NCBI GenBank assembly: GCA_020850695.1
Contig: JADZEF010000040.1
Location: forward strand, 1-64,000
Direction: 5' to 3'
DNA from: Planctomycetaceae bacterium
GTDB taxonomy: Bacteria; Planctomycetota; Planctomycetia; Planctomycetales; Planctomycetaceae
Length of the DNA stretch: 64,000 nt
Part shown: piece after piece, positions 1 to 64,000 of the stretch
Layout: every line of letters begins with the position of its first letter
Numbering within the stretch: position 1 is the first letter of the stretch
The notes under the pieces: model-generated
What the model was told of the DNA's origin: nothing
What the model saw: the letters and a program-made list of their open reading frames with translations, nothing else
The model's database searches: none
Program-made: the position numbers and the translations under genes

Positions 1-1
1 G

Positions 2-118
2 GGGCCGTCCATCATTGCGCCCGAGTGCACCGAGACGTTTGAAGTTCCCCCTGCCAAGACGCGTCTCGCGTTTATTCCCGGGAGGGGCGTCGTCGGCTGC
101 GAAACGGCGATCGACTGA
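2..118 (+). CDS. Possible 3' end of an upstream gene (partial)
   Basis: A frame open from the window edge runs 38 codons to a TGA at 116-118 and reads GPSIIAPECTETFEVPP and onward. The Gly-Pro-x-Ile-Ile followed by a Val-Pro-Pro pattern resembles the C-terminal part of hydantoinase A/5-oxoprolinase proteins, but the fragment is too short to assign. The other two frames contain stops sooner or look unlike protein. It may simply be a chance open frame. Confidence 0.3.
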   Translation, partial: GPSIIAPECTETFEVPPAKTRLAFIPGRGVVGCETAID

Positions 119-463
119 TTGCCGCGGTCGAATGTGGCGTGGTGCCGATCGACAGAAAGTCCGTCTGCAGAAGCCTTTCCATCGCAGTCGATGGACACGG
201 CTCGCTCTCGACGTGTGAGACGCGCGGTCGCTCAGTCGGTGCCCGCCTCCGCACGAATCTCGGTCTCCTCTCGTTCTTGTCTCACCCGGGAGACGCCCCC
301 AGGACTTGGTGACAATTCCGCACATCTGTCTTCTGGCGTTTTGTGCGACAGTTGAATATCATTTGATGCGTCTTGGGGAAGATGCCGATCATTTCGAAGG
401 GCAGCGCCATTCACGCTGTCTTCGCGCCCATTTCGTTGACCCTCGCTCCGGGGAAATCAATCG
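119..463. other. Intergenic stretch, no gene seen
   Basis: These 345 bases contain short overlapping open frames on both strands, but none has a family signature or consistent third-position bias. The DNA is less GC-biased near 340-370 (tttgtgcgacagttgaatat), which is where a promoter for the following small gene could lie. No clear -35/-10 pair or hairpin terminator was identified. Confidence 0.5.
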
Positions 464-769
464 ATGGACCAGAAGTTTGAAGGCACGCCGAAAGCCACAC
501 TGCGCGTCGAAGGCCGCACGGTCATCCGCACGGCCGTGACGAACGACTGGGGTTCTCAGCTTCTCTGGAAGATCACGCGCGGTGGCGAGCCAGTCGCCAG
601 CGTCAACGCCCGCCTCGGCGAATCGTACTCGCTCGCCGACGCGGCCCCCGGCCAGTACGAGGTCGTCCTGCAGATCTTCAAGTACGAAAACTACGCGAAA
701 GATGCGGCGGGCAAGTACACCGTCAGCAAATTCATCGACGTATCGGACAAGGTGACCGTGACGATCTGA
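464..769 (+). CDS. Small hypothetical beta-rich protein
   Basis: This 101-residue protein is not recognised. It has no signal peptide, no membrane segment and no cysteine. It alternates polar and hydrophobic residues as in a small beta-sandwich (LLWKITRGGEPVASV, YEVVLQIFKYENYAK, SKFIDVSDKVTVTI). The last strands look like an Ig-like or bacterial adhesion-type fold, but this is inference. The ATG at 464 follows a purine-rich ggggaaat stretch. It lies about 90 bases upstream of a DUF1501 gene on the same strand and may be co-transcribed with it. The codon bias matches neighbouring genes, which supports real coding. Confidence 0.65.
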   Translation: MDQKFEGTPKATLRVEGRTVIRTAVTNDWGSQLLWKITRGGEPVASVNARLGESYSLADAAPGQYEVVLQIFKYENYAKDAAGKYTVSKFIDVSDKVTVTI

Positions 770-859
770 CGCGAAGGCGTCCCGCACGAGTTCGCACGGA
801 TTGCATCGTTGCATCCCCCCTTGCGCCCCGCACAGAACACTCTCCCCCGCGAGCCACCC

Positions 860-2236
860 ATGCTTCACCTCGGAGACGTCCGCGTTCCGGTCTGCCACGG
901 TGTCACCCGCCGCAGCTTTCTCCACGCCGGAGCGGCTGGCATCGGCGCGCTCAGCATGCACGCCATGAACGCTCTCGAAGCGTCGGGCGCCGTCAACGAG
1001 TCAAAGGCAAAGATCCGCAACTGCATCACCATCTTTCTCGTCGGCTCGCCCGGCCAGGTCGACACCTGGGACATGAAGCCCGAGGCTCCCGCCGAGGTCC
1101 GCGGCAAGTTCAAGCCGATCGACACCAACGTCCCCGGCATCCAGATCTGCGAGCACTTCCCGCTCATGGCGCGCATGATGGACAAGGTGGCCCTCATCCG
1201 CAGCCTGCACCACAAGACCGGCGCCACGCACGAAAACGGCCAGCGCTGGATGATGACCGGCCACGACTTCAACGCCGACAGCATGAAGCCGCACAGCGGG
1301 TCGGTCATCTCGCGCGTCTTCGGCAACAACGGCATGCTCCCCGCGTCGGTCCTTCTGCCATGGAAGATCGGCAACACCGGCGCCGGCCCTCTCCACGGCC
1401 AGACTGCCGCGTACCTCGGGAGCGCCCACGAGCCGTTCTATCTCGGGTCCGATCCGTCGCGGTCGGACTTCAAGGTGGCCGACCTGTCGCCGCCGGCCGG
1501 CCAGACCGAACTGCGGATCAATACGCGGCACAACCTGCTCAAGCAGCTGGATGACATGCAGCGGCGCGCGGAGAACGGCCCGGCTCTCAGTCGAGATACC
1601 GCCTATTCGCGGGCGTTCAATCTCATCACGTCGAACGAAGCGAAGCAGGCGTTCGACCTCTCGCAGGAAGCCGAAACCACCCGCGACCGCTACGGCCGCA
1701 ACACGCTGGGCCAAAGCTGCCTGATGGCCCGCCGCCTCGTCGAGCGCGGCTGCCGCTACATCACCATCAATCACTTCGACACCGTCTTCGGCATCTCGTG
1801 CTGGGACATGCATGCCGACGGCGGCGGCCTCAACAACACCTATGCCGACTACGAGAATCTCCTCTGCCCTCAGTTCGACTGGGCCTATACCGCTCTCCTA
1901 CAGGACCTCGAAAGCCGCGGCCTGCTCAACGACACGGTTGTCTGCGTGCTGAGCGAAATGGGCCGCACCCCGCAGCTCAACCCGCGCGGCGGCCGCGACC
2001 ATCACCCCGCCGCGTGGACCAACTTCCTCGCCGGCGGCAACATCAAGGGAGGCCAGGCGATCGGCTCGACCGACAAGACGGGCGCCCGCCCCCAGAACAA
2101 CCCGATCGAACCGCCGCAGGTCCTCGCAAGCATTTACCACGCGATGGGCATCGACCTCGAAACCACGATGATGCCCGGCCCCGGCAGCCGCCCGGTGCGG
2201 CTCGTCGAAGCCGAGCCGATCGACCAGTTGTTCTGA
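860..2236 (+). CDS. DUF1501 protein (Tat-exported, sulfatase/phosphatase-like fold)
   Basis: This 458-residue protein belongs to the DUF1501 family, which is greatly expanded in Planctomycetes and related to the alkaline phosphatase/sulfatase superfamily. A twin-arginine motif TRRSFLHAG near residue 17, followed by a hydrophobic stretch, marks Tat export. Family landmarks include VDTWDMKPEAP, VPGIQICEHFPLMA, LMARRLVERGCRYITI, VLSEMGRTPQLN and GRDHHPAAWTNFLAGG. The ATG at 860 was chosen over one at 809 because it places the Tat signal at the N terminus. The family usually sits beside DUF1549/DUF1553 genes, but here its neighbours are small unknown genes. Substrate and reaction are not known. 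Confidence 0.9.
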   Translation: MLHLGDVRVPVCHGVTRRSFLHAGAAGIGALSMHAMNALEASGAVNESKAKIRNCITIFLVGSPGQVDTWDMKPEAPAEVRGKFKPIDTNVPGIQICEHFPLMARMMDKVALIRSLHHKTGATHENGQRWMMTGHDFNADSMKPHSGSVISRVFGNNGMLPASVLLPWKIGNTGAGPLHGQTAAYLGSAHEPFYLGSDPSRSDFKVADLSPPAGQTELRINTRHNLLKQLDDMQRRAENGPALSRDTAYSRAFNLITSNEAKQAFDLSQEAETTRDRYGRNTLGQSCLMARRLVERGCRYITINHFDTVFGISCWDMHADGGGLNNTYADYENLLCPQFDWAYTALLQDLESRGLLNDTVVCVLSEMGRTPQLNPRGGRDHHPAAWTNFLAGGNIKGGQAIGSTDKTGARPQNNPIEPPQVLASIYHAMGIDLETTMMPGPGSRPVRLVEAEPIDQLF

Positions 2237-2443
2237 TCGTGGAGGCGTTCTGGCTGTCCGACAAGCGGTGGAAGCAGAAAACAGTCGCAGCCCATGTCAC
2301 CTGCAGATGAATAATGCCCAGCCTTCGGCACTGGCGACGGTTACCGCACCAAGACAATCGAGAACAAAAGGCTGTCACTGTTCGTGCCGAGAGTCAATGC
2401 GTCGAAGTTCGCCGGCTTCCAACACCCTGTTGGGAAAACGACG

Positions 2444-3595
2444 ATGGCGATTCAGTTTGGCTGCCCGCACTGTTCCGCACATCTTGAAGTCAAAGACGCC
2501 GCCGCGGGCAAGAAGCGAAACTGTCCTCGATGCGGCGGGGTGTTGGTTGTCCCCACGCCGGTGCTGCCTTCACCGGAATCCGTCGCAACGGCTGGTCCAA
2601 ACCAGTTCCCGTCTCCGTTTTCGCAGCCGTCAAATGACACCGCTCGTGCCGCGCTGGATTGGGCACCTGTCGCAAGCGCTCCGTCTGTATCCCCGGCGGT
2701 CACATCAGCAGGGAGCCCTTTTACCTTCCCGGACTCCGGGGATCTCAAACCTCTTCCACATTCAAATCCGCCGGTGGAACCTGCCGAAAACGCTCACGTG
2801 ATGAGTAACGGCGTCTGTTCGGTCTGCGGATGTTCCGAGAGCTTCCTGTCCAAATTCGATACTGGTTGCCGTCCTCCGCCAGATCAAGTCGCCGATTTGA
2901 GCGCGATACCGGCCGATATTCCGGCAGGTGAAGTCTGGTTTGAAGTGCGACTGGACAGCGGTGAAATTCGGCGATTCAAGCAGGTTCAACAGCTTTGCGA
3001 CTTGCTGATTGCTGGATCAGCCAATCGTTTCACGCAGGGGCGCGAACTCTATGCAAAGCCTTCGGGCACAGGTGACGACCAAGTCGCTGCGCTGGAAATC
3101 TGGAAGACTCGCACGTCCTGGCTTCCGATCGGCTCCGGCCTCCTGCACAACAACTATGCGGTTCATGAGCTGTACGACCCGATCGGCGCGAATGTGAAGT
3201 ACGGCGTGCAGATCGCCTGTGGGGTGCTTTTTTTCGTTATCTTTTTCGCGGTGTTCGGGATGGAGTCAAGCCGAGGATTTGGAGCAGGAAGTTTCTATCG
3301 ATACGTTGTCGAGAGTTCGACTCCCGGCCAGACCGGAAAAACCTACCTAATTCTGCTGGTAGTTTATGCCGTGGCACTGGGTGCAATGGCAGCTGTTGGC
3401 GCCGGCCTGTCCGGAGTTCCCCTCGGTTTTGCCGCAGGGTACGGTGTCGGTATCTATCGGTTCTCTCGGATCCGTCGCCCGCCGCCGGACCAGTTCCCCG
3501 GCAAATCTGGCGTCGCAACCTATGGTTGGGCGTCTTTGGCGTGCGTAGCAACTCTGTTTGTCGGCCTCGCGTTTTTGATGATGCGGCGCAGCTAG
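2444..3595 (+). CDS. Zinc-ribbon membrane protein, hypothetical
   Basis: This 383-residue protein starts with a zinc ribbon (FGCPHCSAHLEVKDAAAGKK then CPRCGG, residues about 4-30), the N-terminal module common in planctomycete membrane proteins. A Pro/Ser-rich linker follows (about 35-120). A second Cys pattern, CSVCGCSESF, lies near residue 123. A soluble beta-rich segment then includes VWFEVRLDSGEIRRF. The C-terminal third has three or four membrane spans (CGVLFFVIFFAVF, TYLILLVVYAVALGAM, AAGYGVGIYRF, WASLACVATLFVGLAFLMM). The ATG at 2444 puts the zinc ribbon first. Function is unknown; regulation or protein-protein contact at the inner membrane is a guess. Confidence 0.75.
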   Translation: MAIQFGCPHCSAHLEVKDAAAGKKRNCPRCGGVLVVPTPVLPSPESVATAGPNQFPSPFSQPSNDTARAALDWAPVASAPSVSPAVTSAGSPFTFPDSGDLKPLPHSNPPVEPAENAHVMSNGVCSVCGCSESFLSKFDTGCRPPPDQVADLSAIPADIPAGEVWFEVRLDSGEIRRFKQVQQLCDLLIAGSANRFTQGRELYAKPSGTGDDQVAALEIWKTRTSWLPIGSGLLHNNYAVHELYDPIGANVKYGVQIACGVLFFVIFFAVFGMESSRGFGAGSFYRYVVESSTPGQTGKTYLILLVVYAVALGAMAAVGAGLSGVPLGFAAGYGVGIYRFSRIRRPPPDQFPGKSGVATYGWASLACVATLFVGLAFLMMRRS

Positions 3596-3685
3596 CGCTC
3601 CGCCGCTGGCCCACCCTGTTTTGGAACGACCGCGTTCCGAACCCCTACAGTTACAGCCTCAGTTGCTCCTCCAGGAAGCGTGCCG

Positions 3686-5074
3686 ATGCTGACGATTCTG
3701 GGTTCAAAGCAGCAGTACTGTGACGGAATGCGCCGTCGCGATTTCCTACGGATCGGGGCGCTGGGCGGCGCACTGTCGCTGCCCGAGTTGCTGCTGGGGC
3801 GGGCTCAGGCAGAAACGGCCGGCCGGTCGTCGCGGAAAGCCGTCATCATGGTCTGCCTCAACGGCGGGCCGAGTCACCTCGACATGTACGACCTGAAGCC
3901 GAAGGCGCCGGTCGAGATCCGCGGCGAGTTCGAGCCGATTCCCACCAACGTGCCGGGCATCGAGATCTCCGAACTCATGCCGATGCAGGCCCGCATCGCG
4001 GACAAGCTGGCGATCGTTCGCAGCGCCCAATGGCCTCTCGATGACGGTCATCACCTGCATTTGATGTTCAGCGGGTTTCGCAAGACCGACCAGCGACCGT
4101 CTTTCGGATCGATCGTCAGCCGTGTTCGCTCGGAGCGGGGGGTGAAAGATCCGCTGCCGCCGTACATCAGCATGGCCCAGTTTCCCCCGCACCCGGTGCT
4201 GGCGGGGCACGAGGAACCGACCTATGTCGGGGCGCGGCATCGGCCGTTCGTCCCCTGGACGGCCGGCGACCTGATCAACACGCAGATCAACTACACCGGC
4301 CCGGGAATGGGAGCGATCAAGAACCTCGATCCGGTGGACGGCGTGACGCTCGGCCGCATGTCGAGCCGTTCCTCGCTGCTGGCCCAGCTCGATCGCTTTC
4401 GCAGCGAAGTCGATGCGCGGGGAGAAATGGACGGCGTCGACTCCTTCACGCATCGCGCGCTCGACATGATCAGCTCGCCCCGGGTGCGCGAGGCGCTCGA
4501 CCTCAGCAGGGAGCCTCCCGAAATGCACGCTCTGTATGGCGGTGACATTCCGTGGAAGGGGGACCCGGATCCCCGCCGCTGCTGGGAAGGAAGCAAGTTT
4601 CTAATGGCGCGGCGGCTGGTTGAGGCCGGCGTTCCCGTCGTCACGCTGGCCGCTGGCGTGTGGGACACGCACAGCATGCATTTCCCGTATCAGCGGGGCT
4701 ATGTTCCCTTGCTCGATCGTTCGATCCACGCGCTGGTGACCGACCTCCACGCCCGCGGGATGGACAGGGACGTGGCGGTGGTGGTGTGCGGAGAGATGGG
4801 GCGCACGCCGCGGGTGAACAAGTCCGCCGGCCGAGACCATTGGGCTCCTGCCGGCTTTGCATTGTTCGCCGGCGGCGGCCTGAGGATGGGTCAGACCATC
4901 GGCGCGACCGACGCCCAGGGGGACCGTCCGGCAACTCGCCCTTACGGACCGCAGAACATTCTGGCCACGCTTTATCACGTGTTGGGAATCGACACCACTC
5001 TCACGTTTCCCGATCACGCGGGCCGGCCGCGGTATGTGCTGGACGATCGCGAGACGATCGCCGAGCTGATGTGA
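3686..5074 (+). CDS. DUF1501 protein (Tat-exported)
   Basis: This second DUF1501 protein (462 residues) begins MLTILGSKQQYCDG, the typical opening of this family, followed by the Tat motif RRRDFLRIGALGG and the signal end ELLLGRAQA. Core motifs are present: GGPSHLDMYDLKPKAPVEIR, VPGIEISELMPM, VCGEMGRTPRVN and AGRDHWAPAGFALFAGGG. The ATG at 3686 is preferred over the GTG two codons earlier because it matches the family start. It runs toward the NHL-repeat gene on the other strand, with only about 60 bases between the stops. The molecular function of the family is not established. Confidence 0.92.
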   Translation: MLTILGSKQQYCDGMRRRDFLRIGALGGALSLPELLLGRAQAETAGRSSRKAVIMVCLNGGPSHLDMYDLKPKAPVEIRGEFEPIPTNVPGIEISELMPMQARIADKLAIVRSAQWPLDDGHHLHLMFSGFRKTDQRPSFGSIVSRVRSERGVKDPLPPYISMAQFPPHPVLAGHEEPTYVGARHRPFVPWTAGDLINTQINYTGPGMGAIKNLDPVDGVTLGRMSSRSSLLAQLDRFRSEVDARGEMDGVDSFTHRALDMISSPRVREALDLSREPPEMHALYGGDIPWKGDPDPRRCWEGSKFLMARRLVEAGVPVVTLAAGVWDTHSMHFPYQRGYVPLLDRSIHALVTDLHARGMDRDVAVVVCGEMGRTPRVNKSAGRDHWAPAGFALFAGGGLRMGQTIGATDAQGDRPATRPYGPQNILATLYHVLGIDTTLTFPDHAGRPRYVLDDRETIAELM

Positions 5075-5136
5075 GAGTCGTCGAGCGCAACGTCGCATTG
5101 CCCCGGCCCGGCGATTCTCCCCGCAGTTGTCATGTT

Positions 5137-6165
5137 CTACCGTTTCGAGATCGGCACGAACTTCTGCGCCCGCTCGCCGTAGATGTCGCCGACGTAGACG
5201 TTCCCTTGCGAGTCCTGGGCGATGCAGTGCGCGCCGACGGTCTCGCCCGGCTTCAGCTTCGATGTGTCGGGCTTGTCCTTGTTTGTGCCGATGTCCCCCA
5301 GCGGCAGCGTCCAGGTCTGCAGGACGCGGCCCGACGGATTGAACCGCATGAAGAGCTGGTCCTTGTATTCCGGATAGACGTTGTGGCGGAACCACCAGTG
5401 CGGAGATGACCCGCACACCCACAGTTCGTCGTTCTTCGTGATGGAAAGGCCCCACGGCATCAGCACGTTCGACCATTGATCGACGAACTTGCCGTCCTGC
5501 GTGAAGAGCTGGATGCGGCCGCTGTTGCGGTCGGCGACGTACAGCATCCCCTTCGAATCGACCACGATCGCGTGGGGAAGGACGAATTGCCCGGGCTTCG
5601 GACCGGCCGTGCCGAATTCCTTGACGAACTTCCCGTCCTTCGAGAAGTGGACGATGCGGCGGTTGCCGTAACCGTCGCTGACGAAGATGTCGCCCGACTT
5701 CGTAATCGTCATGTCGGTCGGCATGTTGAAGTGGGACTCATCGGTTCCCGACTTGCCTCGCTCGCCCAGCGACATCAGCAGCTTGCCCTCCGGCGTGTAT
5801 TTCTGGACGACATGCAGTCCGAAGTCGGCGACCCAGATGTTGCCTTCGGGGTCGATCCGCAGATGGTGTGGCTGGACGAACTGGTCCTTGCCCCAGGTTC
5901 GCACGAACGTGCCGTCCGCTCGATAGACCTGCACCGGATCGGGCCCCTTGCGGAAGAACCACACCTGGTCCTTGTCGTCGACGGCAAGCCCGGACACCCA
6001 ACCCGCTCCGCTCACATTCTCAGGACGCTTCGGCCAGGATGGATCAACGTCGAATTCCGTCACCACCGGGTCGTCGGCGTCGGCCCCTCGCAGCGTAGCG
6101 TTCGACCCGCAGAGAATCGCCAGGACGGCCAGAAGTCGGAACGGAGCAGGGATCGGCAATGTCAT
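5137..6165 (-). CDS. Exported NHL-repeat six-bladed beta-propeller protein
   Basis: This 342-residue protein has an N-terminal signal peptide (LLAVLAILCGSNATLRGA) and then repeats of the NHL type, seen as FNMPTDMTITKSGDIFVSDG, VLPHAIVVDSKGMLYVADR and GAHCIAQDSQGNVYVGDI. The blades resemble peptidyl-alpha-hydroxyglycine alpha-amidating lyase and bacterial streptogramin-lyase-like propellers. The family name alone does not prove lyase activity, and many planctomycete copies are binding proteins. It is probably periplasmic. It converges with the DUF1501 gene and stands alone on its strand. Confidence 0.85.
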   Translation of the reverse strand: MTLPIPAPFRLLAVLAILCGSNATLRGADADDPVVTEFDVDPSWPKRPENVSGAGWVSGLAVDDKDQVWFFRKGPDPVQVYRADGTFVRTWGKDQFVQPHHLRIDPEGNIWVADFGLHVVQKYTPEGKLLMSLGERGKSGTDESHFNMPTDMTITKSGDIFVSDGYGNRRIVHFSKDGKFVKEFGTAGPKPGQFVLPHAIVVDSKGMLYVADRNSGRIQLFTQDGKFVDQWSNVLMPWGLSITKNDELWVCGSSPHWWFRHNVYPEYKDQLFMRFNPSGRVLQTWTLPLGDIGTNKDKPDTSKLKPGETVGAHCIAQDSQGNVYVGDIYGERAQKFVPISKR

Positions 6166-6447
6166 GGGTCTGGATGGCCGAAAAGTGACGGGGGAAGCGA
6201 GCCATCAAACGGCCCGCAGAGAAACTTGGCAAAGCAATGTTTCCCGCTCCCTTTCTACCGACATCTGCTGAGAGAGGAAACCTTCGGAAACGGTATCGGA
6301 GCCGGGGCCGAAGGCGGGCTCTAACGTCCTCATTGTTTGCCACTGCCCATTGGCCATCGTGCGAGCCCTTGGCACGTCCTGGGCGCAACGCGATCAGCAC
6401 GCTTGCGCAGCGGCCCGCTTTTCCGAGAACACACTCCATCGACAGAA

Positions 6448-6942
6448 TCACAAATCCACTTTCCCGTGGACCCGCGGATCTCCGGCGACGTCGGGCCGCG
6501 TTCCGGTGAAATAGGCTCGCCCGGCTTCGACCAGGTATCGAAGGCCGCTCATTCCGCTGTTGTCCCAATACTCTCCTGCATCGCTGCGAATCTGCAGCAG
6601 GATGAGGTTGGGATCGTCCTTGCCGCCGGGGAACCAGACTTTCCAGGCCTCGTTCCAGAGGCGTGCAACGCGGTCTCGATCTTCGACCATGGTGGCTAAA
6701 CCGCTCAAGGACACGAACTTCATGGACGTCTGCAGCACCAGATTGACCTGATGATCCCGCTCGATCTCCTGTATTTTGGCGGAATGCCGATCGGTCATCA
6801 GCCACACGGTTCCGTCGTCCTCGATCTCCGCGATCTGCATTGGCCGGGACCGCAACTGACCGCTGCTCGTGCGGCTGACGAGCATCGCCGTCTTGAAGTC
6901 CTGCAAGAGGTCCTGCATTTTCTGCCGGGGCGAAGTCGTCAT
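6448..6942 (-). CDS. Pyridoxamine 5'-phosphate oxidase-like protein (general stress protein 26 type)
   Basis: This 164-residue cytoplasmic protein has the split-barrel flavin fold of the PNPOx-like superfamily. The core reads SGQLRSRPMQIAEIEDDGTV, then VWLMTDRHSAKIQEIERD and VNLVLQTSMKFVSLSGLATM, which match the general stress protein 26 group. These bind FMN, F420 or heme. The substrate cannot be told from sequence. The ATG at 6942 was chosen because the conserved N-terminal helix (SPRQKMQDLLQDFKTAMLV) follows directly. It is divergent from the sigma factor gene at 7113, with about 170 bases between the two starts that could hold promoters for both. Confidence 0.85.
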   Translation of the reverse strand: MTTSPRQKMQDLLQDFKTAMLVSRTSSGQLRSRPMQIAEIEDDGTVWLMTDRHSAKIQEIERDHQVNLVLQTSMKFVSLSGLATMVEDRDRVARLWNEAWKVWFPGGKDDPNLILLQIRSDAGEYWDNSGMSGLRYLVEAGRAYFTGTRPDVAGDPRVHGKVDL

Positions 6943-7112
6943 GGATTGGCCTCCGCTGAGGTTCTGGGAAATGCGTGCCGGCCGCCGTTCAGGGAACGAT
7001 GAGCAAATGGCAGGCCGCACACTGGCGCAAGACGATGTTCAAAACGACTGATCGCGGGATACACTCGTGCGTCAGTAGGGTGGATTGTTTTTTTCGGAAC
7101 CTGGCGCCGACG

Positions 7113-7733
7113 ATGCCGGATACTTCCTCGACAAACCTTCCTCAATTGCTGGCTCGTGCCCGGATGGGTGACGCGGCGGCGCGCGAGGCGCTTTTTGAGA
7201 AGTGCCGGGCCTATGTCGGCGTGGTGGCCCGGTCTCAGGTCGAAAGCTGGTTGCGGACGAAGGTCGACGCATCGGACCTGGTGCAGCAGACGCTCCTCGA
7301 CGCGCATCGCGCCCTGCACGAGTTTCAGGGGACGACGGAAGCCGAATGGTGCGCGTGGCTGAAGCGGATTCTCGCGCACAATGCGGCCGACTTCGTGCGT
7401 CACTACCGCGGTACCGCCAAGCGGCAGGCGCGGCGCGAAGTTCCGCTGCACGCGCCGTGCGGCGATCAATCGTCTTACACGCGCGACGTGGCGGCCGGCG
7501 GGGATTCGCCCAGCCAGATGGCGATGCGGAACGAGGAAGAACTGGTGGTCGCGGCGGCCCTCAGCCGCCTCTCGGACGACCATCGCGAGGTGATCATTCT
7601 GCGCAACCTGCAGCGGCTCCCTTTTGACGAGGTGGCGCAGCGGATGGGCCGGACGCGTCCCGCCTGCCAGATGCTGTGGATGCGGGCGATCAAGAGCCTT
7701 CAGGAAATCCTGGGGCGCGGGGGGCTGGAATGA
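7113..7733 (+). CDS. ECF-type RNA polymerase sigma factor (planctomycete family)
   Basis: This 206-residue sigma-70 family factor has region 2 with DASDLVQQTLLDAHRALHEF and region 4 with LSDDHREVIILRNLQRLPFD and an HTH ending in LWMRAIKSLQEIL. These patterns match the sigma factors that planctomycetes encode beside Ser/Thr kinases. The ATG at 7113 gives the usual short N terminus (SSTNLPQLLARARMGD). Its TGA overlaps the start of the kinase gene (ATGA), so the two are translationally coupled. Inference: the kinase modulates the sigma factor or its output in a membrane signalling unit. No anti-sigma gene is visible nearby. Confidence 0.92.
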   Translation: MPDTSSTNLPQLLARARMGDAAAREALFEKCRAYVGVVARSQVESWLRTKVDASDLVQQTLLDAHRALHEFQGTTEAEWCAWLKRILAHNAADFVRHYRGTAKRQARREVPLHAPCGDQSSYTRDVAAGGDSPSQMAMRNEEELVVAAALSRLSDDHREVIILRNLQRLPFDEVAQRMGRTRPACQMLWMRAIKSLQEILGRGGLE

Positions 7734-9418
7734 CCGGCGACGCCCCGCGTCTGGACGAAACGCTTCCGCTCGAACCCGATCCGCCGACCGAAGAGCTTCG
7801 GTTGGCCGAGTTGCTGGATCGGTACGTGGACGGTCTGCATCGCCGCGATGCCTCCTCATGCAGCCAGGTCTACGAGCAGAATCCCGAGTTGCTCGACCTG
7901 CTCCGCTGCCTCCATTCGCTCGACACGCTTGCGCCGGACCCAACCCCGCTGGATCGCGCCCTCAAACCCGCCTCTGCGCTTACGGAAGGCTCAGGGAACG
8001 CGGAAGACTCAGGCACAGCGAGTGCGAACTCGCTGCCGCGCGGCTTCGGAAAGTACGTCCTGCTGGAAGAGGTGGGTCGCGGCGGCATGGGTGTGGTGTA
8101 TCTTGCCCGCCAGCAGGACCTCGACCGATTGGTCGCGGTCAAGATGATCCTCGCGAGCCATCTCGCCTCGAACGAGGAGGTGCGGCGATTCTACGCCGAG
8201 GCCCGGATGGCGGGCGGACTGCGCCATCCGCACGTCGTGGGCATCCACGAAGTCGGGCAGATCGACGGCCAGCACTACTTCGCCATGGATTACGTGAAGG
8301 GGAACAGTCTGGCGGCCATCCTTCGCCGCGGGACACTGGATACAGACCAGGCGGTGAAGACGCTCACGGCCGTGGCCCGCGCGGTGCACTACCTTCACGA
8401 GCACAATATCGTTCACCGCGACCTGAAGCCGTCGAACATCCTGCTGGACGAGCAGGGCGCGCCCTACGTCACGGACTTCGGCCTTGCCAAGGCCTTCGTC
8501 GGGGACAGCGGACAGACGCGCACCGGCATGATCGTCGGCACTCCCAGCTACATGGCTCCCGAGCAGGCGGCGGGCCGCCCCTCGGACGTCACCGCCCGCA
8601 GCGACGTTTACAGCCTCGGCGCCATCCTCTACGAACTCCTCACGGGCCGACCTCCCTTCCAGCATGAGAACCCGCTCGACACCCTCGTCGACGTGATCGA
8701 AGGGGAGCCGACACTCCCGACGCGGCTCAACCAGCACGTTCCCCGCTCGCTGGAACTCATCTGCCTGAAGTGCCTCGAGAAAGACCCTCAGCGCCGGTAC
8801 GCCTCGGCGATCGAGTTGGCGGAGGATCTTGAGCGATACTCTCGGGATGAACCCGTCGCCGCGCAGCCCGCCGGAATTGTGCAACTGATGCGCCGCTGGG
8901 GTCGCCGCGAGCCGGCGCTGGTTGTCCGGCTTGGAACGCTCGCAGCGGCCATGGTGGTGTTGCAGATCAACTACATGTTCGCCGGCGTCGACCGCCCTTT
9001 TCACATTCTGGTGATGACTGTCCTGGCGGGGTGGGGCGTGCTGTGCGTGGTATTTCAGGCGATGCTGAATCGGGAAAGCCTTGCCGACATCGCTCGTTAC
9101 GCGTGGTGCGGGGCGGATGCCGCGCTGCTGACGACTCTCCTGTGGCTCTCCGACCCGCCGCGCGGTCCGCTGCTCGTCGGGTACGCGGCTCTGGTCGCCG
9201 GCTCGGGCATGTTCTTTCGCGTCCGCCTCGTCCTCTGCATGACGTGCATCTGCATCGTCGCTTACGGCGTGCTCCTTCGTCTGCATCCGGCCGAAGCCCG
9301 CCCCGCGCAGTATCCTGCCATCTACATGGTGGTGCTGGCGATCATTGGCCTGATCGTCGCCTACCAGGTGTATCGCCTGCGAATTCTCAGTCGGTACTTC
9401 GAGTCCCGCCGCGACTGA
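7730..9418 (+). CDS. Membrane-bound Ser/Thr protein kinase
   Basis: This 562-residue protein has a Hanks-type kinase domain at about residues 104-370. Motifs include the glycine-rich loop EEVGRGGMGVVYLA, catalytic HRDLKPSNILLD, the DFGLAK metal site and the activation segment VGTPSYMAPEQAAG. The N-terminal 100 residues are a hydrophilic extension typical of planctomycete kinases. The C-terminal 170 residues form about six membrane spans (for example LVVRLGTLAAAMVVLQ, YMVVLAIIGLIVAYQVY) in place of the usual WD40 or PASTA sensor. The start was set at 7730 because it overlaps the sigma-factor stop. A membrane-embedded sensor region is inferred; the ligand is unknown. Confidence 0.93.
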   Translation: MTGDAPRLDETLPLEPDPPTEELRLAELLDRYVDGLHRRDASSCSQVYEQNPELLDLLRCLHSLDTLAPDPTPLDRALKPASALTEGSGNAEDSGTASANSLPRGFGKYVLLEEVGRGGMGVVYLARQQDLDRLVAVKMILASHLASNEEVRRFYAEARMAGGLRHPHVVGIHEVGQIDGQHYFAMDYVKGNSLAAILRRGTLDTDQAVKTLTAVARAVHYLHEHNIVHRDLKPSNILLDEQGAPYVTDFGLAKAFVGDSGQTRTGMIVGTPSYMAPEQAAGRPSDVTARSDVYSLGAILYELLTGRPPFQHENPLDTLVDVIEGEPTLPTRLNQHVPRSLELICLKCLEKDPQRRYASAIELAEDLERYSRDEPVAAQPAGIVQLMRRWGRREPALVVRLGTLAAAMVVLQINYMFAGVDRPFHILVMTVLAGWGVLCVVFQAMLNRESLADIARYAWCGADAALLTTLLWLSDPPRGPLLVGYAALVAGSGMFFRVRLVLCMTCICIVAYGVLLRLHPAEARPAQYPAIYMVVLAIIGLIVAYQVYRLRILSRYFESRRD

Positions 9419-9538
9419 CTGGCAGCGCCGGTCGCGCGGTGCGTGCGTTGCGGAAAAATTTCCGCGAACGCCGTGAACCTTTCGCGAGCCGACTGCGTCT
9501 TCCTGAACGAACCGGTTGCGGTTCTTGCGAATTCCAGT

Positions 9539-9655
9539 ATGCAAACCTTCGATCAAGCCATGTCGACCGCACAACTCGCCATCCTGGCCGCCGATTCGAT
9601 GCAGGTAGGGCTCGCGTATGCGATGTCCCATCTGGATCAGCTTCTCGCCGGATGA
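9539..9655 (+). CDS. Possible 38-residue small protein
   Basis: A short frame starts at the ATG at 9539 and reads MQTFDQAMSTAQLAILA then DSMQVGLAYAMSHLDQLLAG, an amphipathic helical sequence. It ends about 27 bases before a strong intrinsic terminator. A longer in-frame start at 9443 adds residues without clear character. A small protein or just a 3' UTR of the kinase transcript are both possible. There is no homology that I recognise. Confidence 0.35.
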   Translation: MQTFDQAMSTAQLAILAADSMQVGLAYAMSHLDQLLAG

Positions 9656-9681
9656 TGCCGCGTCTTCTCTGCGACCCGCAG

Positions 9682-9714
9682 AGGCCCGGCATCGTCAGGA
9701 TGCCGGGCCTTTTT
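9682..9714 (+). terminator. Rho-independent terminator
   Basis: A 12-bp GC-rich stem (aggcccggcatc with gatgccgggcct) with a 5-base loop is followed by a short T run at 9710-9714. It lies between the kinase/small frame and the first tRNA, so it insulates the tRNA array from upstream transcription. Confidence 0.85.
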
Positions 9715-9747
9715 CGTGCGCAGAGGCTTCTTGATTCTTCCGATCTT

Positions 9748-9819
9748 GTGCTCTTGGCCGAGCGGCAGAGGTTCCGGACTTCCAATCCGGCAAGGCGGGT
9801 TCAACTCCCGCAGAGCACT
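9748..9819 (+). tRNA. tRNA-Gly (TCC)
   Basis: A 72-base cloverleaf. The acceptor gtgctct pairs with agagcac and the discriminator is T. The anticodon stem ccgga/tccgg encloses loop cttccaa, giving anticodon TCC. The T arm is gcggg-ttcaact-cccgc. No CCA is encoded. It reads GGA codons and is the first member of the array. Confidence 0.9.
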
Positions 9820-9823
9820 TTAG

Positions 9824-9923
9824 GAAGTGGGTAGTGGATAGTTGGTAGTGGGTAGGCAGCAGAAGGCAGCGGAGCGTCAAGCCTCTTCTGGCTACCCATT
9901 ATCAACTGCCCACTACCCACTTC
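9824..9923 (+). repeat. Long inverted repeat, family A copy 1 (tRNA spacer)
   Basis: The left arm 9824-9855 and right arm 9892-9923 are 32-base near-perfect inverted repeats built from the motif GTGGGTAGT. Only about four positions differ, three of them G-T wobble pairs in RNA. The loop is about 36 bases and has a further small stem (cagaag/cttctg). It fills nearly all of the Gly-Gln spacer. Confidence 0.9.
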
Positions 9924-9928
9924 TCTCC

Positions 9929-10002
9929 TGCGGGATCGTCGCTGCTGGTAGCGATACCGGGCTCTGAACCCGGGGGCGCAGGTTCGATTCCTGCTCCCGC
10001 AA
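9929..10002 (+). tRNA. tRNA-Gln (CTG)
   Basis: A 74-base cloverleaf. The acceptor tgcggga pairs with tcccgca, a U1-A72 start typical of Gln, and the discriminator is A. The anticodon stem ccggg/cccgg has loop ctctgaa, giving anticodon CTG. The T arm is gcagg-ttcgatt-cctgc. It reads CAG. Confidence 0.92.
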
Positions 10003-10007
10003 TTTTG

Positions 10008-10104
10008 GTGGGTAGTGGGCAGTTGATAGTGGATAGCCAGAAGGGAGAGTTCAAGCTCTATCGCTTCTTCGCTGGCTACCCACTACCAACTATCCACTAC
10101 CCAC
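10008..10104 (+). repeat. Long inverted repeat, family A copy 2 (tRNA spacer)
   Basis: The arms 10008-10039 and 10073-10104 are 32 bases each and nearly perfect inverted copies (GTGGGTAGTGGGCAGTTGAT with its complement). The motif is the same as copy 1 with independent base changes, so the copies share origin but have drifted or been rearranged. It lies between tRNA-Gln and tRNA-Ser. Confidence 0.9.
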
Positions 10105-10109
10105 TCTCC

Positions 10110-10197
10110 GGAAGTCATCCGGCCGGATGAGGAGCCTGATTCGAAATCAGGTGGCGGGGACATTCCCCGCTTGTGGGTTCAAGTCCCACGGCTTCCG
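10110..10197 (+). tRNA. tRNA-Ser (CGA)
   Basis: An 88-base class II tRNA. The acceptor ggaagtc pairs with ggcttcc and the discriminator is G. The anticodon stem cctga/tcagg has loop ttcgaaa, giving anticodon CGA. A long variable arm (gcgggg acat tccccgc) is diagnostic of Ser. The T arm is gtggg-ttcaagt-cccac. It reads TCG. Confidence 0.93.
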
Positions 10198-10209
10198 CTC
10201 AAGATCCAA

Positions 10210-10324
10210 GGTGCGAAAAGGTATGAAGAGGTGCAAAGCGGTGTGAAATGGCAGGAGCTATTTTCGGAGATCAATCCTCCAGCCTCTTCACACCTCTTCG
10301 CACCATTTCTCACCTCTTCGCACC
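10210..10324 (+). repeat. Long inverted repeat, family B copy 1 (tRNA spacer)
   Basis: The arms 10210-10251 and 10283-10324 (42 bases each) are imperfect inverted repeats. Each arm is a run of 10-11-base units of the form GGTGYGAARA. The loop is about 31 bases. It has different sequence from family A but the same architecture and the same position between tRNAs. Confidence 0.88.
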
Positions 10325-10339
10325 CTGCTTCTTGCTTCT

Positions 10340-10412
10340 CGTCCCGTGGCCCAGCGGCAACGGCACCTCCCTCACATGGAGGCATTCGGTGGTTCGAGTC
10401 CACCCGGGACGA
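10340..10412 (+). tRNA. tRNA-Val (CAC)
   Basis: A 73-base cloverleaf. The acceptor cgtcccg pairs perfectly with cgggacg and the discriminator is A. The anticodon stem cctcc/ggagg has loop ctcacat, giving anticodon CAC. The T arm is ggtgg-ttcgagt-ccacc. It reads GTG. Confidence 0.9.
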
Positions 10413-10436
10413 CTCTTGGATTGTCTTGTTCGATTC

Positions 10437-10504
10437 GCGTGACTGACGCGCCACACCGCGTGGCGCCCGGCGGAAGTTGCGGGTTCGAGTCCCGCCGCAC
10501 GCGC
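10437..10504 (+). pseudogene. Degenerate tRNA-like sequence without a D arm
   Basis: An intact T arm (gcggg-ttcgagt-cccgc, 10479-10495) is followed by cgcacgc, of which five bases pair with gcgtg at 10437. Only about 41 bases lie between the acceptor strand and the T arm, too few for a D arm plus anticodon arm. The centre is a strong hairpin (gcgccac-accgc-gtggcgc). Its best 7-base loop (caccgcg) would give CCG with A at position 33. This looks like a deleted or rearranged tRNA, possibly once tRNA-Arg. A functional D-arm-less RNA cannot be excluded. Confidence 0.55.
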
Positions 10505-10505
10505 T

Positions 10506-10578
10506 GTGGCCGTCCTGTGCTGGTTCAGGACTCCGGCTGTGAACCGGGGTTACGGTGGTTCAATTCCGCCCGGTCACC
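10506..10578 (+). tRNA. tRNA-His (GTG)
   Basis: The acceptor gtggccg pairs with cggtcac and the discriminator is C, as expected for His. The anticodon stem is tccgg/ccggg with loop ctgtgaa, giving anticodon GTG. The T arm is ggtgg-ttcaatt-ccgcc. The base before position 1 is T, so the G-1 normally encoded by bacterial tRNA-His genes is absent from the DNA. It lies one base after the degenerate tRNA-like sequence. Confidence 0.92.
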
Positions 10579-10584
10579 TTGGCA

Positions 10585-10680
10585 AGTGGGTAACAATTAG
10601 TTGGTAGTGGGTAGCCAGAACAAAGCCGCTGACAGTTTTCTGGCTACCCACTACCCACTATCAACTACCCACTACCCACT
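10585..10680 (+). repeat. Long inverted repeat, family A copy 3 (tRNA spacer)
   Basis: The left arm 10585-10619 and the longer right arm about 10639-10680 carry the family A motif (GTAGTGGGTAGCCAGA against its complement). The left arm is shorter and contains an aacaatta interruption. The right arm has an extra ctaccca unit. It lies between tRNA-His and tRNA-Asp. Confidence 0.85.
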
Positions 10681-10687
10681 GAATTAC

Positions 10688-10762
10688 GTCCTCGTGGAGC
10701 AGCCCGGAGTGCTCGCCGCCCTGTCACGGCGGAGATCGCGAGTTCAAATCTCGTCGGGGACG
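10688..10762 (+). tRNA. tRNA-Asp (GTC)
   Basis: The acceptor gtcctcg pairs with cggggac and the discriminator is G. The anticodon stem ccgcc/ggcgg has loop ctgtcac, giving anticodon GTC. The T arm is gcgag-ttcaaat-ctcgt. The cloverleaf is normal and reads GAC/GAT. Confidence 0.93.
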
Positions 10763-10768
10763 CTCGAA

Positions 10769-10910
10769 GCGAAGTGCGAAAAGGTAAGAAGAGGTGCGAA
10801 AAGGTGTGAAGAGGCAGATCGAAAGAGCCGCGCCCAGCGAATTCGCTTCGCGGTGTTCCTGCCATTTCGCACCTCTTCACACCCTTTCGCACCTCTTCGC
10901 ACCCCGCTTC
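10769..10910 (+). repeat. Long inverted repeat, family B copy 2 (tRNA spacer)
   Basis: The left arm 10769-10817 and right arm 10859-10910 are about 50 bases each. They are made of GGTGCGAAAA / GGTGTGAAGA units and their complement. The loop holds a second palindrome, gcgaattcgc. It lies between tRNA-Asp and tRNA-Tyr. Confidence 0.88.
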
Positions 10911-10916
10911 CCCCCC

Positions 10917-10998
10917 GCGTCGGCTGGGCATTGGCGAGCCTCAGTGGCTGTAACCCACCTGTCTTCGGACTTTGGCGGTTCAACTCCGTCCCGACGCA
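10917..10998 (+). tRNA. tRNA-Tyr (GTA)
   Basis: A class II tRNA of 82 bases. The acceptor gcgtcgg pairs perfectly with ccgacgc and the discriminator is A. The anticodon stem gtgg/ccac has loop ctgtaac, giving anticodon GTA. The variable arm (ctgtcttcggacttt) is long, as in bacterial Tyr. The T arm is ggcgg-ttcaact-ccgtc. Confidence 0.92.
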
Positions 10999-11003
10999 CT
11001 CAC

Positions 11004-11076
11004 GGCCCGTTCTTCTAACGGTTCAGGATGCGAGCCCCTCAAGCTCGCAATGCGGGTTCGACTCCCGCACGGGTCG
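11004..11076 (+). tRNA. tRNA-Glu (CTC), C33 variant
   Basis: The acceptor ggcccgt pairs with acgggtc and the discriminator is G. The D arm (ttctaacggttcaggat) matches the bacterial Glu pattern. The anticodon stem cgagc/gctcg encloses ccctcaa, giving anticodon CTC but with C instead of the near-universal T at position 33. A sixth G-C pair extends the stem. The T arm is gcggg-ttcgact-cccgc. It reads GAG if functional. Confidence 0.85.
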
Positions 11077-11098
11077 CTCTCTTCGACGAAACACACAC

Positions 11099-11183
11099 GA
11101 CCAGGTGGTGGAACGGCAGACACACAGCGCTCAGAACGCTGCGCCTCGAAAGGGGCATGGGAGTTCAAGTCTCCCCTTGGTCA
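11099..11183 (+). tRNA. tRNA-Leu (CAG)
   Basis: A class II tRNA of 85 bases. The acceptor gaccagg pairs with cttggtc and the discriminator is A. The anticodon stem cagcg/cgctg has loop ctcagaa, giving anticodon CAG. A long variable arm follows (cgcctcgaaaggggcat). The T arm is gggag-ttcaagt-ctccc. It reads CTG, expected to be the main Leu codon here. Confidence 0.92.
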
Positions 11184-11187
11184 CTGG

Positions 11188-11311
11188 GGGCAGGGTGCGA
11201 ACGGGTATGAAAGGGTGTGAAAAGGTGCGAAGAGGCAGGAAAGCAATTCGTCTCAAGATCCTGCCTCTTCGCACCTATTCGTACCTCTTCACACCCCTTC
11301 GCACCGTGCCC
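11188..11311 (+). repeat. Long inverted repeat, family B copy 3 (tRNA spacer)
   Basis: The left arm 11188-11240 and right arm 11259-11311 (53 bases each) are inverted copies made of GGTGCGAAGA-type units, with a small loop of about 18 bases. This is the longest and most regular of the six spacer hairpins. It lies between tRNA-Leu(CAG) and the CAT tRNA. Confidence 0.9.
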
Positions 11312-11318
11312 TCCGCTC

Positions 11319-11387
11319 TGCGGGTGGGCCAGTGCTCAGCGGGGCCTCATAAGCCTTGCTCGCCGGGTGCGACCCCCGGACCCGCGA
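11319..11387 (+). tRNA. Aberrant tRNA-Met-like (CAT)
   Basis: A 69-base sequence. The acceptor tgcgggt pairs with acccgcg through a T1-G72 wobble, and the discriminator is A. The anticodon stem ggggc/gcctt has loop ctcataa, giving anticodon CAT. The T arm is ccggg-tgcgacc-cccgg, with G in place of T55. The D region (gccagtgctcagc) lacks the G18-G19 pair and folds poorly. The weak 1-72 pair recalls initiator tRNA, but the anticodon stem lacks the three consecutive G-C pairs of initiators. Met or lysidine-type Ile identity cannot be decided. Confidence 0.6.
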
Positions 11388-11436
11388 CTTGATGAACGAT
11401 GAAGAGTTCCGCGAGATTTCGCGGGCTCGTGACGGC

Positions 11437-11509
11437 CGGGTACGCCAATGGAAGAGCGGCGTGCTTGAGGTGCACGTGTTTGTGGGTTCGACTCCCACCT
11501 CGGTCACTT
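11437..11509 (+). tRNA. Aberrant tRNA with GAG anticodon and short variable loop
   Basis: A good 73-base class I cloverleaf. The acceptor ggccggg pairs with ctcggtc and the discriminator is A. T8-A9 are present. The D loop contains GG. The anticodon stem cgtgc/gcacg has loop ttgaggt, giving anticodon GAG. The variable loop is only tgttt. The T arm is gtggg-ttcgact-cccac. GAG would mean Leu (CTC/CTT), but bacterial Leu tRNAs are class II with a long arm. Amino-acid identity is therefore uncertain. It ends 18 bases before the RNA ligase start codon. Confidence 0.75.
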
Positions 11510-11527
11510 TGGAGTATTGGTGACATC

Positions 11528-12184
11528 ATGGCGGCAACGCCTCTGACCTATCCCAAGATCCCCGGATCCAAAGGCTGTCCTGGCACGCAGTGCATCGCCT
11601 TTGAAAAGTACGACGGAACCAACCTTCATTGGACCTGGGACCGTGACTTCGGCTGGCACGAGTTCGGAACGCGACGCGACTCCTTCCAGTTGACACCGGA
11701 CGGAGTCTCGGAGTTCTGCAGAGCACACACAGAACTGAGGCGTGCCTCGGACATCTTCCGACAGACCATCGCCGACGGTATCGAAGCGGTCCTGAAATCA
11801 CATGGCGAATATCAGAAGGCTCAGGAAGTTCGCATCTTCACGGAGTTCCTCGGCCCTCGCTCATTCGCCGGACGGCATCAGGCAGACGACGACCATTATC
11901 TCAAGCTCTTCGATGTGGAGATTGTCGGGAATGGCATCGTCCCACCGCTGCGCTTCGTTGAGGACTTCCAACACCTCGCGATCGCTCGCGTGATCTACCG
12001 GGGACGGCTGACGGGACGATTCGCTGAAGACGTCAGACAGGGACGATATGGCGTTAATGAGGGCGTGGTATGCAAAGGAGGGACGGGAAAGTCAGATCTC
12101 TGGATGGCCAAGATCAAGACCAATGCGTATCTCGAACGACTGAAGCAGGCGTTCGCAGACCGCTGGGAAGAGTATTGGGAGTAG
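11528..12184 (+). CDS. RNA ligase (nucleotidyltransferase superfamily) inside the tRNA array
   Basis: This 218-residue protein has the ordered motifs of ATP-dependent RNA ligases. Motif I is EKYDGTN with the adenylated lysine at residue 27. An FGTRRD segment corresponds to motif Ia. Motif III is RIFTEFLGPRSF, IIIa is LKLFDVE, IV is NEGVVCKGG and V is WMAKIKT. It has little beyond the catalytic core, so it is a minimal ligase of the Rnl2/PF09414 type. Such enzymes seal 3'-OH/5'-phosphate breaks in RNA and act in tRNA repair in phages. The ATG at 11528 is the first in-frame start after the upstream tRNA. The stop codon lies 4 bases before tRNA-Thr, so the gene must share transcripts with tRNAs. 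Substrate is inferred, not shown. No end-healing kinase/phosphatase is next to it. Confidence 0.88.
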   Translation: MAATPLTYPKIPGSKGCPGTQCIAFEKYDGTNLHWTWDRDFGWHEFGTRRDSFQLTPDGVSEFCRAHTELRRASDIFRQTIADGIEAVLKSHGEYQKAQEVRIFTEFLGPRSFAGRHQADDDHYLKLFDVEIVGNGIVPPLRFVEDFQHLAIARVIYRGRLTGRFAEDVRQGRYGVNEGVVCKGGTGKSDLWMAKIKTNAYLERLKQAFADRWEEYWE

Positions 12185-12188
12185 GCCG

Positions 12189-12259
12189 GGTCTTCAGGTG
12201 TTCCGGCGGCACGCCGCATTGGTAGGGCGGAAGACCGGGTTCAATTCCCGGGAGGACCT
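12189..12259 (+). tRNA. tRNA-Thr (GGT)
   Basis: The acceptor ggtcttc pairs with gaggacc and the discriminator is T. The anticodon stem is ccgca/ggcgg with one A-G mismatch at its base near the loop. The loop ttggtag gives anticodon GGT. The T arm is ccggg-ttcaatt-cccgg. The D stem has only three pairs. It starts 4 bases after the RNA ligase stop codon, so its processing must cut close to the mRNA end. It reads ACC/ACT. Confidence 0.82.
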
Positions 12260-12272
12260 TTTTCGACAACAC

Positions 12273-12345
12273 GGGCTGGCATGTTCCTTGGGGGCGACTG
12301 ATCCTTGCAAGATCGGTGCGGTGGGTTCGATTCCCATCCGGTCCA
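12273..12345 (+). tRNA. tRNA-Ala (TGC)
   Basis: The acceptor gggctgg pairs with ccggtcc with two wobbles, and the discriminator is A. The anticodon stem tgatc/gatcg has loop cttgcaa, giving anticodon TGC. The T arm is gtggg-ttcgatt-cccat. Position 8 is C rather than T, and the D stem (gtt/gac) is short, so the D arm is divergent. The usual Ala G3-T70 wobble is present. It is the last element of the array. Confidence 0.78.
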
Positions 12346-12385
12346 TTCAATGACGTAACTGTGATGCGCCGGGTGACGGCGATGC

Positions 12386-14260
12386 TCAATCGCCGCTGCG
12401 CTTCTTGAGCGCTTCCTCGCGGGCTCGCTTCCGCTCGACAATCCGCTCGATCGAATCGCTCGGGATCGCCGCAATGAGGCGCTTGGTGTAGGCGTCTTTC
12501 GGATCGGCATAGATGGCGTCCGACGGGCCGAACTCGACGATCTTACCCTTGTTCATGACGGCCATCATGTCCGACATGAACTTCACCACGCTCAGGTCGT
12601 GGCTGATGAAGATGTAGGTCAGGCCGCGCTGCTCCTGCAGCCGTTTCAGCAGGTTAAGCACCTGGGCCTGGACCGAGACGTCGAGGGCGGAGACCGATTC
12701 GTCGCAGATGATGAACTCGGGTTCGACCGCCCACGCGCGGGCGATGCACAGCCGCTGCCGCTGGCCGCCGGAGAATTCGTGCGGGTAGCGACCGAGATGC
12801 ATCGGCAGCAGGCCCACCTCGCTCAACAGTGAAGCCGCCTTGTCGCGACGGTCGCGGGCCGACTTGCCCAGCCCATGCACCGACATGGCTTCCGTCAGCA
12901 TCGACTCGACCGTCATGCGGGGATTGAGCGACGCATACGGATCCTGAAAGACGATCGTGATCCGTCGCCGCAAGTCACGCAGCGCCCGTCCCGCAAGCTG
13001 CGACAGCGGTTGACCGTCGAACGTCACGTTGCCTCCGGTCATCGAAATCAACCGCAGGATCGCTCGTCCCGTGGTCGTCTTCCCGCATCCTGACTCGCCC
13101 ACCAGTCCCAGTGTCTGCCCGCGGAACACTTCGAAGCTGATCCCGTCGACCGCTTTCACGAAGTCGACGGTACGTCGCAGCATTCCTTTCTTGATCGGGA
13201 AGTAGACCTTCAGGTCGTTCACGCTCAAGAGCGGCGTTTGCCCCTCGGGGATTGCGGTCGCCCCGGCCGGCAGTTTGGCAGGATCGAACGGGTGGCCGAT
13301 CCGCTCGAGAACCGACTTCGGATGCAGGAGCCGCCCGCGCCCCTGGGTCGACAGCGACTTCAGCCGCGCCTCGTCGAGCGGTTTCTCGACAATTCGTAGT
13401 TCCCCTCCTTCCTCCTTCACGTCCATGAAGTCGGCGACCGTCGGCAGGACGCGGTAAGGCGTGTCGAGACGCGGACGGCAGGCCAGCAGCCCCTTGGTAT
13501 AAGGGTGCTTCGGCTTCTGGAAGATGTTGAGGACCGTGTCGTACTCGACCACCTTGCCGCGGAACATCACCGCCACTTCGTCCGCGATTTCCGCAATCAC
13601 GCCCAGGTCATGCGTGATGAACAGGATCGACATGCCCCGCTGATCGCGCAGGCGGCGGATCAGATCGAGGATCTGCGCCTGGATGGTGACGTCGAGCGCC
13701 GTGGTCGGTTCGTCGGCGATCAGCAGCTTCGGGTTGCAGCAGAGCGCCATCGCAATCATGACGCGCTGCTTCTGACCTCCCGACATTTCGTGCGGGTAGC
13801 TGTCCACACGCGTCGCCGCATCCGGAATGCCGACTTCCTCGAAGAGCTTGATCGTCCGCTCGCGGGCTTCCTCGTCCGAGACGTCCTGATGGAGCTTGAT
13901 CGCTTCCATCACCTGCCAGCCCACCCGGTAGACAGGGTTCAGCGACGTCCCCGGCTCCTGAAAGATCATGCTGACGTCGCGCCCGCGGATGGCGGGCATC
14001 TCCTTCGCCGGCAGCCGCACCAGGTCGCGTCCCAGCAGCGAAATGCTTCCTGCTTCGATCTTCGCCGAAAATTCCGGCAGCAGCCGCATGATGGTCAGCG
14101 ACGTGACCGACTTCCCCGATCCGGACTCGCCGACCAGCCCCAGCGTCTGCCCTTCGCGGATCTGGATGCTGACGTCGTCGACCGCCTTCACCGTCTGGCC
14201 GTCGGTGTGGAAGTACGTCTTCAGTCCGCGGATGTCGAGAAGCGGCGGGGCGGCGGTCAT
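12386..14260 (-). CDS. Fused oligopeptide ABC transporter ATP-binding protein (DppD-DppF type)
   Basis: This 624-residue protein contains two ABC ATPase domains in one chain. The first (about 5-330) has Walker A GESGSGKS, signature MSGGQKQR and Walker [13 protein letters not shown]. The second (about 350-600) has [16 protein letters not shown] and [12 protein letters not shown]. The order and the C-terminal Asn-Pro-type sequences match the DppD and DppF subunits of peptide/nickel importers, usually separate genes of about 330 residues each. No permease or binding-protein gene is adjacent. The ATG at 14260 begins [13 protein letters not shown], the normal start. It ends 40 bases from the last tRNA, on the opposite strand. 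Confidence 0.92.
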
Positions 14261-14454
14261 GGGTGAATCAATGCGTCCCGTGGCAGGTATCGGCAGAGGT
14301 TGCGTGACGTAGTGATAGCGTGCGGGCCACGGCAGTGAAAGAGACGTTGTGGTCACCCTTTCTGCCACGACCGTGGAGTGCCGCTCCCTCCAATCACAAT
14401 CTCCTACGGATTACCATCAGCGGTTGATTGGAATTTGTTTCAGGAGCTCGCCCC

Positions 14455-15804
14455 GTGACGAAAATCACTCGCGTTCATGCCCGGGAAGTGTTCGACAGCC
14501 GCGGCCGACCGACGGTCGAGGTCGAGATCAGCTGCGGCGAACGCACGGCTCGCGCCATCGTTCCCAGCGGCGCCAGCACCGGAAAGTTCGAATCGCTGGA
14601 GCTTCGCGATCGCGAGGACGCCCGCCTCGATGGAACGGGCGTGGGACGCGCCGTCGAGAATGTCCGCGGCGAAATCGCCCGCGCTCTCGTCGGGCTTGAT
14701 GCGGCGGAACAGGAGCGGATCGATCAACGTCTCAGGGAACTCGACGGAACCGAGAACAAATCGCGGCTGGGGGCGAATGCGATCCTCGGCGCGTCGCTGG
14801 CTACGGCCTACGCGGCCGCGACAGCCCGCGGGCTGTTGCCGGTCGAGCATCTGCATGAGGTGTGGAAGCGAGTCGCCTCCAAAGGTCGGGGCGCGTCGGC
14901 GAGTCGCACCGCGGGCCTGGCGGATCAATTCGTCCTGCCGCTCCCCATGGTGAACATGATCTCCGGCGGACTTCATGCGGGGGGGAACCTCGACTTTCAG
15001 GACTTTCTCGCCGTCCCGGTGGGGGCGAAGTCCTACCGGCAGGCGCTGGAATGGATTGTCACGATTTATCGTCGACTCGGGCAGGTGCTGCTCAAGACGG
15101 GCCATGAGGGATACCTCGTCGGCGACGAAGGAGGTTATGGCCCGCGGCTCGACAGTAACAGTGATGCGGTGAAGTGCCTGATGGTGGCGATCGAGGCGGC
15201 GGGCCTGCGACCGGGAGAAGACGTGGCGATCGGCCTGGACGTCGCCAGTTCGCACTTCTACGAGGATGGCGTCTACCGCCTGACGACCGGCGGCGAAAAC
15301 GAAATGACCTCCGAAGAGTTTGTCTCGCTGCTGACGGGGTGGGTCGACAATTATCCGATTGTGAGCATCGAAGACGGCGCGGCGGAGGACGACGATGCGG
15401 GATGGAAGCAGCTGACCGCCGGGCTGGCGCACCGCGTGCAACTCATCGGCGACGATCTGTTTGTCACGAATCCGAAGCGGCTGGCGGACGGAATTCAGGC
15501 CGGAGTGGCGAACAGCGTCCTCGTGAAGGTGAACCAGATCGGCACGCTGTGGGAGACGCTCGAAACGGTGCGGCTGGCGATCGACAACGGCTACTGGCCG
15601 GTCATCTCCGCCCGCAGCGGCGAGACCGAAGATGCCACGATCGCCGACCTGGCCGTCGCGACCGGGGCCGGCCAGATCAAGATCGGATCGGTCGCCCGCA
15701 GCGAACGTCTCGCGAAGTACAACCAGCTGCTTCGGCTTGAGGAGCAGCTGGGTGACCGCGCCGTGTGGCGCGGCGGTGCCATTTTTCAATCGCTTCGGAG
15801 ATGA
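14455..15804 (+). CDS. Enolase-like protein with altered active site
   Basis: This 449-residue protein aligns along its whole length with enolase (2-phosphoglycerate to phosphoenolpyruvate, glycolysis). It keeps PSGASTGKFE, DGTENKSRLGANAILG, GDEGG, the SIEDG metal site, GDDLFVTN and the LVKVNQIG lysine. Several catalytic-pocket residues differ from canonical enolase. SHRSGE is SARSGE (His to Ala), DIQEF is DFQDF (Glu to Asp), and FHxL is YRRL. A 15-20-residue insertion lies near residue 140. GTG at 14455 is the start, with an aggag Shine-Dalgarno 8 bases upstream. It may be a paralogue with changed activity; whether another enolase gene exists is unknown. Confidence 0.85.
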   Translation: MTKITRVHAREVFDSRGRPTVEVEISCGERTARAIVPSGASTGKFESLELRDREDARLDGTGVGRAVENVRGEIARALVGLDAAEQERIDQRLRELDGTENKSRLGANAILGASLATAYAAATARGLLPVEHLHEVWKRVASKGRGASASRTAGLADQFVLPLPMVNMISGGLHAGGNLDFQDFLAVPVGAKSYRQALEWIVTIYRRLGQVLLKTGHEGYLVGDEGGYGPRLDSNSDAVKCLMVAIEAAGLRPGEDVAIGLDVASSHFYEDGVYRLTTGGENEMTSEEFVSLLTGWVDNYPIVSIEDGAAEDDDAGWKQLTAGLAHRVQLIGDDLFVTNPKRLADGIQAGVANSVLVKVNQIGTLWETLETVRLAIDNGYWPVISARSGETEDATIADLAVATGAGQIKIGSVARSERLAKYNQLLRLEEQLGDRAVWRGGAIFQSLRR

Positions 15805-15857
15805 CTCCGACCGGCGACGTCAATGCACGCAGGGCAAGCCGTCGGCGCCCCCATGGC

Positions 15858-17234
15858 TCAGGACGCGGCCTCCGGCTCGGCCGAAACCGCCAACACATCC
15901 GGCGCGGACGCTTCGCGCTGGTGTCCATCGAGGAGGCAGCTCACGTTGACGTCGCCCATCACGTTGATGGCGGTGCGGCAGCGATCGAGGAACCAGTCGA
16001 CCGTCAACAGGACGATGATGTAGCTTTTGTGCTCGGAGAGTCCGGCGGCATCGAACACGAGCGGCATCGTCACCAGTCCCGCTTCAGGGATTCCGGCCGC
16101 CCCCACGGACGCGATGATGGAGGTCAGCACGACCATCAATTGGCTTTCCAGCGAAAGCTCGACGCCGAACAGCTGTGCCACAAAAAGTGCCGACATGGCC
16201 TCGTAAAGGGCCGTCCCATCGTTGTTGAAGTTGGCGCCGACGAGCGCTCCCATGCTGGCCGAGCGATCGCGCACGCCGATCTTCCTGGTGAGGCACTCGT
16301 AAGTCAGAGGCATCGTGGCTGTCGAACTGGCGGTCGAGAACGCCATCATCAGGGCGTCACGCATTCCCCTCAGAACGTCCTTCGGTCGAACCCAGGATCC
16401 GAACCGGATCCGGACGAGATAATAGACGCACTGCAGAAGCAGCGCCAGGATCACCGCCGCCACAAACCCGCCGAGAGCGACAAACTGCGCGAACCCTTTC
16501 GTGCCGATGAGATTGGTCACGACGCAGAAGATCGCCAGCGGGACGATCTCAATGATCCAATGGAGCATGATGATCAACGCGCGGAACAGCACGTCGACCA
16601 CATCGACGACCGCCTGCATTCCTTTCTGCCCCCTCATCCCGCGGAGTGCGATGCCCAGGGCCAGGGCCACGATGATCACACCGATCACCTTCCCGCCGTC
16701 CGTGAAGGGGCCCAGGAGGCTCCTGGGGATGTTGTCAAGAAACTGCAGGAAGGGGGACGGCTCGGATTTCGCCTTTTCCGAAGTTGTCGGTTTTCCGTCC
16801 GTATCCGCGGCTTCGGCGGCGACTGCAGGCTCGGGCTTCTTCCACTTTCCCGGTCGCACGACATTCGCGACCAACAGCCCGATGAAAATGGCCACCGTGG
16901 TGTTGAGGATCAACAGCCAGATCAGTCGCCGGCCGTCGCGTCCGGGGATCTCCGCGTGGATCAGCGTCTGAACGACCGCAAGGAAGATCAGCGGGGGGGC
17001 GAGAGCGCCCAGCAGTTGCAGCACATACTTGCTGGGAACGCCGAATGCCGCCGCCACCTGGGGATGGGCTTTCAGCGCCAGACCCGCGATGACTCCGAGA
17101 ATCACGCCGGCCAGGATCCGCAGATAGAGCGGCAGCGCATGCCACCGCTGCCAGAGCGTGCGGTTTGACGGAGGCGGCGACGAAGGCGAGCCCGTCCCCG
17201 GGCTGGATTGTGGTCCCGATTCGGGTGCGGCCAT
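15858..17234 (-). CDS. Dicarboxylate/amino acid:cation symporter (DAACS family)
   Basis: This 458-residue inner-membrane protein has about eight hydrophobic spans and the family loops TASSTATMPLTYECL and GALVGANFNNDGTALYEAM, which form the substrate and Na+/H+ binding site in GltP/DctA proteins. It would import dicarboxylates or acidic amino acids with cations. A Ser/Pro-rich N-terminal tail (first 25 residues) is cytoplasmic. A hydrophilic insertion near residue 150 (ADTDGKPTTSEKAKSEPS) is unusual. It converges with the enolase-like gene and is followed upstream by a binding lipoprotein on the same strand. Confidence 0.92.
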   Translation of the reverse strand: MAAPESGPQSSPGTGSPSSPPPSNRTLWQRWHALPLYLRILAGVILGVIAGLALKAHPQVAAAFGVPSKYVLQLLGALAPPLIFLAVVQTLIHAEIPGRDGRRLIWLLILNTTVAIFIGLLVANVVRPGKWKKPEPAVAAEAADTDGKPTTSEKAKSEPSPFLQFLDNIPRSLLGPFTDGGKVIGVIIVALALGIALRGMRGQKGMQAVVDVVDVLFRALIIMLHWIIEIVPLAIFCVVTNLIGTKGFAQFVALGGFVAAVILALLLQCVYYLVRIRFGSWVRPKDVLRGMRDALMMAFSTASSTATMPLTYECLTRKIGVRDRSASMGALVGANFNNDGTALYEAMSALFVAQLFGVELSLESQLMVVLTSIIASVGAAGIPEAGLVTMPLVFDAAGLSEHKSYIIVLLTVDWFLDRCRTAINVMGDVNVSCLLDGHQREASAPDVLAVSAEPEAAS

Positions 17235-17347
17235 GGGGCGTCATCCCCTGCGTGTCGTCAATGGGTGTTCTCTGCGTCGAACAGACCGAGCCGCCGACGC
17301 ACCTCGTGGCACGAACCGCAAAGGCGCTTCCCGCGAACGCCCGTCGC

Positions 17348-18505
17348 TCATTCCGGCGCGATCGACGTCACAAAGCTCGGAACGCCGTCTTTGACTTCCA
17401 GGATCACCGCGTCTTTCCGAGCATTGCGGTTTTCGTCCATGGAGATCTTGCCGGTCACGCCGGCGAAATCCTTCGTCTCGTTGATGGCCTTGGCGAGGTC
17501 TTTCCCCGAGAGCGACGCCGCCCGATCCATGGCGTCGAACAGCAGGCGGGCCGAGTCGTATCCCAGCGCCGCCAGCCCGTCCGGCACCGCGCCGTACTCG
17601 GCCTGGTACTTCTTGACGAACTCCTGCACTTCGGGCCGCGTGTCCTGGTGCGAGTAGTGGTTGCTGAAATAGCACCCCTGCAGCGCGTCCTTCGCGTTGG
17701 CCAGCTTGTCGCTGTCCCAGCCGTCGCCGCCAATCAGCGGGACCTTGATATCGCGGGCGCGGGCCTGCTGGGCGATGTTGACGACTTCGGTGTAATACCC
17801 GGGGATGTAGATGAATTCGGGATCCTTCTCCCGGATCGCCGTCAGCTGTGCCGAGAAGTCGTTGTCGCCGTCTCCATAAGCCTGCTCTTCGACCACTTCG
17901 CCGCCCAGCTTCTTGAACGCCTCGTTGAAGTTGTCCTTGAGCCCCGACGAGTACGCCTGCGCCCGGTTGAACAGCACCGCCCCCTTCTTCAGCTTGAGAT
18001 TCTCGAAGGCGAACTTCGCGCCGACATATCCCTGGAACGGGTCGATGAAGCAGACCCGCGAGACCATGTCGCCGATGGCAGTGACGTCCGGATTCGTGCT
18101 GGATGGACTGATCATCGGAACGCCCAGCCGCTGGCAGACGGGGCCGCCGGCGAGGCTGCGCGAGCTGGCGACTTCCCCGAGAATCGCCGCCGCCTTGTCC
18201 TGCTGGATCAGCCGCGTCACGACCGTCACCGCCTCCTGCGCCTTCCCCTGGTCGTCATACGTCTTGAGCTTGATCTGCTTGCCTTTGACTCCTCCGGCCG
18301 CGTTGCGCTCCTTCACCGCCAGCTTGATCCCGTTGTCGGTCGAGACGCCGAACGTCGCTTCGGAGCCGGTCATCGAACCGTAGTGCCCGATGAGGATCTC
18401 GTTCGTCGATGCCGCGCCGCCCCCCCCGCAGCCGGCCAGCGTTACTGAGATCATCACACCGACGGCAGCCCATGCGATCCATGCCAGTTGTCCGCGCGAA
18501 ACCAT
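17348..18505 (-). CDS. Branched-chain amino acid-type ABC transporter substrate-binding lipoprotein
   Basis: This 385-residue protein begins with a lipoprotein signal (GVMISVTLAGCGGGG) whose cysteine lies near residue 26. The mature part has the Leu/Ile/Val-binding fold: EILIGHYGSMTGSEATFGVS, GIKLAVKERNAAGGVKGKQI, VGAKFAFENLKLKKGAVLF, and SGLKDNFNEAFKKLGGEVV. It likely sits in the periplasm, tethered to the membrane, and binds amino acids or other small amides. No Liv permease or ATPase genes are next to it. The symporter gene lies downstream on the same strand, about 110 bases away. Confidence 0.92.
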   Translation of the reverse strand: MVSRGQLAWIAWAAVGVMISVTLAGCGGGGAASTNEILIGHYGSMTGSEATFGVSTDNGIKLAVKERNAAGGVKGKQIKLKTYDDQGKAQEAVTVVTRLIQQDKAAAILGEVASSRSLAGGPVCQRLGVPMISPSSTNPDVTAIGDMVSRVCFIDPFQGYVGAKFAFENLKLKKGAVLFNRAQAYSSGLKDNFNEAFKKLGGEVVEEQAYGDGDNDFSAQLTAIREKDPEFIYIPGYYTEVVNIAQQARARDIKVPLIGGDGWDSDKLANAKDALQGCYFSNHYSHQDTRPEVQEFVKKYQAEYGAVPDGLAALGYDSARLLFDAMDRAASLSGKDLAKAINETKDFAGVTGKISMDENRNARKDAVILEVKDGVPSFVTSIAPE

Positions 18506-18882
18506 GACAGGACTCCTCGACGGCCGCGCGATCGGCGGCCGGATTGAAAGATCGAGATTGTCGCGAAGGGGACGTCACCGCCGGCACTCCACCGGCCAAC
18601 GGAGAAGCACATCCGCTGCGACAGGCTCGGGAGTATACAGCCCCGTGTGACTGAAAAACACCGCCCCGCCCGATGGGCAATGCGGTTGTGCTGAGGGCCT
18701 CTTCAGCGCAGCGACGTCCGCGATGTTACGCGGAGGCGCCCAGAATGGCACATCGGAGGCAGCGAGCGGTGGGACAGCTCGACAGGGCATCCGTGGCGAT
18801 CGCCATGCGACATCGCCGAAGCTGCTCGGGCATGCCCGGCGGAACAGCCACCAGAGATTTCTCCGGCTGCGTTTCGGCAACC
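18506..18882. other. Intergenic stretch, no gene seen
   Basis: The 377 bases between the binding-lipoprotein start and the DJ-1-like stop, both on the minus strand, hold no frame with a recognisable protein. It should contain the promoter of the lipoprotein gene. No obvious terminator hairpin was found for the DJ-1-like gene. Confidence 0.5.
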
Positions 18883-20310
18883 TCACCGCGAGGAAAGCAC
18901 CTCAACCAGCTTGCGGCCCATTTCGCGGGCGGAGATATCGTCCTCTCCCGTCAGGATCTTCCCATCGACGGAGACGTCGTCCGCCGCGCCGGGGCGGCCA
19001 ATCGAGCCGGGGGGCGACATGACCGCTCCATTCTTCTCCGCATGCCAGCGGCACGACGGCTGTGCAGGACGACCCTCGTAGATGCCTGGCGGCGCCTCTC
19101 TCTGAGGGGCGCACACGCGTTTTCCCGCCAGGGGGCTCTTCCCGTTCACCCGCGCCCATGCCAGGACCGACGTCCCATTGCAGAGCGCAGCCACGTACTT
19201 GTCCTGGGCGACGAAGTCGTTGATCACGCGGTTGACCTGCGTCTTCGTCGCGCGATCGCCATTGTAGCTCGCATCGTTGTAGCGACCGTTGAAGGCGAAC
19301 TGATACATCGAAGCGCCCCAGCCCCCCGAAAACAGGATCGCGTCGTAGTCGTCCGCTTTCACGTTCGCGATGGCGATGTCCGGCGTCACCACGCCTCCAT
19401 TGGCTCCCTGGCCCGAACCTTCGTGCGGGCGGCACGGCGCCACGCGTCCCGCGGCGACCGTCACCTTCACCCCTGCCCGTTCGAGTTCCTGCCGCGGGTC
19501 GCCGTACTCGCGATAAAAGAAGTGGTGGTTGGCGATGACGATCAGTACCCGCTTGCCCGCGGCCGATGATGCGGCGGCCGGCGTGCCTGTGGCAGGCTTC
19601 GAGGCCGTGGTTGTCGCCGGTGTCTTCATCGGCGGACGCGTGGATGGGGTGGCAGGCGAAGAGGCGGCCGCAGCAATCGTCAGCTTCGAATCGCCGACCG
19701 CTCGAACATCGATCGCATGGAAGGTCGTTTCGCTCTCCCACGCTCCGATCCCGAGGCTGTCGCGCGACGGCAACGACCATTCCTGAAGCAGCGAGAGATC
19801 GCTGCCGTCGGTGCGGTGCGTCGCGATCACCTTATCGTCCAGCAGCGCCCGCACCAGGTCCTTCCGCACCTCGAGCAGCAGCGTGTACCGCTGCCCGTTC
19901 TTGAGCGTCATGTTCTCGCGGCGCGTCGGATTCTCGCGCAGGTTCTTCCCGCCGATATTCTGAATCCCCGACAGGTGACTTCCCCACGCGTCGACCTCCA
20001 ACGTCGCTTGCTTCCCGCCGTGCACAAAAACCATGGCAATCGAATGGATCCCGGTTTTTCGAGTGAAGGCAACGCGGAAGTCGTATTCGCCGGCTGGCAA
20101 GACCGGCAGCGCCAATCGGGCTCCCGTCGCCGCATTGACTGTCAGCGCGTCGGCCCCTTTCTTCCACTCCCCCGCCACGCGTTGCGAAGCCGGGTCGATG
20201 GCTGGCAACAGCGATTGCCATTTCGCCTCATCGGCCGCATGGACCGAATTCACCGCCATCGGAACGAGCAGCAATGCGGAGAGGATCGAAAATCGCATGA
20301 TCAAACTCAT
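18883..20310 (-). CDS. Exported two-domain DJ-1/PfpI-family protein
   Basis: This 475-residue protein has a signal peptide (FSILSALLLVPMAVNSVHA). A jelly-roll-like domain follows (about 25-190; EYDFRVAFTRKTGIHSIAMV, LGIGAWESETTFHAIDVRAV), resembling the 3-keto-disaccharide hydrolase/DUF1080 type. A Thr/Pro/Ala linker spans about 195-235. The C-terminal DJ-1/PfpI class I glutamine amidotransferase-like domain has KRVLIVIANHHFFYREYG, DYDAILFSGGWG and the nucleophile elbow VAALCNGTSVLA. The cysteine suggests a hydrolase, chaperone or glyoxalase-type activity. Export of a DJ-1 domain with a sugar-binding-like partner is uncommon. An alternative ATG at 20298 is possible. Confidence 0.8.
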   Translation of the reverse strand: MSLIMRFSILSALLLVPMAVNSVHAADEAKWQSLLPAIDPASQRVAGEWKKGADALTVNAATGARLALPVLPAGEYDFRVAFTRKTGIHSIAMVFVHGGKQATLEVDAWGSHLSGIQNIGGKNLRENPTRRENMTLKNGQRYTLLLEVRKDLVRALLDDKVIATHRTDGSDLSLLQEWSLPSRDSLGIGAWESETTFHAIDVRAVGDSKLTIAAAASSPATPSTRPPMKTPATTTASKPATGTPAAASSAAGKRVLIVIANHHFFYREYGDPRQELERAGVKVTVAAGRVAPCRPHEGSGQGANGGVVTPDIAIANVKADDYDAILFSGGWGASMYQFAFNGRYNDASYNGDRATKTQVNRVINDFVAQDKYVAALCNGTSVLAWARVNGKSPLAGKRVCAPQREAPPGIYEGRPAQPSCRWHAEKNGAVMSPPGSIGRPGAADDVSVDGKILTGEDDISAREMGRKLVEVLSSR

Positions 20311-20573
20311 CGCAGAATGAGAAGGAATGCGAGCGGCTCGTCGATCAGATCAAGTTCCGCAGACGCCCGACTGCCAAGGTCAGCACGATCCTGCGAATGT
20401 CGGTGCCAGCCCCTTGGATGCAGCGTAACGCCGCCGCATAATGATCACCAGATCATTCGCTTTGCCCGCACATCCTCATCGACCTTCCCCCCTCGGTGAC
20501 AAATCATGTCAATCCGCATCGACGACTTCGGTCCACTGTTGGCCGCACGAGTCTGCCGGCCGTTGCGTGAGTT

Positions 20574-20858
20574 TTGTTGAGTCTGTCGGCGGCGGTGCAG
20601 GCTCAGGACGCTCCGAAAGCCGACGAATCTGAAGAGTTCACCACGCGGATCTTCGTCTCGAACATCGACGGCACCGAGATGAAGCCGCTGACCGATCTCC
20701 CCGAGATTCAGGCCCAGGGCTCGCCGGCCTGGTCTCAGGACGGATCGATGATCGCCTTCGACGGGTGGCGCCCGCAGAAGAGAGAGGTCAGGCGAGCACA
20801 CGCTCGCCATGCGCCGGCGATGAAGTCCCGGCGAGATGCGAATCGAGCGTCGCGATGA
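20574..20858 (+). pseudogene. Remnant of a TolB/PD40 beta-propeller protein
   Basis: The frame gives the end of a signal peptide (SLSAAVQAQ), then one PD40-type blade: TTRIFVSNIDGTEMKPLTD and GSPAWSQDGSMIAFDGWRP. Full-length relatives continue with several more blades. Here the sequence turns into an Arg/Ala-rich run (EVRRAHARHAPAMKSRR) and stops after about 94 codons. There is no good start codon, because a stop interrupts the frame upstream of the signal. This looks like a decayed 5' fragment whose 3' part has been deleted. Confidence 0.6.
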
Positions 20859-20918
20859 AGGCAGATTCTCCCCTGCCTCGAGCATCTTCCCCTCTGGAAC
20901 CTTTAGGAACCGCTTGTA

Positions 20919-21233
20919 ATGTCCACCCCGAAGCATTCCCTTCCGGTCACGATTGCCAAGGCGGGCTGGCTCGGTCCGCTGACTGGCATTCTGCTCTCTG
21001 TCATCGCTGGTTCCGTGCGGGTTCAGGGAGCCGAGGGAAGACTTGTTGAGGGGATCATCCGAATGCTGGCAAGCCTGTGCTTCGGCATCGGGATGCTTTC
21101 GACAATCGTTGCCCTCTTCTTCCTCGGAAAGCCGAGGGAACGCGGATTCACGGAAAATCTTTTTGCCGCTGTCCTGGTCAATGGCGCAATCTCTCTGATC
21201 ATTGTCGTGATGATCGTGGCGATCCTTCGGTAA
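20919..21233 (+). CDS. Small membrane protein, hypothetical
   Basis: This 104-residue protein has three predicted membrane spans (LGPLTGILLSVIAGSV, IRMLASLCFGIGMLSTIVALFFLG, FAAVLVNGAISLIIVVMIVAIL). The loop GKPRERGFTENLF between spans two and three is positively charged. No family is recognised. It begins with a plain ATG and ends shortly before a palindromic element at 21250-21313. The upstream neighbour is the TolB-like remnant; co-transcription is possible but not supported by spacing. Confidence 0.7.
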   Translation: MSTPKHSLPVTIAKAGWLGPLTGILLSVIAGSVRVQGAEGRLVEGIIRMLASLCFGIGMLSTIVALFFLGKPRERGFTENLFAAVLVNGAISLIIVVMIVAILR

Positions 21234-21249
21234 GGACTTAAGTCGTAGC

Positions 21250-21313
21250 AGGGTGGGCACCGCCCATCGCTTACTGACTAACGATGCTTATTGAGGGTAG
21301 GCAGTGCCCACCT
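21250..21313. repeat. Palindromic intergenic element
   Basis: The arms 21250-21264 (agggtgggcaccgcc) and 21300-21313 (ggcagtgcccacct) are inverted with two mismatches. The loop contains a second inverted pair, catcg/cgatg. It lies between the small membrane protein and the convergent PSCyt1 gene. It may act as a bidirectional terminator or be a dispersed repeat. Confidence 0.75.
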
Positions 21314-21340
21314 GACTTGACCTGACTGACACTGGACAGG

Positions 21341-24300
21341 TCACTGCCGTGTCAGCGTCTCGTCGAGGTTGAGTAGCACGCGAGCCAGCAGCGTCCAGGC
21401 GGCGATTTCGTTTGGCGTCGCGTCGGCCGGCAGTGCGGTGGTCTTGGTCAGCGAGTTGAAGGCGATCTCGTTCGCCTTCAACTCCTTCTTTTTCAGGCGG
21501 TCGCGGTTGCTGGCCAGCAGCGTCGCAATGGCCTGAGATTCTTCGGCGGTCGGCGTGCGGCCGGTGCAGAGGCGGAAAGCGTGGGTGATGCGGGCGGGGT
21601 CTGTGTCGCCCCCTTCGTTGAGGACGCGGAGGGCGAGGGCCTGGGCGGATTCGACGAAGACGGTTTCGTTGAGACTCGTCAGGGCCGCCAGCGGGGTATT
21701 CGAGCGGACGCGGCGGGCGCAGGCGAAGTCGGCGTTGGGGGCGTCGAAGGCGTTCATCACCGGATCGGGCATCGACCGCTTGCGGAAGACGTAGAGGCTG
21801 CGGCGGTAACGCTGGGCGTCTTCGGCCGGCTTCCAGTATGTGGGCCGCGAGAAGTTATATTCGAGCACGCTTTGCGGGACCGGCGGGAAGATGCTGGGGC
21901 CGCCCGTCTGGTGATGGATGAGGCCCGATGCCGTGAGAGCGATGTCGCGGAGGATTTCGGCTTCCACGCGGAACCGCGGGGCGCGGGCAAGCAGGCGGTT
22001 CTTCGGGTCCTTCTCGAGCAGCTCGGGCGTGGTGCGCGAGGACTGACGGTAAACCTCGCTGGAGAGGATGGTGCGGAGCAGGTGCTTCTGGCTCCAGCCA
22101 TGCTCCATGAAGTCGACGCTCAGCCAGTCGAGGAGCGCGAGGTGCTCAGGGAGCGGGGTGCGGGTGCCGAAGTCTTCGGAGGTTTCGACGAGCCCTTGGC
22201 CGAAGAGGGACTGCCAGACGCGGTTGACGGCCACGCGGGCGGTGAGGGGCGACCGCTTGTCGGCCACCCAGCGGGCGAACGCGAGGCGGTCCTTCGAGGC
22301 TTCGGCCGGGAAGGAATGCAGCACGGCCGGAGCGTGCGGGGCGACTTCCTGCTTGGGACGATCCCACGTGCCGCGATCGAGCACGTGCGTGGCGCGGTGG
22401 AGAATCCCCTGTGGTTGCGAGAGGTGCAGGACGGAGGTGGTGGCCGTCGGATACTTTTTCCAGAGAGCTTCAGCCTCGTCGTGGAAGGCCTTCAGTTCCG
22501 GAGTCGCCGCACGCCAGGCGTTGAAAATGGCTTCGAGCTGAGCCGGAGTGCGTTCGGTTGCGGGAGTCTGCATCGCCAGCACGGCCGCATAGGCGACGGG
22601 GGCGGCGACGGGGTTCGCTGCGGTGGTGAGCGAGAGACGGAAGCGGCCAAGCTGGACGTTCACGCGGGCGCTTTCGTCGCCACCATGATCAGTCCGCAGC
22701 ATGACGCGGAGCTTTGTGCCGGCGGGCATGGTCAGCGGCGTTTCGAACTGCACTACGGCGACCGACTCGCTGTTGCGGCGGCCTTCGCCGCGATCGGCGC
22801 GGTACCCGGTCTGGTTGTTGCCGTCGATCATATAGGCGACGGGGCCGACCGAGCGGTTGCGGCCGGGGTCGTTGACGCGGGCCCACATCTCTTCGATGCG
22901 GTGGTCGGGCTCGGCGAAGTCGGTCGTGGCGTTCTTGAGGTTGACCTTCACCCAGTCCTTGTCGTCGGGCTTCTTCGTGTGGACTTCGAGCTCGGTGATG
23001 GCCCACGTGCCGAGCTTGCTGAAGCCGGGGCCGCCGAAGGGGAGGTCGCCGTGCTTGAGGGCTTCGAGGCGGAGGCCGGTCGCCCCGTTAAGTTCCGGTT
23101 CGCTGATGACGTCGATCTCGCTGTTGACCGACGGGTGGCCGAGCGTGAGGACCGATTCATCCGGCAGGCGCGTGGGGTGGTTCAACCCGCTACGGCTGGT
23201 GCGGCTGGTGGCCGGGACGACCTTCCAGTCGAACGCGGCCTGCGACTGCACAACCGACGTTTCCCACGCCGCGATCTCTTCCTGCCACTTGGGGCGGGCG
23301 GCCTTGATGCGGTCGTTGATGGACTGGAGGCCCTTCTGGATGTCGGCGATCTGCTTCTGCTGGTCGGCGGTGTAGACCCACGACTGGGCTTCGTGCGTGT
23401 CGTTGAGGAAGGCGAACAGGCCGTAGTATTCGGTGTGCGTGAGGGGGTCGAACTTGTGGGTATGGCACTGCGCGCATTGCAGCGTCAGGCCGAGGGCCGC
23501 CTTGCCAAGGCAGTCCATGCGGTCGAAGAGTCCCTCAAGGCGGAACTGCTCGGGAACGATGGCCCCTTCCTCATTGATCATGCCGTTGCGGAAGAACCCC
23601 GTGGCGACGATTTGATCCTGCGTGGCGTTCGGAAGGAGGTCGCCTGCCAGCTGCTCGACGAGGAACTGGTCGTACGGCATGTCGCTGTTGTAGGCCTTGA
23701 TGACCCAGTCGCGCCAGGCCCACTGCTCGCGGGGGAGGTCTTTTTCGAAGCCGTTGCTGTCGGAGTAGCGGGCGACGTCGAGCCAGACGCGGGCCCAGCG
23801 CTCGCCGTAGCGTTCGCTCGCCAGCAGTTTCGCGGTAAGGTCTTCGATGGCTTTCGACAGGTTCTTGCCGCCCGGCCCCGCGGCCGCGACGAAAGCGTCG
23901 ATCTCTTGCGGAGACGGCGGAAGGCCTATGAGGTCGAGGTGAAGACGACGGGCGAGCGTCGTGGGATTGGCCGTGGGCGAGAGTTCGAGCTTGTGCTCGC
24001 GAAGCTTGGCGCGGACGAGGAGGTCAATCGGGTTTGGGTTGAGGGTCGAGGGTTGAGGGTTGAGGGCTTTGAGATCGGCCTTCGTGGGGGGGATGAACGC
24101 CCAGTGCGTTTCGTACTTCGCCCCTTCATTGATCCATTGCTTGAGCGTGGCGATCTGCGCCGGGCTGAGCGGCTTCTTGTGGCTCGGCGGCGGCATGAGG
24201 GTCGCCGGGTCAGTCGACGTGATGCGGGCGATGAGCGGGCTGACGTCCGCCTTGCCGGGGACAATCGCCGCTTCGCCCGAGTCACCCCCCTTCAGCACAC

Positions 24301-24496
24301 TGTCGCGCACGTCGACCCTCAGCCCCCCCATGCGGGTGTTGGCATCCGACCCGTGGCACTGCGAGCAGTGTTCATTGAGAATCGGCAGGATGTCTTTGCG
24401 GAAGTCGGCAGCGCGGCAGGAAACGCGTCCGTCATTCAGCAGCAGAAATAGCGAGGCGCAGGCCGCGAAGACTCGAAAGGGCATGATGAACTTCAC
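21341..24496 (-). CDS. Planctomycete cytochrome-type protein (PSCyt1-DUF1549-DUF1553)
   Basis: This 1051-residue exported protein has a signal peptide and then a PSCyt1 domain with one heme-binding site, CSQCHG near residue 43. The DUF1549 domain (about 180-390) contains [17 protein letters not shown] and [20 protein letters not shown]. A second Cys pair, CAQCHT, follows GLTLQ near residue 340. The DUF1553 domain is C-terminal (about 740-1020; [40 protein letters not shown]). These proteins usually pair with an adjacent DUF1501 gene, but here none is adjacent. The role is unknown; electron transfer coupled to polysaccharide oxidation has been suggested for the group. A heptad DNA repeat is embedded in its coding region. 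Confidence 0.92.
   Translation of the reverse strand: [1051 protein letters not shown]
24031..24066. repeat. In-frame GAGGGTT heptad repeat within a coding region
   Basis: The stretch gggtttgggttgagggtcg and on to 24066 is a run of GAGGGTT-like 7-base units. On the coding strand it yields [12 protein letters not shown] between the PSCyt1 and DUF1549 parts, where family members have an ordinary linker. It looks like a simple repeat inserted and tolerated in frame. Confidence 0.8.
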
Positions 24497-24586
24497 GAGG
24501 CTTTGAGCGAAGATGTTCTCTCGGGAAACGCCATCGTATCGTCAAGACCCGACGGCGAATATGCATTGTTGTGCGTGCGAAATGCT

Positions 24587-25108
24587 TCACTTCCTGGGGA
24601 GCAAGCCGATCAACACGTCGATTGCTTCTCGCTTCTTGACCTCATCACAGCGCATCGGCTCATGGCGAACGGGCACGGCAATCGCTCCGTAGCCATCTGC
24701 AGTCACGCAAAGGCAACCATGCTCAAGATGAACCCATCCCCCGTGACTGTCGGAGAGGTGCGATCCCCCGGCGAAGAACTTCTGCCGGAGTTGAACTTCT
24801 CCGCGAGGGTCTGTCACACCGTGGGAAACGTCATCCGATTCGATCGCATGGACGTCTTCGGGAAGCAACCAGCCGGGCGAAGACCGCTGATTACAAAATG
24901 ACGTACCAACCCAGAGCGTCACCTTGGCCCCTGAGATTGGCTTCCCGGTCGAGACGTCAGTCAGGCAAGCCCGAATTGAGACCGTTCGCTCTCCCGACCA
25001 ACTGTATTTCAACGCCGGCAGGAGTGCCGCAACCAGTAGCATGACGACGGCCACAACGACCAACGTTTCAAGCAATGTGAATCGTCGAAGGTGATCCCGG
25101 AATGCCAT
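24587..25108 (-). CDS. Type IV pilin-like (prepilin) protein, hypothetical
   Basis: This 173-residue protein starts with a short basic leader and an N-methylation motif [23 protein letters not shown], in which Leu replaces the usual Gly before the cleavage-type sequence, so processing is uncertain. The rest resembles a carboxypeptidase-regulatory-like beta domain ([37 protein letters not shown]). It is probably membrane anchored with the beta domain outside the cytoplasm. Planctomycetes have many such pilin-like secretory proteins. The ATG at 25108 puts the leader at the N terminus. It lies 70 bases downstream of the WrbA gene on the same strand. Confidence 0.7.
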
Positions 25109-25178
25109 GGAGATGCCCTCGGCTGACTGCGGTTGCGATTTCACTCGCGCGACGAGCCATGACGCTTGTCGGTACGGC

Positions 25179-25787
25179 TCACTTCGCCAGCTTGAGGCCG
25201 ATCTCTGCGAGCCGCTTGCCAAAGGCGCGGCAGATCGTCGCTTCCTTTTCGTCGACCGCCCGCTGGTTGTCGCCTCCCGCAATGTGCCCCGGGCCGTACG
25301 GCGAGCCGCCGCCGGTCGTCGTGAAGAGTTCCTGAACCGAGTACGGCACGCCAACCAGCACCATCCCAAGATGCAGCAGCGGGGCCATCAGCGTCAGGAT
25401 TGTCGTCTCCTGCCCGCCGTGCAGGCTCCCCGTCGAGACAAATACGCCCGCGGGCTTCCCTTCGAACTTTCCCTGCAGCCACAGCGACGTCAGCTGGTCG
25501 ATCTGGTTCTTGAGCTGAGCCGAGACATTGCCAAATCGCGTCGGCGTGCCGAATGCGAAGGCGCCCGCTTCCTCGAAGTCCTGCTTCGTGACCAGCGGGA
25601 CGTCTTTCTGGGCGTCACGGCCGGCCCGCATGTCGTCCCGCGATTCGATGACCGAGTCGGGAATCAATTCCGGCACCTTGCGGATGACCGGCTCGACGCC
25701 CGGCACTTGCCGCGCCCCTTCGGCGACCAGTTCAGCCATGTGGTAGACGTTGCCGTAGGTGCTGTAATAGACGATCAGGAGCTTCAT
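25179..25787 (-). CDS. wrbA: NAD(P)H:quinone oxidoreductase, WrbA-type flavodoxin
   Basis: This 202-residue cytoplasmic flavoprotein reduces quinones by two electrons and protects from oxidative stress. The FMN-binding loop [19 protein letters not shown] is at the N terminus. [19 protein letters not shown], the second FMN contact [18 protein letters not shown], and [16 protein letters not shown] complete the WrbA signature. The length is normal for the family. The ATG at 25787 gives the standard MKLLIVYYS start. Confidence 0.96.
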
Positions 25788-25937
25788 TCACGCGATCCTG
25801 TCCAGTGTCGATGTGTTGAGCGGCTCTCCTCATATCGTGGCCGATGGCGTCTTACAGTTCCAGCCAGAGCCTCGCCATGCGGTCAGTGGCTCGGCGCGGC
25901 GTCGAACTTTCCCCCGCCCGTCCCTAGAATGAGACGA

Positions 25938-26945
25938 ATGCCGGCTATCACCGTTCGCCATCTGTGCAGGGAATACCGCGTCTACAAGAAGCGCGAAGGG
26001 TTGCTCGCGTCGGTGCGGGGGTTGTTCAAACGCGAGTTCAAGACGGTCCGGGCTGTCGACGACGTCAGCTTCGAGATCGACGTCGGCGAGATGGTCGCAT
26101 TCCTTGGCCCTAACGGGGCGGGAAAGACGACGACCCTCAAGCTCCTCTCCGGGTTGATTTACCCCAGCAGCGGGGAAGCGACGGTCCTGGGATACGTCCC
26201 GTGGAAGCGGGAGAACGCCTACCGCCGCCGGTTCTCGCTCGTGATGGGGCAGAAGAACCAGCTCTGGTGGGACCTGCCGGCCCAGGAATCGTTCCAGCTT
26301 CACAAAGAGATCTACCGCGTCGAGCCGGCGCAGTTCGAGCGGCGGCTGGATGAACTGACGGGGCTGCTCGAAGTGAAGCACCTTGTGTCGCAGCCAGTGC
26401 GAGAGTTGTCGCTTGGCGAGCGGATGCGGATGGAACTGATTGCGGCCTTGCTTCACAGCCCCGAAGTGCTGCTGCTCGATGAGCCGACGATCGGGCTCGA
26501 CGTCGTCTCGCAGCGGAAGGTGCAGGAGTTCCTCAAGTACTACCAGGCCGAGCGGAAGATCACCGTCATCCTGACCAGCCACTACATGAAGGACGTCGAG
26601 GCGCTCTGCCAGCGAGCGGTGATCATCAACGAAGGCAAGATCCGGCACGACGGACCGATCGCCGACATCGTGCAACGCTTCAGCGGACACAAGATCATCG
26701 ACCTGCAGTTGGGGGACGGGACCATCCCGCAGAACCTCGAACGGTTCGGGACGGTGCTCGACAAGAAGCCGCCGCGGCTGAAACTCGAAGTCGAGAAGCA
26801 GCGGATCCCGGAAGTGTTGGCGAAGCTGCTGGCCGAATACAGCGTCGACGACGTCAGCGTCCAGGATCGCCCGCTGGAGGACGTCATTGCCGAAATGTTC
26901 ACCCGCGATCGCGACACCTCAGCCCATGGGCGAACCGCGGAGTGA
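25938..26945 (+). CDS. ABC-2 type transporter ATP-binding protein
   Basis: This 335-residue ATPase has Walker [10 protein letters not shown] near residue 64, a Q-loop region [13 protein letters not shown], signature [12 protein letters not shown], and Walker [13 protein letters not shown]. The C-terminal 100 residues carry an accessory domain ([14 protein letters not shown]-like) seen in NatA-type exporters. Its ABC-2 permease partner would normally be adjacent but is not in this window. The ATG at 25938 is chosen; an in-frame ATG three codons upstream is possible. The next gene is HpnH. Confidence 0.92.
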
Positions 26946-27093
26946 GGCAGAATCGTCGGCCGCTTTTCTGCCGGATTTGCGCAGACGCGGTTTGCCGGAA
27001 CTGCTATCTATCGCGATGGATCGGTGATTTTACCGGCAATTTGACGACTCTCAATTCGATTTCGCCTTCGGGCGAACCGCAAGGATGCCGCAC

Positions 27094-28266
27094 ATGGGCG
27101 TGCCCCTGTCGCAGATGGCTACCGTCGCTTCGTACGTCCTCGGCAAGAAGCTGAAGGGCGTGAAGCGCTATCCGCTCGTGCTGATGCTCGAGCCCCTCTT
27201 TCGCTGCAACCTCGCCTGTGCGGGATGCGGAAAGATTCAGTTTCCGGCCGACATCCTGAAGAAGAACCTGTCGCCCGAGAAGTGCTTCAAGGCAGTGGAC
27301 GAGTGCGGGGCGCCGATCGTCTCGATTCCCGGCGGCGAGCCGCTGCTCCATCCCGAAATCGACGTCATCGTCAAGGGGCTCGTCGAGCGGAAGAAGTACA
27401 TCTACCTCTGCACGAACGCGATCCTGCTCGAGAAGCATCTGCACCGCTTCACGCCGTCGAAGTACCTGACGTTCTCGGTCCACCTCGACGGGCCGCGCGA
27501 AGAGCATGACCATGCGGTGTGCCGCGACGGGGTCTATGACGTGGCCATCGCGGCCATCAAGACGGCCATCGCGGCCGGGCACCGGGTGACGACGAACACG
27601 ACGCTGTTCAACACGGCCGACCCGGCGAAGGTTCACGAGATGTTCGAGACGCTGATGGAACTCGGCGTCGAAGGGATGATGCTGTCGCCGGGGTATCCGT
27701 ATGAAAAGGCCCCCGACCAGGAACACTTCCTCCACCGCAACCAGACGATCCGGTTGTTCCGAAGAATCTTCGCGAACGTGAAGAAGGGGTGGCGGTTCAA
27801 TCAGTCGCCGCTGTTCATCGAGTTCCTTCGCGGGCGGTACGACCTCGAATGCACGCCGTGGGGCAACCCGACGTACAACGTTTTCGGCTGGCAGCGTCCC
27901 TGCTACCTGTTGAACGAAGGCTACGTCGAGACGTTCCAGGAGTTGCTCGATACGACCGACTGGTCGAAGTACGGGCGGGCGAGCGGGAACTCGAAGTGCA
28001 CCGACTGCATGGTGCATTGCGGGTACGAACCGACAGCCGTCCACGCGACGTTCAACTCGTGGCGCGGCCTGTGGGCGTCGGCCAGGGCGACGCTGTTCGG
28101 ACTCGGTCGCGAACGCATCGATCCCTCGATCGAGACGGCACCGGAAGAGACGCTGCTGCCGATCGCGACGCTTCGCGGGTGCGGGGATACGTGCGAGTCG
28201 TCGTGCGGGTCAAATGCTCCGCGCGAGAAGGAACTCGTCTCGCTCAGTCCATCGACGCGGGCATGA
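27094..28266 (+). CDS. hpnH: Adenosyl-hopene transferase HpnH (radical SAM)
   Basis: This 390-residue radical SAM enzyme joins the 5'-deoxyadenosyl group of SAM to diploptene in the first step of extended hopanoid side-chain synthesis. The signature [20 protein letters not shown] is followed by the [4Fe-4S] cysteines C38, C42 and C45 (CxxxCxxC). [14 protein letters not shown] and LHLDGP-like sequences match the family, as do the C-terminal cysteines ([13 protein letters not shown]). The tail also has [12 protein letters not shown], a Cys-rich extension of unknown use. The ATG at 27094 matches the usual MxVPLxQ start. Other hpn genes are not in the window. Confidence 0.93.
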
Positions 28267-28543
28267 GCGTCATCGGAACTCCGGGATCGCATTTTCGGCT
28301 GTCGGTGAAGTTCGATCGCTTTCCCTTCAGCGACCTGAGCACGTTTGCCGATAGTCCGTGTCGTCTCGTTGGCAAACGGGAGAGTTTGGGTTAGGTTTGC
28401 GTTCTCTTTCGATGCCTGACGCCCGTGTTGAAAGATGATCGGGAAGGTCTCGCGCATGGGCAGGAGTGTCCGTGCGACGTTCGTCTTGATGCAAACGGTT
28501 GTTGCAGCCGCACGGATGCCGGCGCCGAAACCTGGAGTCCGGC

Positions 28544-30037
28544 ATGCGGATCGTTCTGGCCAGTTCGGAAGCCGTCCCGTTTGCCAAGACGGGGGGACTG
28601 GCCGACGTTGTCTCGGCCCTCGCCAAGGCGCTTGGCGAGCTCGGCCACCAGGTGTGGGTGATCATTCCCCACTACCCGCAACAACTGCCGCGGAACCTGT
28701 CGCCGGCCATCGAGCCCGCCAACATCTCGTTTCCGGTTCCCATCGGAACCCGGGCGGCCGACGCCCGGATCCTCTGGTCGACGCTCCCCGGTTCCGAAGT
28801 GACGGTGCTGCACGTCGACCAGCCTGCCTATTTCAACCGGCCGTCCCTCTATAACGAGGGGGGACGCGACTTCCCGGACAATTGCGAGCGGTTCTGCTTC
28901 TTCAGCCGCGCCGTCGTCGAGACGTGCCGACGGATGGTCCTGCGTCCCGACGTGATTCACGCGAACGACTGGCAGACCGCCCTCATCCCGGCGCTCCTCA
29001 AGGCCGAGCACCGCAAAACCACCGGACTCAGCAACACCGGCGCCGTGCTGACGATCCACAACCTGGCCTTCCAGGGACGGTTCTGGCACTGGGACATGCA
29101 CCTGACGGGTCTCGACTGGAAGTATTTCAACTGGCGGCAGATGGAGGCCTACGGCCAACTCAACCTGATGAAGACGGGCATCGTCTTCAGCGACATGGTG
29201 ACGACCGTCAGCCCCACCTACGCCAGGGAGATCCAGACTCCCGAAGGGGGCTGCGGTCTGAATGGTGTGTTGACCGCCCATCGCGATTCGCTGGTCGGCA
29301 TCCTGAACGGCGTCGACCCGGACGACTGGAATCCCGCGACCGATCCGCACCTCGCCCGAAACTACGATGCCGCGACGGTGGCCGAGGGGAAGCCTGCGTG
29401 CAAGGCGTGGCTTCAGAATCACCTGGGGCTTCCGGCGCGGGCAGACGTGCCGATGTTCGGCCTCATCAGCCGGATGGCCGATCAGAAAGGTCTCGACATC
29501 CTCGGGCAATGTCTGGATGAGGTGCTGCAGCAAGACGTTCAGATGGCATTCCTCGGCACCGGCGAGAGACACTACGAGGAAATGCTGGTCGCCAAGCAGC
29601 GCGATTACCCGCAGAAAGTCGCCACACGAATTGGATTCAACGAGGGGCTTGCCCATCAGATCGAAGCGGGCATCGATGCCTTCCTGATGCCGAGCCGCTA
29701 CGAACCGTGCGGGCTCAACCAGATGTATAGCCTCATCTACGGCTCGGTGCCGGTGGTGCGGACGGTTGGCGGGCTCGCCGACAGCGTCGTCGACACCACG
29801 CCGGAAACGCTTGCGAACCGCACCGCCACCGGATTCCGATTCGACGATTACTCGAGCGAGGCGCTCAAGCGGACGATCTTCCGAACGCTCGAGGCGTATC
29901 GCAACCGAGCCACCTGGACGCAGCTGATGCGGACGGGGATGGCGCAGGATTGCTCGTGGGGCCGCAGCGCGAAAGAGTATGTGCGGGTGTACGAGCAGGC
30001 GCAGGCGAAGAGCGCGGCACGGCCGGCGGACGGGTAG
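28544..30037 (+). CDS. glgA: Glycogen synthase (GT5)
   Basis: This 497-residue enzyme transfers glucose from ADP-glucose to glycogen. The N-terminal motif KTGGLADVV binds the nucleotide sugar and is preceded by MRIVLASSEAVPFA. The C-terminal half has GLISRMADQKGLDIL, and the acceptor-side PSRYEPCGLNQMYSLIYGS with the catalytic glutamate. VVRTVGGLADSVVD is typical. The ATG at 28544 places the KTGG motif at the normal distance. It precedes the GH57 enzyme on the same strand, so the two likely handle storage alpha-glucan together. Confidence 0.96.
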   Translation: MRIVLASSEAVPFAKTGGLADVVSALAKALGELGHQVWVIIPHYPQQLPRNLSPAIEPANISFPVPIGTRAADARILWSTLPGSEVTVLHVDQPAYFNRPSLYNEGGRDFPDNCERFCFFSRAVVETCRRMVLRPDVIHANDWQTALIPALLKAEHRKTTGLSNTGAVLTIHNLAFQGRFWHWDMHLTGLDWKYFNWRQMEAYGQLNLMKTGIVFSDMVTTVSPTYAREIQTPEGGCGLNGVLTAHRDSLVGILNGVDPDDWNPATDPHLARNYDAATVAEGKPACKAWLQNHLGLPARADVPMFGLISRMADQKGLDILGQCLDEVLQQDVQMAFLGTGERHYEEMLVAKQRDYPQKVATRIGFNEGLAHQIEAGIDAFLMPSRYEPCGLNQMYSLIYGSVPVVRTVGGLADSVVDTTPETLANRTATGFRFDDYSSEALKRTIFRTLEAYRNRATWTQLMRTGMAQDCSWGRSAKEYVRVYEQAQAKSAARPADG

Positions 30038-30186
30038 TTGATACATACTTCCAGAATGCGACGTCGGCTGGTCCAATCGCGCAATGAACGTCGATGAAAC
30101 ATTCCGCCATCTGCGTCACGACGGCTTAACCTCTTGCGGAGCAAGAGGGCTACTTTCTCTGGCTGGACGCATCACACGAACCTCCT

Positions 30187-32379
30187 ATGCAACCGGTCGC
30201 GCTGGCGATTTTCTGGCATCAGCATCAGCCGTATTACCCCGATGACGTTTCGGGGGAGACGCTCATGCCCTGGGTCCGCCTCCACGGGACCAAGGACTAC
30301 TACGGCATGGCGATGCACCTCAAAGAGGTGCCCGAGTTCCGCTGCTCGATCAATCTCGTCCCCAGCCTGCTGCTCCAGTTGCAGCATTACACGGAACGCG
30401 GCCGCTCGGACCGGCACCTTGATGTCTCCCGGCTGCCGGCCGAAGATTTGAATGACGCCGACGCCCGCTATCTGCTCGACAACTTTTTCATGGCGAACGC
30501 GGACACGATGATCCGCCCGTTCCCGCGCTATCAGGAGCTGCTGCACAAGCGGGCGTTCCATCTCGATACCGCGGCCGGAGCGCTGCGGCGATTCAATGCG
30601 AAAGACCGCCGCGATCTGCAGGTGTGGAGCAACCTGACCTGGATTCACGAGCTGGCATTTGAGGCCGATGCCGAGCTTCGCGAATTTCGGGAGAAGGGGC
30701 AGGGCTGGACCGAGTCGGAAAAGCGATGGCTCCTTGATAAGCAGATGAGCATTCTCCGGCAGGTCATTCCGCTGCATCGCGAGCTGGCCGAGTCGGGGCA
30801 GGTCGAGTTGACGACGACCCCCTTCTATCACCCGATCCTTCCGCTGCTGTGGGACAAGAGGTCGGCCCGGCAGGCCATGCCCGGCTGTCAGCTTCCGCGG
30901 CACCTGGAGTCGTACAAAGAAGACGCGGCGCTCCATCTGAAGCGCGGCGTCGACTTCCATAAAGAGTTGTTCGGCGAAGCTCCGGTCGGCATGTGGCCGT
31001 CGGAAGGTTCAGTCTCACAGGACGTGATCGGGGCGATCGCCGACGTCGGTATCGAGTGGATCGCGACCGATGAGGAGATTCTCGCCGAGTCGACCAACGG
31101 CTGGATTTCTCGCGACGGGCAGGGACACATCCGCCACCCGCACATGCTCTACCGGCCGTGGCGCGTGGAAGAATCCGGCAAGCATCTGCAGATGATCTTC
31201 CGCGACCATGCCCTGAGCGATCTGGTCGGCTTCCACTATCAGCGGAGCGACCCCCTCGCCGCAACGAACGACTTGCTCGGCAAGGTGCAGTCGATCGGCC
31301 GCGCGGTGGAAGGGCAGACCGGCGGTCGTCCGTGCCTTGTCCCCATCATTCTCGACGGCGAAAACTGCTGGGAATATTACCCCGACGGGGGCGTGAAGTT
31401 CCTGCGGTCGCTCTATCAGACGGCCGCGACGAACCCGCATGTTCGGCCGGTGAAGGTCTCGCAGTATCTGAAGGAGTATCCGGCCACCGACCGCATCGGC
31501 CACTTGTTTGCCGGCAGCTGGATCAGCCACAACTTCGCGATCTGGATCGGACACCACGAGGACAACGCCGCGTGGGACCTGCTGCACACCGCCCGTGAAT
31601 TCCTGAAGCATGCCGACTCTGCCGGCCGCGGCACGGCCGAGACCCGCGAGCGGGCATGGGAAGAGCTCTCCATCGCCGAAGGGAGCGACTGGTACTGGTG
31701 GTTTGGCGAGGATCACTCGTCGGCCCAGGACGCCTTGTTCGACCAGCTCTTCCGCCGGCACCTGCAGAATATCTATCGCTTGTTTGGCGAGACCGGGCCA
31801 AGCTCGCTCAATCAGCCGATCAAGCGGACCGAGCGGAAGTCGATCCATACGCAGCCGACGGGGTTCCTGCGGGTCAAAGTGGACGGGCGGAGGACCTATT
31901 TCGAGTGGATCAGCGCCGGAGCGTATGTGGCAGGGAGCGAACGCGGCACGATGACGCTCGTCACTCAGGGACTGCTGCGGAAGGTCTATTTCGGTTTCGA
32001 CCCGCAGCGCCTGCTCATCCGCATCGACACGAACCTGCGTGCGTCGGACGATCTTTCACAGGTGGGAGAATTGCGGGTCCGGTTCCTTGAACCTCAGAAC
32101 GCCGAGTTGCGGATCTCGGGCATCGCCAAGGGCCCGCTCAAAGGAGAGCTGCGACTCGAAGGACGGCGCGTGGCGTCGGCCAAAGTGGAAGCGGCGGTCG
32201 ATCAGATTGTCGAGCTGAGCGTTGGAATCGCAGACCTGGGAGTGAAGCCCAGCGACCCGCTGCACCTGTTTGTCGAAGCCATCCACGGCGACCAGAGCCT
32301 AGATCGCGCGCCGCGCGAAGGAGCCATCGAACTCAAGGTGCCTTCAGCCGATTTTGAGCGGATCATGTGGCAGGCATGA
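30187..32379 (+). CDS. Glycoside hydrolase family 57 alpha-glucan enzyme
   Basis: This 730-residue protein belongs to GH57 (amylases, amylopullulanases, glucanotransferases and branching enzymes). Conserved regions are HQHQPYY near residue 12, [13 protein letters not shown] with the likely nucleophile Glu273, and [15 protein letters not shown] with the acid/base Asp390. A C-terminal beta domain (about 550-730) is normal for larger members. It has no signal peptide, so it acts in the cytoplasm on glycogen or maltodextrin. It follows glgA by 150 bases. Exact specificity is not decidable from motifs. Confidence 0.92.
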
Positions 32380-32401
32380 TCTGCGGCGCCGCAACGACGC
32401 C

Positions 32402-33751
32402 TCACACCAGTTCGCGGATGGGCTGGTGCGTCTCGGCGAGGTGCTGGGGCCGCCCGTTGAGATCGGGAATCGCGGTTGCGGTGAGATCGATGCCGAGGTT
32501 GTGGTAAAGGGTCGCGATGACGTCGGGGAAGCGGAGCGGTCGCGACACCGGTTCCTCGCCCAGGCGGTTCGTCTCGCCGATGACCTGGCCGGTCCGCATG
32601 CCGCCTCCGGCCAGCAGGGCGAACGTGACCTGCGGCCAGTGGTCGCGGCCGGCGTTGGCATTCACCTTCGGCGTCCGCCCGAACTCGCCCCAGACGACGA
32701 CCGAGACGTCCTTGTCCAGTCCCCGGTCGTGGAGGTCGGCCACGAGGGCCGCGACCCCCTGGTCGAGGAGCGGAATCACTTTGCGACCGTTCGTGAAGTT
32801 GCCGCCGTGCCAGTCGAAATCGGCAAAGGCCACCGTCACGCAGCGGGCGCCGGCCTCGATCAGCCGGCGAGCGGCGAGGAACTTCGACATGTGGGCCTGG
32901 TAACCGGCCTTCGAATACGGAAGGCAGTCGGGGTCGTCCTTGCCGTAGCGCTCGCGGACTTTCGGATCTTCGCGTTCGAGGTCGAGAGCTTCGACGAGCC
33001 GGCTGGACGTCAGGATGCCGAGGGCCTGCTCGGTGAAGGAGTCGGTCGGTGCATTTGCGCCGCGACTTTCCGTGCGTCGACGAAACTGATCGAGGCCATT
33101 GAGGAGCCGCTCGCGGTCGCCAAGACGATCGGTTGAAACTCCCCTGAGCACCATGTCGTCCATCGCTTCCCCCGACGGCTTGAACGGCGCGTGGGCCATC
33201 CCCAGGAAGCCCGGTCCCGGCAGGTTGTAAGGCTGGTGCTGCATGGCCATCGAGAGGTCGATGGCCGGAGGGACCGAGGGATGCACGGGACCAGCGATTC
33301 GCGAGAGGACCGAGCCGACCTCGGGCCATCCCCCCTGCGGCTGGCCGCGGAAGGTTCTCCCCGTGACGCACTGGTATGAGGAGTGGCGTCCTTCGGAACC
33401 GACGAGCGACCGGATGACGCTGAACTTGTCCATCATCGCGGCGACGCGCGGCATGTGCTCCGAGAAGTGGACGCCGGGGAGGCTGGTCGCGATGGGCCGA
33501 AACTCGCCGCGGATTTCCGGCGGGGCGTCCGGCTTTGGATCCACCATGTCGTGGTGGGGCGGACCTCCGGTCAGGTAGATCATGATGACCGATTTGTGGC
33601 GGCTGCCCGTCGGACCGCTGGCACGGCCTGCCTCGGCCTGCAGCAGCTGCGGCAGCGTCAACCCGCCGATCGCCAGCGATCCAATCGACAGGAAGTCGCG
33701 GCGTGGAATCCGGTCACACAGGCGGATGGATCGTCCTGGAATCGTCAGCAT
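32402..33751 (-). CDS. DUF1501 protein (Tat-exported)
   Basis: This 449-residue protein begins with MLTIPGRSIRLCD and the Tat motif PRRDFLSIGSLAIGG. Core motifs are GGPPHHDMVDPKPDAPPEIR, LPGVHFSEHMPRVA, VVWGEFGRTPKVN and GRDHWPQVTFALLAGGG. It is the last of three DUF1501 genes in tandem on the minus strand. Its stop lies about 25 bases from the convergent GH57 stop. The spacing to the next DUF1501 gene (37 bases) suggests an operon. Confidence 0.93.
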   Translation of the reverse strand: MLTIPGRSIRLCDRIPRRDFLSIGSLAIGGLTLPQLLQAEAGRASGPTGSRHKSVIMIYLTGGPPHHDMVDPKPDAPPEIRGEFRPIATSLPGVHFSEHMPRVAAMMDKFSVIRSLVGSEGRHSSYQCVTGRTFRGQPQGGWPEVGSVLSRIAGPVHPSVPPAIDLSMAMQHQPYNLPGPGFLGMAHAPFKPSGEAMDDMVLRGVSTDRLGDRERLLNGLDQFRRRTESRGANAPTDSFTEQALGILTSSRLVEALDLEREDPKVRERYGKDDPDCLPYSKAGYQAHMSKFLAARRLIEAGARCVTVAFADFDWHGGNFTNGRKVIPLLDQGVAALVADLHDRGLDKDVSVVVWGEFGRTPKVNANAGRDHWPQVTFALLAGGGMRTGQVIGETNRLGEEPVSRPLRFPDVIATLYHNLGIDLTATAIPDLNGRPQHLAETHQPIRELV

Positions 33752-33787
33752 GTCGAATGATCCGCGATTAACCTGGGGAGCGAGAAC

Positions 33788-35176
33788 TCAGGCGAACAAT
33801 CCGTCGATCACCGCACCGTCGGTGATCGGCGTGGGACGTGCGAGCCGCGGGAAGTGAGTGCGGTGCGGATCGATTCCGAGAGCGTGATAGATGGACGCCG
33901 CCACGTCTTCCGGCCCCCACGGCCGCGTCGCGGGGAGTGCTCCGTTCCGATCGGTCGCGCCGATTACCGCACCGCGTGCGACGCCGCCTCCAGCCATGAG
34001 CAGGCAGCCGGCGTTCGGGTAATGGTCCCGGCCGGCCATGCTGTTGATGCGGGGCGTGCGGCCGAATTCCCCCATGACGACAACCAGCGTCGTTTCGAGC
34101 AGGCCTCGCTCGTCGAGGTCGTCCAGCAGCGCGGAGAGGGACATGTCGAGCTGCGGGAGGTTGCCAGGGCCGTCGTACCGATGCCACTTGTAGCCGTTGG
34201 GGATGTTCGCCGGGGGATTGGCGTGCGACATCATCGAATCGAAGAGGAGATGATGATTGTCCCACGTTCCATCGGTCAGGCCGTCGCCGAAGAGGCCCCC
34301 CTGCACGGCCTGGTTGACCGTGACGAACCGCGCGCCGGCTTCGACCAGCCGCCGCGCCAACAGCACGCGCTGCCCGTAGATGTTGTCGCCGTACTTCGCG
34401 CGGATTTCGGGCGGCTCCTCGCGGAGGTTCATGGCCTGCTCCATGACTCCGCTGGTCAGAAGGGAGATGGCCTCGTGCGCAAACTTGTCGTGCGCTTCAT
34501 AAGGGCTGCCGGCGGCTTCGCCGAACCTCCGGAGGTTTTCGATCTGCGCGAGCATCGAGCGGCGGTCTTCGAAGCGCACGGCCGACAGGTTGAGCTTGCT
34601 CTCGCGAAGGTCGGGATTCCGCGGGTCTCCTTTGATCTTGAATGCGTCGTAGGCCGCGCCGAGGTAACCGGGCGGGTTCGTGTAACGGGCGTCGACCGGC
34701 AGTCCGAAGTGAGGGGGGATGCCTTCGACCCGGCTGCCGCGAAGAGCCGAAATCAGGCAGCCGAAGTTCGGGAAATACTGTCCGCCGCGCGGGGGAAGAA
34801 ATCCACTGGTCACGTGCTGCGAGCCGATGTCGTGCCCGCCGTTCTTCCCCTGCCACGACCGCAGGATCGACACCTGGTGCATCCGCCGCGCCAGGAGCGG
34901 GAGCTTTTCGCAGATGAAGGTCCCCGGCACGCTGGTCGGAATCGGGTTCCAGGGTCCGCGGATTTCGGCGGGGGCCTGCGGCTTCGGGTCAAAGGTCTCG
35001 TATTGGCTCGCTCCGCCGGCGAGGAACAGAAAGATGCAGGAGACGTCCCGCTTCGGACGAGCGGAGGATGGGGCAGTCGACGCGGCCGCTTCGAGAAACC
35101 CTGGAAGCGTCAGGCCGAACAGTCCGGCGCCGATCTGAAGCGCCTCGCGACGCTTCATCCGGAGAGCGGTGTGCAT
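33788..35176 (-). CDS. DUF1501 protein (Tat-type signal)
   Basis: This 462-residue protein has the twin-basic motif MKRREALQIGAGLFGL, which is a weaker Tat signal than its neighbours. DUF1501 landmarks are GGASQYETFDPKPQAPAEIR, VPGTFICEKLPLLA, VVMGEFGRTPRIN and AGRDHYPNAGCLLMAGGG. The start at 35176 is one choice; an in-frame ATG at 35158 directly precedes the KRRE motif and is equally plausible. It is the middle gene of the tandem set. Confidence 0.92.
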   Translation of the reverse strand: MHTALRMKRREALQIGAGLFGLTLPGFLEAAASTAPSSARPKRDVSCIFLFLAGGASQYETFDPKPQAPAEIRGPWNPIPTSVPGTFICEKLPLLARRMHQVSILRSWQGKNGGHDIGSQHVTSGFLPPRGGQYFPNFGCLISALRGSRVEGIPPHFGLPVDARYTNPPGYLGAAYDAFKIKGDPRNPDLRESKLNLSAVRFEDRRSMLAQIENLRRFGEAAGSPYEAHDKFAHEAISLLTSGVMEQAMNLREEPPEIRAKYGDNIYGQRVLLARRLVEAGARFVTVNQAVQGGLFGDGLTDGTWDNHHLLFDSMMSHANPPANIPNGYKWHRYDGPGNLPQLDMSLSALLDDLDERGLLETTLVVVMGEFGRTPRINSMAGRDHYPNAGCLLMAGGGVARGAVIGATDRNGALPATRPWGPEDVAASIYHALGIDPHRTHFPRLARPTPITDGAVIDGLFA

Positions 35177-35246
35177 CGGAGTTGTGGCCACTCGAGTCTC
35201 CCACGCGAAAAGTTCCGTCCGCACATCAAACCGGCCGGACGAGGCA

Positions 35247-36587
35247 TCAGACCACTTCGGGCAACGCATTCCAACCGTCGACCAGCTTCTGGGGACGCCC
35301 GGCCAGATCGTGGATCGGGGCGTTGTTGGGATCGAGGCCGAGGTTCTTGTAGAGCGTTGCAAAGACCTCGCCGAAGTGAATCGGCCGGTTCGCGATGCGG
35401 GCGCCGAGACGATCGGTCGCGCCGATGACCTGCCCGGCTTTCATTCCCCCGCACGCCAGCAATCCATTGCCGACGGCCGGCCAGTGGTCGCGGCCGGCAT
35501 CCTTATTGATCTGCGGCGTGCGGCCGAATTCGCCCCACGCTACAACCGACACGTCGTCCGCCATTCCGCGAACATGGAGATCCTCGATCAACGCCGACAA
35601 CCCCTGATCGAACTGCGGCAGGTGCGTGTTCTTCAGGCCGTTGAAGTTGTCGCTGTGCCAGTCCCAGCGGCCGAAGTTGAGCGTCACCACCCGCGCTCCC
35701 GCTTCAACCAGCCGCCGCGCGAGGAGGAAGTGCTCGAGGTTTCGCGGTGCGCCGTCGCCGAAGTTCTTGGGGTCCCCCTTGCCGTAGCGCTCGCGGACGG
35801 CGGGATCTTCCTGATTGAGGTCAAGGGCTTCAGCGAGCCGGCTGGACGTAAGAATGTCGAGCGCCTGCCGGTTGATGGAGTCGATGCCGTCCATCATGCC
35901 GGACGAATCGACACCGTGGCGGAAGCGATCGAACGATGCCAGGAGCGACTTGCGGTCGTCGAGGCGGTCGAGCGTCACGCCGTTGAGAACCATGTCGGCC
36001 CGCGATTCGCCCGACGGACGGAACGCCGCATGGCTGATTCCAAGGAACCCCGGCAGCCCGGGCGACCCATACGGCGGATGCCCCGCATTCGGCGCGAGCC
36101 CGACGAACGGCGGAACCGATGGATTCACCCCGCGCTGCAATTTCGACACCACCGATCCGATCGCCGGCCAGCCGCCAGGGGGCTGCGTCCGCTTCGAACG
36201 CCCGGTGTAGCAGATGAACGAATCATGGTCGCCGTCCGGCGAGCCATAGACCGACCGCAGCGGGATCAGCTTGTCCATGATCCGCGCCAGTCGCGGCAGG
36301 TGCTCGCAGATCTCGATCCCCGGCACATTCGTCTCGATCGGACGGAACTCGCCTCGAATCTCCGACGGCGCGTCCATCTTCAGGTCGTACATGTCCTGGT
36401 GGGAGGGGGCTCCCACCATGTAGATCATGATGACGGCCTTGTGCGACTTCCGGATGCCGGCCGTCGATTCGGCCCGCAGCAACTCTGGCAGCGCAAGGCC
36501 CCCCATTCCGAGCGCTCCGATGCGGAGCGCGTCGCGCCGGGTGATGCCATCACAGAGACGTTGGGACGATCCGCGAAGGGTCAGCAT
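35247..36587 (-). CDS. DUF1501 protein (Tat-exported)
   Basis: This 446-residue protein starts MLTLRGSSQRLCDG with Tat motif TRRDALRIGALGMGGL. Motifs include GAPSHQDMYDLKMDAPSEIR, VPGIEICEHLPRLARIMDK, VAWGEFGRTPQIN and AGRDHWPAVGNGLLACGG. It is first in the three-gene DUF1501 run. The three proteins differ strongly outside the motifs, so the tandem arose by old duplication or assembly rather than recent copying. No DUF1549/DUF1553 partner lies beside the run. Confidence 0.93.
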   Translation of the reverse strand: MLTLRGSSQRLCDGITRRDALRIGALGMGGLALPELLRAESTAGIRKSHKAVIMIYMVGAPSHQDMYDLKMDAPSEIRGEFRPIETNVPGIEICEHLPRLARIMDKLIPLRSVYGSPDGDHDSFICYTGRSKRTQPPGGWPAIGSVVSKLQRGVNPSVPPFVGLAPNAGHPPYGSPGLPGFLGISHAAFRPSGESRADMVLNGVTLDRLDDRKSLLASFDRFRHGVDSSGMMDGIDSINRQALDILTSSRLAEALDLNQEDPAVRERYGKGDPKNFGDGAPRNLEHFLLARRLVEAGARVVTLNFGRWDWHSDNFNGLKNTHLPQFDQGLSALIEDLHVRGMADDVSVVAWGEFGRTPQINKDAGRDHWPAVGNGLLACGGMKAGQVIGATDRLGARIANRPIHFGEVFATLYKNLGLDPNNAPIHDLAGRPQKLVDGWNALPEVV

Positions 36588-36889
36588 GGGCGTCCTGTCG
36601 GGCCGGCGGGAGGGTGAAATGAAGGCGGGAGAGGGAGGAGGGACCGTTCCATCATCGGCATGTTTGACGCATCAAGAATAGCAGATTCGATGCCGTATGC
36701 CAGTGCGGCGCTGCGATTGCTGCGTGGGTGCCAGTCTGGACAAGGGCGACCGCGAACCATTCTCGGCGTCTGGACCTCAGGCCTCGGACGGGAAGCACTG
36801 CAAAAGACGGACCAGGTCCCCCAGACACCACGGCACGGATTTGCCGCAACGCGGGTTACCACAAATCCCTCACGCCAGAGGTTGTGCGG
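36588..36889. other. Intergenic stretch, no gene seen
   Basis: The 302 bases between the MNIO stop and the first gene of the DUF1501 run hold a purine-rich segment (gaaggcgggagagggaggagg, 36619-36639) but no supported gene. It probably contains the promoter of the DUF1501 operon. No hairpin terminator was found downstream of the MNIO gene. Confidence 0.5.
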
Positions 36890-37816
36890 TTATTCGACCT
36901 CCACGGCAATGCGTGTGGCAGGATGAGGGAGAGAGGCCGATTCGCCCGGCCGCGTCGCATGCGTTTCGAGTGGGGCGAGCGTCTCGTGCAGAGCGAGCCG
37001 ATGGGCGATGACGTCCTTGGCCTTGAGGACTTCGGCGTGGACGACGGGGAATGCTGGGATCTTGGCGTCCCATTCGAGGAGCGTGGCGGCCCCGCCGGTC
37101 AGCTCGTGTGCCAGCCGGTACAAGGACCAGACGCGATCGACGACATGGTCGTCGTGCGTATCGATGATGTGCGTCCCGCAATCCAGATGGCCAGCCAGGT
37201 GGAACTGCCGCACGCGATCGCACGGAATCGACCTCAGAAACTCTTCCGGGTCGAAGTCGTGGTTGACGCTGGAGACGTAGACGTTGTTGACGTCCAGCAG
37301 CAGTTCGCACCCGGCGGAATCACACAACCGCGTGAGAAACTCCCACTCCGGCATCGTTGACCCGGTAAAGCCGACGTAGCTGCTGGGATTCTCGAGAACG
37401 AGCGGCCGCTCGAGAATGTCCTGCACCGTGCGGACGCGCTCGACCACGTGCCTCAGGCTCGCCTCGTGATACGGCATCGGCAGGAGATCGTGCGTGTTGA
37501 GTCCCGCGATGCCCGTCCAGCAGACATGGTCGGAGACCCACCGCGCCTTGACCCCATCCGCGAGCGCCTTGAGCTTGCGCAGGTAGTCGAGGTCGAGCGG
37601 GTCCGAACTGCCGATCGACATCGAGACGCCGTGCATCACGATCGGATAGCGTTCGGCGATCTGGTCGAGGACGTACCGCGGACGCCCGCGCGAGTCCATG
37701 TAGTTTTCCGAGATGATCTCGAACCAGTCGACGTCGGGCGTGTGCTGGAGGATGTGCGGGTAGTGGACGCTCCGCAGTCCGAGGCCGTATCCGAGATGGT
37801 GAGTCGGCGGTGACAT
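36890..37816 (-). CDS. DUF692 multinuclear non-heme iron oxygenase (MNIO)
   Basis: This 308-residue TIM-barrel enzyme is of the DUF692/MbnB/BufB family, which oxidises cysteine or other residues of ribosomally made peptides using two or three iron atoms. Landmarks are [72 protein letters not shown] and [16 protein letters not shown]. The iron ligands of the family (Glu, His, Asp, Asn) occur in these motifs. It follows a Cys-rich exported protein on the same strand, as in bufferin loci. A BufC/DUF2063 partner gene is not present next to it. The ATG at 37816 was chosen for [15 protein letters not shown]. Confidence 0.9.
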
Positions 37817-37835
37817 TGCGGAGCTGCGGAGAAGA

Positions 37836-37909
37836 GATTGGTCGTTGGACATTGTTGGTTGGTCATTGATCATTGGGATCGGCCAATAGCAGATGACCAA
37901 CGACCAATC
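37836..37909. repeat. Inverted repeat, family C copy 1
   Basis: The arms 37836-37852 (gattggtcgttggacat) and 37893-37909 (atgaccaacgaccaatc) are inverted with two mismatches. The loop contains more ttggtcattgatcattgg-type sequence. It lies between the Cys-rich precursor and the MNIO gene and may tune their relative expression. A related copy lies at 57557-57645. Confidence 0.8.
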
Positions 37910-37943
37910 GGCTTCATCCCGGCAAGAATACCGACCTGGGTTC

Positions 37944-38435
37944 TCAGCTTCCCGGCTTCTCTTCCTTCTTGGTCTCGGCCACGGCCGGCGCGTCACGGAA
38001 TTTCTTGCCGGCCTTCGTCATGCGTTCTTCGAAGGCCTTGCGGGCGCGGTCCCAGGCGTCGCCATGATCGGCGGTCATTGGAACCATGCAGCCTCCCTGT
38101 TCCTTGCACTCGTTCGCTCCCGGCTTGTCTCCGCAGCCGCCGAGGTTCTTGCAGGCGTTCTCGCCAGGGCCCCACTTTCCGGTCGCACAAGTCGAAGCGC
38201 CCGCGCACTCGTTCTTGTCCGACTTGCAGCTGTTGAGACCGCGGCAGGCGTGTGGTTCGACTTTGGCGCTGGCCACGGCCTCTCCGGGAGGAGTGACGGC
38301 CGGAGTGGCGGTTCCCGCCGCTGGCTTGGCGGGCTCCTTCTGTGCACAGCCGACGGCCGTGCCCGCGAGAAGTCCACCGAAAGCGGCGGCGGTGAGTCGA
38401 TTGAAATCACGTCGAGAGAGGTCGGGCGAGCTCAT
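37944..38435 (-). CDS. Tat-signal Cys-rich protein, putative MNIO substrate (bufferin-like)
   Basis: This 163-residue protein has a Tat motif ([15 protein letters not shown]) with a possible lipobox ending at Cys30 (GTAVGC). A Pro/Ala/Thr linker follows. The core (about residues 60-118) has eight cysteines arranged as four C-x5-C pairs: CRGLNSC, CAGASTC, CKNLGGC and CKEQGGC. The Gly/Asn-rich spacing resembles the Cys-rich exported proteins found next to DUF692 enzymes. The tail is Lys/Glu-rich. Inference: the MNIO enzyme modifies the cysteines in the cytoplasm, and the folded product is exported by Tat, perhaps to bind copper or another metal. The modification is not demonstrated. Confidence 0.82.
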
Positions 38436-38559
38436 GGTCGGGGCTTCCGTGGTTGAGGTGCCGCAGAGCGTCGGATGCGACACTCCGCCGCGAGATGTCT
38501 CAGAACGCCGATATTGGATCGCAGCGGCGCCGGGAAGTTCAAGCCCGACGCGAAAACAG

Positions 38560-39768
38560 TCAGGCTTTCGTTGGTTGCGGAGTGCGGTCGTTGAACAGAA
38601 CCGCGAACACGAAAATCAGGACGGCCGCCATCGCTCCAGGAACGATCCAGATCATCTGCCAGTCGTGCAGGCCGGTGTCCGACGCCGTGTAGTGTCCGCC
38701 GACGATGCCCGCGAGCCACGATCCGACAAACATCCCGGCTCCCAGCGTCACGAGGGCATGCAGCCCCTGGGCCGATCCGCGGATGTCCTCGCTCGCCTTC
38801 CCGTCGACGTACATGCGGCCCATCACGAAAATGAAGTCGTAGCACATTCCATGCACGGCAATCGCCACATACAGCATCCAGTGGGCATCGCGGTTATCGG
38901 AGAAAGCCGACAGCAGCCCGAACCGGACGGCCCACGCGATCATCCCGACGACAAGGATTCCCTTGACTCCGAGCCGGGGCAGGAGCGCCGGCAACAGCAT
39001 CAGGAAGATCACGTCGGAGACCTGGCCGATCGTCATCTTGGCGGCGGCGTTCTTGATCCCCAGCTCGTTCATGAATGCGTTCATCCAGCTGAAGTAGAAG
39101 CTCAGCGGGATGCAGACCAGAAACGAGCAGATGAGGAAGACCGCGAAGGACCGCTGCTTCATGAGCTTGAGGGCATCGATGCCCAGGACGGCCCGTGCGG
39201 AGAACTCGGCGTTCGCTCCCCTGGGCGGTGTGTGAGGGAGAGTGAACGAGTAAAGGCCCATCAGCAGGGCGGCCCCTGCGGCGAGCTGGAACATTCCGAT
39301 CGAGTTCTCGAAGTCGAACCAGCTGAGGGCCTGCCCCGCACAGATCCAGCCGACGCTCCCCCCGGACATCACGATGGGAAACTCACGGCCGGGGTTTGTC
39401 GAATGATGCAGCGTCAGCGAACTGGTGAGCCCGTGCCCCGCCATGTACGTGATCGTGTAGGCGATGAGAACGGTATAGAACGGCGGGAAGGATGTGAGTG
39501 TGGTGAGGTAATAGAGCAGCCCCGCACCGACCAGGTGCAGGCATCCCAAGAGTCGCTGTGTTGCGAAGAAGCGGTCCGCCACGATCCCGGCGATGAAAGG
39601 CGAAACCATTGCCCCAATGGCGGTGCTTCCATAGGCGAGGCCGACCTGCTCGCCGGGAAATGTGAGGGACTTGGTGAGGTATGTCCCCATCGTGACGTAC
39701 CACGATCCCCAGACGAAATAATGCAGGAAGACCATCACCCACAGCCGGACGAAGAGGAACGGTGACAT
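38560..39768 (-). CDS. MFS nucleoside:H+ symporter (NupG/XapB-like)
   Basis: This 402-residue protein has twelve predicted membrane spans and the nucleoside-transporter pattern of the MFS family: FLHYFVWGSWYVTMGTYL at the N terminus, the GPATH-like loop GIVADRFFATQRLLGCLHL and SGGSVGWICAGQALSW. The C-terminal half has FYFSWMNAFMNELGIKNAA and GMCYDFIFVMGRMYVD, both typical of planctomycete NupG homologues. It would import nucleosides with protons. It stands alone between the Cys-rich precursor and the divergent thioesterase. Confidence 0.9.
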   Translation of the reverse strand: MSPFLFVRLWVMVFLHYFVWGSWYVTMGTYLTKSLTFPGEQVGLAYGSTAIGAMVSPFIAGIVADRFFATQRLLGCLHLVGAGLLYYLTTLTSFPPFYTVLIAYTITYMAGHGLTSSLTLHHSTNPGREFPIVMSGGSVGWICAGQALSWFDFENSIGMFQLAAGAALLMGLYSFTLPHTPPRGANAEFSARAVLGIDALKLMKQRSFAVFLICSFLVCIPLSFYFSWMNAFMNELGIKNAAAKMTIGQVSDVIFLMLLPALLPRLGVKGILVVGMIAWAVRFGLLSAFSDNRDAHWMLYVAIAVHGMCYDFIFVMGRMYVDGKASEDIRGSAQGLHALVTLGAGMFVGSWLAGIVGGHYTASDTGLHDWQMIWIVPGAMAAVLIFVFAVLFNDRTPQPTKA

Positions 39769-40031
39769 GCGGTGGAGGTCTTTCTGGAGAGCGAATTCGA
39801 GGGGGCAGCGAATGCGGTCCGGATTCTACGGCTTTTGGTCGTGCACCTCACGCGTGTGCCGCACTCACCTGACCGCACACAGGCTGCCTCTTGCTTCGGC
39901 ACGCCGGATGCGGCCTTGAGCAACCGGGGTGCCGCGTTCCCCCTTTGACACCCGCGACGGTGGTTGCAAGACTTCCTGAGGTCACTCCTGTCTCTACTCC
40001 CCTGTCGACTCACTCGTCTCTGCATTCCGTC

Positions 40032-40490
40032 ATGGCCTACGAGCACGTCTTTCATCGCCGCGTTGAGTTCTGCGAGACCGACATGGCGGGGATCGTTCAC
40101 TTCTCGAACTTCTACCGCTACATGGAGCAGGCAGAGCACGAGTTCTACCGCGCCCTCGGTCTCAGCCTGATGATTCATGAGCCGGACGGGGCGACCGTCA
40201 GCTGGCCACGGGTTTCGGCGTCCTGCTCGTTCAAGTCCCCCGCCTACTACAACGACATCCTGACGATCCGGTTGCGAGTGGAGCGCCGAGGCGTGAAGTC
40301 GCTGACCTACCGGTTCGACCTGCACCGGGACGAGCCCGATGGCAGTTCGACGTGGATCGCGATGGGGCAGATGAAGACTGTCTGCTGCCGATTCCGCCCT
40401 GGGAAGCCGCTCGAATCGATCGAAATCGCGTCGCCGTTTTCGGAATCGATTGAAGAAGCGCCGGCGGAAGTCACCCGCGGCACAGCCTGA
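40032..40490 (+). CDS. Acyl-CoA thioesterase (4HBT hotdog family)
   Basis: This 152-residue protein has the hotdog-fold motif of 4-hydroxybenzoyl-CoA thioesterase/YbgC proteins: VEFCETDMAGIVHFSNFYRY, with the catalytic aspartate in ETDMAG. LSLMIHEPDGATVSWPRVSA and IWAMGQ-type residues follow. It hydrolyses small acyl-CoA thioesters in the cytoplasm. The ATG at 40032 gives MAYEHVFHRRVEF, the normal N terminus; longer in-frame starts add unrelated sequence. It is divergent from the nucleoside transporter. Confidence 0.9.
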   Translation: MAYEHVFHRRVEFCETDMAGIVHFSNFYRYMEQAEHEFYRALGLSLMIHEPDGATVSWPRVSASCSFKSPAYYNDILTIRLRVERRGVKSLTYRFDLHRDEPDGSSTWIAMGQMKTVCCRFRPGKPLESIEIASPFSESIEEAPAEVTRGTA

Positions 40491-40881
40491 TCACGCCGCA
40501 CGTTCGACGTGCGCGGAGCAGGGGATTGCGGACCGGCGCGGAAGACAAACCAGACTCAGGAATAGGCCGCGTGCAGCCGATAGATTTCTCCTGTCGGATC
40601 CGCTGGACGAGCGACCGGCCGGATGCGTTGAAATCGGCTCCCTGAGACGACACGAGAGCATCCAGCCAGAAATCCGATGACCGCACCGTCCGACCCAGCG
40701 GTGCCGCGACCGACGCAGGTTACTTCGACGGAGAGCCCAAAAACATTTCACAGGCTCGGGACCCTTGCACGGCCCCCTGAAGGGGCGCCTGGTCCTCGCC
40801 TCTCTTGAAGCGACTCGTTCCTTCGCATCTCCTCGTCAGTCGTACCCGGGCCGCGGACGCAACTTGCGTCCGCGGCCCGAT
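40491..40881. other. Intergenic stretch with terminator-like hairpin
   Basis: The 391 bases between the thioesterase and the convergent CorA gene hold no supported gene. The frame at 40488-40686 shows no family signature. The only structure is the hairpin near the end of the stretch, listed separately. Confidence 0.55.
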
Positions 40882-40888
40882 TTATTTC
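40847..40888 (+). terminator. Terminator-like hairpin at the end of convergent genes
   Basis: A perfect 14-bp stem (cgggccgcggacgc with gcgtccgcggcccg) with loop aactt is followed by atttattt on the plus strand. The stop codon of CorA lies within the T-rich tail. It could end the plus-strand transcript and, lacking a T run on the other side, only partly the CorA transcript. Confidence 0.7.
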
Positions 40889-42063
40889 CTGGAGTGACGC
40901 CCCTCCGCAGAAGCTTGTTCGGCGGGGTGTGCATCGTGGCCATTCCCGGCGGGAGCAGAATCTTTCGGCTGCCCGATCCATCCTTTGCGCCGGAAGAACG
41001 CGATCTGTCCGATGGAAATGAAGGCCATCAGCACGAGGCAGGCGACGTAGCCATACCGCCACTTCAGCTCCGGCATGTTCCACGGAGAGAGCTCCGTGTC
41101 GAAATTCATGCCGTAGACGCCGACGATGAATGTGAGCGGAATGAAGATCGTCGAGATGACCGTCAGCACCTTCATGATCTCGTTCATGCGGTTGCTGATG
41201 CTCGAGAGGTAGAGGTCCATCAGGTCGGAGCAGACTTCGCGGTACGTCTCGACCAGGTCAATGATGCGGATGGCGTGATCGTAGACGTCGCGGAGGTAGA
41301 GCTTCGTCTCTTCATCGATTTGAGGGTTGTCGTCCCGGATCAGCGAATTGAGAGCTTCCCGCTGCGGCCAGATCGTTCGCCGCAGGAAAAGAAGCTCCCG
41401 CTTGAGCCCGTGGATCTCGGCGGTGAGCTTTGCATGAGGCGTGAGGATGATGCGGTCCTCGAGTTCCTCCAGCCGGTCGCCGTATTGTTCCAGGACGGGG
41501 AAGTAGTGGTCGATGACGGCATCCAGAAGGGAGTAGGCGAGGTAGCCGGCTCCGAGCGAGCGAAGCCGCCCCGCCCCTTTCCGCAGCCGTTCGCGGACAG
41601 AGTCAAGACAATCCCAGCCGGGACGCTCCTGGAACGTCAGCAGAAAGTCCTTCCCAAAGTAGATGCTGATCTGCTCCGATTCGAGGTGAGCGTTCAGATT
41701 GATCATGTGGGTGACGAGAAAGGTCTGTTCGCCGTACTGCTCGACCTTCGCCCGTTGGTGCCGGTTGACGATGTCTTCCAGTGCCAAAGGGTGCATACCG
41801 AACATCTCGGCCATCTCCCGAAGAACTTCAGCGCTTCCCAGACCATCAATGTTGATCCAAAGGAAAGGGTAGTCGCGGCGGAGGTTGAGGAGTTCGGACG
41901 GCAATCCGATCTGCTTTTCCAAGAACGAGTTCGGTCCATAGGCGATGACATTGATCTCCGGCTTCGGATCGGCCGGGTTGATAATGACGGAGCCCGGTGC
42001 GGCTCCCGGCGGCGTGTGTCGCTTATGGTGGTGAAGTTTCCTGCGGCGAAAGGAGATTGACAT
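40882..42063 (-). CDS. corA: CorA-type Mg2+/Co2+ transporter
   Basis: This 393-residue protein has a large cytoplasmic N-terminal domain (PFLWINIDGLGSAEVLREMA, HPLALEDIVNRHQRAKVEQY) and a long helical stalk with EDRIILTPHAKLTAEIHGLK. The C-terminal has two membrane spans flanking the signature YGMNF (VISTIFIPLTFIVGVYGMNF). These form the pentameric magnesium channel. The tail past the second span (GQPKDSAPAGNGHDAHPAE) is longer and more hydrophilic than usual. Start at 42063 gives a basic N terminus (SISFRRRKLHHHKRH). Confidence 0.95.
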   Translation of the reverse strand: MSISFRRRKLHHHKRHTPPGAAPGSVIINPADPKPEINVIAYGPNSFLEKQIGLPSELLNLRRDYPFLWINIDGLGSAEVLREMAEMFGMHPLALEDIVNRHQRAKVEQYGEQTFLVTHMINLNAHLESEQISIYFGKDFLLTFQERPGWDCLDSVRERLRKGAGRLRSLGAGYLAYSLLDAVIDHYFPVLEQYGDRLEELEDRIILTPHAKLTAEIHGLKRELLFLRRTIWPQREALNSLIRDDNPQIDEETKLYLRDVYDHAIRIIDLVETYREVCSDLMDLYLSSISNRMNEIMKVLTVISTIFIPLTFIVGVYGMNFDTELSPWNMPELKWRYGYVACLVLMAFISIGQIAFFRRKGWIGQPKDSAPAGNGHDAHPAEQASAEGRHSRK

Positions 42064-42406
42064 ACCTGGCTCGCGAAACAGGAGCGGGCGGCGTTCGCCG
42101 GGGAAGGAGCCTTCCAGGAATGGGATTGCCGAGAGAATATGGCAGACGTCGCATTCGTGGAGGACGACCTGAAGAAAATGTCACCCGCGATGCGGCGTCG
42201 GTCGATCGACGCCAGGGAGAAATTTCCCGGCCCGGTCGAATGAGCGTAAGGTGTTCGCTGGACAGGACGGGCGGTGGATCGTTATCCTTCCCAGTTCCTT
42301 CACGAGCGCTGATGCAGGACCGGGCAGGATGCCTTCCAAACTCGGTCAGCCGTCCGTAAGTTGTTGAAAAGACGAAGTTTGTCAAGCTGCGAACAGGGAT
42401 TGAGCC
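42064..42406. other. Intergenic region upstream of rplC, no gene seen
   Basis: The 343 bases separate the divergent CorA and ribosomal protein L3 genes. No supported gene was found. The last 50 bases are less GC-rich (aagttgttgaaaagacgaag) and contain an aggga Shine-Dalgarno-like site about 10 bases upstream of the rplC ATG, so the rplC promoter and leader probably lie here. No S10-type leader structure was recognised. Confidence 0.5.
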
Positions 42407-43132
42407 ATGCCTTTGGGCTTGCTGGGACAGAAGATCGGGATGACTCAGGTCGTGGGCGAAGACGGGAAGATGATCCCCGTCACCGTCCTCAAGCTCGGGC
42501 CCTGCCCGGTGCTTCAGGTCCGCAGCCAGGAACTGGACGGATATGACGCGGTGCAGATCGGTTTTGTCGAGAAGCCGCGCCGTCTCGCCACCAAGGCCGA
42601 GCGTGGCCATGTCTCGTCGAAGGTCGAGTCGAAGCGCCGCAAGAGGCTGACGGGCGCCGGCGTCACCCTTTCGCCGAAGGCCGAGATCGAGCCGCAGCGT
42701 TTCGTCCGTGAGTTCCGGCTCGATAAGCCAGCCGAGCAGGCTGTCGGAACGACACTGACGACGAACGAAGTCTTCAACGGCGTGAAGGCGGTCGACGTCA
42801 TCGGCCAGACGAAGGGCCGCGGGTTCACGGGCGTGATGAAACGGCAGAACTATGCCGGTCAGCCCGCCGCCCACGGTGCCAAGAAGGTTCACCGCTGCAT
42901 CGGGTCGCTCGCCTCGCTGGCCAGCAACCGCGGTGGCGGCCGCCCGAAGAAGGGGCGGAAGATGGCCGGCCATTACGGGAACGAACGCGTCACGATTCGT
43001 AATCTGCAGGTCGTCCGGGTCGATGCCGATGAGCACATGATGCTCGTCTACGGTGCGGTCCCCGGCCCCAACGGGGGCGTGGTGATGGTGCGTCCCACCA
43101 ACAAGAAGCGGAAGCCCCAGGCCGCGAACTGA
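42407..43132 (+). CDS. rplC: 50S ribosomal protein L3
   Basis: This 241-residue protein matches L3, an early assembly protein of the large subunit that reaches the peptidyl-transferase centre. The start LGLLGQKIGMTQVVGEDGK is diagnostic. The internal FTGVMKRQNYAGQPAAHGAK is the long extension with the conserved Gln that is methylated in some bacteria. GRPKKGRKMAGHYGNERVT and VYGAVPGPNGGVVMVRP complete it. L3 normally lies in the S10 operon between rpsJ and rplD. Here it is alone, followed by a terminator and an FKBP gene. Confidence 0.97.
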   Translation: MPLGLLGQKIGMTQVVGEDGKMIPVTVLKLGPCPVLQVRSQELDGYDAVQIGFVEKPRRLATKAERGHVSSKVESKRRKRLTGAGVTLSPKAEIEPQRFVREFRLDKPAEQAVGTTLTTNEVFNGVKAVDVIGQTKGRGFTGVMKRQNYAGQPAAHGAKKVHRCIGSLASLASNRGGGRPKKGRKMAGHYGNERVTIRNLQVVRVDADEHMMLVYGAVPGPNGGVVMVRPTNKKRKPQAAN

Positions 43133-43169
43133 TCTTTGGCGGCGAGCATTCTGAGTGGTTTGCGCGTTG

Positions 43170-43205
43170 CGATGCCCGACTGTGAATCGTCGGGCATCGT
43201 CGTTT
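43170..43205 (+). terminator. Rho-independent terminator after rplC
   Basis: An 11-bp stem (cgatgcccgac with gtcgggcatcg) with an 8-base loop is followed by tcgttt. It lies about 40 bases after the rplC stop and indicates that rplC is transcribed as a single gene. Confidence 0.75.
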
Positions 43206-43366
43206 AAGCGATGTCGTCTCCTCCAATGCGGCGTCGATTCCCTAGGAAATCCCATCGACGATTTCTATGATCGGAACCGTCGCCGTCATGCGGGGCACGG
43301 AGCATGCGGCTGGGTTCGGCGTCATTTTCGCCGTTCACTTTCCCATGCTTTCGAAGAGGTTGGTCC

Positions 43367-44143
43367 ATGAGTCGATTGTGGTCGGTGACGAGTCTGTTCG
43401 CATTCTCAGCAGCCCTGTTCGGCGCGGCGTTCGCACATGCCCAGGATGAGAAAAAGCCCGCCAAGCCGGAGAAGCCCGTGGCCGAAGAAGAAGCGAAGGA
43501 GTTCACCGCGGCCGATAAGGAGAAAGTCAGCTACGGGATCGGCTTTAACCAGGGGAAGAAGCTCGCCGAAGCCTTCAAGCAGTCCGGAGCCGAACTCGAC
43601 GCCGAGACGGTCGCCAAGGGGCTTCTGGATGGACTGAAGGGCGAGAAGTCCAAGTTCGAAGATGAGCAGATCGAAGCGGCCTTCAAGGCGTTTCAGGGTG
43701 AAATTGAGCGGAAGCAGAAGGCAGCGGCTGAGAACACCTTGAAGGCTGGCAAGGCCTATCTGGAGAAAAACGCCAAGAAGGAAGGCGTGAAGGTGACGAA
43801 GAGCGGCATCCAGTACGAAGTGATGAAGGCGGGCAAAGGGGGGCAGTCGCCCAAGAAGACCGACACCGTCACGACGCACTATCACGGAACGTTGATCGAC
43901 GGCACCGTCTTCGACAGCTCGGTCAGCCGCAAGCAGCCGGCCCAGTTCCGCCTCGACCAGGTCATCAAGGGCTGGACCGAGATCCTGCAGCTGATGAAGG
44001 TCGGCGATAAGTGGAAGGTGACGATTCCTTCCGACCTGGCCTACGGCGCCAACCCGCGTCCGGGTGGGCCGATCGGGCCGAACGCGGTGCTCGTGTTCGA
44101 GATCGAGCTGATCAGCATCGACGACGCGGACGACACCCAGTGA
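43367..44143 (+). CDS. Exported FKBP-type peptidyl-prolyl isomerase
   Basis: This 258-residue protein has a signal peptide (SLFAFSAALFGAAFAHA), a Lys/Glu/Pro-rich segment, an FkpA/Mip-like N-terminal dimerisation domain (about 45-150; VSYGIGFNQGKKLAEAFKQS) and a C-terminal FKBP domain (about 165-255; TVTTHYHGTLIDGTVFDSSV, WTEILQLMKVGDKWKVTIPS, LAYGANPRPGGPIGPNAVLV). It catalyses proline isomerisation during folding in the periplasm. The ATG at 43367 gives the correct signal peptide. A strong terminator follows. Confidence 0.95.
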   Translation: MSRLWSVTSLFAFSAALFGAAFAHAQDEKKPAKPEKPVAEEEAKEFTAADKEKVSYGIGFNQGKKLAEAFKQSGAELDAETVAKGLLDGLKGEKSKFEDEQIEAAFKAFQGEIERKQKAAAENTLKAGKAYLEKNAKKEGVKVTKSGIQYEVMKAGKGGQSPKKTDTVTTHYHGTLIDGTVFDSSVSRKQPAQFRLDQVIKGWTEILQLMKVGDKWKVTIPSDLAYGANPRPGGPIGPNAVLVFEIELISIDDADDTQ

Positions 44144-44181
44144 GCTGAATCGGACGTCGCCGACGCCGGATGATGAAATCA

Positions 44182-44226
44182 AGAACCCTCTCCCGCGAAG
44201 ATGTCGCGGGAGAGGGTTCTCTTGTT
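44182..44226 (+). terminator. Rho-independent terminator after the FKBP gene
   Basis: A perfect 17-bp stem (agaaccctctcccgcga with tcgcgggagagggttct) with loop agatg is followed by cttgtt. Because the stem is symmetrical and the next gene is convergent, it may serve both directions. Confidence 0.85.
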
Positions 44227-44269
44227 GATGGCGTCCCGGCCGAGCGAGATCGGTCGGAATAAGCTTTCG

Positions 44270-45811
44270 TCAGGACGCCGGTTTCTTCATGCGGTTCTCG
44301 GCGATCACCCACGTGTCCTTGCTGCCGCCCCCTTGCGAAGAGTTCACGACCAGCGATCCCTTCTTGAGGGCGACGCGGGTCAGCCCGCCGGGGAGCACGA
44401 AGACCTCTTCCCCGTAGAGGATATACGGCCGCAGATCGACGTGCCGCCCCTCGAAGTGGTCGTCGACAATCGTCGGAACCCGCGATAGCGAGAGCGTCGG
44501 CTGGGCGATGTAGTTTCGCGGATTCTTCTGGATCAGGTCGGCGAACTTCCTGCGGTCGTCGGGGGTGGCGTGCGGTCCGATCAGCATGCCGTAACCGCCC
44601 GATTCATTCGCGGCCTTCACCACAAGCTTGTCGAGATTGCCGAGCACATGCCGGCGCTGCTCTTCCTCGGCACAGACGAACGTCGGCACGTTCGGCAGGA
44701 TCGCCTCTTCATTGAGGTAATACTTGATCATCCTGGGGACGTAGGCATAGACGACTTTGTCGTCGGCCACACCCGTGCCGGGCGCGTTCGCCATCGCGAC
44801 GCGTCCGCTGCGGTAAACGTCCATCAGGCCAGGAACGCCGAGGGCGGAATCGGGCCGGAAGGTCTTCGGGTCGAGGAAGTCGTCATCGATGCGGCGATAA
44901 ATGACGTCGACCCGCTCAAAGCCTCCCGTCGTCCTCATGTAGACCACGCCATCGCGGACGGCCAGGTCGCGTCCCTCGACCAGTTGCACACCCATCTGCT
45001 GGGCCAGGAACGAGTGCTCATAGTAGGCCGAGTTGTAGATTCCCGGCGTCAGCACGACGACGGTCGGATGGGCAATGTCCCGTGGGGCGAGTGACTCCAG
45101 CAGCCGCAGCAGCCGGTTCGGATAATTCTCAACCGCTCGGATCCGCGAAGCCTCGAAGAGCTGCGGAAACGTCTGCTTCATCAGAAAGCGGTTCTGCAGC
45201 ACATACGACACGCCCGAGGGGCACCGCATGTTGTCCTCGAGGACGTACATGTCTCCCTTGGCATCGCGAACGAGGTCTGTCCCCGTGATGTGGCACCAGA
45301 CGCCGTGCGGCGGTTTCAAGCCGCGGCACGCCTCGCGATACGCCTTTGCCCCTTCGAACACAGCCTCCGGAACGACCCCGTCCCGCACGATCTGGCGGTC
45401 GTGGTACATGTCGTTGATGAACAGATTGAGCGCCTTGATCCGCTGCTTGAGCCCGCTCTCCAGCCGGACCCACTCTTTGGCCGGCACGATCCGCGGGACG
45501 ATGTCGAACGGCCAGATCCGCTCGGTCCCCTGTGAATCGCCATAGACATTGAACGTGATCCCCATCCGCAGCAGCGAACGTTCGATGGCTGTCTGGCGGC
45601 GGCGCAGTTCTCCCGGAGCGAGGGAGTTGATCTTCTGGATCAGCAGCAGGGCATCGGCGCGCGGAGATCCTTCTGGCTCGAAGAGTTCGTCGTAGAAGCC
45701 GTCCGAACCCGCGTCGTAGTTGTCGAACGTGATCCACGGTTCGTGCGGGGCCGGGGCAGCGCCGCTCTGCTGCTGTTGCTGCATGCCGCTCATCAGGGTT
45801 CCTGCCATCAT
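44270..45811 (-). CDS. Circularly permuted ATP-grasp protein (DUF404/DUF407 type)
   Basis: This 513-residue protein matches the circularly permuted ATP-grasp type 2 family. Landmarks are WPFDIVPRIVPAKEWVRLES, LNLFINDMYHDRQIVRDGVV, YVLEDNMRCPSGVSYVLQNR, RLLRLLESLAPRDIAHPTVV, VLTPGIYNSAYYEHSFLAQQ and NESGGYGMLIGPHAT. Members are often paired with alpha-E and transglutaminase-like genes in a presumed peptide ligation pathway. Those partners are not seen here. The start at 45811 (MMAGTLMSGM) is a choice; an ATG at 45793 gives a Gln-rich N terminus and is also possible. Confidence 0.92.
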   Translation of the reverse strand: MMAGTLMSGMQQQQQSGAAPAPHEPWITFDNYDAGSDGFYDELFEPEGSPRADALLLIQKINSLAPGELRRRQTAIERSLLRMGITFNVYGDSQGTERIWPFDIVPRIVPAKEWVRLESGLKQRIKALNLFINDMYHDRQIVRDGVVPEAVFEGAKAYREACRGLKPPHGVWCHITGTDLVRDAKGDMYVLEDNMRCPSGVSYVLQNRFLMKQTFPQLFEASRIRAVENYPNRLLRLLESLAPRDIAHPTVVVLTPGIYNSAYYEHSFLAQQMGVQLVEGRDLAVRDGVVYMRTTGGFERVDVIYRRIDDDFLDPKTFRPDSALGVPGLMDVYRSGRVAMANAPGTGVADDKVVYAYVPRMIKYYLNEEAILPNVPTFVCAEEEQRRHVLGNLDKLVVKAANESGGYGMLIGPHATPDDRRKFADLIQKNPRNYIAQPTLSLSRVPTIVDDHFEGRHVDLRPYILYGEEVFVLPGGLTRVALKKGSLVVNSSQGGGSKDTWVIAENRMKKPAS

Positions 45812-46997
45812 GCCGCGGACCTCGCACAGAGGTGCTGGAGCGGCGAACGCTCCGCTTAGGATGCCCCACGCCGCCCCCCGCCGCAAGGGTTGCTTCGGGC
45901 GATTCGCTGCGTCGAAAGCGAGGGGGCCTCCTGGACCGATTCCGCCGCACCGGGAACCTGCTGAAAATGAATCGGTCGAGCCACGTACTGGCTCTCACAA
46001 CGCGAACGCCGAAATCGGCCGGAGCGCTGCCGGTGCGCGCGACGCATGCGGAGAACGGCGAAATCGATGAATACTCGATCGGACAACAATGGTCCCCCGT
46101 ATCCGCGAACCACATCGAATGGAATTCCAGTGAAATGATTGCCTGGGTTGAAAACCGCTTCCGTGTCCGGCGTCTTCTTTCGGAAATCAGCAGAGCGAAT
46201 AAACGACAGAAAGCCCTGAATACGAGGGAGAATCGCCGTTCACTGCTCCTCGGAATTCTGGGCGAAGTCGCTGGCGGGAACGACTGTTTCTGCGACAATC
46301 CGCTTTGGCGCGCCGTTCTTTTCCGAAGACTCCGACGACGGTCCTGGAACCCGCAAAATGTTTCGCGCCTCGGCCCACGGCACATTCCGAACCGCCGGTT
46401 CCCGGTCGTATCATGAAGGATCAGGGACGGTGAATTCTCGTGCTGTCGGACCGGATGCCGTGGCCGATGTCGCGGGCCGATCGAGGCGGGAAAACGTCCT
46501 GGCGGCCCGGCTGCACAATCGGAACGATCAATCCCATCGTCACACGGACGGGGCTTCCCGCATGACCGTTCGTCGCACGAAGTCGCTTCACGCGATCCGC
46601 TCGTTGAACTCCCTCCGCATCGTTCGGAGGAAAACAGACATGGTCAACCTTCGACGCGCCGTCACGGAGCGTCGGGATTCGTGGACGTGTCGCCCGAGAC
46701 CACCAGCCCACATCGAACCGCATGGCGGGTCATTCTCCCGCTGTTGTCCCACTCTCCCGGTCGAAGGCACGACCGGCCCATGGCCATCCCAGGGAGTGGG
46801 GCCAACAATTCCTAGATTCGCCGATCGGCGGATCGGGCGAAGCGGCCTCCCGATCGCACGCGGTGACAGGTTCATCCCCGCGAGCGGTTCCCAGTCGCTC
46901 GACGATCGCTGGTCCCGCTTCTCCTGATGTCCGAATCGAGGGTTTGCCCTGCGGTGCGGTTGTCTGACCGGAATGAAACAGAATCGATTGCGTGAAT
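45812..46997. other. 1.2 kb stretch without a supported gene
   Basis: This is the longest gene-free stretch of the window. Open frames exist on both strands (for example 46358-46927 plus), but they read as Arg/Ser/Pro-rich sequence with no family signature and no consistent codon-position bias. An AT-richer segment around 46060-46210 is the likely promoter zone for one or both flanking genes. No tRNA, hairpin terminator or direct repeat was recognised. Confidence 0.55.
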
Positions 46998-49900
46998 ATG
47001 GCCTTGCCCCCTTCGAATCGCGGCCGCATCGCTCCCGCGGGACAGTCCGGCCCGGTCGCCCAGATCCTCGGCTACCTCAACTTCTCGGCCGGCCGGTCGG
47101 ATCCGGGATTCCTGCGGCAGTTCAATGAATTCTGCGCAGTCGAATCCGCAGCAGACCCGACGCGGACGCGCTCGGCCGACGAGGTGAGAGACGATTTGCT
47201 CGCCACGCTGGCCGACCTGTGGGGCAAGGCTCCCGCCTTTTCCGATGTCGCGCAGGCCGAAGCGGTCATTCGTCTGGCGTTCGACCAGTGCCTTCCGGCC
47301 TATCGCGCCCATCACGCCGACCTCCTCTTCCATCTTCCGTCCGAGGACTTCGAGCATCCGTTGTTTCTGGCGCGGATGTTCGAAGCGGTGCTCGAACAGG
47401 GAGGGCCATGGGACGACGCGCCGCGGATCGTCGCGGGCTGCCTCGATCGGATGAATGATTTCCTCGGCCATCGACCGGTCGCCATTCTGGAGAACGGCCG
47501 GAAGATGGAACCGTACGCCCACGAGCGGTTCCGTCCCGTGCCGCTGTACATTCAGTCGGTCGGAGCGGGTTGCGGGAAATACTACAACCTCATCGCACGC
47601 ACCTTGGAGTTCTTCCAGGAGACGCCCGAGGCGATCCTGCGCGATTCGTATTTCGACCTAGAGAACCTCGAAGAACTCGCGCTCGACATGCGGGCTCACG
47701 ACCACATGCACCCGGTCAACAAGCGCACGAACTACATGTTCGGCGAATGGGACCCGCACCGCATCGACCTCAAGGGAAACTACCGGCGGTTCGTCGTCCG
47801 CAAAATCATCCTGGACGCCCTGTTGCGATGGATGGATTCTCAGGAGGGGGTCGAGCCGGAAGAAGTTCTGTTCGATGCGTCGGCCGTGCTGTGCGGGACG
47901 ATGTTGATGGCGTCGTCGATTAGCGGGGCCGGGCCGGGGTCGTTTGATTCGTCGATCACCTTGTCCGGCCTGCTCCCCAAGGTGGCCCGGCAGAGAGACG
48001 CTTTTTACGAGCGGATCCTGAAGACCGCCACCGGCGCCAGAGCCCGTCGGCTGAAGAGTCAAGAAAGCCTGACGCGGCAACCGTTCGGCCATGTCCGGCA
48101 GAGATTGAACATCGAACTGGCGAATTACGGAGCGCGGCAGGTCCAGTTCCGCCATCTGGCTCAGATCTATGCGCGGATGGGTTACGCGGACGCCAGCCGT
48201 CGGCAGGCGGCCGCCATCCCGTCGACGTCGGTCCGCTTTGAAACCGAAATCCGCTGGCGGATCGCGTCCGCTCACCAGCGGCTCGAACGGGGCGATCTTT
48301 GCAGCGCCGCTCCGCTGGCCGCCGAGTTGACCGATCACCTGAAACGCGGGATCGAGTCCGGAGCCCTGATCGATCCCTGGAATATTCTCGGTTTCCAGGG
48401 ACAGTTCCCGCTCTTTTTCGCCCGGGAAGACAGTCTGCCGGATCAACGGGCCGAGATCCTTCTCGACCTGGTCGACGGCATCTTCGGCGTCTTTTCGCGA
48501 ATCATGAATGAGGCTTCCGCCCAGGGACGCGCGGCGATGCTCGCCGAAATCTCGGAGCGTTATCGCGTCCTTGCCGACGAATGGGACAAGTACGCGACGA
48601 CGACGGTCGAAGACCTTCCCAAGGTCAACGGGCGGGAAAGTTACGAGTCGGCGCAGCACGTCTCGAAGGCCCTTGGTGAATGGCGGCTGGCGGGCGAGGC
48701 GGCCGGGGCGATTTCGTTCTGGCGGCAGCACGTCGCCGAGTTCCAGTCGGCCAAGGCTTATGCACTCGTCGTCGAAGCGCTGCTTCAGAGGAACGATGCG
48801 GTCGCGTCGATGGGCCTCCTGATGCAGTGGCTCAGCCAGGCGGAAGAGGCGGGGCTTGAGAGCGGCGGTCACTCGCTGTTCCAACTCTTGCTTCGCTGGA
48901 TGGATCTTGTCATTGCGACCGGGCACTCGGGAGATCGCGCCGGACTGGCAGCCCTCTTCCGCAGACTTTTCGACTATCTCGAAGCGAACGCGGGAGAGAT
49001 GTGGGTCGTTCCCGCCCTGGAAGACGCCCTCGGCCTTCGTGGCGGACAGGTCGAAGAACCGGCCATCGCCGAAGTGGCGGAAGACGAAGCCGAAGAGGAT
49101 GAGGACGACGAAGACAACGCCTTGTTCGAAGCCGCCTGGGACGACGTGATCTGGCGCGACAGCGCGGACGACGGCAACTTCGGCGACACCCTCGACGAGC
49201 ACGTCACCAACCCGCAGGACACCGAGTTCGAACTCCTCGCCCGCAAGCTCGAGCCGCGGCTTCGCTTCCTCAGCACCGTCGCTGAACTCTGGCAGAAGGC
49301 GGCCATCATCCTCGCCGCACAAGGGCCGCTGGCCCGCACCGAGCTTCGTGACGCCCGCGGCGTCTCCCTGGCCGAAGTGGTCCAGGGATGGAAGGACCGC
49401 ACGCTGGAGATGCAGTCAGGACTCGGTCGTCTGATGGGCTCGCTCAAGCGGTTCGAAATCTCCGCCTCCTCCGGAGACTTCGACGCCAACATCGAGTTCG
49501 ACACGCAGTACCAGACCAAGCTCTTCCTGCTGCACAACGTCATCAATACGACCATTGGCTACCGACTCGCCGAGCGCTACCTCGCTTGCTGCCTCGCCGA
49601 GCCGGTTCCCACCAAGAGCAGTTCACGCAAGAAGCCGAAGCTTGAAGAACTGCAACTCGACGTCTTCCGCGGAATCTTCCGGCGCGATACCTCCACGGTC
49701 CATCGCCGCATTCCCGACCTGCTGAAGCATCTCGCGAAGAAGCCGCTGCTTTATGTCTCGCTGGAGAACGGCGGCGATCCCGAGCAGGTCCTCGAAGTCC
49801 GCACGCTGCAGGCGGGCATCCGGTTCCTCCTGTCGCAACTTCCAGCGCTGGGACTCGTCGACGACACCTGGCAGCTGCTCTACACCGCTTTCCGCATGGA

Positions 49901-51332
49901 GAAGACGCTTCCTCCGCGCGGACAGGCCGTCACCGAATTCGACCGGCTGTTTCGCATCGCTCTCCGCGGCGCCCTGGAAGCCGTCAGCCGCTCGGCCACG
50001 ACGTGGCGGCTCCCTCCGGTCCGCACGCTCTTCGTCCGGCGCGGGCCGAAACGCTGCCTTTGCCGCCAGGAACTCCGCCGCCCCGACCGTCCTCGTCTGG
50101 GGGCCGAACCGTCCGTCGGTGGCGAGCGCTGCAAACGCTGCACGCCGGCCCGCCGCATTCCGAAAGCTCTCGCCCGGCGTCGCAAGTCAGAGAACGCCCG
50201 CTCCCGCCGTCCCCTCCCACTGCATCCACCGCGGACGGGCCGACCCCTCTCCTTCCATGTCCCCAGCCGCCTCGGTCTCGGCACGAACCTCGACACTCTC
50301 GGCCAGGAACGCATCGGTTGGAGAAACGCCTCGCTGGTGGCCCTGGTCAGCGGAGTGGTCAACGCGTTCCGCGATCTCTGGATGCGACACAGCGCGACGA
50401 TGCGGCTCTCGACGGTCGAGGCCCTGCAGAATGACATGGATTGGCGCGACGTTCAGAAGTTCATCAAGTCCTACGGGCACGACCTCTTCCACGCCCGCAT
50501 GCTGATGATCGGCAACGTCCGCGCCATCCTGCACAACGGCATCGACTGGTTCCTGGAGCATCTCGACCAGAACGAAGACCCGCTCCACCCCATCCCGCTA
50601 CTCGAAGCCCTCCGCACCGGCCGGGCCGACAGGAACGAGGTCGAGCACTGGATGGAGCTCATTTACGGGGCCATCGTCGATAAGTTCGACCGCTTCCTCG
50701 AATACAACACGACGACGACGCAGTCCGACTACGGCGAGATGCTCTATAGCCTCCTCGACTTCCTGAGAGTCGAAGCGGCCTACGATCGTCGCGCCTGGCA
50801 ACTCGCCCCCGAAAACGTCTGCCACGAACTCCTCTCCGAACTCGGCCGCACGCAGGCCGCGAACGTCTGGGAGCGGCTCTACGAGGAGCAGACCGCCGAA
50901 CAGGCCGACGTGCATGTCAAGGCCTTGAAAACCGCCGAGCAGCAGCACGGCATGCGTCTGCCGTCGCTTTCCGACCACATCCACGAGCGGTTCGTGAAGC
51001 CGCTGGCCGTCAACCGGATGCTGGCACTGGTTCCGCGGGCCGTCCAGGACGCCCGCACCGAGCGGCCCCGCTCGGCGGCCTTCGAAGCGCTGCGTCGCGA
51101 GATCGATCAATATCTCGAAAGCACGTCCGGCTCGGGCATCGACGTCCCGTCGTGGCTTCGCAATCTCGAGCGGGAAGTCGAGCGCGTCCTCGAATCGGAA
51201 GGTTCGCCCCGAGACCCGCACGACCCCGACATCCGCCTCGCCCCGCGCCGCCTGACGCTGAAGCAGACCCAGCGCCAGATCGAATCCTGCGAGCGGCTCG
51301 TCCGCGAGTTCCTCAATCACCGGCGGACGTGA
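46998..51332 (+). CDS. Very large hypothetical protein (1444 residues)
   Basis: No family is recognised for this 1444-residue protein. It has no signal peptide and no clear membrane spans, so it is probably cytoplasmic. The sequence is mostly helical and TPR-like in feel (for example YARMGYADASRRQAAAIPST, FWRQHVAEFQSAKAYALVVE). An acidic run of about 45 residues lies near 695-740 (EVAEDEAEEDEDDEDN). A Pro/Arg-rich segment near 1005-1090 contains CLCRQ and CKRC, a possible four-Cys zinc site. G/C at third codon positions continues through this segment, so it is genuine coding. The ATG at 46998 is used; a GTG two codons earlier is possible. Role unknown. Confidence 0.8.
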   Translation: MALPPSNRGRIAPAGQSGPVAQILGYLNFSAGRSDPGFLRQFNEFCAVESAADPTRTRSADEVRDDLLATLADLWGKAPAFSDVAQAEAVIRLAFDQCLPAYRAHHADLLFHLPSEDFEHPLFLARMFEAVLEQGGPWDDAPRIVAGCLDRMNDFLGHRPVAILENGRKMEPYAHERFRPVPLYIQSVGAGCGKYYNLIARTLEFFQETPEAILRDSYFDLENLEELALDMRAHDHMHPVNKRTNYMFGEWDPHRIDLKGNYRRFVVRKIILDALLRWMDSQEGVEPEEVLFDASAVLCGTMLMASSISGAGPGSFDSSITLSGLLPKVARQRDAFYERILKTATGARARRLKSQESLTRQPFGHVRQRLNIELANYGARQVQFRHLAQIYARMGYADASRRQAAAIPSTSVRFETEIRWRIASAHQRLERGDLCSAAPLAAELTDHLKRGIESGALIDPWNILGFQGQFPLFFAREDSLPDQRAEILLDLVDGIFGVFSRIMNEASAQGRAAMLAEISERYRVLADEWDKYATTTVEDLPKVNGRESYESAQHVSKALGEWRLAGEAAGAISFWRQHVAEFQSAKAYALVVEALLQRNDAVASMGLLMQWLSQAEEAGLESGGHSLFQLLLRWMDLVIATGHSGDRAGLAALFRRLFDYLEANAGEMWVVPALEDALGLRGGQVEEPAIAEVAEDEAEEDEDDEDNALFEAAWDDVIWRDSADDGNFGDTLDEHVTNPQDTEFELLARKLEPRLRFLSTVAELWQKAAIILAAQGPLARTELRDARGVSLAEVVQGWKDRTLEMQSGLGRLMGSLKRFEISASSGDFDANIEFDTQYQTKLFLLHNVINTTIGYRLAERYLACCLAEPVPTKSSSRKKPKLEELQLDVFRGIFRRDTSTVHRRIPDLLKHLAKKPLLYVSLENGGDPEQVLEVRTLQAGIRFLLSQLPALGLVDDTWQLLYTAFRMEKTLPPRGQAVTEFDRLFRIALRGALEAVSRSATTWRLPPVRTLFVRRGPKRCLCRQELRRPDRPRLGAEPSVGGERCKRCTPARRIPKALARRRKSENARSRRPLPLHPPRTGRPLSFHVPSRLGLGTNLDTLGQERIGWRNASLVALVSGVVNAFRDLWMRHSATMRLSTVEALQNDMDWRDVQKFIKSYGHDLFHARMLMIGNVRAILHNGIDWFLEHLDQNEDPLHPIPLLEALRTGRADRNEVEHWMELIYGAIVDKFDRFLEYNTTTTQSDYGEMLYSLLDFLRVEAAYDRRAWQLAPENVCHELLSELGRTQAANVWERLYEEQTAEQADVHVKALKTAEQQHGMRLPSLSDHIHERFVKPLAVNRMLALVPRAVQDARTERPRSAAFEALRREIDQYLESTSGSGIDVPSWLRNLEREVERVLESEGSPRDPHDPDIRLAPRRLTLKQTQRQIESCERLVREFLNHRRT

Positions 51333-51391
51333 TCGCAACGTCCTGCCGTCAAGAATGTCTATTTAGGAATATGTGACGAGTCCGCGTCCGA

Positions 51392-52894
51392 TCAAGGTTG
51401 CGGACTGGGCTTGTCCGCGAGGTCAAGGACCTGCCGTCGAGCCCTGCTGCGGATGGCGGAGTTCACCTCTTGCTGCTTTCGAACCAGCGAGTCCAGTTCG
51501 ATCAGAGCATGGGCGTTGATGAGACGCTGTTCGAGTTCGTCGAGCTGATCAAGCATCTTCAGCCCGTCCTTGACGGCACGTTTCCGTAGGACGTGGAGAG
51601 CCGTAATCCGAAGATTGAGCTCCAGCGTTTGGTCGCTTACCAAGGCCAACAGGCCGTTCGATTCATTTCCTACTTCATTCAGGAATTGCAGGGCGGCCAG
51701 TCGAATGGACGGTTCCGAATCCGTGTCCGCAGTATTTCGCAGGATCGTTCGCAGCAGCGGGTGGGAGAGCGATGTCCGTCCGATCGTCTGAACAATCTCA
51801 TCCCGCACATCCGGCTGGAGCCGCTTCACAGCCTTCCAGATCGCGTCATGGTCTTTGGCCGGAAGATCCGCGGAAAGATCTGTCATCGATCGCACGGCCA
51901 TTCCGCGGACCCGTTCGCTCGGATGAGTGAGCGCGGGAATAATCATCTGCTGAATGAGCGCGCCATCGAGGATCCCCACGTCGAATTCGCGGGGCGGGCT
52001 GCGACCGTCGAGCGACCAGAAAACTTTCGCTTGCAATCGCATGTCGTCCAGCGTCGTCGCTAGAAGGTCATTCGCAACCTTCCAAACCCGTTCTTTCTGT
52101 TCACGCGGCGTTTCCGCATAGGCGAACGGAACCAGTTGCAGCAGAGCTTGCGCGTTCCGAACGTTCCGTTTGCCTCGCGCCAGAGACGCGATGAGTTCGT
52201 CCACCGGCGGTGTGGGGACTTTGCCGCGACGCGCCAGCCGCGCCTGCGACAACCATTTTCCTGTCCAGTGATAGCCATTGCCTGCAAAACGTCGCAGGTA
52301 TTGCGCGACGTCTCGCTCAGAGAAGTCCGACTTTTCAACCGCTTCGATCTCTTGTGGGTAGTTTGGAGGAAACTCCCTTACGGGCCAGTCGTTTCTTCGA
52401 AAGGTGCGCAACTGATCGACATCTCCTTTGACTTCCAGGTAAGTGTTCAGCGTATCTGTGCCATACGGGATCTGGCGATAGAGCAGCGTCAAGTCCGAAT
52501 GCCAATCGAGAAATGTGCGGGTGGCGAGCTGCACATCGGGCGACTTCGCATTGCGTCGCAGCACGGTCCGCAGCGCGGCGCCGGCGATCGAATACGACCG
52601 CGGACCGATGCGATCGAGCGCGAGGATCGCCCGCTCGCGGACGGTCGCGTCGTCGTCGAGCAAGGCCGCCGAGAGGGGAATCCATGCCGGCATCGCCGCG
52701 GGTCCGAGATCGACCAGCTTCCGCACCGATTCCCGCCGCACTTCAACATCGCCGTCGCTCAATCCCGCAACGAGTTGCTTGATGCCTTCGTCCGGCTTGA
52801 GGCGTTCGCTGATGAGCGGCTGCTGCGCCGGAGCGGGCGTCGCCAGCAGGAACGAACACAGGAACCCGAGCAGCGCCGTGATGCGAATCGCCAT
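51392..52894 (-). CDS. Exported HEAT-repeat protein, hypothetical
   Basis: This 500-residue protein has a signal peptide (ITALLGFLCSFLLATPAPA) and HEAT-like helical repeats: GLSDGDVEVRRESVRKLVDL, ALLDDDATVRERAILALDRI, and LTHPSERVRGMAVRSMTDLS. Such solenoids act as scaffolds for protein-protein contact. It probably resides in the periplasm. A central region (about 120-300) lacks clear repeats. It lies directly downstream of the exonuclease gene (about 20 bases), so the two may be co-transcribed although their functions seem unrelated. Confidence 0.82.
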   Translation of the reverse strand: MAIRITALLGFLCSFLLATPAPAQQPLISERLKPDEGIKQLVAGLSDGDVEVRRESVRKLVDLGPAAMPAWIPLSAALLDDDATVRERAILALDRIGPRSYSIAGAALRTVLRRNAKSPDVQLATRTFLDWHSDLTLLYRQIPYGTDTLNTYLEVKGDVDQLRTFRRNDWPVREFPPNYPQEIEAVEKSDFSERDVAQYLRRFAGNGYHWTGKWLSQARLARRGKVPTPPVDELIASLARGKRNVRNAQALLQLVPFAYAETPREQKERVWKVANDLLATTLDDMRLQAKVFWSLDGRSPPREFDVGILDGALIQQMIIPALTHPSERVRGMAVRSMTDLSADLPAKDHDAIWKAVKRLQPDVRDEIVQTIGRTSLSHPLLRTILRNTADTDSEPSIRLAALQFLNEVGNESNGLLALVSDQTLELNLRITALHVLRKRAVKDGLKMLDQLDELEQRLINAHALIELDSLVRKQQEVNSAIRSRARRQVLDLADKPSPQP

Positions 52895-52914
52895 GCGAGG
52901 TCTCCGACCCTGGA

Positions 52915-53469
52915 TCAGGCTCCGAGGCAGACGCGGCGGACGATCCGGGCGATGTTGCGGGCATCGTCGAGTCCGCGGTGCGGCTGACCGCTGAATTCTA
53001 ATCGCAGTTCGGCCAGAGCACCCGACAAACCTTTGTTCCGCCGCGAATTCGTGGCGCGGGCGAACTCTTCCTTGAGGTTCAGATGTCGCGTCCCGAAGGG
53101 ATATTCCACATCGTGGAACGCACAGTCCTGCTGGAACTGCCGGCGGTCATAGTTCCCCCAAGAGCAGAAGAGATGATCGTCGAACGGGGCCGCCCAGGCC
53201 GTCAACGTGCTCAATGCGTCTGCATACGGAACACCCGCGTCGACATCCGCCTGGGTGGTGCCGGTCAACGCACGGCAGAAACCCGTCAGAACCGGATGCC
53301 GCACCGGCCGCACCACCTGCTGAAACTCGGAGACCACGTCGAAGGTCCGCGCGTCCTGCATCACCGCGCCGATCTCGATGATCTCCATCTCTTCGCGAGG
53401 AACTGTGCCGCGGTCGCAACAGGTCGCCTCAAGATCGATAATCAAGTAATACTGCTCATCGATTCTCAA
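52915..53469 (-). CDS. DEDDh 3'-5' exonuclease (DnaQ/ERI1-like)
   Basis: This 184-residue protein has the three exonuclease motifs. Exo I is YYLIIDLEATC, Exo II is FCSWGNYDRRQFQQDC, and Exo III is HRGLDDARNIARIV with the DEDDh histidine. The spacing and the EMEIIEIGAV segment resemble the ERI1/KapD group, which trims RNA 3' ends. The start is a TTG at 53469, with a ggaagga Shine-Dalgarno 6 bases upstream. That site lies directly after the terminator T run of the upstream gene. Longer frames to 53625 are Arg/Pro-rich and not credible. Confidence 0.87.
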   Translation of the reverse strand: MRIDEQYYLIIDLEATCCDRGTVPREEMEIIEIGAVMQDARTFDVVSEFQQVVRPVRHPVLTGFCRALTGTTQADVDAGVPYADALSTLTAWAAPFDDHLFCSWGNYDRRQFQQDCAFHDVEYPFGTRHLNLKEEFARATNSRRNKGLSGALAELRLEFSGQPHRGLDDARNIARIVRRVCLGA

Positions 53470-53482
53470 TCCACATCCTTCC

Positions 53483-53520
53483 AAAAAAATGCGCGTCGGG
53501 CGACGTTCACCCGACGCGCA
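53483..53520 (-). terminator. Rho-independent terminator of the SPFH gene
   Basis: On the minus strand an 11-bp stem (tgcgcgtcggg with cccgacgcgca) is followed by a run of seven T. It ends the SPFH-GYF gene. The T run is only a few bases before the Shine-Dalgarno site of the downstream exonuclease gene. Confidence 0.85.
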
Positions 53521-53530
53521 GTCCACTCGA

Positions 53531-54640
53531 TCAGGCCGGCGGCGGGGGCGGGGGCACCGGGGGGCCGAAGGAGCCCGCCAGCTGCGGCACCTGACCCGCG
53601 GCACTCCAAGACGCCATTCCCGCACACCTCACCATCGTCGACGGGCTGACCTGTCCCGCCTTGATTCCCGCCATCACCTGCTCCTGCGTGAACGGTCCCT
53701 GCGTTCTGCCGTTCACCGCGATGTGCCACTGTACGGCGGCTGGCGGCGGTGGCGGTGCCATTCCCAACCCCGGCGACGCGCCGCCCACAGCGCCCATCAT
53801 CTTCCCGGCCATCGCCAACCCGACACCCAGCCCCAGCCCTTCCGACGCCGCACCGCCGCCTCCGCCCGATCCTATGCCGCCCATGGCGGTGCCCAGCTGG
53901 AACTGCTGGTATTTCCCCATGTCGCCGATGACGCCCATCTTGGTGCGGGTGTCGATGGCCTTCTCGACTTCCTCGGGGAGCGAGATGTTGACGATGAAGA
54001 GCTGTGGGACGTCGAGCCCGTATTCATCGTCGATCCGCTCGCAGACGAGCTTCTTGAGATCGTCTGCCAGTTCGCGGTAACGCGACGCGAGGTCGAGCGC
54101 ACTGATCTTCTTCTGCCCCAGCAGGTCGGTGAAAGCCTGGCAGATGATCGAACGGAGCAGCTCGGTCACTTCGTCCGAGTTGAACTCGCTGTCGGTGCCG
54201 ACCAGTTCGGGCAGCAGCAGCTTCGGGTCGACCACCTTCAGCGTATACGTGCCGAAGGCCCGCATGCGGATGGGGCCGAAATCGTCGTCGCGCATCATGA
54301 TGGGGTTGGGAGTGCCCCACTTGAGGTCGGTGATGCTGCGGGTGCTGACGAAATAAACCTCGGCCTTGAAGGGGCTGTCGAAGCCGTGCTTCCAGCCCTG
54401 CAATGTGCCGAGGATCGGCAGGTTGTCGGTCTTCAGCGTGTAGTGGCCCGGCTCGAACATGTCGGCCATCTGGCCGCGATGGACGAAGACCGCCGCCTGC
54501 CCCGGCCGCACGATGAGCTGGGCCCCGTTCTTGATCTGGTTGTGATACCGCGGGAACCGCCAGACCAGCGTGTGCCGCGAGTCGTCGACCCACTCGATAA
54601 TGTCAACCAGTTCGCCGCGAAGTTTGTCGAACAGACCCAT
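53531..54640 (-). CDS. SPFH-domain protein with C-terminal GYF_2 domain
   Basis: This 369-residue protein has an N-terminal SPFH/band-7-like region of the YdjI/virion-core type (LVWRFPRYHNQIKNGAQLIV, VRPGQAAVFVHRGQMADMFE, MRAFGTYTLKVVDPKLLLPE). A Gly-rich linker (about 245-290) follows. A GYF_2 domain (about 300-355; WHIAVNGRTQGPFTQEQVMA) sits before a Pro tail. GYF_2 domains bind proline-rich peptides. SPFH proteins form membrane-associated oligomers. It has no signal peptide. It is divergent from murA with a 16-bp palindrome in the shared upstream region. Confidence 0.87.
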   Translation of the reverse strand: MGLFDKLRGELVDIIEWVDDSRHTLVWRFPRYHNQIKNGAQLIVRPGQAAVFVHRGQMADMFEPGHYTLKTDNLPILGTLQGWKHGFDSPFKAEVYFVSTRSITDLKWGTPNPIMMRDDDFGPIRMRAFGTYTLKVVDPKLLLPELVGTDSEFNSDEVTELLRSIICQAFTDLLGQKKISALDLASRYRELADDLKKLVCERIDDEYGLDVPQLFIVNISLPEEVEKAIDTRTKMGVIGDMGKYQQFQLGTAMGGIGSGGGGGAASEGLGLGVGLAMAGKMMGAVGGASPGLGMAPPPPPAAVQWHIAVNGRTQGPFTQEQVMAGIKAGQVSPSTMVRCAGMASWSAAGQVPQLAGSFGPPVPPPPPPA

Positions 54641-55091
54641 GGTGGCGTCCTTGTTTTCTGCGGAGGCGGTGCGGGAAAAAGCACAGGATGGAACGTGATG
54701 TTGATCCGCCGTTGAAGCCGTGCTTACTCGTGTCGCTCGGTTGGCGCAAATCTTACGGTCGTGAAATCGTTTTTGCGATGTTCTCTTCGCGGGGCACCAG
54801 CGATTCTCGTTCGAACGAGATCAGGCGTCGTTCCGCGTCTGAACATCGGTGAAACGCACGAGTATCCCGCGCGGATCACACGCGCCCTCCCAAGATGTCG
54901 CTGCCGGCCATGGTTCATGTGTACACTTCTTGTGCCGGTTCGGCTCCCCTTACTGTCGCTCTGCATGTAGGATTCCCGCAGATCAGTTGCGCCTGCTTCG
55001 GCCACGAACCGGTTCCATCGATTGTGGGATACCTTGCATCGGCCGTTTCGGGATCGGACGAGTTCGGACATCAGCCCGCAAGGACGCGGAC
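54641..55091. other. Divergent intergenic region between SPFH gene and murA
   Basis: These 451 bases separate two divergent starts and must hold both promoters. Apart from the 16-bp palindrome at 54805-54820 no structure was identified. Frames extending murA upstream (to 54849) read as mixed Cys/Arg-rich sequence and are not credible coding. Confidence 0.55.
54805..54820. promoter_or_regulatory. 16-bp perfect palindrome, possible operator
   Basis: tctcgttcgaacgaga is a perfect 16-bp palindrome located between the divergent SPFH and murA genes. Dimeric repressors bind such sites. The position, 165 bases from the SPFH start and 270 from murA, fits a shared operator. No regulator is identified. 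Confidence 0.5.
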
Positions 55092-56441
55092 ATGGATCTT
55101 TTCGTCGTCAAGGGTGGCACGTCCCTCCGCGGGCGCGTGCGGGTGAGTGGGTCGAAGAATGCGGCCCTCCCCATCATGGCTGCCGCCCTGATGGCCGACG
55201 GTCCGACCATCCTGCATGACGTCCCCGAGCTTGCGGATGTCTCCTCGCTCTCCAGCCTGTTGACGACGCTGGGGGTGGCGGTCGTGCGGCGGACGGATGG
55301 GGCGATGACGCTCGAGTCGGCGAGCGATGAGCCGTGCGTCGCTCACTACGATCTGGTAAGGAAGATGCGGGCGAGCGTGTGCGTGCTGGGACCGCTGCTG
55401 GCTCGTCGGGGGCGTGCGTGCGTGTCGCTGCCCGGGGGCTGCAACATTGGCGACCGTCCCATCGACCTCCATCTCAAGGGATTGCGGGCGCTGGGCGCGG
55501 AGATCCGGATCGAGCGGGGGTATGTCATCGCGGAAGCGGCCCGGCTGACCGGGACGAGCATCTACCTGGGCGGGCCCTTTGGCAGCACGGTGACGGGAAC
55601 GTGCAATGTCATGGCGGCCGCGACGCTTGCCAATGGCGTGACCACGATTGAAGCCGCTGCCTGCGAGCCGGAGGTCGTCGACCTGGGCAACTCCCTCAAT
55701 GCCATGGGAGCCCGGATTGAAGGACTCGGAACGCCGTTTCTGAGGATTGAGGGTGTCGAGCGACTCGCCGGCGTCGAGCACACCATCATCCCGGATCGCA
55801 TCGAGGCGGCGACGCTCATGATTGCCGCCGCCGCCACCCGGGGGCGAGTGACGCTCGACAATGTCCGGATGGACCACCTCACCTCGGTTGTCGAAAAGCT
55901 GCGGGAGATCGGCGTACGCGTTCAGCCAAGGGGTGCGGCGGTGGAAGTGCATGTTCCCGCACAACTGCAATCCGCCGACTGCGTCGCTCTTCCCTATCCC
56001 GGGCTCCCCACCGATACCCAGGCCCAGATGATGTCGCTCCTGACGCAGGCCCAGGGGATCAGCATCGTGACCGACAAAGTCTTTCCCGACCGTTTCATGC
56101 ATCTTCCGGAGCTGGTTCGACTGGGGGCACGCATCCGGCGCGAGGGATCGAGCGCCATCCTGAGTGGCGGCCGCCCATTGAGCGGGGCCTGCGTGATGGC
56201 GTCCGACCTGCGTGCCAGCGCCGGGCTGGTGATTGCGGGACTGGCTGCCGAAGGGGAGACCGTCATTCGGCGGATCTATCACCTCGACCGCGGCTACGAG
56301 CGGCTTGAAGCCAAGCTGGCCGCCCTTGGGGCGACGATCCGCCGGGTGAAGGACGATCCGGCGGCGATTCCCGAGAGCCTGGCCGTTCCGGAGGACAACG
56401 CGCCGCCGCTGGTTCCCTGGGTGCATCGACCGGCGGCTTGA
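55092..56441 (+). CDS. murA: UDP-N-acetylglucosamine 1-carboxyvinyltransferase
   Basis: This 449-residue enzyme adds enolpyruvate from PEP to UDP-GlcNAc, the first committed step of peptidoglycan synthesis. The N-terminal [20 protein letters not shown] holds the catalytic Lys. [20 protein letters not shown] holds the active-site Cys117, so fosfomycin sensitivity would be expected from sequence. [16 protein letters not shown] and [11 protein letters not shown] complete the fold. The ATG at 55092 is the family-typical start. The protein is about 25 residues longer than E. coli MurA, mostly at the C terminus. Its presence fits the view that planctomycetes make peptidoglycan. Confidence 0.96.
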
Positions 56442-56450
56442 TCCGCCCGG

Positions 56451-57416
56451 CTATTTCTTCCCGTCAACGCGCGTCATCTCGAAGAGGTTGGTGGCCTGCG
56501 GACCGAGAAATCCCTCGAAACGGCCGCGTCGCCCGGTCTCGGGGTCGGTCACGTCGCCGCGCTCGGCCAATTCGAAGTAGGCGTAGGTCCAAGGCATTGT
56601 CGTGCGGACGCCCCCTTCGGTGACCGGCACATCGATCACGGCGGCCTCGGTCGCCGTCTGCCGCAGTTTGGTTCCGCGCGCTCCTTCGATCTCCGATTTC
56701 ATCGGAACGCCGGCGGCCCGCAGCGCGTCGATCGTCCGCTCGATATCGGCGAGCGAATCGACCTGATGCGAATTGATGAGCGACGTGAAGTGGTTCACGT
56801 TGTAGCCGTGAACCAACACCCAGGCCGCGAACTGGCTCTCCTTGTTGACGGCGGCGACATCCGACTTCGAGGGGAGTTCCCATGGAAGCTCTTCGATCTC
56901 CCGCACGACCGCGTCCAGCAACGTGGTCCGATCGCGCGCGGGCGTGGTCTCCAGCGAGGCGAGCTCGGAAAGGAGTTCCGACGTCACCGGGGGGCGATGC
57001 GAACGAACCGTGCTTTCAATGATTGCTCGCGTCCCGGCGCTCAGCCGCCAGGTCTGCAACTCCGACACGAACAGCTTCGGGAAATTTCCGTTCGAATGCT
57101 GATAGTGAATCGAACTCAGATGTTTGTCCGGAAACTGGTAACAACCCGCGGCCCTGTACCCAAGCGATTCGAAGAGTCGGCCGAGCGTATGGATGCCTGC
57201 CGAGGGGAGCTGCGAGCTGATCGTCCGGAACGCGATGTGATCGTTGACGAACGTCGCGCCGGCCGTCTGCACAACCCGTTCATACTCCCGCACCCAGTTG
57301 ACCCGTTCGCGATAACGATCCCAGAGGCGATCGAACAGGGCGGCGAGGAACTGTTCCTGCGGGCCCGGTCCGGCAATCCGACGATGAACACCGGAAATCG
57401 CTGTTGCGGCAGTCAT
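56451..57416 (-). CDS. DUF1338 family iron oxygenase (HglS-like)
   Basis: This 321-residue protein is a DUF1338 member, related to the 2-oxoadipate dioxygenase/decarboxylase HglS that makes D-2-hydroxyglutarate in lysine breakdown. Motifs are FVNDHIAFRTI (first metal His), YQFPDKHLSSIHYQH, VHGYNVNHFTSLI (second His), EGARGTKLRQTATEAAV and TYAYFELAERG (metal Glu). It is shorter than the characterised HglS, so the substrate may differ. The ATG at 57416 starts the conserved part; upstream sequence to 57587 is Arg/Ser-rich and unlikely coding. It converges with murA, with only about 10 bases between the stops. Confidence 0.86.
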   Translation of the reverse strand: MTAATAISGVHRRIAGPGPQEQFLAALFDRLWDRYRERVNWVREYERVVQTAGATFVNDHIAFRTISSQLPSAGIHTLGRLFESLGYRAAGCYQFPDKHLSSIHYQHSNGNFPKLFVSELQTWRLSAGTRAIIESTVRSHRPPVTSELLSELASLETTPARDRTTLLDAVVREIEELPWELPSKSDVAAVNKESQFAAWVLVHGYNVNHFTSLINSHQVDSLADIERTIDALRAAGVPMKSEIEGARGTKLRQTATEAAVIDVPVTEGGVRTTMPWTYAYFELAERGDVTDPETGRRGRFEGFLGPQATNLFEMTRVDGKK

Positions 57417-57556
57417 GAGCGCGGCTCCCACCAGAGACGTCGAAGTCGAACGAACCAACTGGAGCGGATTCGCGCCAACAAGGGGGGACGGCACGCTCCA
57501 GCCACGATTTATTTTACGCGTGGCGGGCTCGCGGGAGCAGGTGCTCGCGGCGACTC

Positions 57557-57645
57557 GATTGGTCGTTAGTCTTTGGCCGTCGATCATTGATCATTGGAAG
57601 ATCTGAAATGATTCCTGACCAATGATCAACGACCAACGATCAATC
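57557..57645. repeat. Inverted repeat, family C copy 2
   Basis: The left arm 57557-57597 (gattggtcgttagtcttt and on to atcattgg) and right arm 57619-57645 (ccaatgatcaacgaccaacg and on) are imperfectly inverted. The core GGTCGTTGGTCATTGATCATTGG is shared with the copy at 37836. It lies between the DUF1338 start and the next minus-strand lipoprotein stop. Confidence 0.8.
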
Positions 57646-57660
57646 TCTGCTGCCTGCGGA

Positions 57661-59334
57661 TCAGTACCCCAGGACCTGAATCTCGCTCAGTCCCATATAG
57701 GTGTCGGGGCGCCACACGCTCTTCGCTTCGAGCCGGACATAGCGGCCGCGGACCGAGGGGACGGGGATCACGCTGCTGTAGTCGGGCGTGTCGGCCAGGC
57801 CGGGGGCCGGCAGGACGATGCCGCTCGCCACGGGATTGAGCGCCGTCTCGGTCGCCGAGACGAAGACTTCAACCTCCTTCCAGCCGCGGTGCATGCCACT
57901 CGGTTCGTTGAAGTTCCAGATGCGGATGCCTTCGACGATCCTCTCTTCACCCAGGTCGAGAATGATCTGTCCCTTGCGATCGATCGGGTGCCGCCACATC
58001 GTCGGAGCCTCGATCTTGTTCCAGACTCCATCGAGGACCGCTGCCGCCTTCCCGTCTTCCGTCTGACCGCCGTAGGAATTCACCTTGATGCCTTCCAGCG
58101 GTTGCGGCGACTTCTGCCGCGTCGTCATCGCCAGGATCTTGGCCCCCTCGACGACGTCGTCCGGGACGTTCGTGCCTTGTTCCAGAAGTTTGTCGAGTCG
58201 CGCGGGAAGCTCGGTCAGCATCCGCTCCTGGTCTTCAGTCAACTCGACGTCGAGGCCGCGACGGGCGAGGAGATCGTACTGTCGATGGGTCCGGACGGCC
58301 TGCGAACACGCATTGAGGGCGGCCGCAAGATCGACACCGTCTTCGTAGACGCGAGGCAGCAGTCGCAGGAACGCGTCATCGGGGGGATCGGGAACCCTGG
58401 CCAACGCCGCCAGTGCCGCACTCCGCTGAGCCGGATTCTTCGATGAGAGTGTCAGTTCGAGGAGCTGCGTTCCGATTCCCGGAGCAGCGGCGCGGCTGAT
58501 TTCTCGGACCGCGTCGGGCCAGTTCTTTTCCTGAGCCTCCCGACTCAGCACCCCGAGCATCACGGGAAGCGTCTTTTCGGGCCGCTTGAATCGCTGGAGG
58601 ACGTCCAGGGCATTCGCGGTCAGAACCGGGTTGTCGGACTGGGCCGCTTCGATCAGCAGGGGCAGCGAAACGTCAGGATCCTTTTTTAACTGCCCATACG
58701 CCTGGCCGGATTCCTTCTTGTCAGGCGACGAAAGCATTTTCATCCAGGTGGAAAGCCGGCTGCGGGCCGCTCGACGACGCTCGACGTCCGAAATGATCGA
58801 AGAAGCCTCTTCGCGTTGAGCGGACGACGGAGCCAGTTTCTGCACCTCGTTGACAGCCGCGGTCGCCTCTTCGTATTTCCCGGCGTTCAGAAATTCGCGT
58901 GCGGAAGCCAGTTTCTCTTCGCGAAACCTGTCGTCGCGTTCTTCAATCTTCAGGGTGCGGCGCTGCTTCAATTCGTCCAGAGCCGCGGTTTGCTCGACTG
59001 GTGGTTTCTGCTCGCCGGTATAGACCTTGTCGAACTCGGCAAAATGCGTTTCGAGCTCGTCCAGCTTGTCCGCAGCGAGCAGTTCCTCACCCTTCTTCAT
59101 CAGGTCGGCCCAGACGGTCTCGGGTTTCGGCTTTTCCGGTTCCTTCGGAGCGTCCTGGGCGGCCAATTGCGGTTTCGGATCGACCACGGGGGCGACAGCC
59201 GCCGGCGCTTCCGATTTCGCTCCTCCGCACCCGGGAATGGCCATCACAACCAGCGCCAGCGCAGCCGCGCCAAGCAATGTCGAAGAGACTCGACCGGTGC
59301 AACAGCTGATCCACCGAGTTGAACCGCAAAGCAT
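57661..59334 (-). CDS. Lipoprotein with HEAT-like repeats and C-terminal discoidin-like domain
   Basis: This 557-residue protein has a lipoprotein signal (STLLGAAALALVVMAIPGCGG) starting at MLCGSTRWISCC. A charged Lys/Glu/Pro region follows. Two helical segments include GEELLAADKLDELETHFAEF (TPR-like) and LIEAAQSDNPVLTANALDVL (HEAT-like). The C-terminal 150 residues form a beta domain of the F5/8 type C (discoidin) kind, with GQIILDLGEERIVEGIRIWN and VRLEAKSVWRPDTYMGLSEI, which often binds carbohydrate. It is anchored at the outer side of a membrane. Precise function unknown. Confidence 0.8.
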   Translation of the reverse strand: MLCGSTRWISCCTGRVSSTLLGAAALALVVMAIPGCGGAKSEAPAAVAPVVDPKPQLAAQDAPKEPEKPKPETVWADLMKKGEELLAADKLDELETHFAEFDKVYTGEQKPPVEQTAALDELKQRRTLKIEERDDRFREEKLASAREFLNAGKYEEATAAVNEVQKLAPSSAQREEASSIISDVERRRAARSRLSTWMKMLSSPDKKESGQAYGQLKKDPDVSLPLLIEAAQSDNPVLTANALDVLQRFKRPEKTLPVMLGVLSREAQEKNWPDAVREISRAAAPGIGTQLLELTLSSKNPAQRSAALAALARVPDPPDDAFLRLLPRVYEDGVDLAAALNACSQAVRTHRQYDLLARRGLDVELTEDQERMLTELPARLDKLLEQGTNVPDDVVEGAKILAMTTRQKSPQPLEGIKVNSYGGQTEDGKAAAVLDGVWNKIEAPTMWRHPIDRKGQIILDLGEERIVEGIRIWNFNEPSGMHRGWKEVEVFVSATETALNPVASGIVLPAPGLADTPDYSSVIPVPSVRGRYVRLEAKSVWRPDTYMGLSEIQVLGY

Positions 59335-59445
59335 GTCCCGGACCCCCAAGGAGACATCGCGACGGAATGGACGAGCGACCACGACGGTTATTCCATCAGA
59401 ACAGCAGAACTAACGTACCAGAGGTTGCCGGGCGCACGCCAGCGG

Positions 59446-59973
59446 TTACGTCGGGGCCGCCGGACGCATCCGCTTGCGGTAAACGTAGGCCACAAACAGG
59501 GCTGCCGCTCCGACAAGACCCGCGATCCGCCATCCAGGGGGACCAAACACGACGGTCGCATTGATCATCAGGAACGCAAACCACGCATGGAGCACGATTT
59601 CGTACCACAACGAACGTCGCCAGGCAGGGACCGGAGACCGCCAGAGCGTGGCGGCATCGAATAACCACCAGAGGAGGAAGGCCTCGTTGAAGAACAGGCC
59701 GCCCCCCCACTCAAGCCCCGTGACTTCGGCGGTCCGGCGGGCGGTGTGTTCCCAGGCGGCCGAATGGCTCCAGCCATGCACGAAACCGAAGGCGCACAGG
59801 ACGTGGACGGTCATCGCGAGTGCCCCGCCGGTCCATAGTCCGCGGGCCAGACGGAAATGGGACGCGGAATCGATCCGCGGACCCTGCAAGAGCAGTCCAA
59901 ACCAGCCGGCAACCGCCGTGCGGGCCGTCCACAATGTCAACGCAAGCCCGGCAGGAGAAACGTTTTCGTGCAT
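59446..59973 (-). CDS. Membrane protein, hypothetical
   Basis: This 175-residue protein has four to five hydrophobic segments (LTLWTARTAVAGWFGLLL, LWTGGALAMTVHVLCAFGFV, FFNEAFLLWWLFDAATLW, SLWYEIVLHAWFAFLMINAT, IAGLVGAAALFVAYVYRKR). Many Trp and His residues are in or near the spans (HGWSHSAAWEHTARR), which may suggest heme or metal binding, but no family is recognised. It is divergent from the aminotransferase gene, with about 200 bases between starts. Confidence 0.75.
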   Translation of the reverse strand: MHENVSPAGLALTLWTARTAVAGWFGLLLQGPRIDSASHFRLARGLWTGGALAMTVHVLCAFGFVHGWSHSAAWEHTARRTAEVTGLEWGGGLFFNEAFLLWWLFDAATLWRSPVPAWRRSLWYEIVLHAWFAFLMINATVVFGPPGWRIAGLVGAAALFVAYVYRKRMRPAAPT

Positions 59974-60178
59974 GAATGCCCGTGGACGGGTCGTGGTGGC
60001 CAGCGGTCCGCTCGCATGTCGCGGCGATCAGTGTAACATCTGAAGGCCGATCATCGCTCCGAGCTCATTCTCCAGCGACGAACCGTTGAGCACTTTGATC
60101 ACACCGACCACACTGCGATGACCAGCCTCTGGAGACGCCAGAGGTCACCCTGGAACTCAAGCCCGCTCGAGCCATCTC

Positions 60179-61296
<1,118 letters not shown>

Positions 61297-61300
<4 letters not shown>

Positions 61301-61557
61301 AGTCCAACGGTCCCGTCCGGCTTTCCCTTCCGCTGTTGGGAATGGCGATTGTCGTCGCGCTGTGCCTGGCCTATGTCGGGGCGTACTATGCGCTCGTCCG
61401 GCCGGATGGCGTCGCCATGGTCTTCAACGGGCCGACGATCCGGACACCGAAATATGTTCTCTTTGGACGGGAACAGACATTCCGAGTCCACAGGTTCTTC
61501 TCGCCGATGCATCGCCTCGATCGCCAATGGCGTCCGAAGCGGTGGATTCTCGACTGA
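61297..61557 (+). CDS. Small membrane protein coupled to the aminotransferase
   Basis: This 86-residue protein begins at an ATG that overlaps the aminotransferase stop (ATGA). One N-terminal membrane span (SLPLLGMAIVVALCLAYVGA) is followed by a basic cytoplasmic or periplasmic tail (FGREQTFRVHRFFSPMHRLD). No family is recognised. Similar small frames are found after other planctomycete genes, but a conserved role is unknown. Confidence 0.65.
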
Positions 61558-61639
61558 AGACTCGCAGTCCCGCTTGACGCCCCCTTGACGATCACCGAAG
61601 ATTTTGGCTGATCGAAAATTTTCTGTTGAGGCGTCAAGT

Positions 61640-62698
61640 ATGCGGGCTCCCGTCTGGTCGACTGCAGGATTTCGGCGTGGACACGTTGCGGCATGGCTCG
61701 TGTGCTTTTCGCAGCTCCTGGGTTGTGGAGGGGGCGGGTCCGAAGGTCCGGCTGGCGTCTCCACCGCGGGAAAATCGGGAACGCATGCCCCTGCTGACGG
61801 GCGTCCCTTTCGCATCGTCACGACGGTGGCGATGGTGACCGACATTGTCCGAGAGGTGGTCGGAGAGCGCGCCGAAGTGATCGGACTTCTGGGCGAGGGG
61901 GTCGACCCGCATTCGTACAAGCCGACGCGCGAGGATGTGCGCCAGCTCTCGGAAGCCGACGTGGTGTTCTACAGCGGTTTGTCGTTGGAAGGGCGAATGG
62001 GAGATGCGTTCGCCCGCATCGGCCGGACGGGGAAACCCGTGTATGCCGTAACGGAAGACCTCCCGGAAGAGTTCCTTCGCGAGCCTCCCGAATTCGCCGG
62101 CCACTACGACCCGCACGTGTGGATGGACCCGTCCGCCTGGAGTCGTTGCGTTCAATTTGTGGTGCGGTCGCTGGCCGAATACGACGCTGCGCATGCCGCC
62201 GAATACAAGTCCCGGGGAGAGGCCTACTGCACGCGTCTCAAGGAACTGGACGATTACTGCCGCAAGTCGGTTGCGTCCATCCCGGAAGGCCAGCGCGTGC
62301 TCGTGACGGCGCACGACGCCTTTGGCTATTTCTCCCGGGCCTATGAAATCCCCGTGCGCTCGGCCCAGGGAATCAGCACCGATTCGGAAGCAGGCGTGGA
62401 CGACGTGAACCGCCTCGTCGAGTTCATTTCCGAGCGCAAACTGAGTGCGATCTTTGTCGAAAGCAGCGTGAACCCCCGCAACCTCCAGGCGGTCATTGCA
62501 GGGGTGAAAAAGCAGGGACATGACGTCGCGATCGGTGGCGAACTCTATTCCGATGCCATGGGCCCGGCTGGCACCTATGAGGGGACCTACATCGGCATGA
62601 TCGACCACAACGCCACGGTCATTACCCGGGCGCTGGGAGGAACCGCACCCGAGCGAGGCATGAGCGGAAAGTTGCGGAAAGCCGCCGAGTCGCCGTGA
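61640..62698 (+). CDS. Zinc/manganese ABC transporter substrate-binding lipoprotein (ZnuA/TroA-like)
   Basis: This 352-residue protein has a lipoprotein signal (WLVCFSQLLGCGGGG). Motifs are IVTTVAMVTDIVREVVGERA, GVDPHSYKPTREDVRQLSEA (first metal His), GHYDPHVWMDPSAWSRCVQF (second His), VTAHDAFGYFSRAYEIPVRS (third His) and GGELYSDAMGPAGTYEGTYI. These match the A-1 cluster of metal-binding proteins. It captures Zn2+ or Mn2+ outside the inner membrane. Its ATPase and permease would normally follow, but the next genes are unrelated. The ATG at 61640 gives a proper signal. Confidence 0.93.
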   Translation: MRAPVWSTAGFRRGHVAAWLVCFSQLLGCGGGGSEGPAGVSTAGKSGTHAPADGRPFRIVTTVAMVTDIVREVVGERAEVIGLLGEGVDPHSYKPTREDVRQLSEADVVFYSGLSLEGRMGDAFARIGRTGKPVYAVTEDLPEEFLREPPEFAGHYDPHVWMDPSAWSRCVQFVVRSLAEYDAAHAAEYKSRGEAYCTRLKELDDYCRKSVASIPEGQRVLVTAHDAFGYFSRAYEIPVRSAQGISTDSEAGVDDVNRLVEFISERKLSAIFVESSVNPRNLQAVIAGVKKQGHDVAIGGELYSDAMGPAGTYEGTYIGMIDHNATVITRALGGTAPERGMSGKLRKAAESP

Positions 62699-62933
62699 GG
62701 GACCATCGGGAGATGCTCATTGGTCAGCCCAATCACGCGCCCAGTGCGCGCCGCGAGGCACTATGGAATTCTCCACAGCGAGGATTCTTCCGCCGCACCC
62801 TTTCGAGTATGTTAGCGGCACTCTTGGTGCAACCGACCGCAAGTTCGGGCGGTGCGGTTGTCAGGACGGCGGATGAAACGATTTATTGGGTTACAAGCCG
62901 TGACGACGGCTGTCCGGCAAATGGGAGAGCGGG

Positions 62934-63512
62934 ATGTCCGCGGTTTTTCAAAAGCATGGAGTGCGCTTTGAATATCCGACGGACTGGTCCATGACCGAGG
63001 ACGCGACCGCGACCGAGGTCTGCATCACGGTTTCGAACGACACCGCGTCCTTCTGGTCGCTGACCCTCTTCTTTGATCGTCCCTCCCCGGAAGACGTGGC
63101 CGAAACCGTCGTCCGCGCCTTCGAGGACGAGTATGACTCGGTCGACGTCTATCCGACGAACTCGGATGTCGGCTCGGTTCCGGCCGTTGGGGCCGATCTC
63201 GAGTTTCTGGCGCTCGATCTGACGAACAGCGCTTACGTGCGCGTCTGCCGCACGGCTCGATTCACGGCCGTCGTCCTGTACCAGGGGACCGACCACGAAC
63301 TGGCTCGCGGCCTTCCCGAACTCGAAGCCATTTCGAGCACGATCGAGTTCGAGCAGTCAGAAGATTGGCCGGACTTCGAAGCCCGCGAAGCGGAAGACGT
63401 CGCTGGCTCGGACCATGACGAGGACGATCAGGACGACGATCTCAACGGCGACTGGAACGGACATCGGCACCGCGGCGGAGCCGATCGCGATGACGAGGAC
63501 GATGATCCTTGA
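62934..63512 (+). CDS. Hypothetical protein with acidic tail
   Basis: This 192-residue protein is not recognised. The first 145 residues have alternating beta and alpha character (VRFEYPTDWSMTEDATATEV, SFWSLTLFFDRPSPEDVAET, LDLTNSAYVRVCRTARFTAV), similar in feel to the PsbP/DUF1795-type domains that begin with FxYPxxW. The last 45 residues are Asp/Glu-rich (DHDEDDQDDDLNGDWNGH). There is no signal peptide. The ATG at 62934 is followed at once by the FEYPTDW motif. Confidence 0.72.
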   Translation: MSAVFQKHGVRFEYPTDWSMTEDATATEVCITVSNDTASFWSLTLFFDRPSPEDVAETVVRAFEDEYDSVDVYPTNSDVGSVPAVGADLEFLALDLTNSAYVRVCRTARFTAVVLYQGTDHELARGLPELEAISSTIEFEQSEDWPDFEAREAEDVAGSDHDEDDQDDDLNGDWNGHRHRGGADRDDEDDDP

Positions 63513-63633
63513 GCGATCGCTGCGGAATCGTGGCGGAAGGGCCGATTTGAGACCGGCTCGTGCATCGCCGGGCACGCATCGCCCGCATATGCTGGGAGAG
63601 ATCGCGTCATGATCCAGGCAGGAGTGATCCCTC

Positions 63634-64000
63634 ATGCGTTTCTCATGGTTCCGCGCCGCACTTGTCGCTTCGATCGCCGTCGGGGTGTCGGCCGCCCTTG
63701 CAGCCGATTCCAAGTTCAACCGCAAGTTGAACGTCGGCAGCAAAGCTCCTTCGTGGAAAGGCTTGCCGGGGGTTGATAACAAGTCGCACGCGCTGGCCGA
63801 TCACAAGGACGCGCGAGCCGTCGTGGTGTTCTTCACGTCGAACCATTGCCCGACATCGGCTCAGTACGAGTCGCGGGTTCGCCGGCTGATCGCCGACTTT
63901 CGCGACCGGAAGCTGGCGGTTATCGCCATCAATCCGGGGACGGAAGCGTCCGAGACCCTCGAAAAGATGACCAGGCGGGCCCGCGATCGGAAGTACGATT
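63634..64000 (+). CDS. Exported redoxin/thioredoxin-like protein (5' part)
   Basis: The gene continues past the window edge. The visible 122 residues start with a signal peptide (FRAALVASIAVGVSAALAA), then LNVGSKAPSWKGLPGVDNKS and AVVVFFTSNHCPTSAQYESR, the pattern of planctomycete thioredoxin-fold proteins. The usual CxxC is replaced by a single cysteine in NHCPTSAQYE. It is thus more like a peroxiredoxin-type or TlpA relative. A ggagtg sequence lies about 12 bases before the ATG at 63634. Confidence 0.82.
   Translation, partial: MRFSWFRAALVASIAVGVSAALAADSKFNRKLNVGSKAPSWKGLPGVDNKSHALADHKDARAVVVFFTSNHCPTSAQYESRVRRLIADFRDRKLAVIAINPGTEASETLEKMTRRARDRKYD

Follow-up and report, generated by a model that had tools for sequence, protein, structure and literature searches.

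The RNA ligase gene at 11528-12184 of the 64,000-nucleotide stretch of DNA analyzed here (the window; part of contig C40 in a draft genome of 8.6 Mb and 440 contigs) lies within an array of tRNA genes that follows a leader with a short reading frame, an intrinsic terminator and a competing antiterminator. The existence of this leader is well supported by covariation among related arrays, and the ligase is probably part of a second tRNA set, expressed conditionally behind the leader attenuator and switched on when translation fails.

The array (9748-12345, 2.6 kb) is densely packed on a single strand. ARAGORN with default settings detected 12 tRNAs on the + strand (9748-12260), and a relaxed scan added tRNA-Ala(TGC) and an Ala(GGC)-like unit, the latter doubtful, which bears out the run of fourteen tRNA or tRNA-like units around the ligase described in the initial annotation, with one unit in doubt. 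Seven of the tRNAs reached the Rfam gathering score in a search of the window. The features of the array are as follows, with the detecting method in brackets.

9748-9819, + strand: tRNA-Gly(TCC), first array unit (ARAGORN, Rfam)
9929-10002, + strand: tRNA-Gln(CTG) (ARAGORN, Rfam)
10110-10198, + strand: tRNA-Ser(CGA) (ARAGORN)
10340-10413, + strand: tRNA-Val(CAC) (ARAGORN, Rfam)
10427-10502, + strand: Ala(GGC)-like tRNA-like unit, doubtful (relaxed ARAGORN only)
10506-10578, + strand: tRNA-His(GTG) (ARAGORN)
10688-10763, + strand: tRNA-Asp(GTC) (ARAGORN, Rfam)
10917-10999, + strand: tRNA-Tyr(GTA) (ARAGORN)
11004-11077, + strand: tRNA-Glu(CTC) (ARAGORN, Rfam)
11099-11184, + strand: tRNA-Leu(CAG) (ARAGORN, Rfam)
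11319-11388, + strand: tRNA-Met(CAT) with an odd T-arm, GGGTGCGACCCCC, a signature for finding related arrays (ARAGORN)
11434-11507, + strand: tRNA-Leu(GAG), directly 5' of the ligase gene (ARAGORN, Rfam)
11528-12184, + strand: RNA ligase gene (homologue starts, Pfam, PHROG, motifs, AlphaFold)
12188-12260, + strand: tRNA-Thr(GGT), directly 3' of the ligase gene (ARAGORN)
12273-12345, + strand: tRNA-Ala(TGC), final array unit (relaxed ARAGORN)
9824-9923, 10008-10104, 10209-10324, 10580-10680, 10771-10903 and 11188-11311: inverted-repeat spacers

With 28-55 bits, compared to 52-79 bits for the majority of tRNAs elsewhere in the genome, the array tRNAs should be regarded as real but poor genes; they are degenerate and may perform poorly in translation. 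Ordinary counterparts were recognized for 11 of the 13 isoacceptors among the 40 other loci read in the genome (G000), and no ordinary copy of Ser(CGA) or Glu(CTC) was seen among them. By reading and without a control, nine of the ten isoacceptors comparable with loci L220-L259 were seen to differ between array and ordinary tRNA at position 37 or 38 of the anticodon loop. The spacers consist of long inverted repeats with arms of 33-53 nt, composed of two units of degenerate, low-complexity sequence (GTGGGTAGTGG.. and GGTGCGAAAAGG..); similar spacers occur in the related array L140, but are built from other units. The T-loop of the array tRNA-Met reads TGCGA instead of TTCGA (window 11346-11383), a feature kept across families in all related arrays.

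The ligase gene starts with ATG at 11528, ends with TAG at 12184 and codes for about 217-218 amino acids. A longer open reading frame starting at 11399 was rejected as the ligase gene, because the homologues begin at the same point as the ATG at 11528. The gene follows the end of tRNA-Leu(GAG) by 20 nt and precedes tRNA-Thr(GGT) by 3 nt, so that the adjacency noted previously holds, but not its exact figures of 18 and 4 bases. The product contains the nucleotidyltransferase motifs I (EKYDGTN), III (FTEFLG), IIIa (LFDV), IV (EGVVCKG) and V (MAKIKT), and an alignment of 37 homologues shows K26, D28, G29, E105, E177, G178, K194 and K196 to be invariant and F127 and K182 nearly so. Matches to the Pfam family RNA_ligase (PF09414; E=2.3e-6, 28.3 bits versus a cut-off of 27) and to phrog_548, annotated as 'RNA ligase' (E=3.2e-8), together with the predicted fold, agree with the original assignment from motifs I, IV and V. 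The AlphaFold model (pLDDT 93.3, pTM 0.89) finds its nearest PDB folds in the Naegleria RNA ligase, T4 Rnl2, an archaeal ATP-dependent RNA ligase, T4 Rnl1 and trypanosome REL1 (E from 3e-7 upward, TM-scores of about 0.5-0.6), relatives that required a fold search, since sequence searches of the PDB gave chance hits only. A viral model of nearly equal length (A0A8S5L9G8) fits better than any of these (TM 0.78). Fold and motifs are thus shared with T4 RNA ligase 2 and the Naegleria enzyme, but sequence identity is only 15-16%, and the C-terminal domain of Rnl2 is absent from the model, whose chain stops after motif V and one further helix; the protein is therefore classified as Rnl2-like and minimal rather than as an Rnl2 proper. 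As judged from sequence and model, it is a minimal Rnl2-like nucleotidyltransferase and a predicted RNA ligase.

Homologues of the ligase are found in cyanobacteria, Chloroflexota (Herpetosiphon), Armatimonadota, many planctomycetes, viral contigs and huge phages, and no plasmid-borne homologue was found. Within the class, 45 of 398 genomes carry the gene. Most homologues (those of cyanobacteria, Chloroflexota and other planctomycetes) stand alone as orphan genes, at a large distance from any tRNA; ten non-array ligase loci scanned at the Rfam gathering score contained neither a tRNA nor another RNA family, and the non-array ligases have no conserved protein neighbor beyond species-level synteny. 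A general linkage of the homologues to tRNAs, which had been proposed as a check, thus does not hold for the majority, but six of the 45 ligase-bearing genomes, belonging to four lineages, do carry the gene within a tRNA array, far more than expected by chance: the window genome, G381 (L020), G333 (L021), G645 (L118), G592 (L074/L139) and G525 (L140). Random placement would yield about 0.006 array-borne cases, with a probability of about 7e-11 for at least four lineages, if one assumes about eight array-bearing ligase genomes (a count read from the searches) and an array length of about 6 kb per 7.5 Mb. The window, L020 and L021 have the same local order of tRNA-Leu, ligase, Thr(GGT) and Ala(TGC). 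In the ligase tree, the three copies from genus g19 form one supported clade and the window ligase branches elsewhere at a position that is not fixed; a single clade of all array ligases is not rejected (AU p 0.093).

As seen from the arrays, the ligase is present in only 6 of 48 examined, and two of these copies (L074 and L140) are frameshifted as recorded, from which we conclude that it is dispensable. It appears as an optional passenger, and the array with its leader therefore has to be considered the main object. The same numbers bear on the proposal that the ligase matures the array by circularizing or re-joining aberrant tRNA precursors, with no role in damage repair. Such a function would fit the short distances of 20 and 3 nt to the flanking tRNAs, with which the gene probably shares a transcript, and the long inverted repeats formed by the window spacers, but it is highly unlikely in view of the forty-odd arrays that do without this ligase, the location of most ligase genes outside arrays and the fact that no intron-like insertion was noticed in the array tRNAs.

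Related arrays are widespread in the class. The odd T-arm of the array tRNA-Met (GGGTGCGACYCCC pattern) gave matches in 46 of the 398 genomes, as opposed to none for the reversed pattern, and the degenerate arrays reach about 40 tRNAs in an order that is conserved across planctomycete families. The fullest order reads Phe Glu Pro Ile Lys Ile Lys Thr Gly Pro Asn Gly Gln Gln Ser Val Leu Leu Asp Leu Tyr Glu Leu Met Leu Val Thr Ala Ala Ser Arg Ser His Trp Thr Arg Arg Arg Cys, and the window array represents a reduced form of it. The same genome has a second array on contig C123 and smaller groups on C242, C72, C174 and C274. The initial annotation knew of no described planctomycete unit of this layout; array-borne ligases do recur in planctomycetes, but degenerate planctomycete tRNA clusters as such were already published in 2016 (PMC4807772). 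These are probably the same arrays, as they are described to contain many partly degraded tRNAs together with a canonical Ile(UAU); no ligase was found in the text dealing with them, and a leader is not mentioned in that account of the clusters.

The leader of the window array consists of three elements.

9539-9655, + strand: leader reading frame of 38 codons, MQTFDQAMSTAQLAILAADSMQVGLAYAMSHLDQLLAG, with the stop codon TGA at 9653-9655; positioned as in the 36 aligned leaders
9651-9660, + strand: 5' segment of the antiterminator, GATGATGCCG, which includes the leader stop codon; ten consecutive pairs with 9687-9696, covariation
9683-9714, + strand: intrinsic terminator, GGCCCGGCATC-GTCAG-GATGCCGGGCC-TTTTT; -24.7 kcal/mol, covariation, hairpin enrichment

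The terminator is located 33 nt before the first tRNA, and its 5' arm doubles as the 3' segment of the antiterminator (9687-9696), which yields two alternative folds of -27.3 kcal/mol (antiterminator, z -4.1) and -24.7 kcal/mol (terminator). The leaders of the family share this layout: a short frame, a TGA stop within the antiterminator, the terminator, and the first tRNA 20-60 bases further on. The hairpin typically reads GCCCGGTGTCA...GACACCGGGC-TTTTTTT. Since its stem extends into the T-run, the attenuator escaped a standard terminator scan; hence, a stricter scan was applied to up to 350 nt of upstream sequence, which recognized the hairpin in 29 of 46 arrays, compared to 17 of 848 control stretches. 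Many of the arrays that it missed have a stem with imperfections or begin close to the end of a contig, and the leader of L074 was recognized by eye.

Thirty-six leaders, selected by the terminator and a following tRNA and not by the TGA, were aligned. In all of them the frame ends in a TGA 26-39 nt before the terminator, and TGAC or TGATG is present at a fixed distance in 36 of 36 cases (the TGA being sought over 14 start positions). This TGA opens the segment TGACACYTGG, which is complementary to the 5' arm of the terminator, pairing on average at 6.6 of 7 positions in register as compared to 0.3-4.6 of 7 out of register. Of the alignment cells, 98.6% are paired in the terminator helix, in which both sides have changed at four pairs, and 93.7% in the antiterminator helix, in which this applies to three. 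None of 500 shuffles, which do not preserve relatedness, scored as high in pairing or covariation for either helix, and helices slid along the alignment, which do preserve it, were paired in only 34-40% (terminator) and 14-52% (antiterminator) of the cells. The two alternative folds are similar in energy across the family (medians of -21.2 and -20.4 kcal/mol), and in 31 of the 36 leaders the stop segment pairs with the arm at no fewer than five of seven positions. The clearest compensatory change is seen in the window itself, where all three leader segments have changed in concert (GATGATGCCG / CGGCATCGTC / GATGCCGG). A search with the terminator pattern only, leaving out the TGA, found 48 of the 398 genomes of the class and none in the control; 30 of these loci were read, about 14 of them from outside the 36-leader set, and TGAC occurred at the right distance in 28 and a tRNA within 300 nt in 27, with the two loci devoid of TGAC being devoid of a tRNA as well. 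No Rfam family was listed over the leader in the scans of the window and of some related arrays, and it would represent a new regulatory RNA.

Substitutions in the leaders of genus g19 are distributed over codon positions 1, 2 and 3 as 160/218/196, i.e., with no third-position bias, and the case for translation of the frame therefore rests on the indels, which are mostly frame-preserving in the groups whose frame was correctly called, and on the fixed position of the TGA.

The conservation of arrays and leaders also bears on the view that the arrays are degenerate relics, consisting of horizontally acquired and dispensable pseudogene tRNAs with the ligase as a chance passenger. The low tRNA scores, the scattering of array tRNAs over several contigs of the window genome and the two frameshifted ligases would agree with it, as does the published account, which in its treatment of the clusters views them as horizontally acquired and possibly dispensable (PMC4807772). 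We nevertheless consider a relic improbable, because of the three-way compensatory change in the window leader itself, the covariation over 36 leaders, the array order conserved over families, the intact motifs of the ligases from the window and three relatives, and the recurrence of RNA-related cargo in the arrays.

We favor instead the arrangement outlined at the outset, in which the array is switched by translation of its leader. A ribosome terminating at the TGA of the leader would shield roughly the next dozen bases, which correspond to the antiterminator segment, so that the terminator could fold and the array would stay off. If translation of the leader failed or was too slow, the antiterminator segment would pair with the terminator arm first and the polymerase would enter the array. 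Since the stop codon lies inside the antiterminator, any unfinished translation of the leader should switch the array on; the leader alone predicts a response to failed leader translation, not what causes the failure. Candidate causes are tRNA cleavage, a shortage of charged tRNA or inhibition of the ribosome. Once on, the array would supply the cell with divergent replacement tRNAs and, in the window genome, with an Rnl2-type ligase from the same transcript, made only under these conditions. Rnl2-type ligases seal 3'-OH/5'-phosphate ends, and the enzyme might accordingly be envisaged as resealing tRNAs or other RNAs broken in this manner, as an optional repair enzyme of the replacement set, with breaks carrying 2',3'-cyclic-phosphate and 5'-OH ends left to the single RtcB that a genome search revealed. 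The window genome contains one further match to PF09414, in a LigD-like ORF. No end-healing partner of the ligase was recognized; the genome does code for AAA_33 kinases, none of them near the array and the best one fused to a phosphotransferase-like domain as judged by eye. As regards the anticodon-nuclease defense considered earlier, no AAA_13 protein of the PrrC/RloC type was matched in the window genome.

Further genes within the arrays point in a similar direction. A different PF09414 RNA ligase (E=2.9e-12) is encoded in array orientation at 9473-10252 of array L201 (G732:C44), in a genome from the family of the window organism, and a divergent EF-Tu paralogue (Pfam GTP_EFTU, 8.6e-53) at 3138-4313 of array L213 (G481:C6), likewise in array orientation, which might serve the unusual array tRNAs. 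Open reading frames inside the arrays also code for Band_7/slipin proteins (five arrays), endonuclease V (three), HNH proteins (six), an ADP-ribosylglycohydrolase (one) and methyltransferases (several). In addition, a 'CGHDERHW' protein with the motif FLCGHDERHWFVAA and no Pfam or PHROG match is found in 11 of the 48 arrays (L020, 7260-8063 on the - strand; L074, 9292-9966; nine further arrays). As judged from these sequence matches, the cargo favors a theme of RNA or tRNA quality, though it is heterogeneous. As a separate observation, array L196, which also holds slipin and endonuclease V genes, contains a match resembling the YrlA-type Y RNA (12203-12336 and 12400-12511; 50 bits, E=2e-8), which falls short of the gathering score of 69; no YrlA-like match above gathering was obtained in L191, L197 or L198, and other weak Rfam hits were treated as chance. 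ADP-ribosylglycohydrolase genes lie beside or inside tRNA clusters in L025 (IMGVR_UViG_3300028558_000791), L187 and L021 (15870-16811), a proximity seen in planctomycete arrays as well as on a viral contig of 480 kb.

The association of stand-alone ligases with tRNA clusters in phages, mentioned in the initial annotation, is documented for jumbo phages (PMC7824862) and extends to the huge-phage homologues found here. Ligases with 31-38% identity are encoded by the huge phages LR756511, LR756502, LR745206 and LR745208, and one with 28% identity by XacN1. The ligase of LR756502 lies within about 2 kb of a run of 14 tRNAs (14 tRNAs within 5 kb), that of LR745208 near five tRNA-Leu genes, and the 480-kb viral contig codes for a ligase of 48% identity, with tRNAs and an ADP-ribosylglycohydrolase gene at a distance of 3.6-4 kb. 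Because the huge-phage relatives occur near tRNAs, phages may be the source of the ligase or even of the entire concept. One might go further and regard the unit as a phage-type counter-defense module settled in chromosomes, i.e., a captured huge-phage tRNA cluster with an Rnl2-type ligase, either kept or decaying, whose tRNAs replace host tRNAs cut by anticodon nucleases. Jumbo phages are indeed known to use RNA ligases and tRNAs for counter-defense (PMC7824862), phage tRNAs with altered anticodon loops escape nucleases (PMC10264068), and the differences at position 37 or 38 in nine of ten window-array tRNAs, read without a control, would be in line with this. However, the window array is flanked by host-type genes (a kinase upstream, an ABC transporter and enolase downstream, from ORFs read by eye), order and attenuator are common to several planctomycete families, and cellular homologues far outnumber viral ones among the close relatives, which makes such a module a rather unlikely reading. 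Of the earlier suggestion of a phage relic, the phage ancestry is plausible, but a simple relic is unlikely given the host flanks, the cross-family order and the compensatory change in the leader. A phage origin would, moreover, be compatible with the switch proposed here.

Each ingredient has a known counterpart, but the literature searched contains no description of an attenuator that precedes a widespread chromosomal tRNA array. Attenuators of amino acid operons of the trp type consist of a leader reading frame with mutually exclusive antiterminator and terminator structures; the array leader differs from them in controlling tRNA genes, in having no run of regulatory codons and in carrying its stop codon inside the antiterminator. 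A close parallel is the trn operon of Anabaena sp. PCC 7120, a long redundant array of 26 tRNAs on the delta plasmid, which is normally kept silent by the repressor TrcR and is induced by antibiotics targeting translation, with TrcR also controlling rtcB (PMC10272220). It differs from the planctomycete arrays by its plasmid location, its unlinked RtcB and a DNA-binding repressor acting at the promoter in place of a leader attenuator. The jumbo-phage clusters with Rnl1, Rnl2 or RtcB (PMC7824862) share tRNA genes and a PF09414 ligase, some of them adjacent, but are phage-borne and have no known conserved isoacceptor order or attenuator. The tRNA array units of Mycobacterium (PMC5966550, PMC12803027) likewise provide a near-complete second set with divergent anticodon domains and a proposed antidefense role, but belong to mycobacteria, where their location is on linear plasmids, phages or chromosomes, and no RNA ligase term occurs in PMC12803027. 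Finally, the rsr-yrlBA-rtcBA operon (PMC7790460) also codes for RNA repair functions and is induced by damaged tRNAs, but is controlled by the enhancer-binding protein RtcR, employs RtcB as ligase and has no tRNA array.

For mycobacteria, cyanobacteria and phages alike, there is no agreement on the function of long redundant tRNA arrays. The presence of a conserved switch before an entire family of chromosomal arrays implies that these arrays are regulated, and it suggests translation failure as a testable trigger; the model predicts array expression upon such failure, as in the unrelated Anabaena trn operon (PMC10272220), and the two different in-array ligases and the EF-Tu paralogue suggest that the stress involved is tRNA damage. 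As a tentative generalization, planctomycetes may keep a ribosome-monitored backup kit of near-complete divergent tRNAs, accompanied in some arrays by RNA-quality proteins such as a ligase, an EF-Tu paralogue or slipin, which would be held off by an attenuator with a stop codon in its antiterminator and released when leader translation fails, for example because anticodon nucleases are destroying the ordinary tRNAs.
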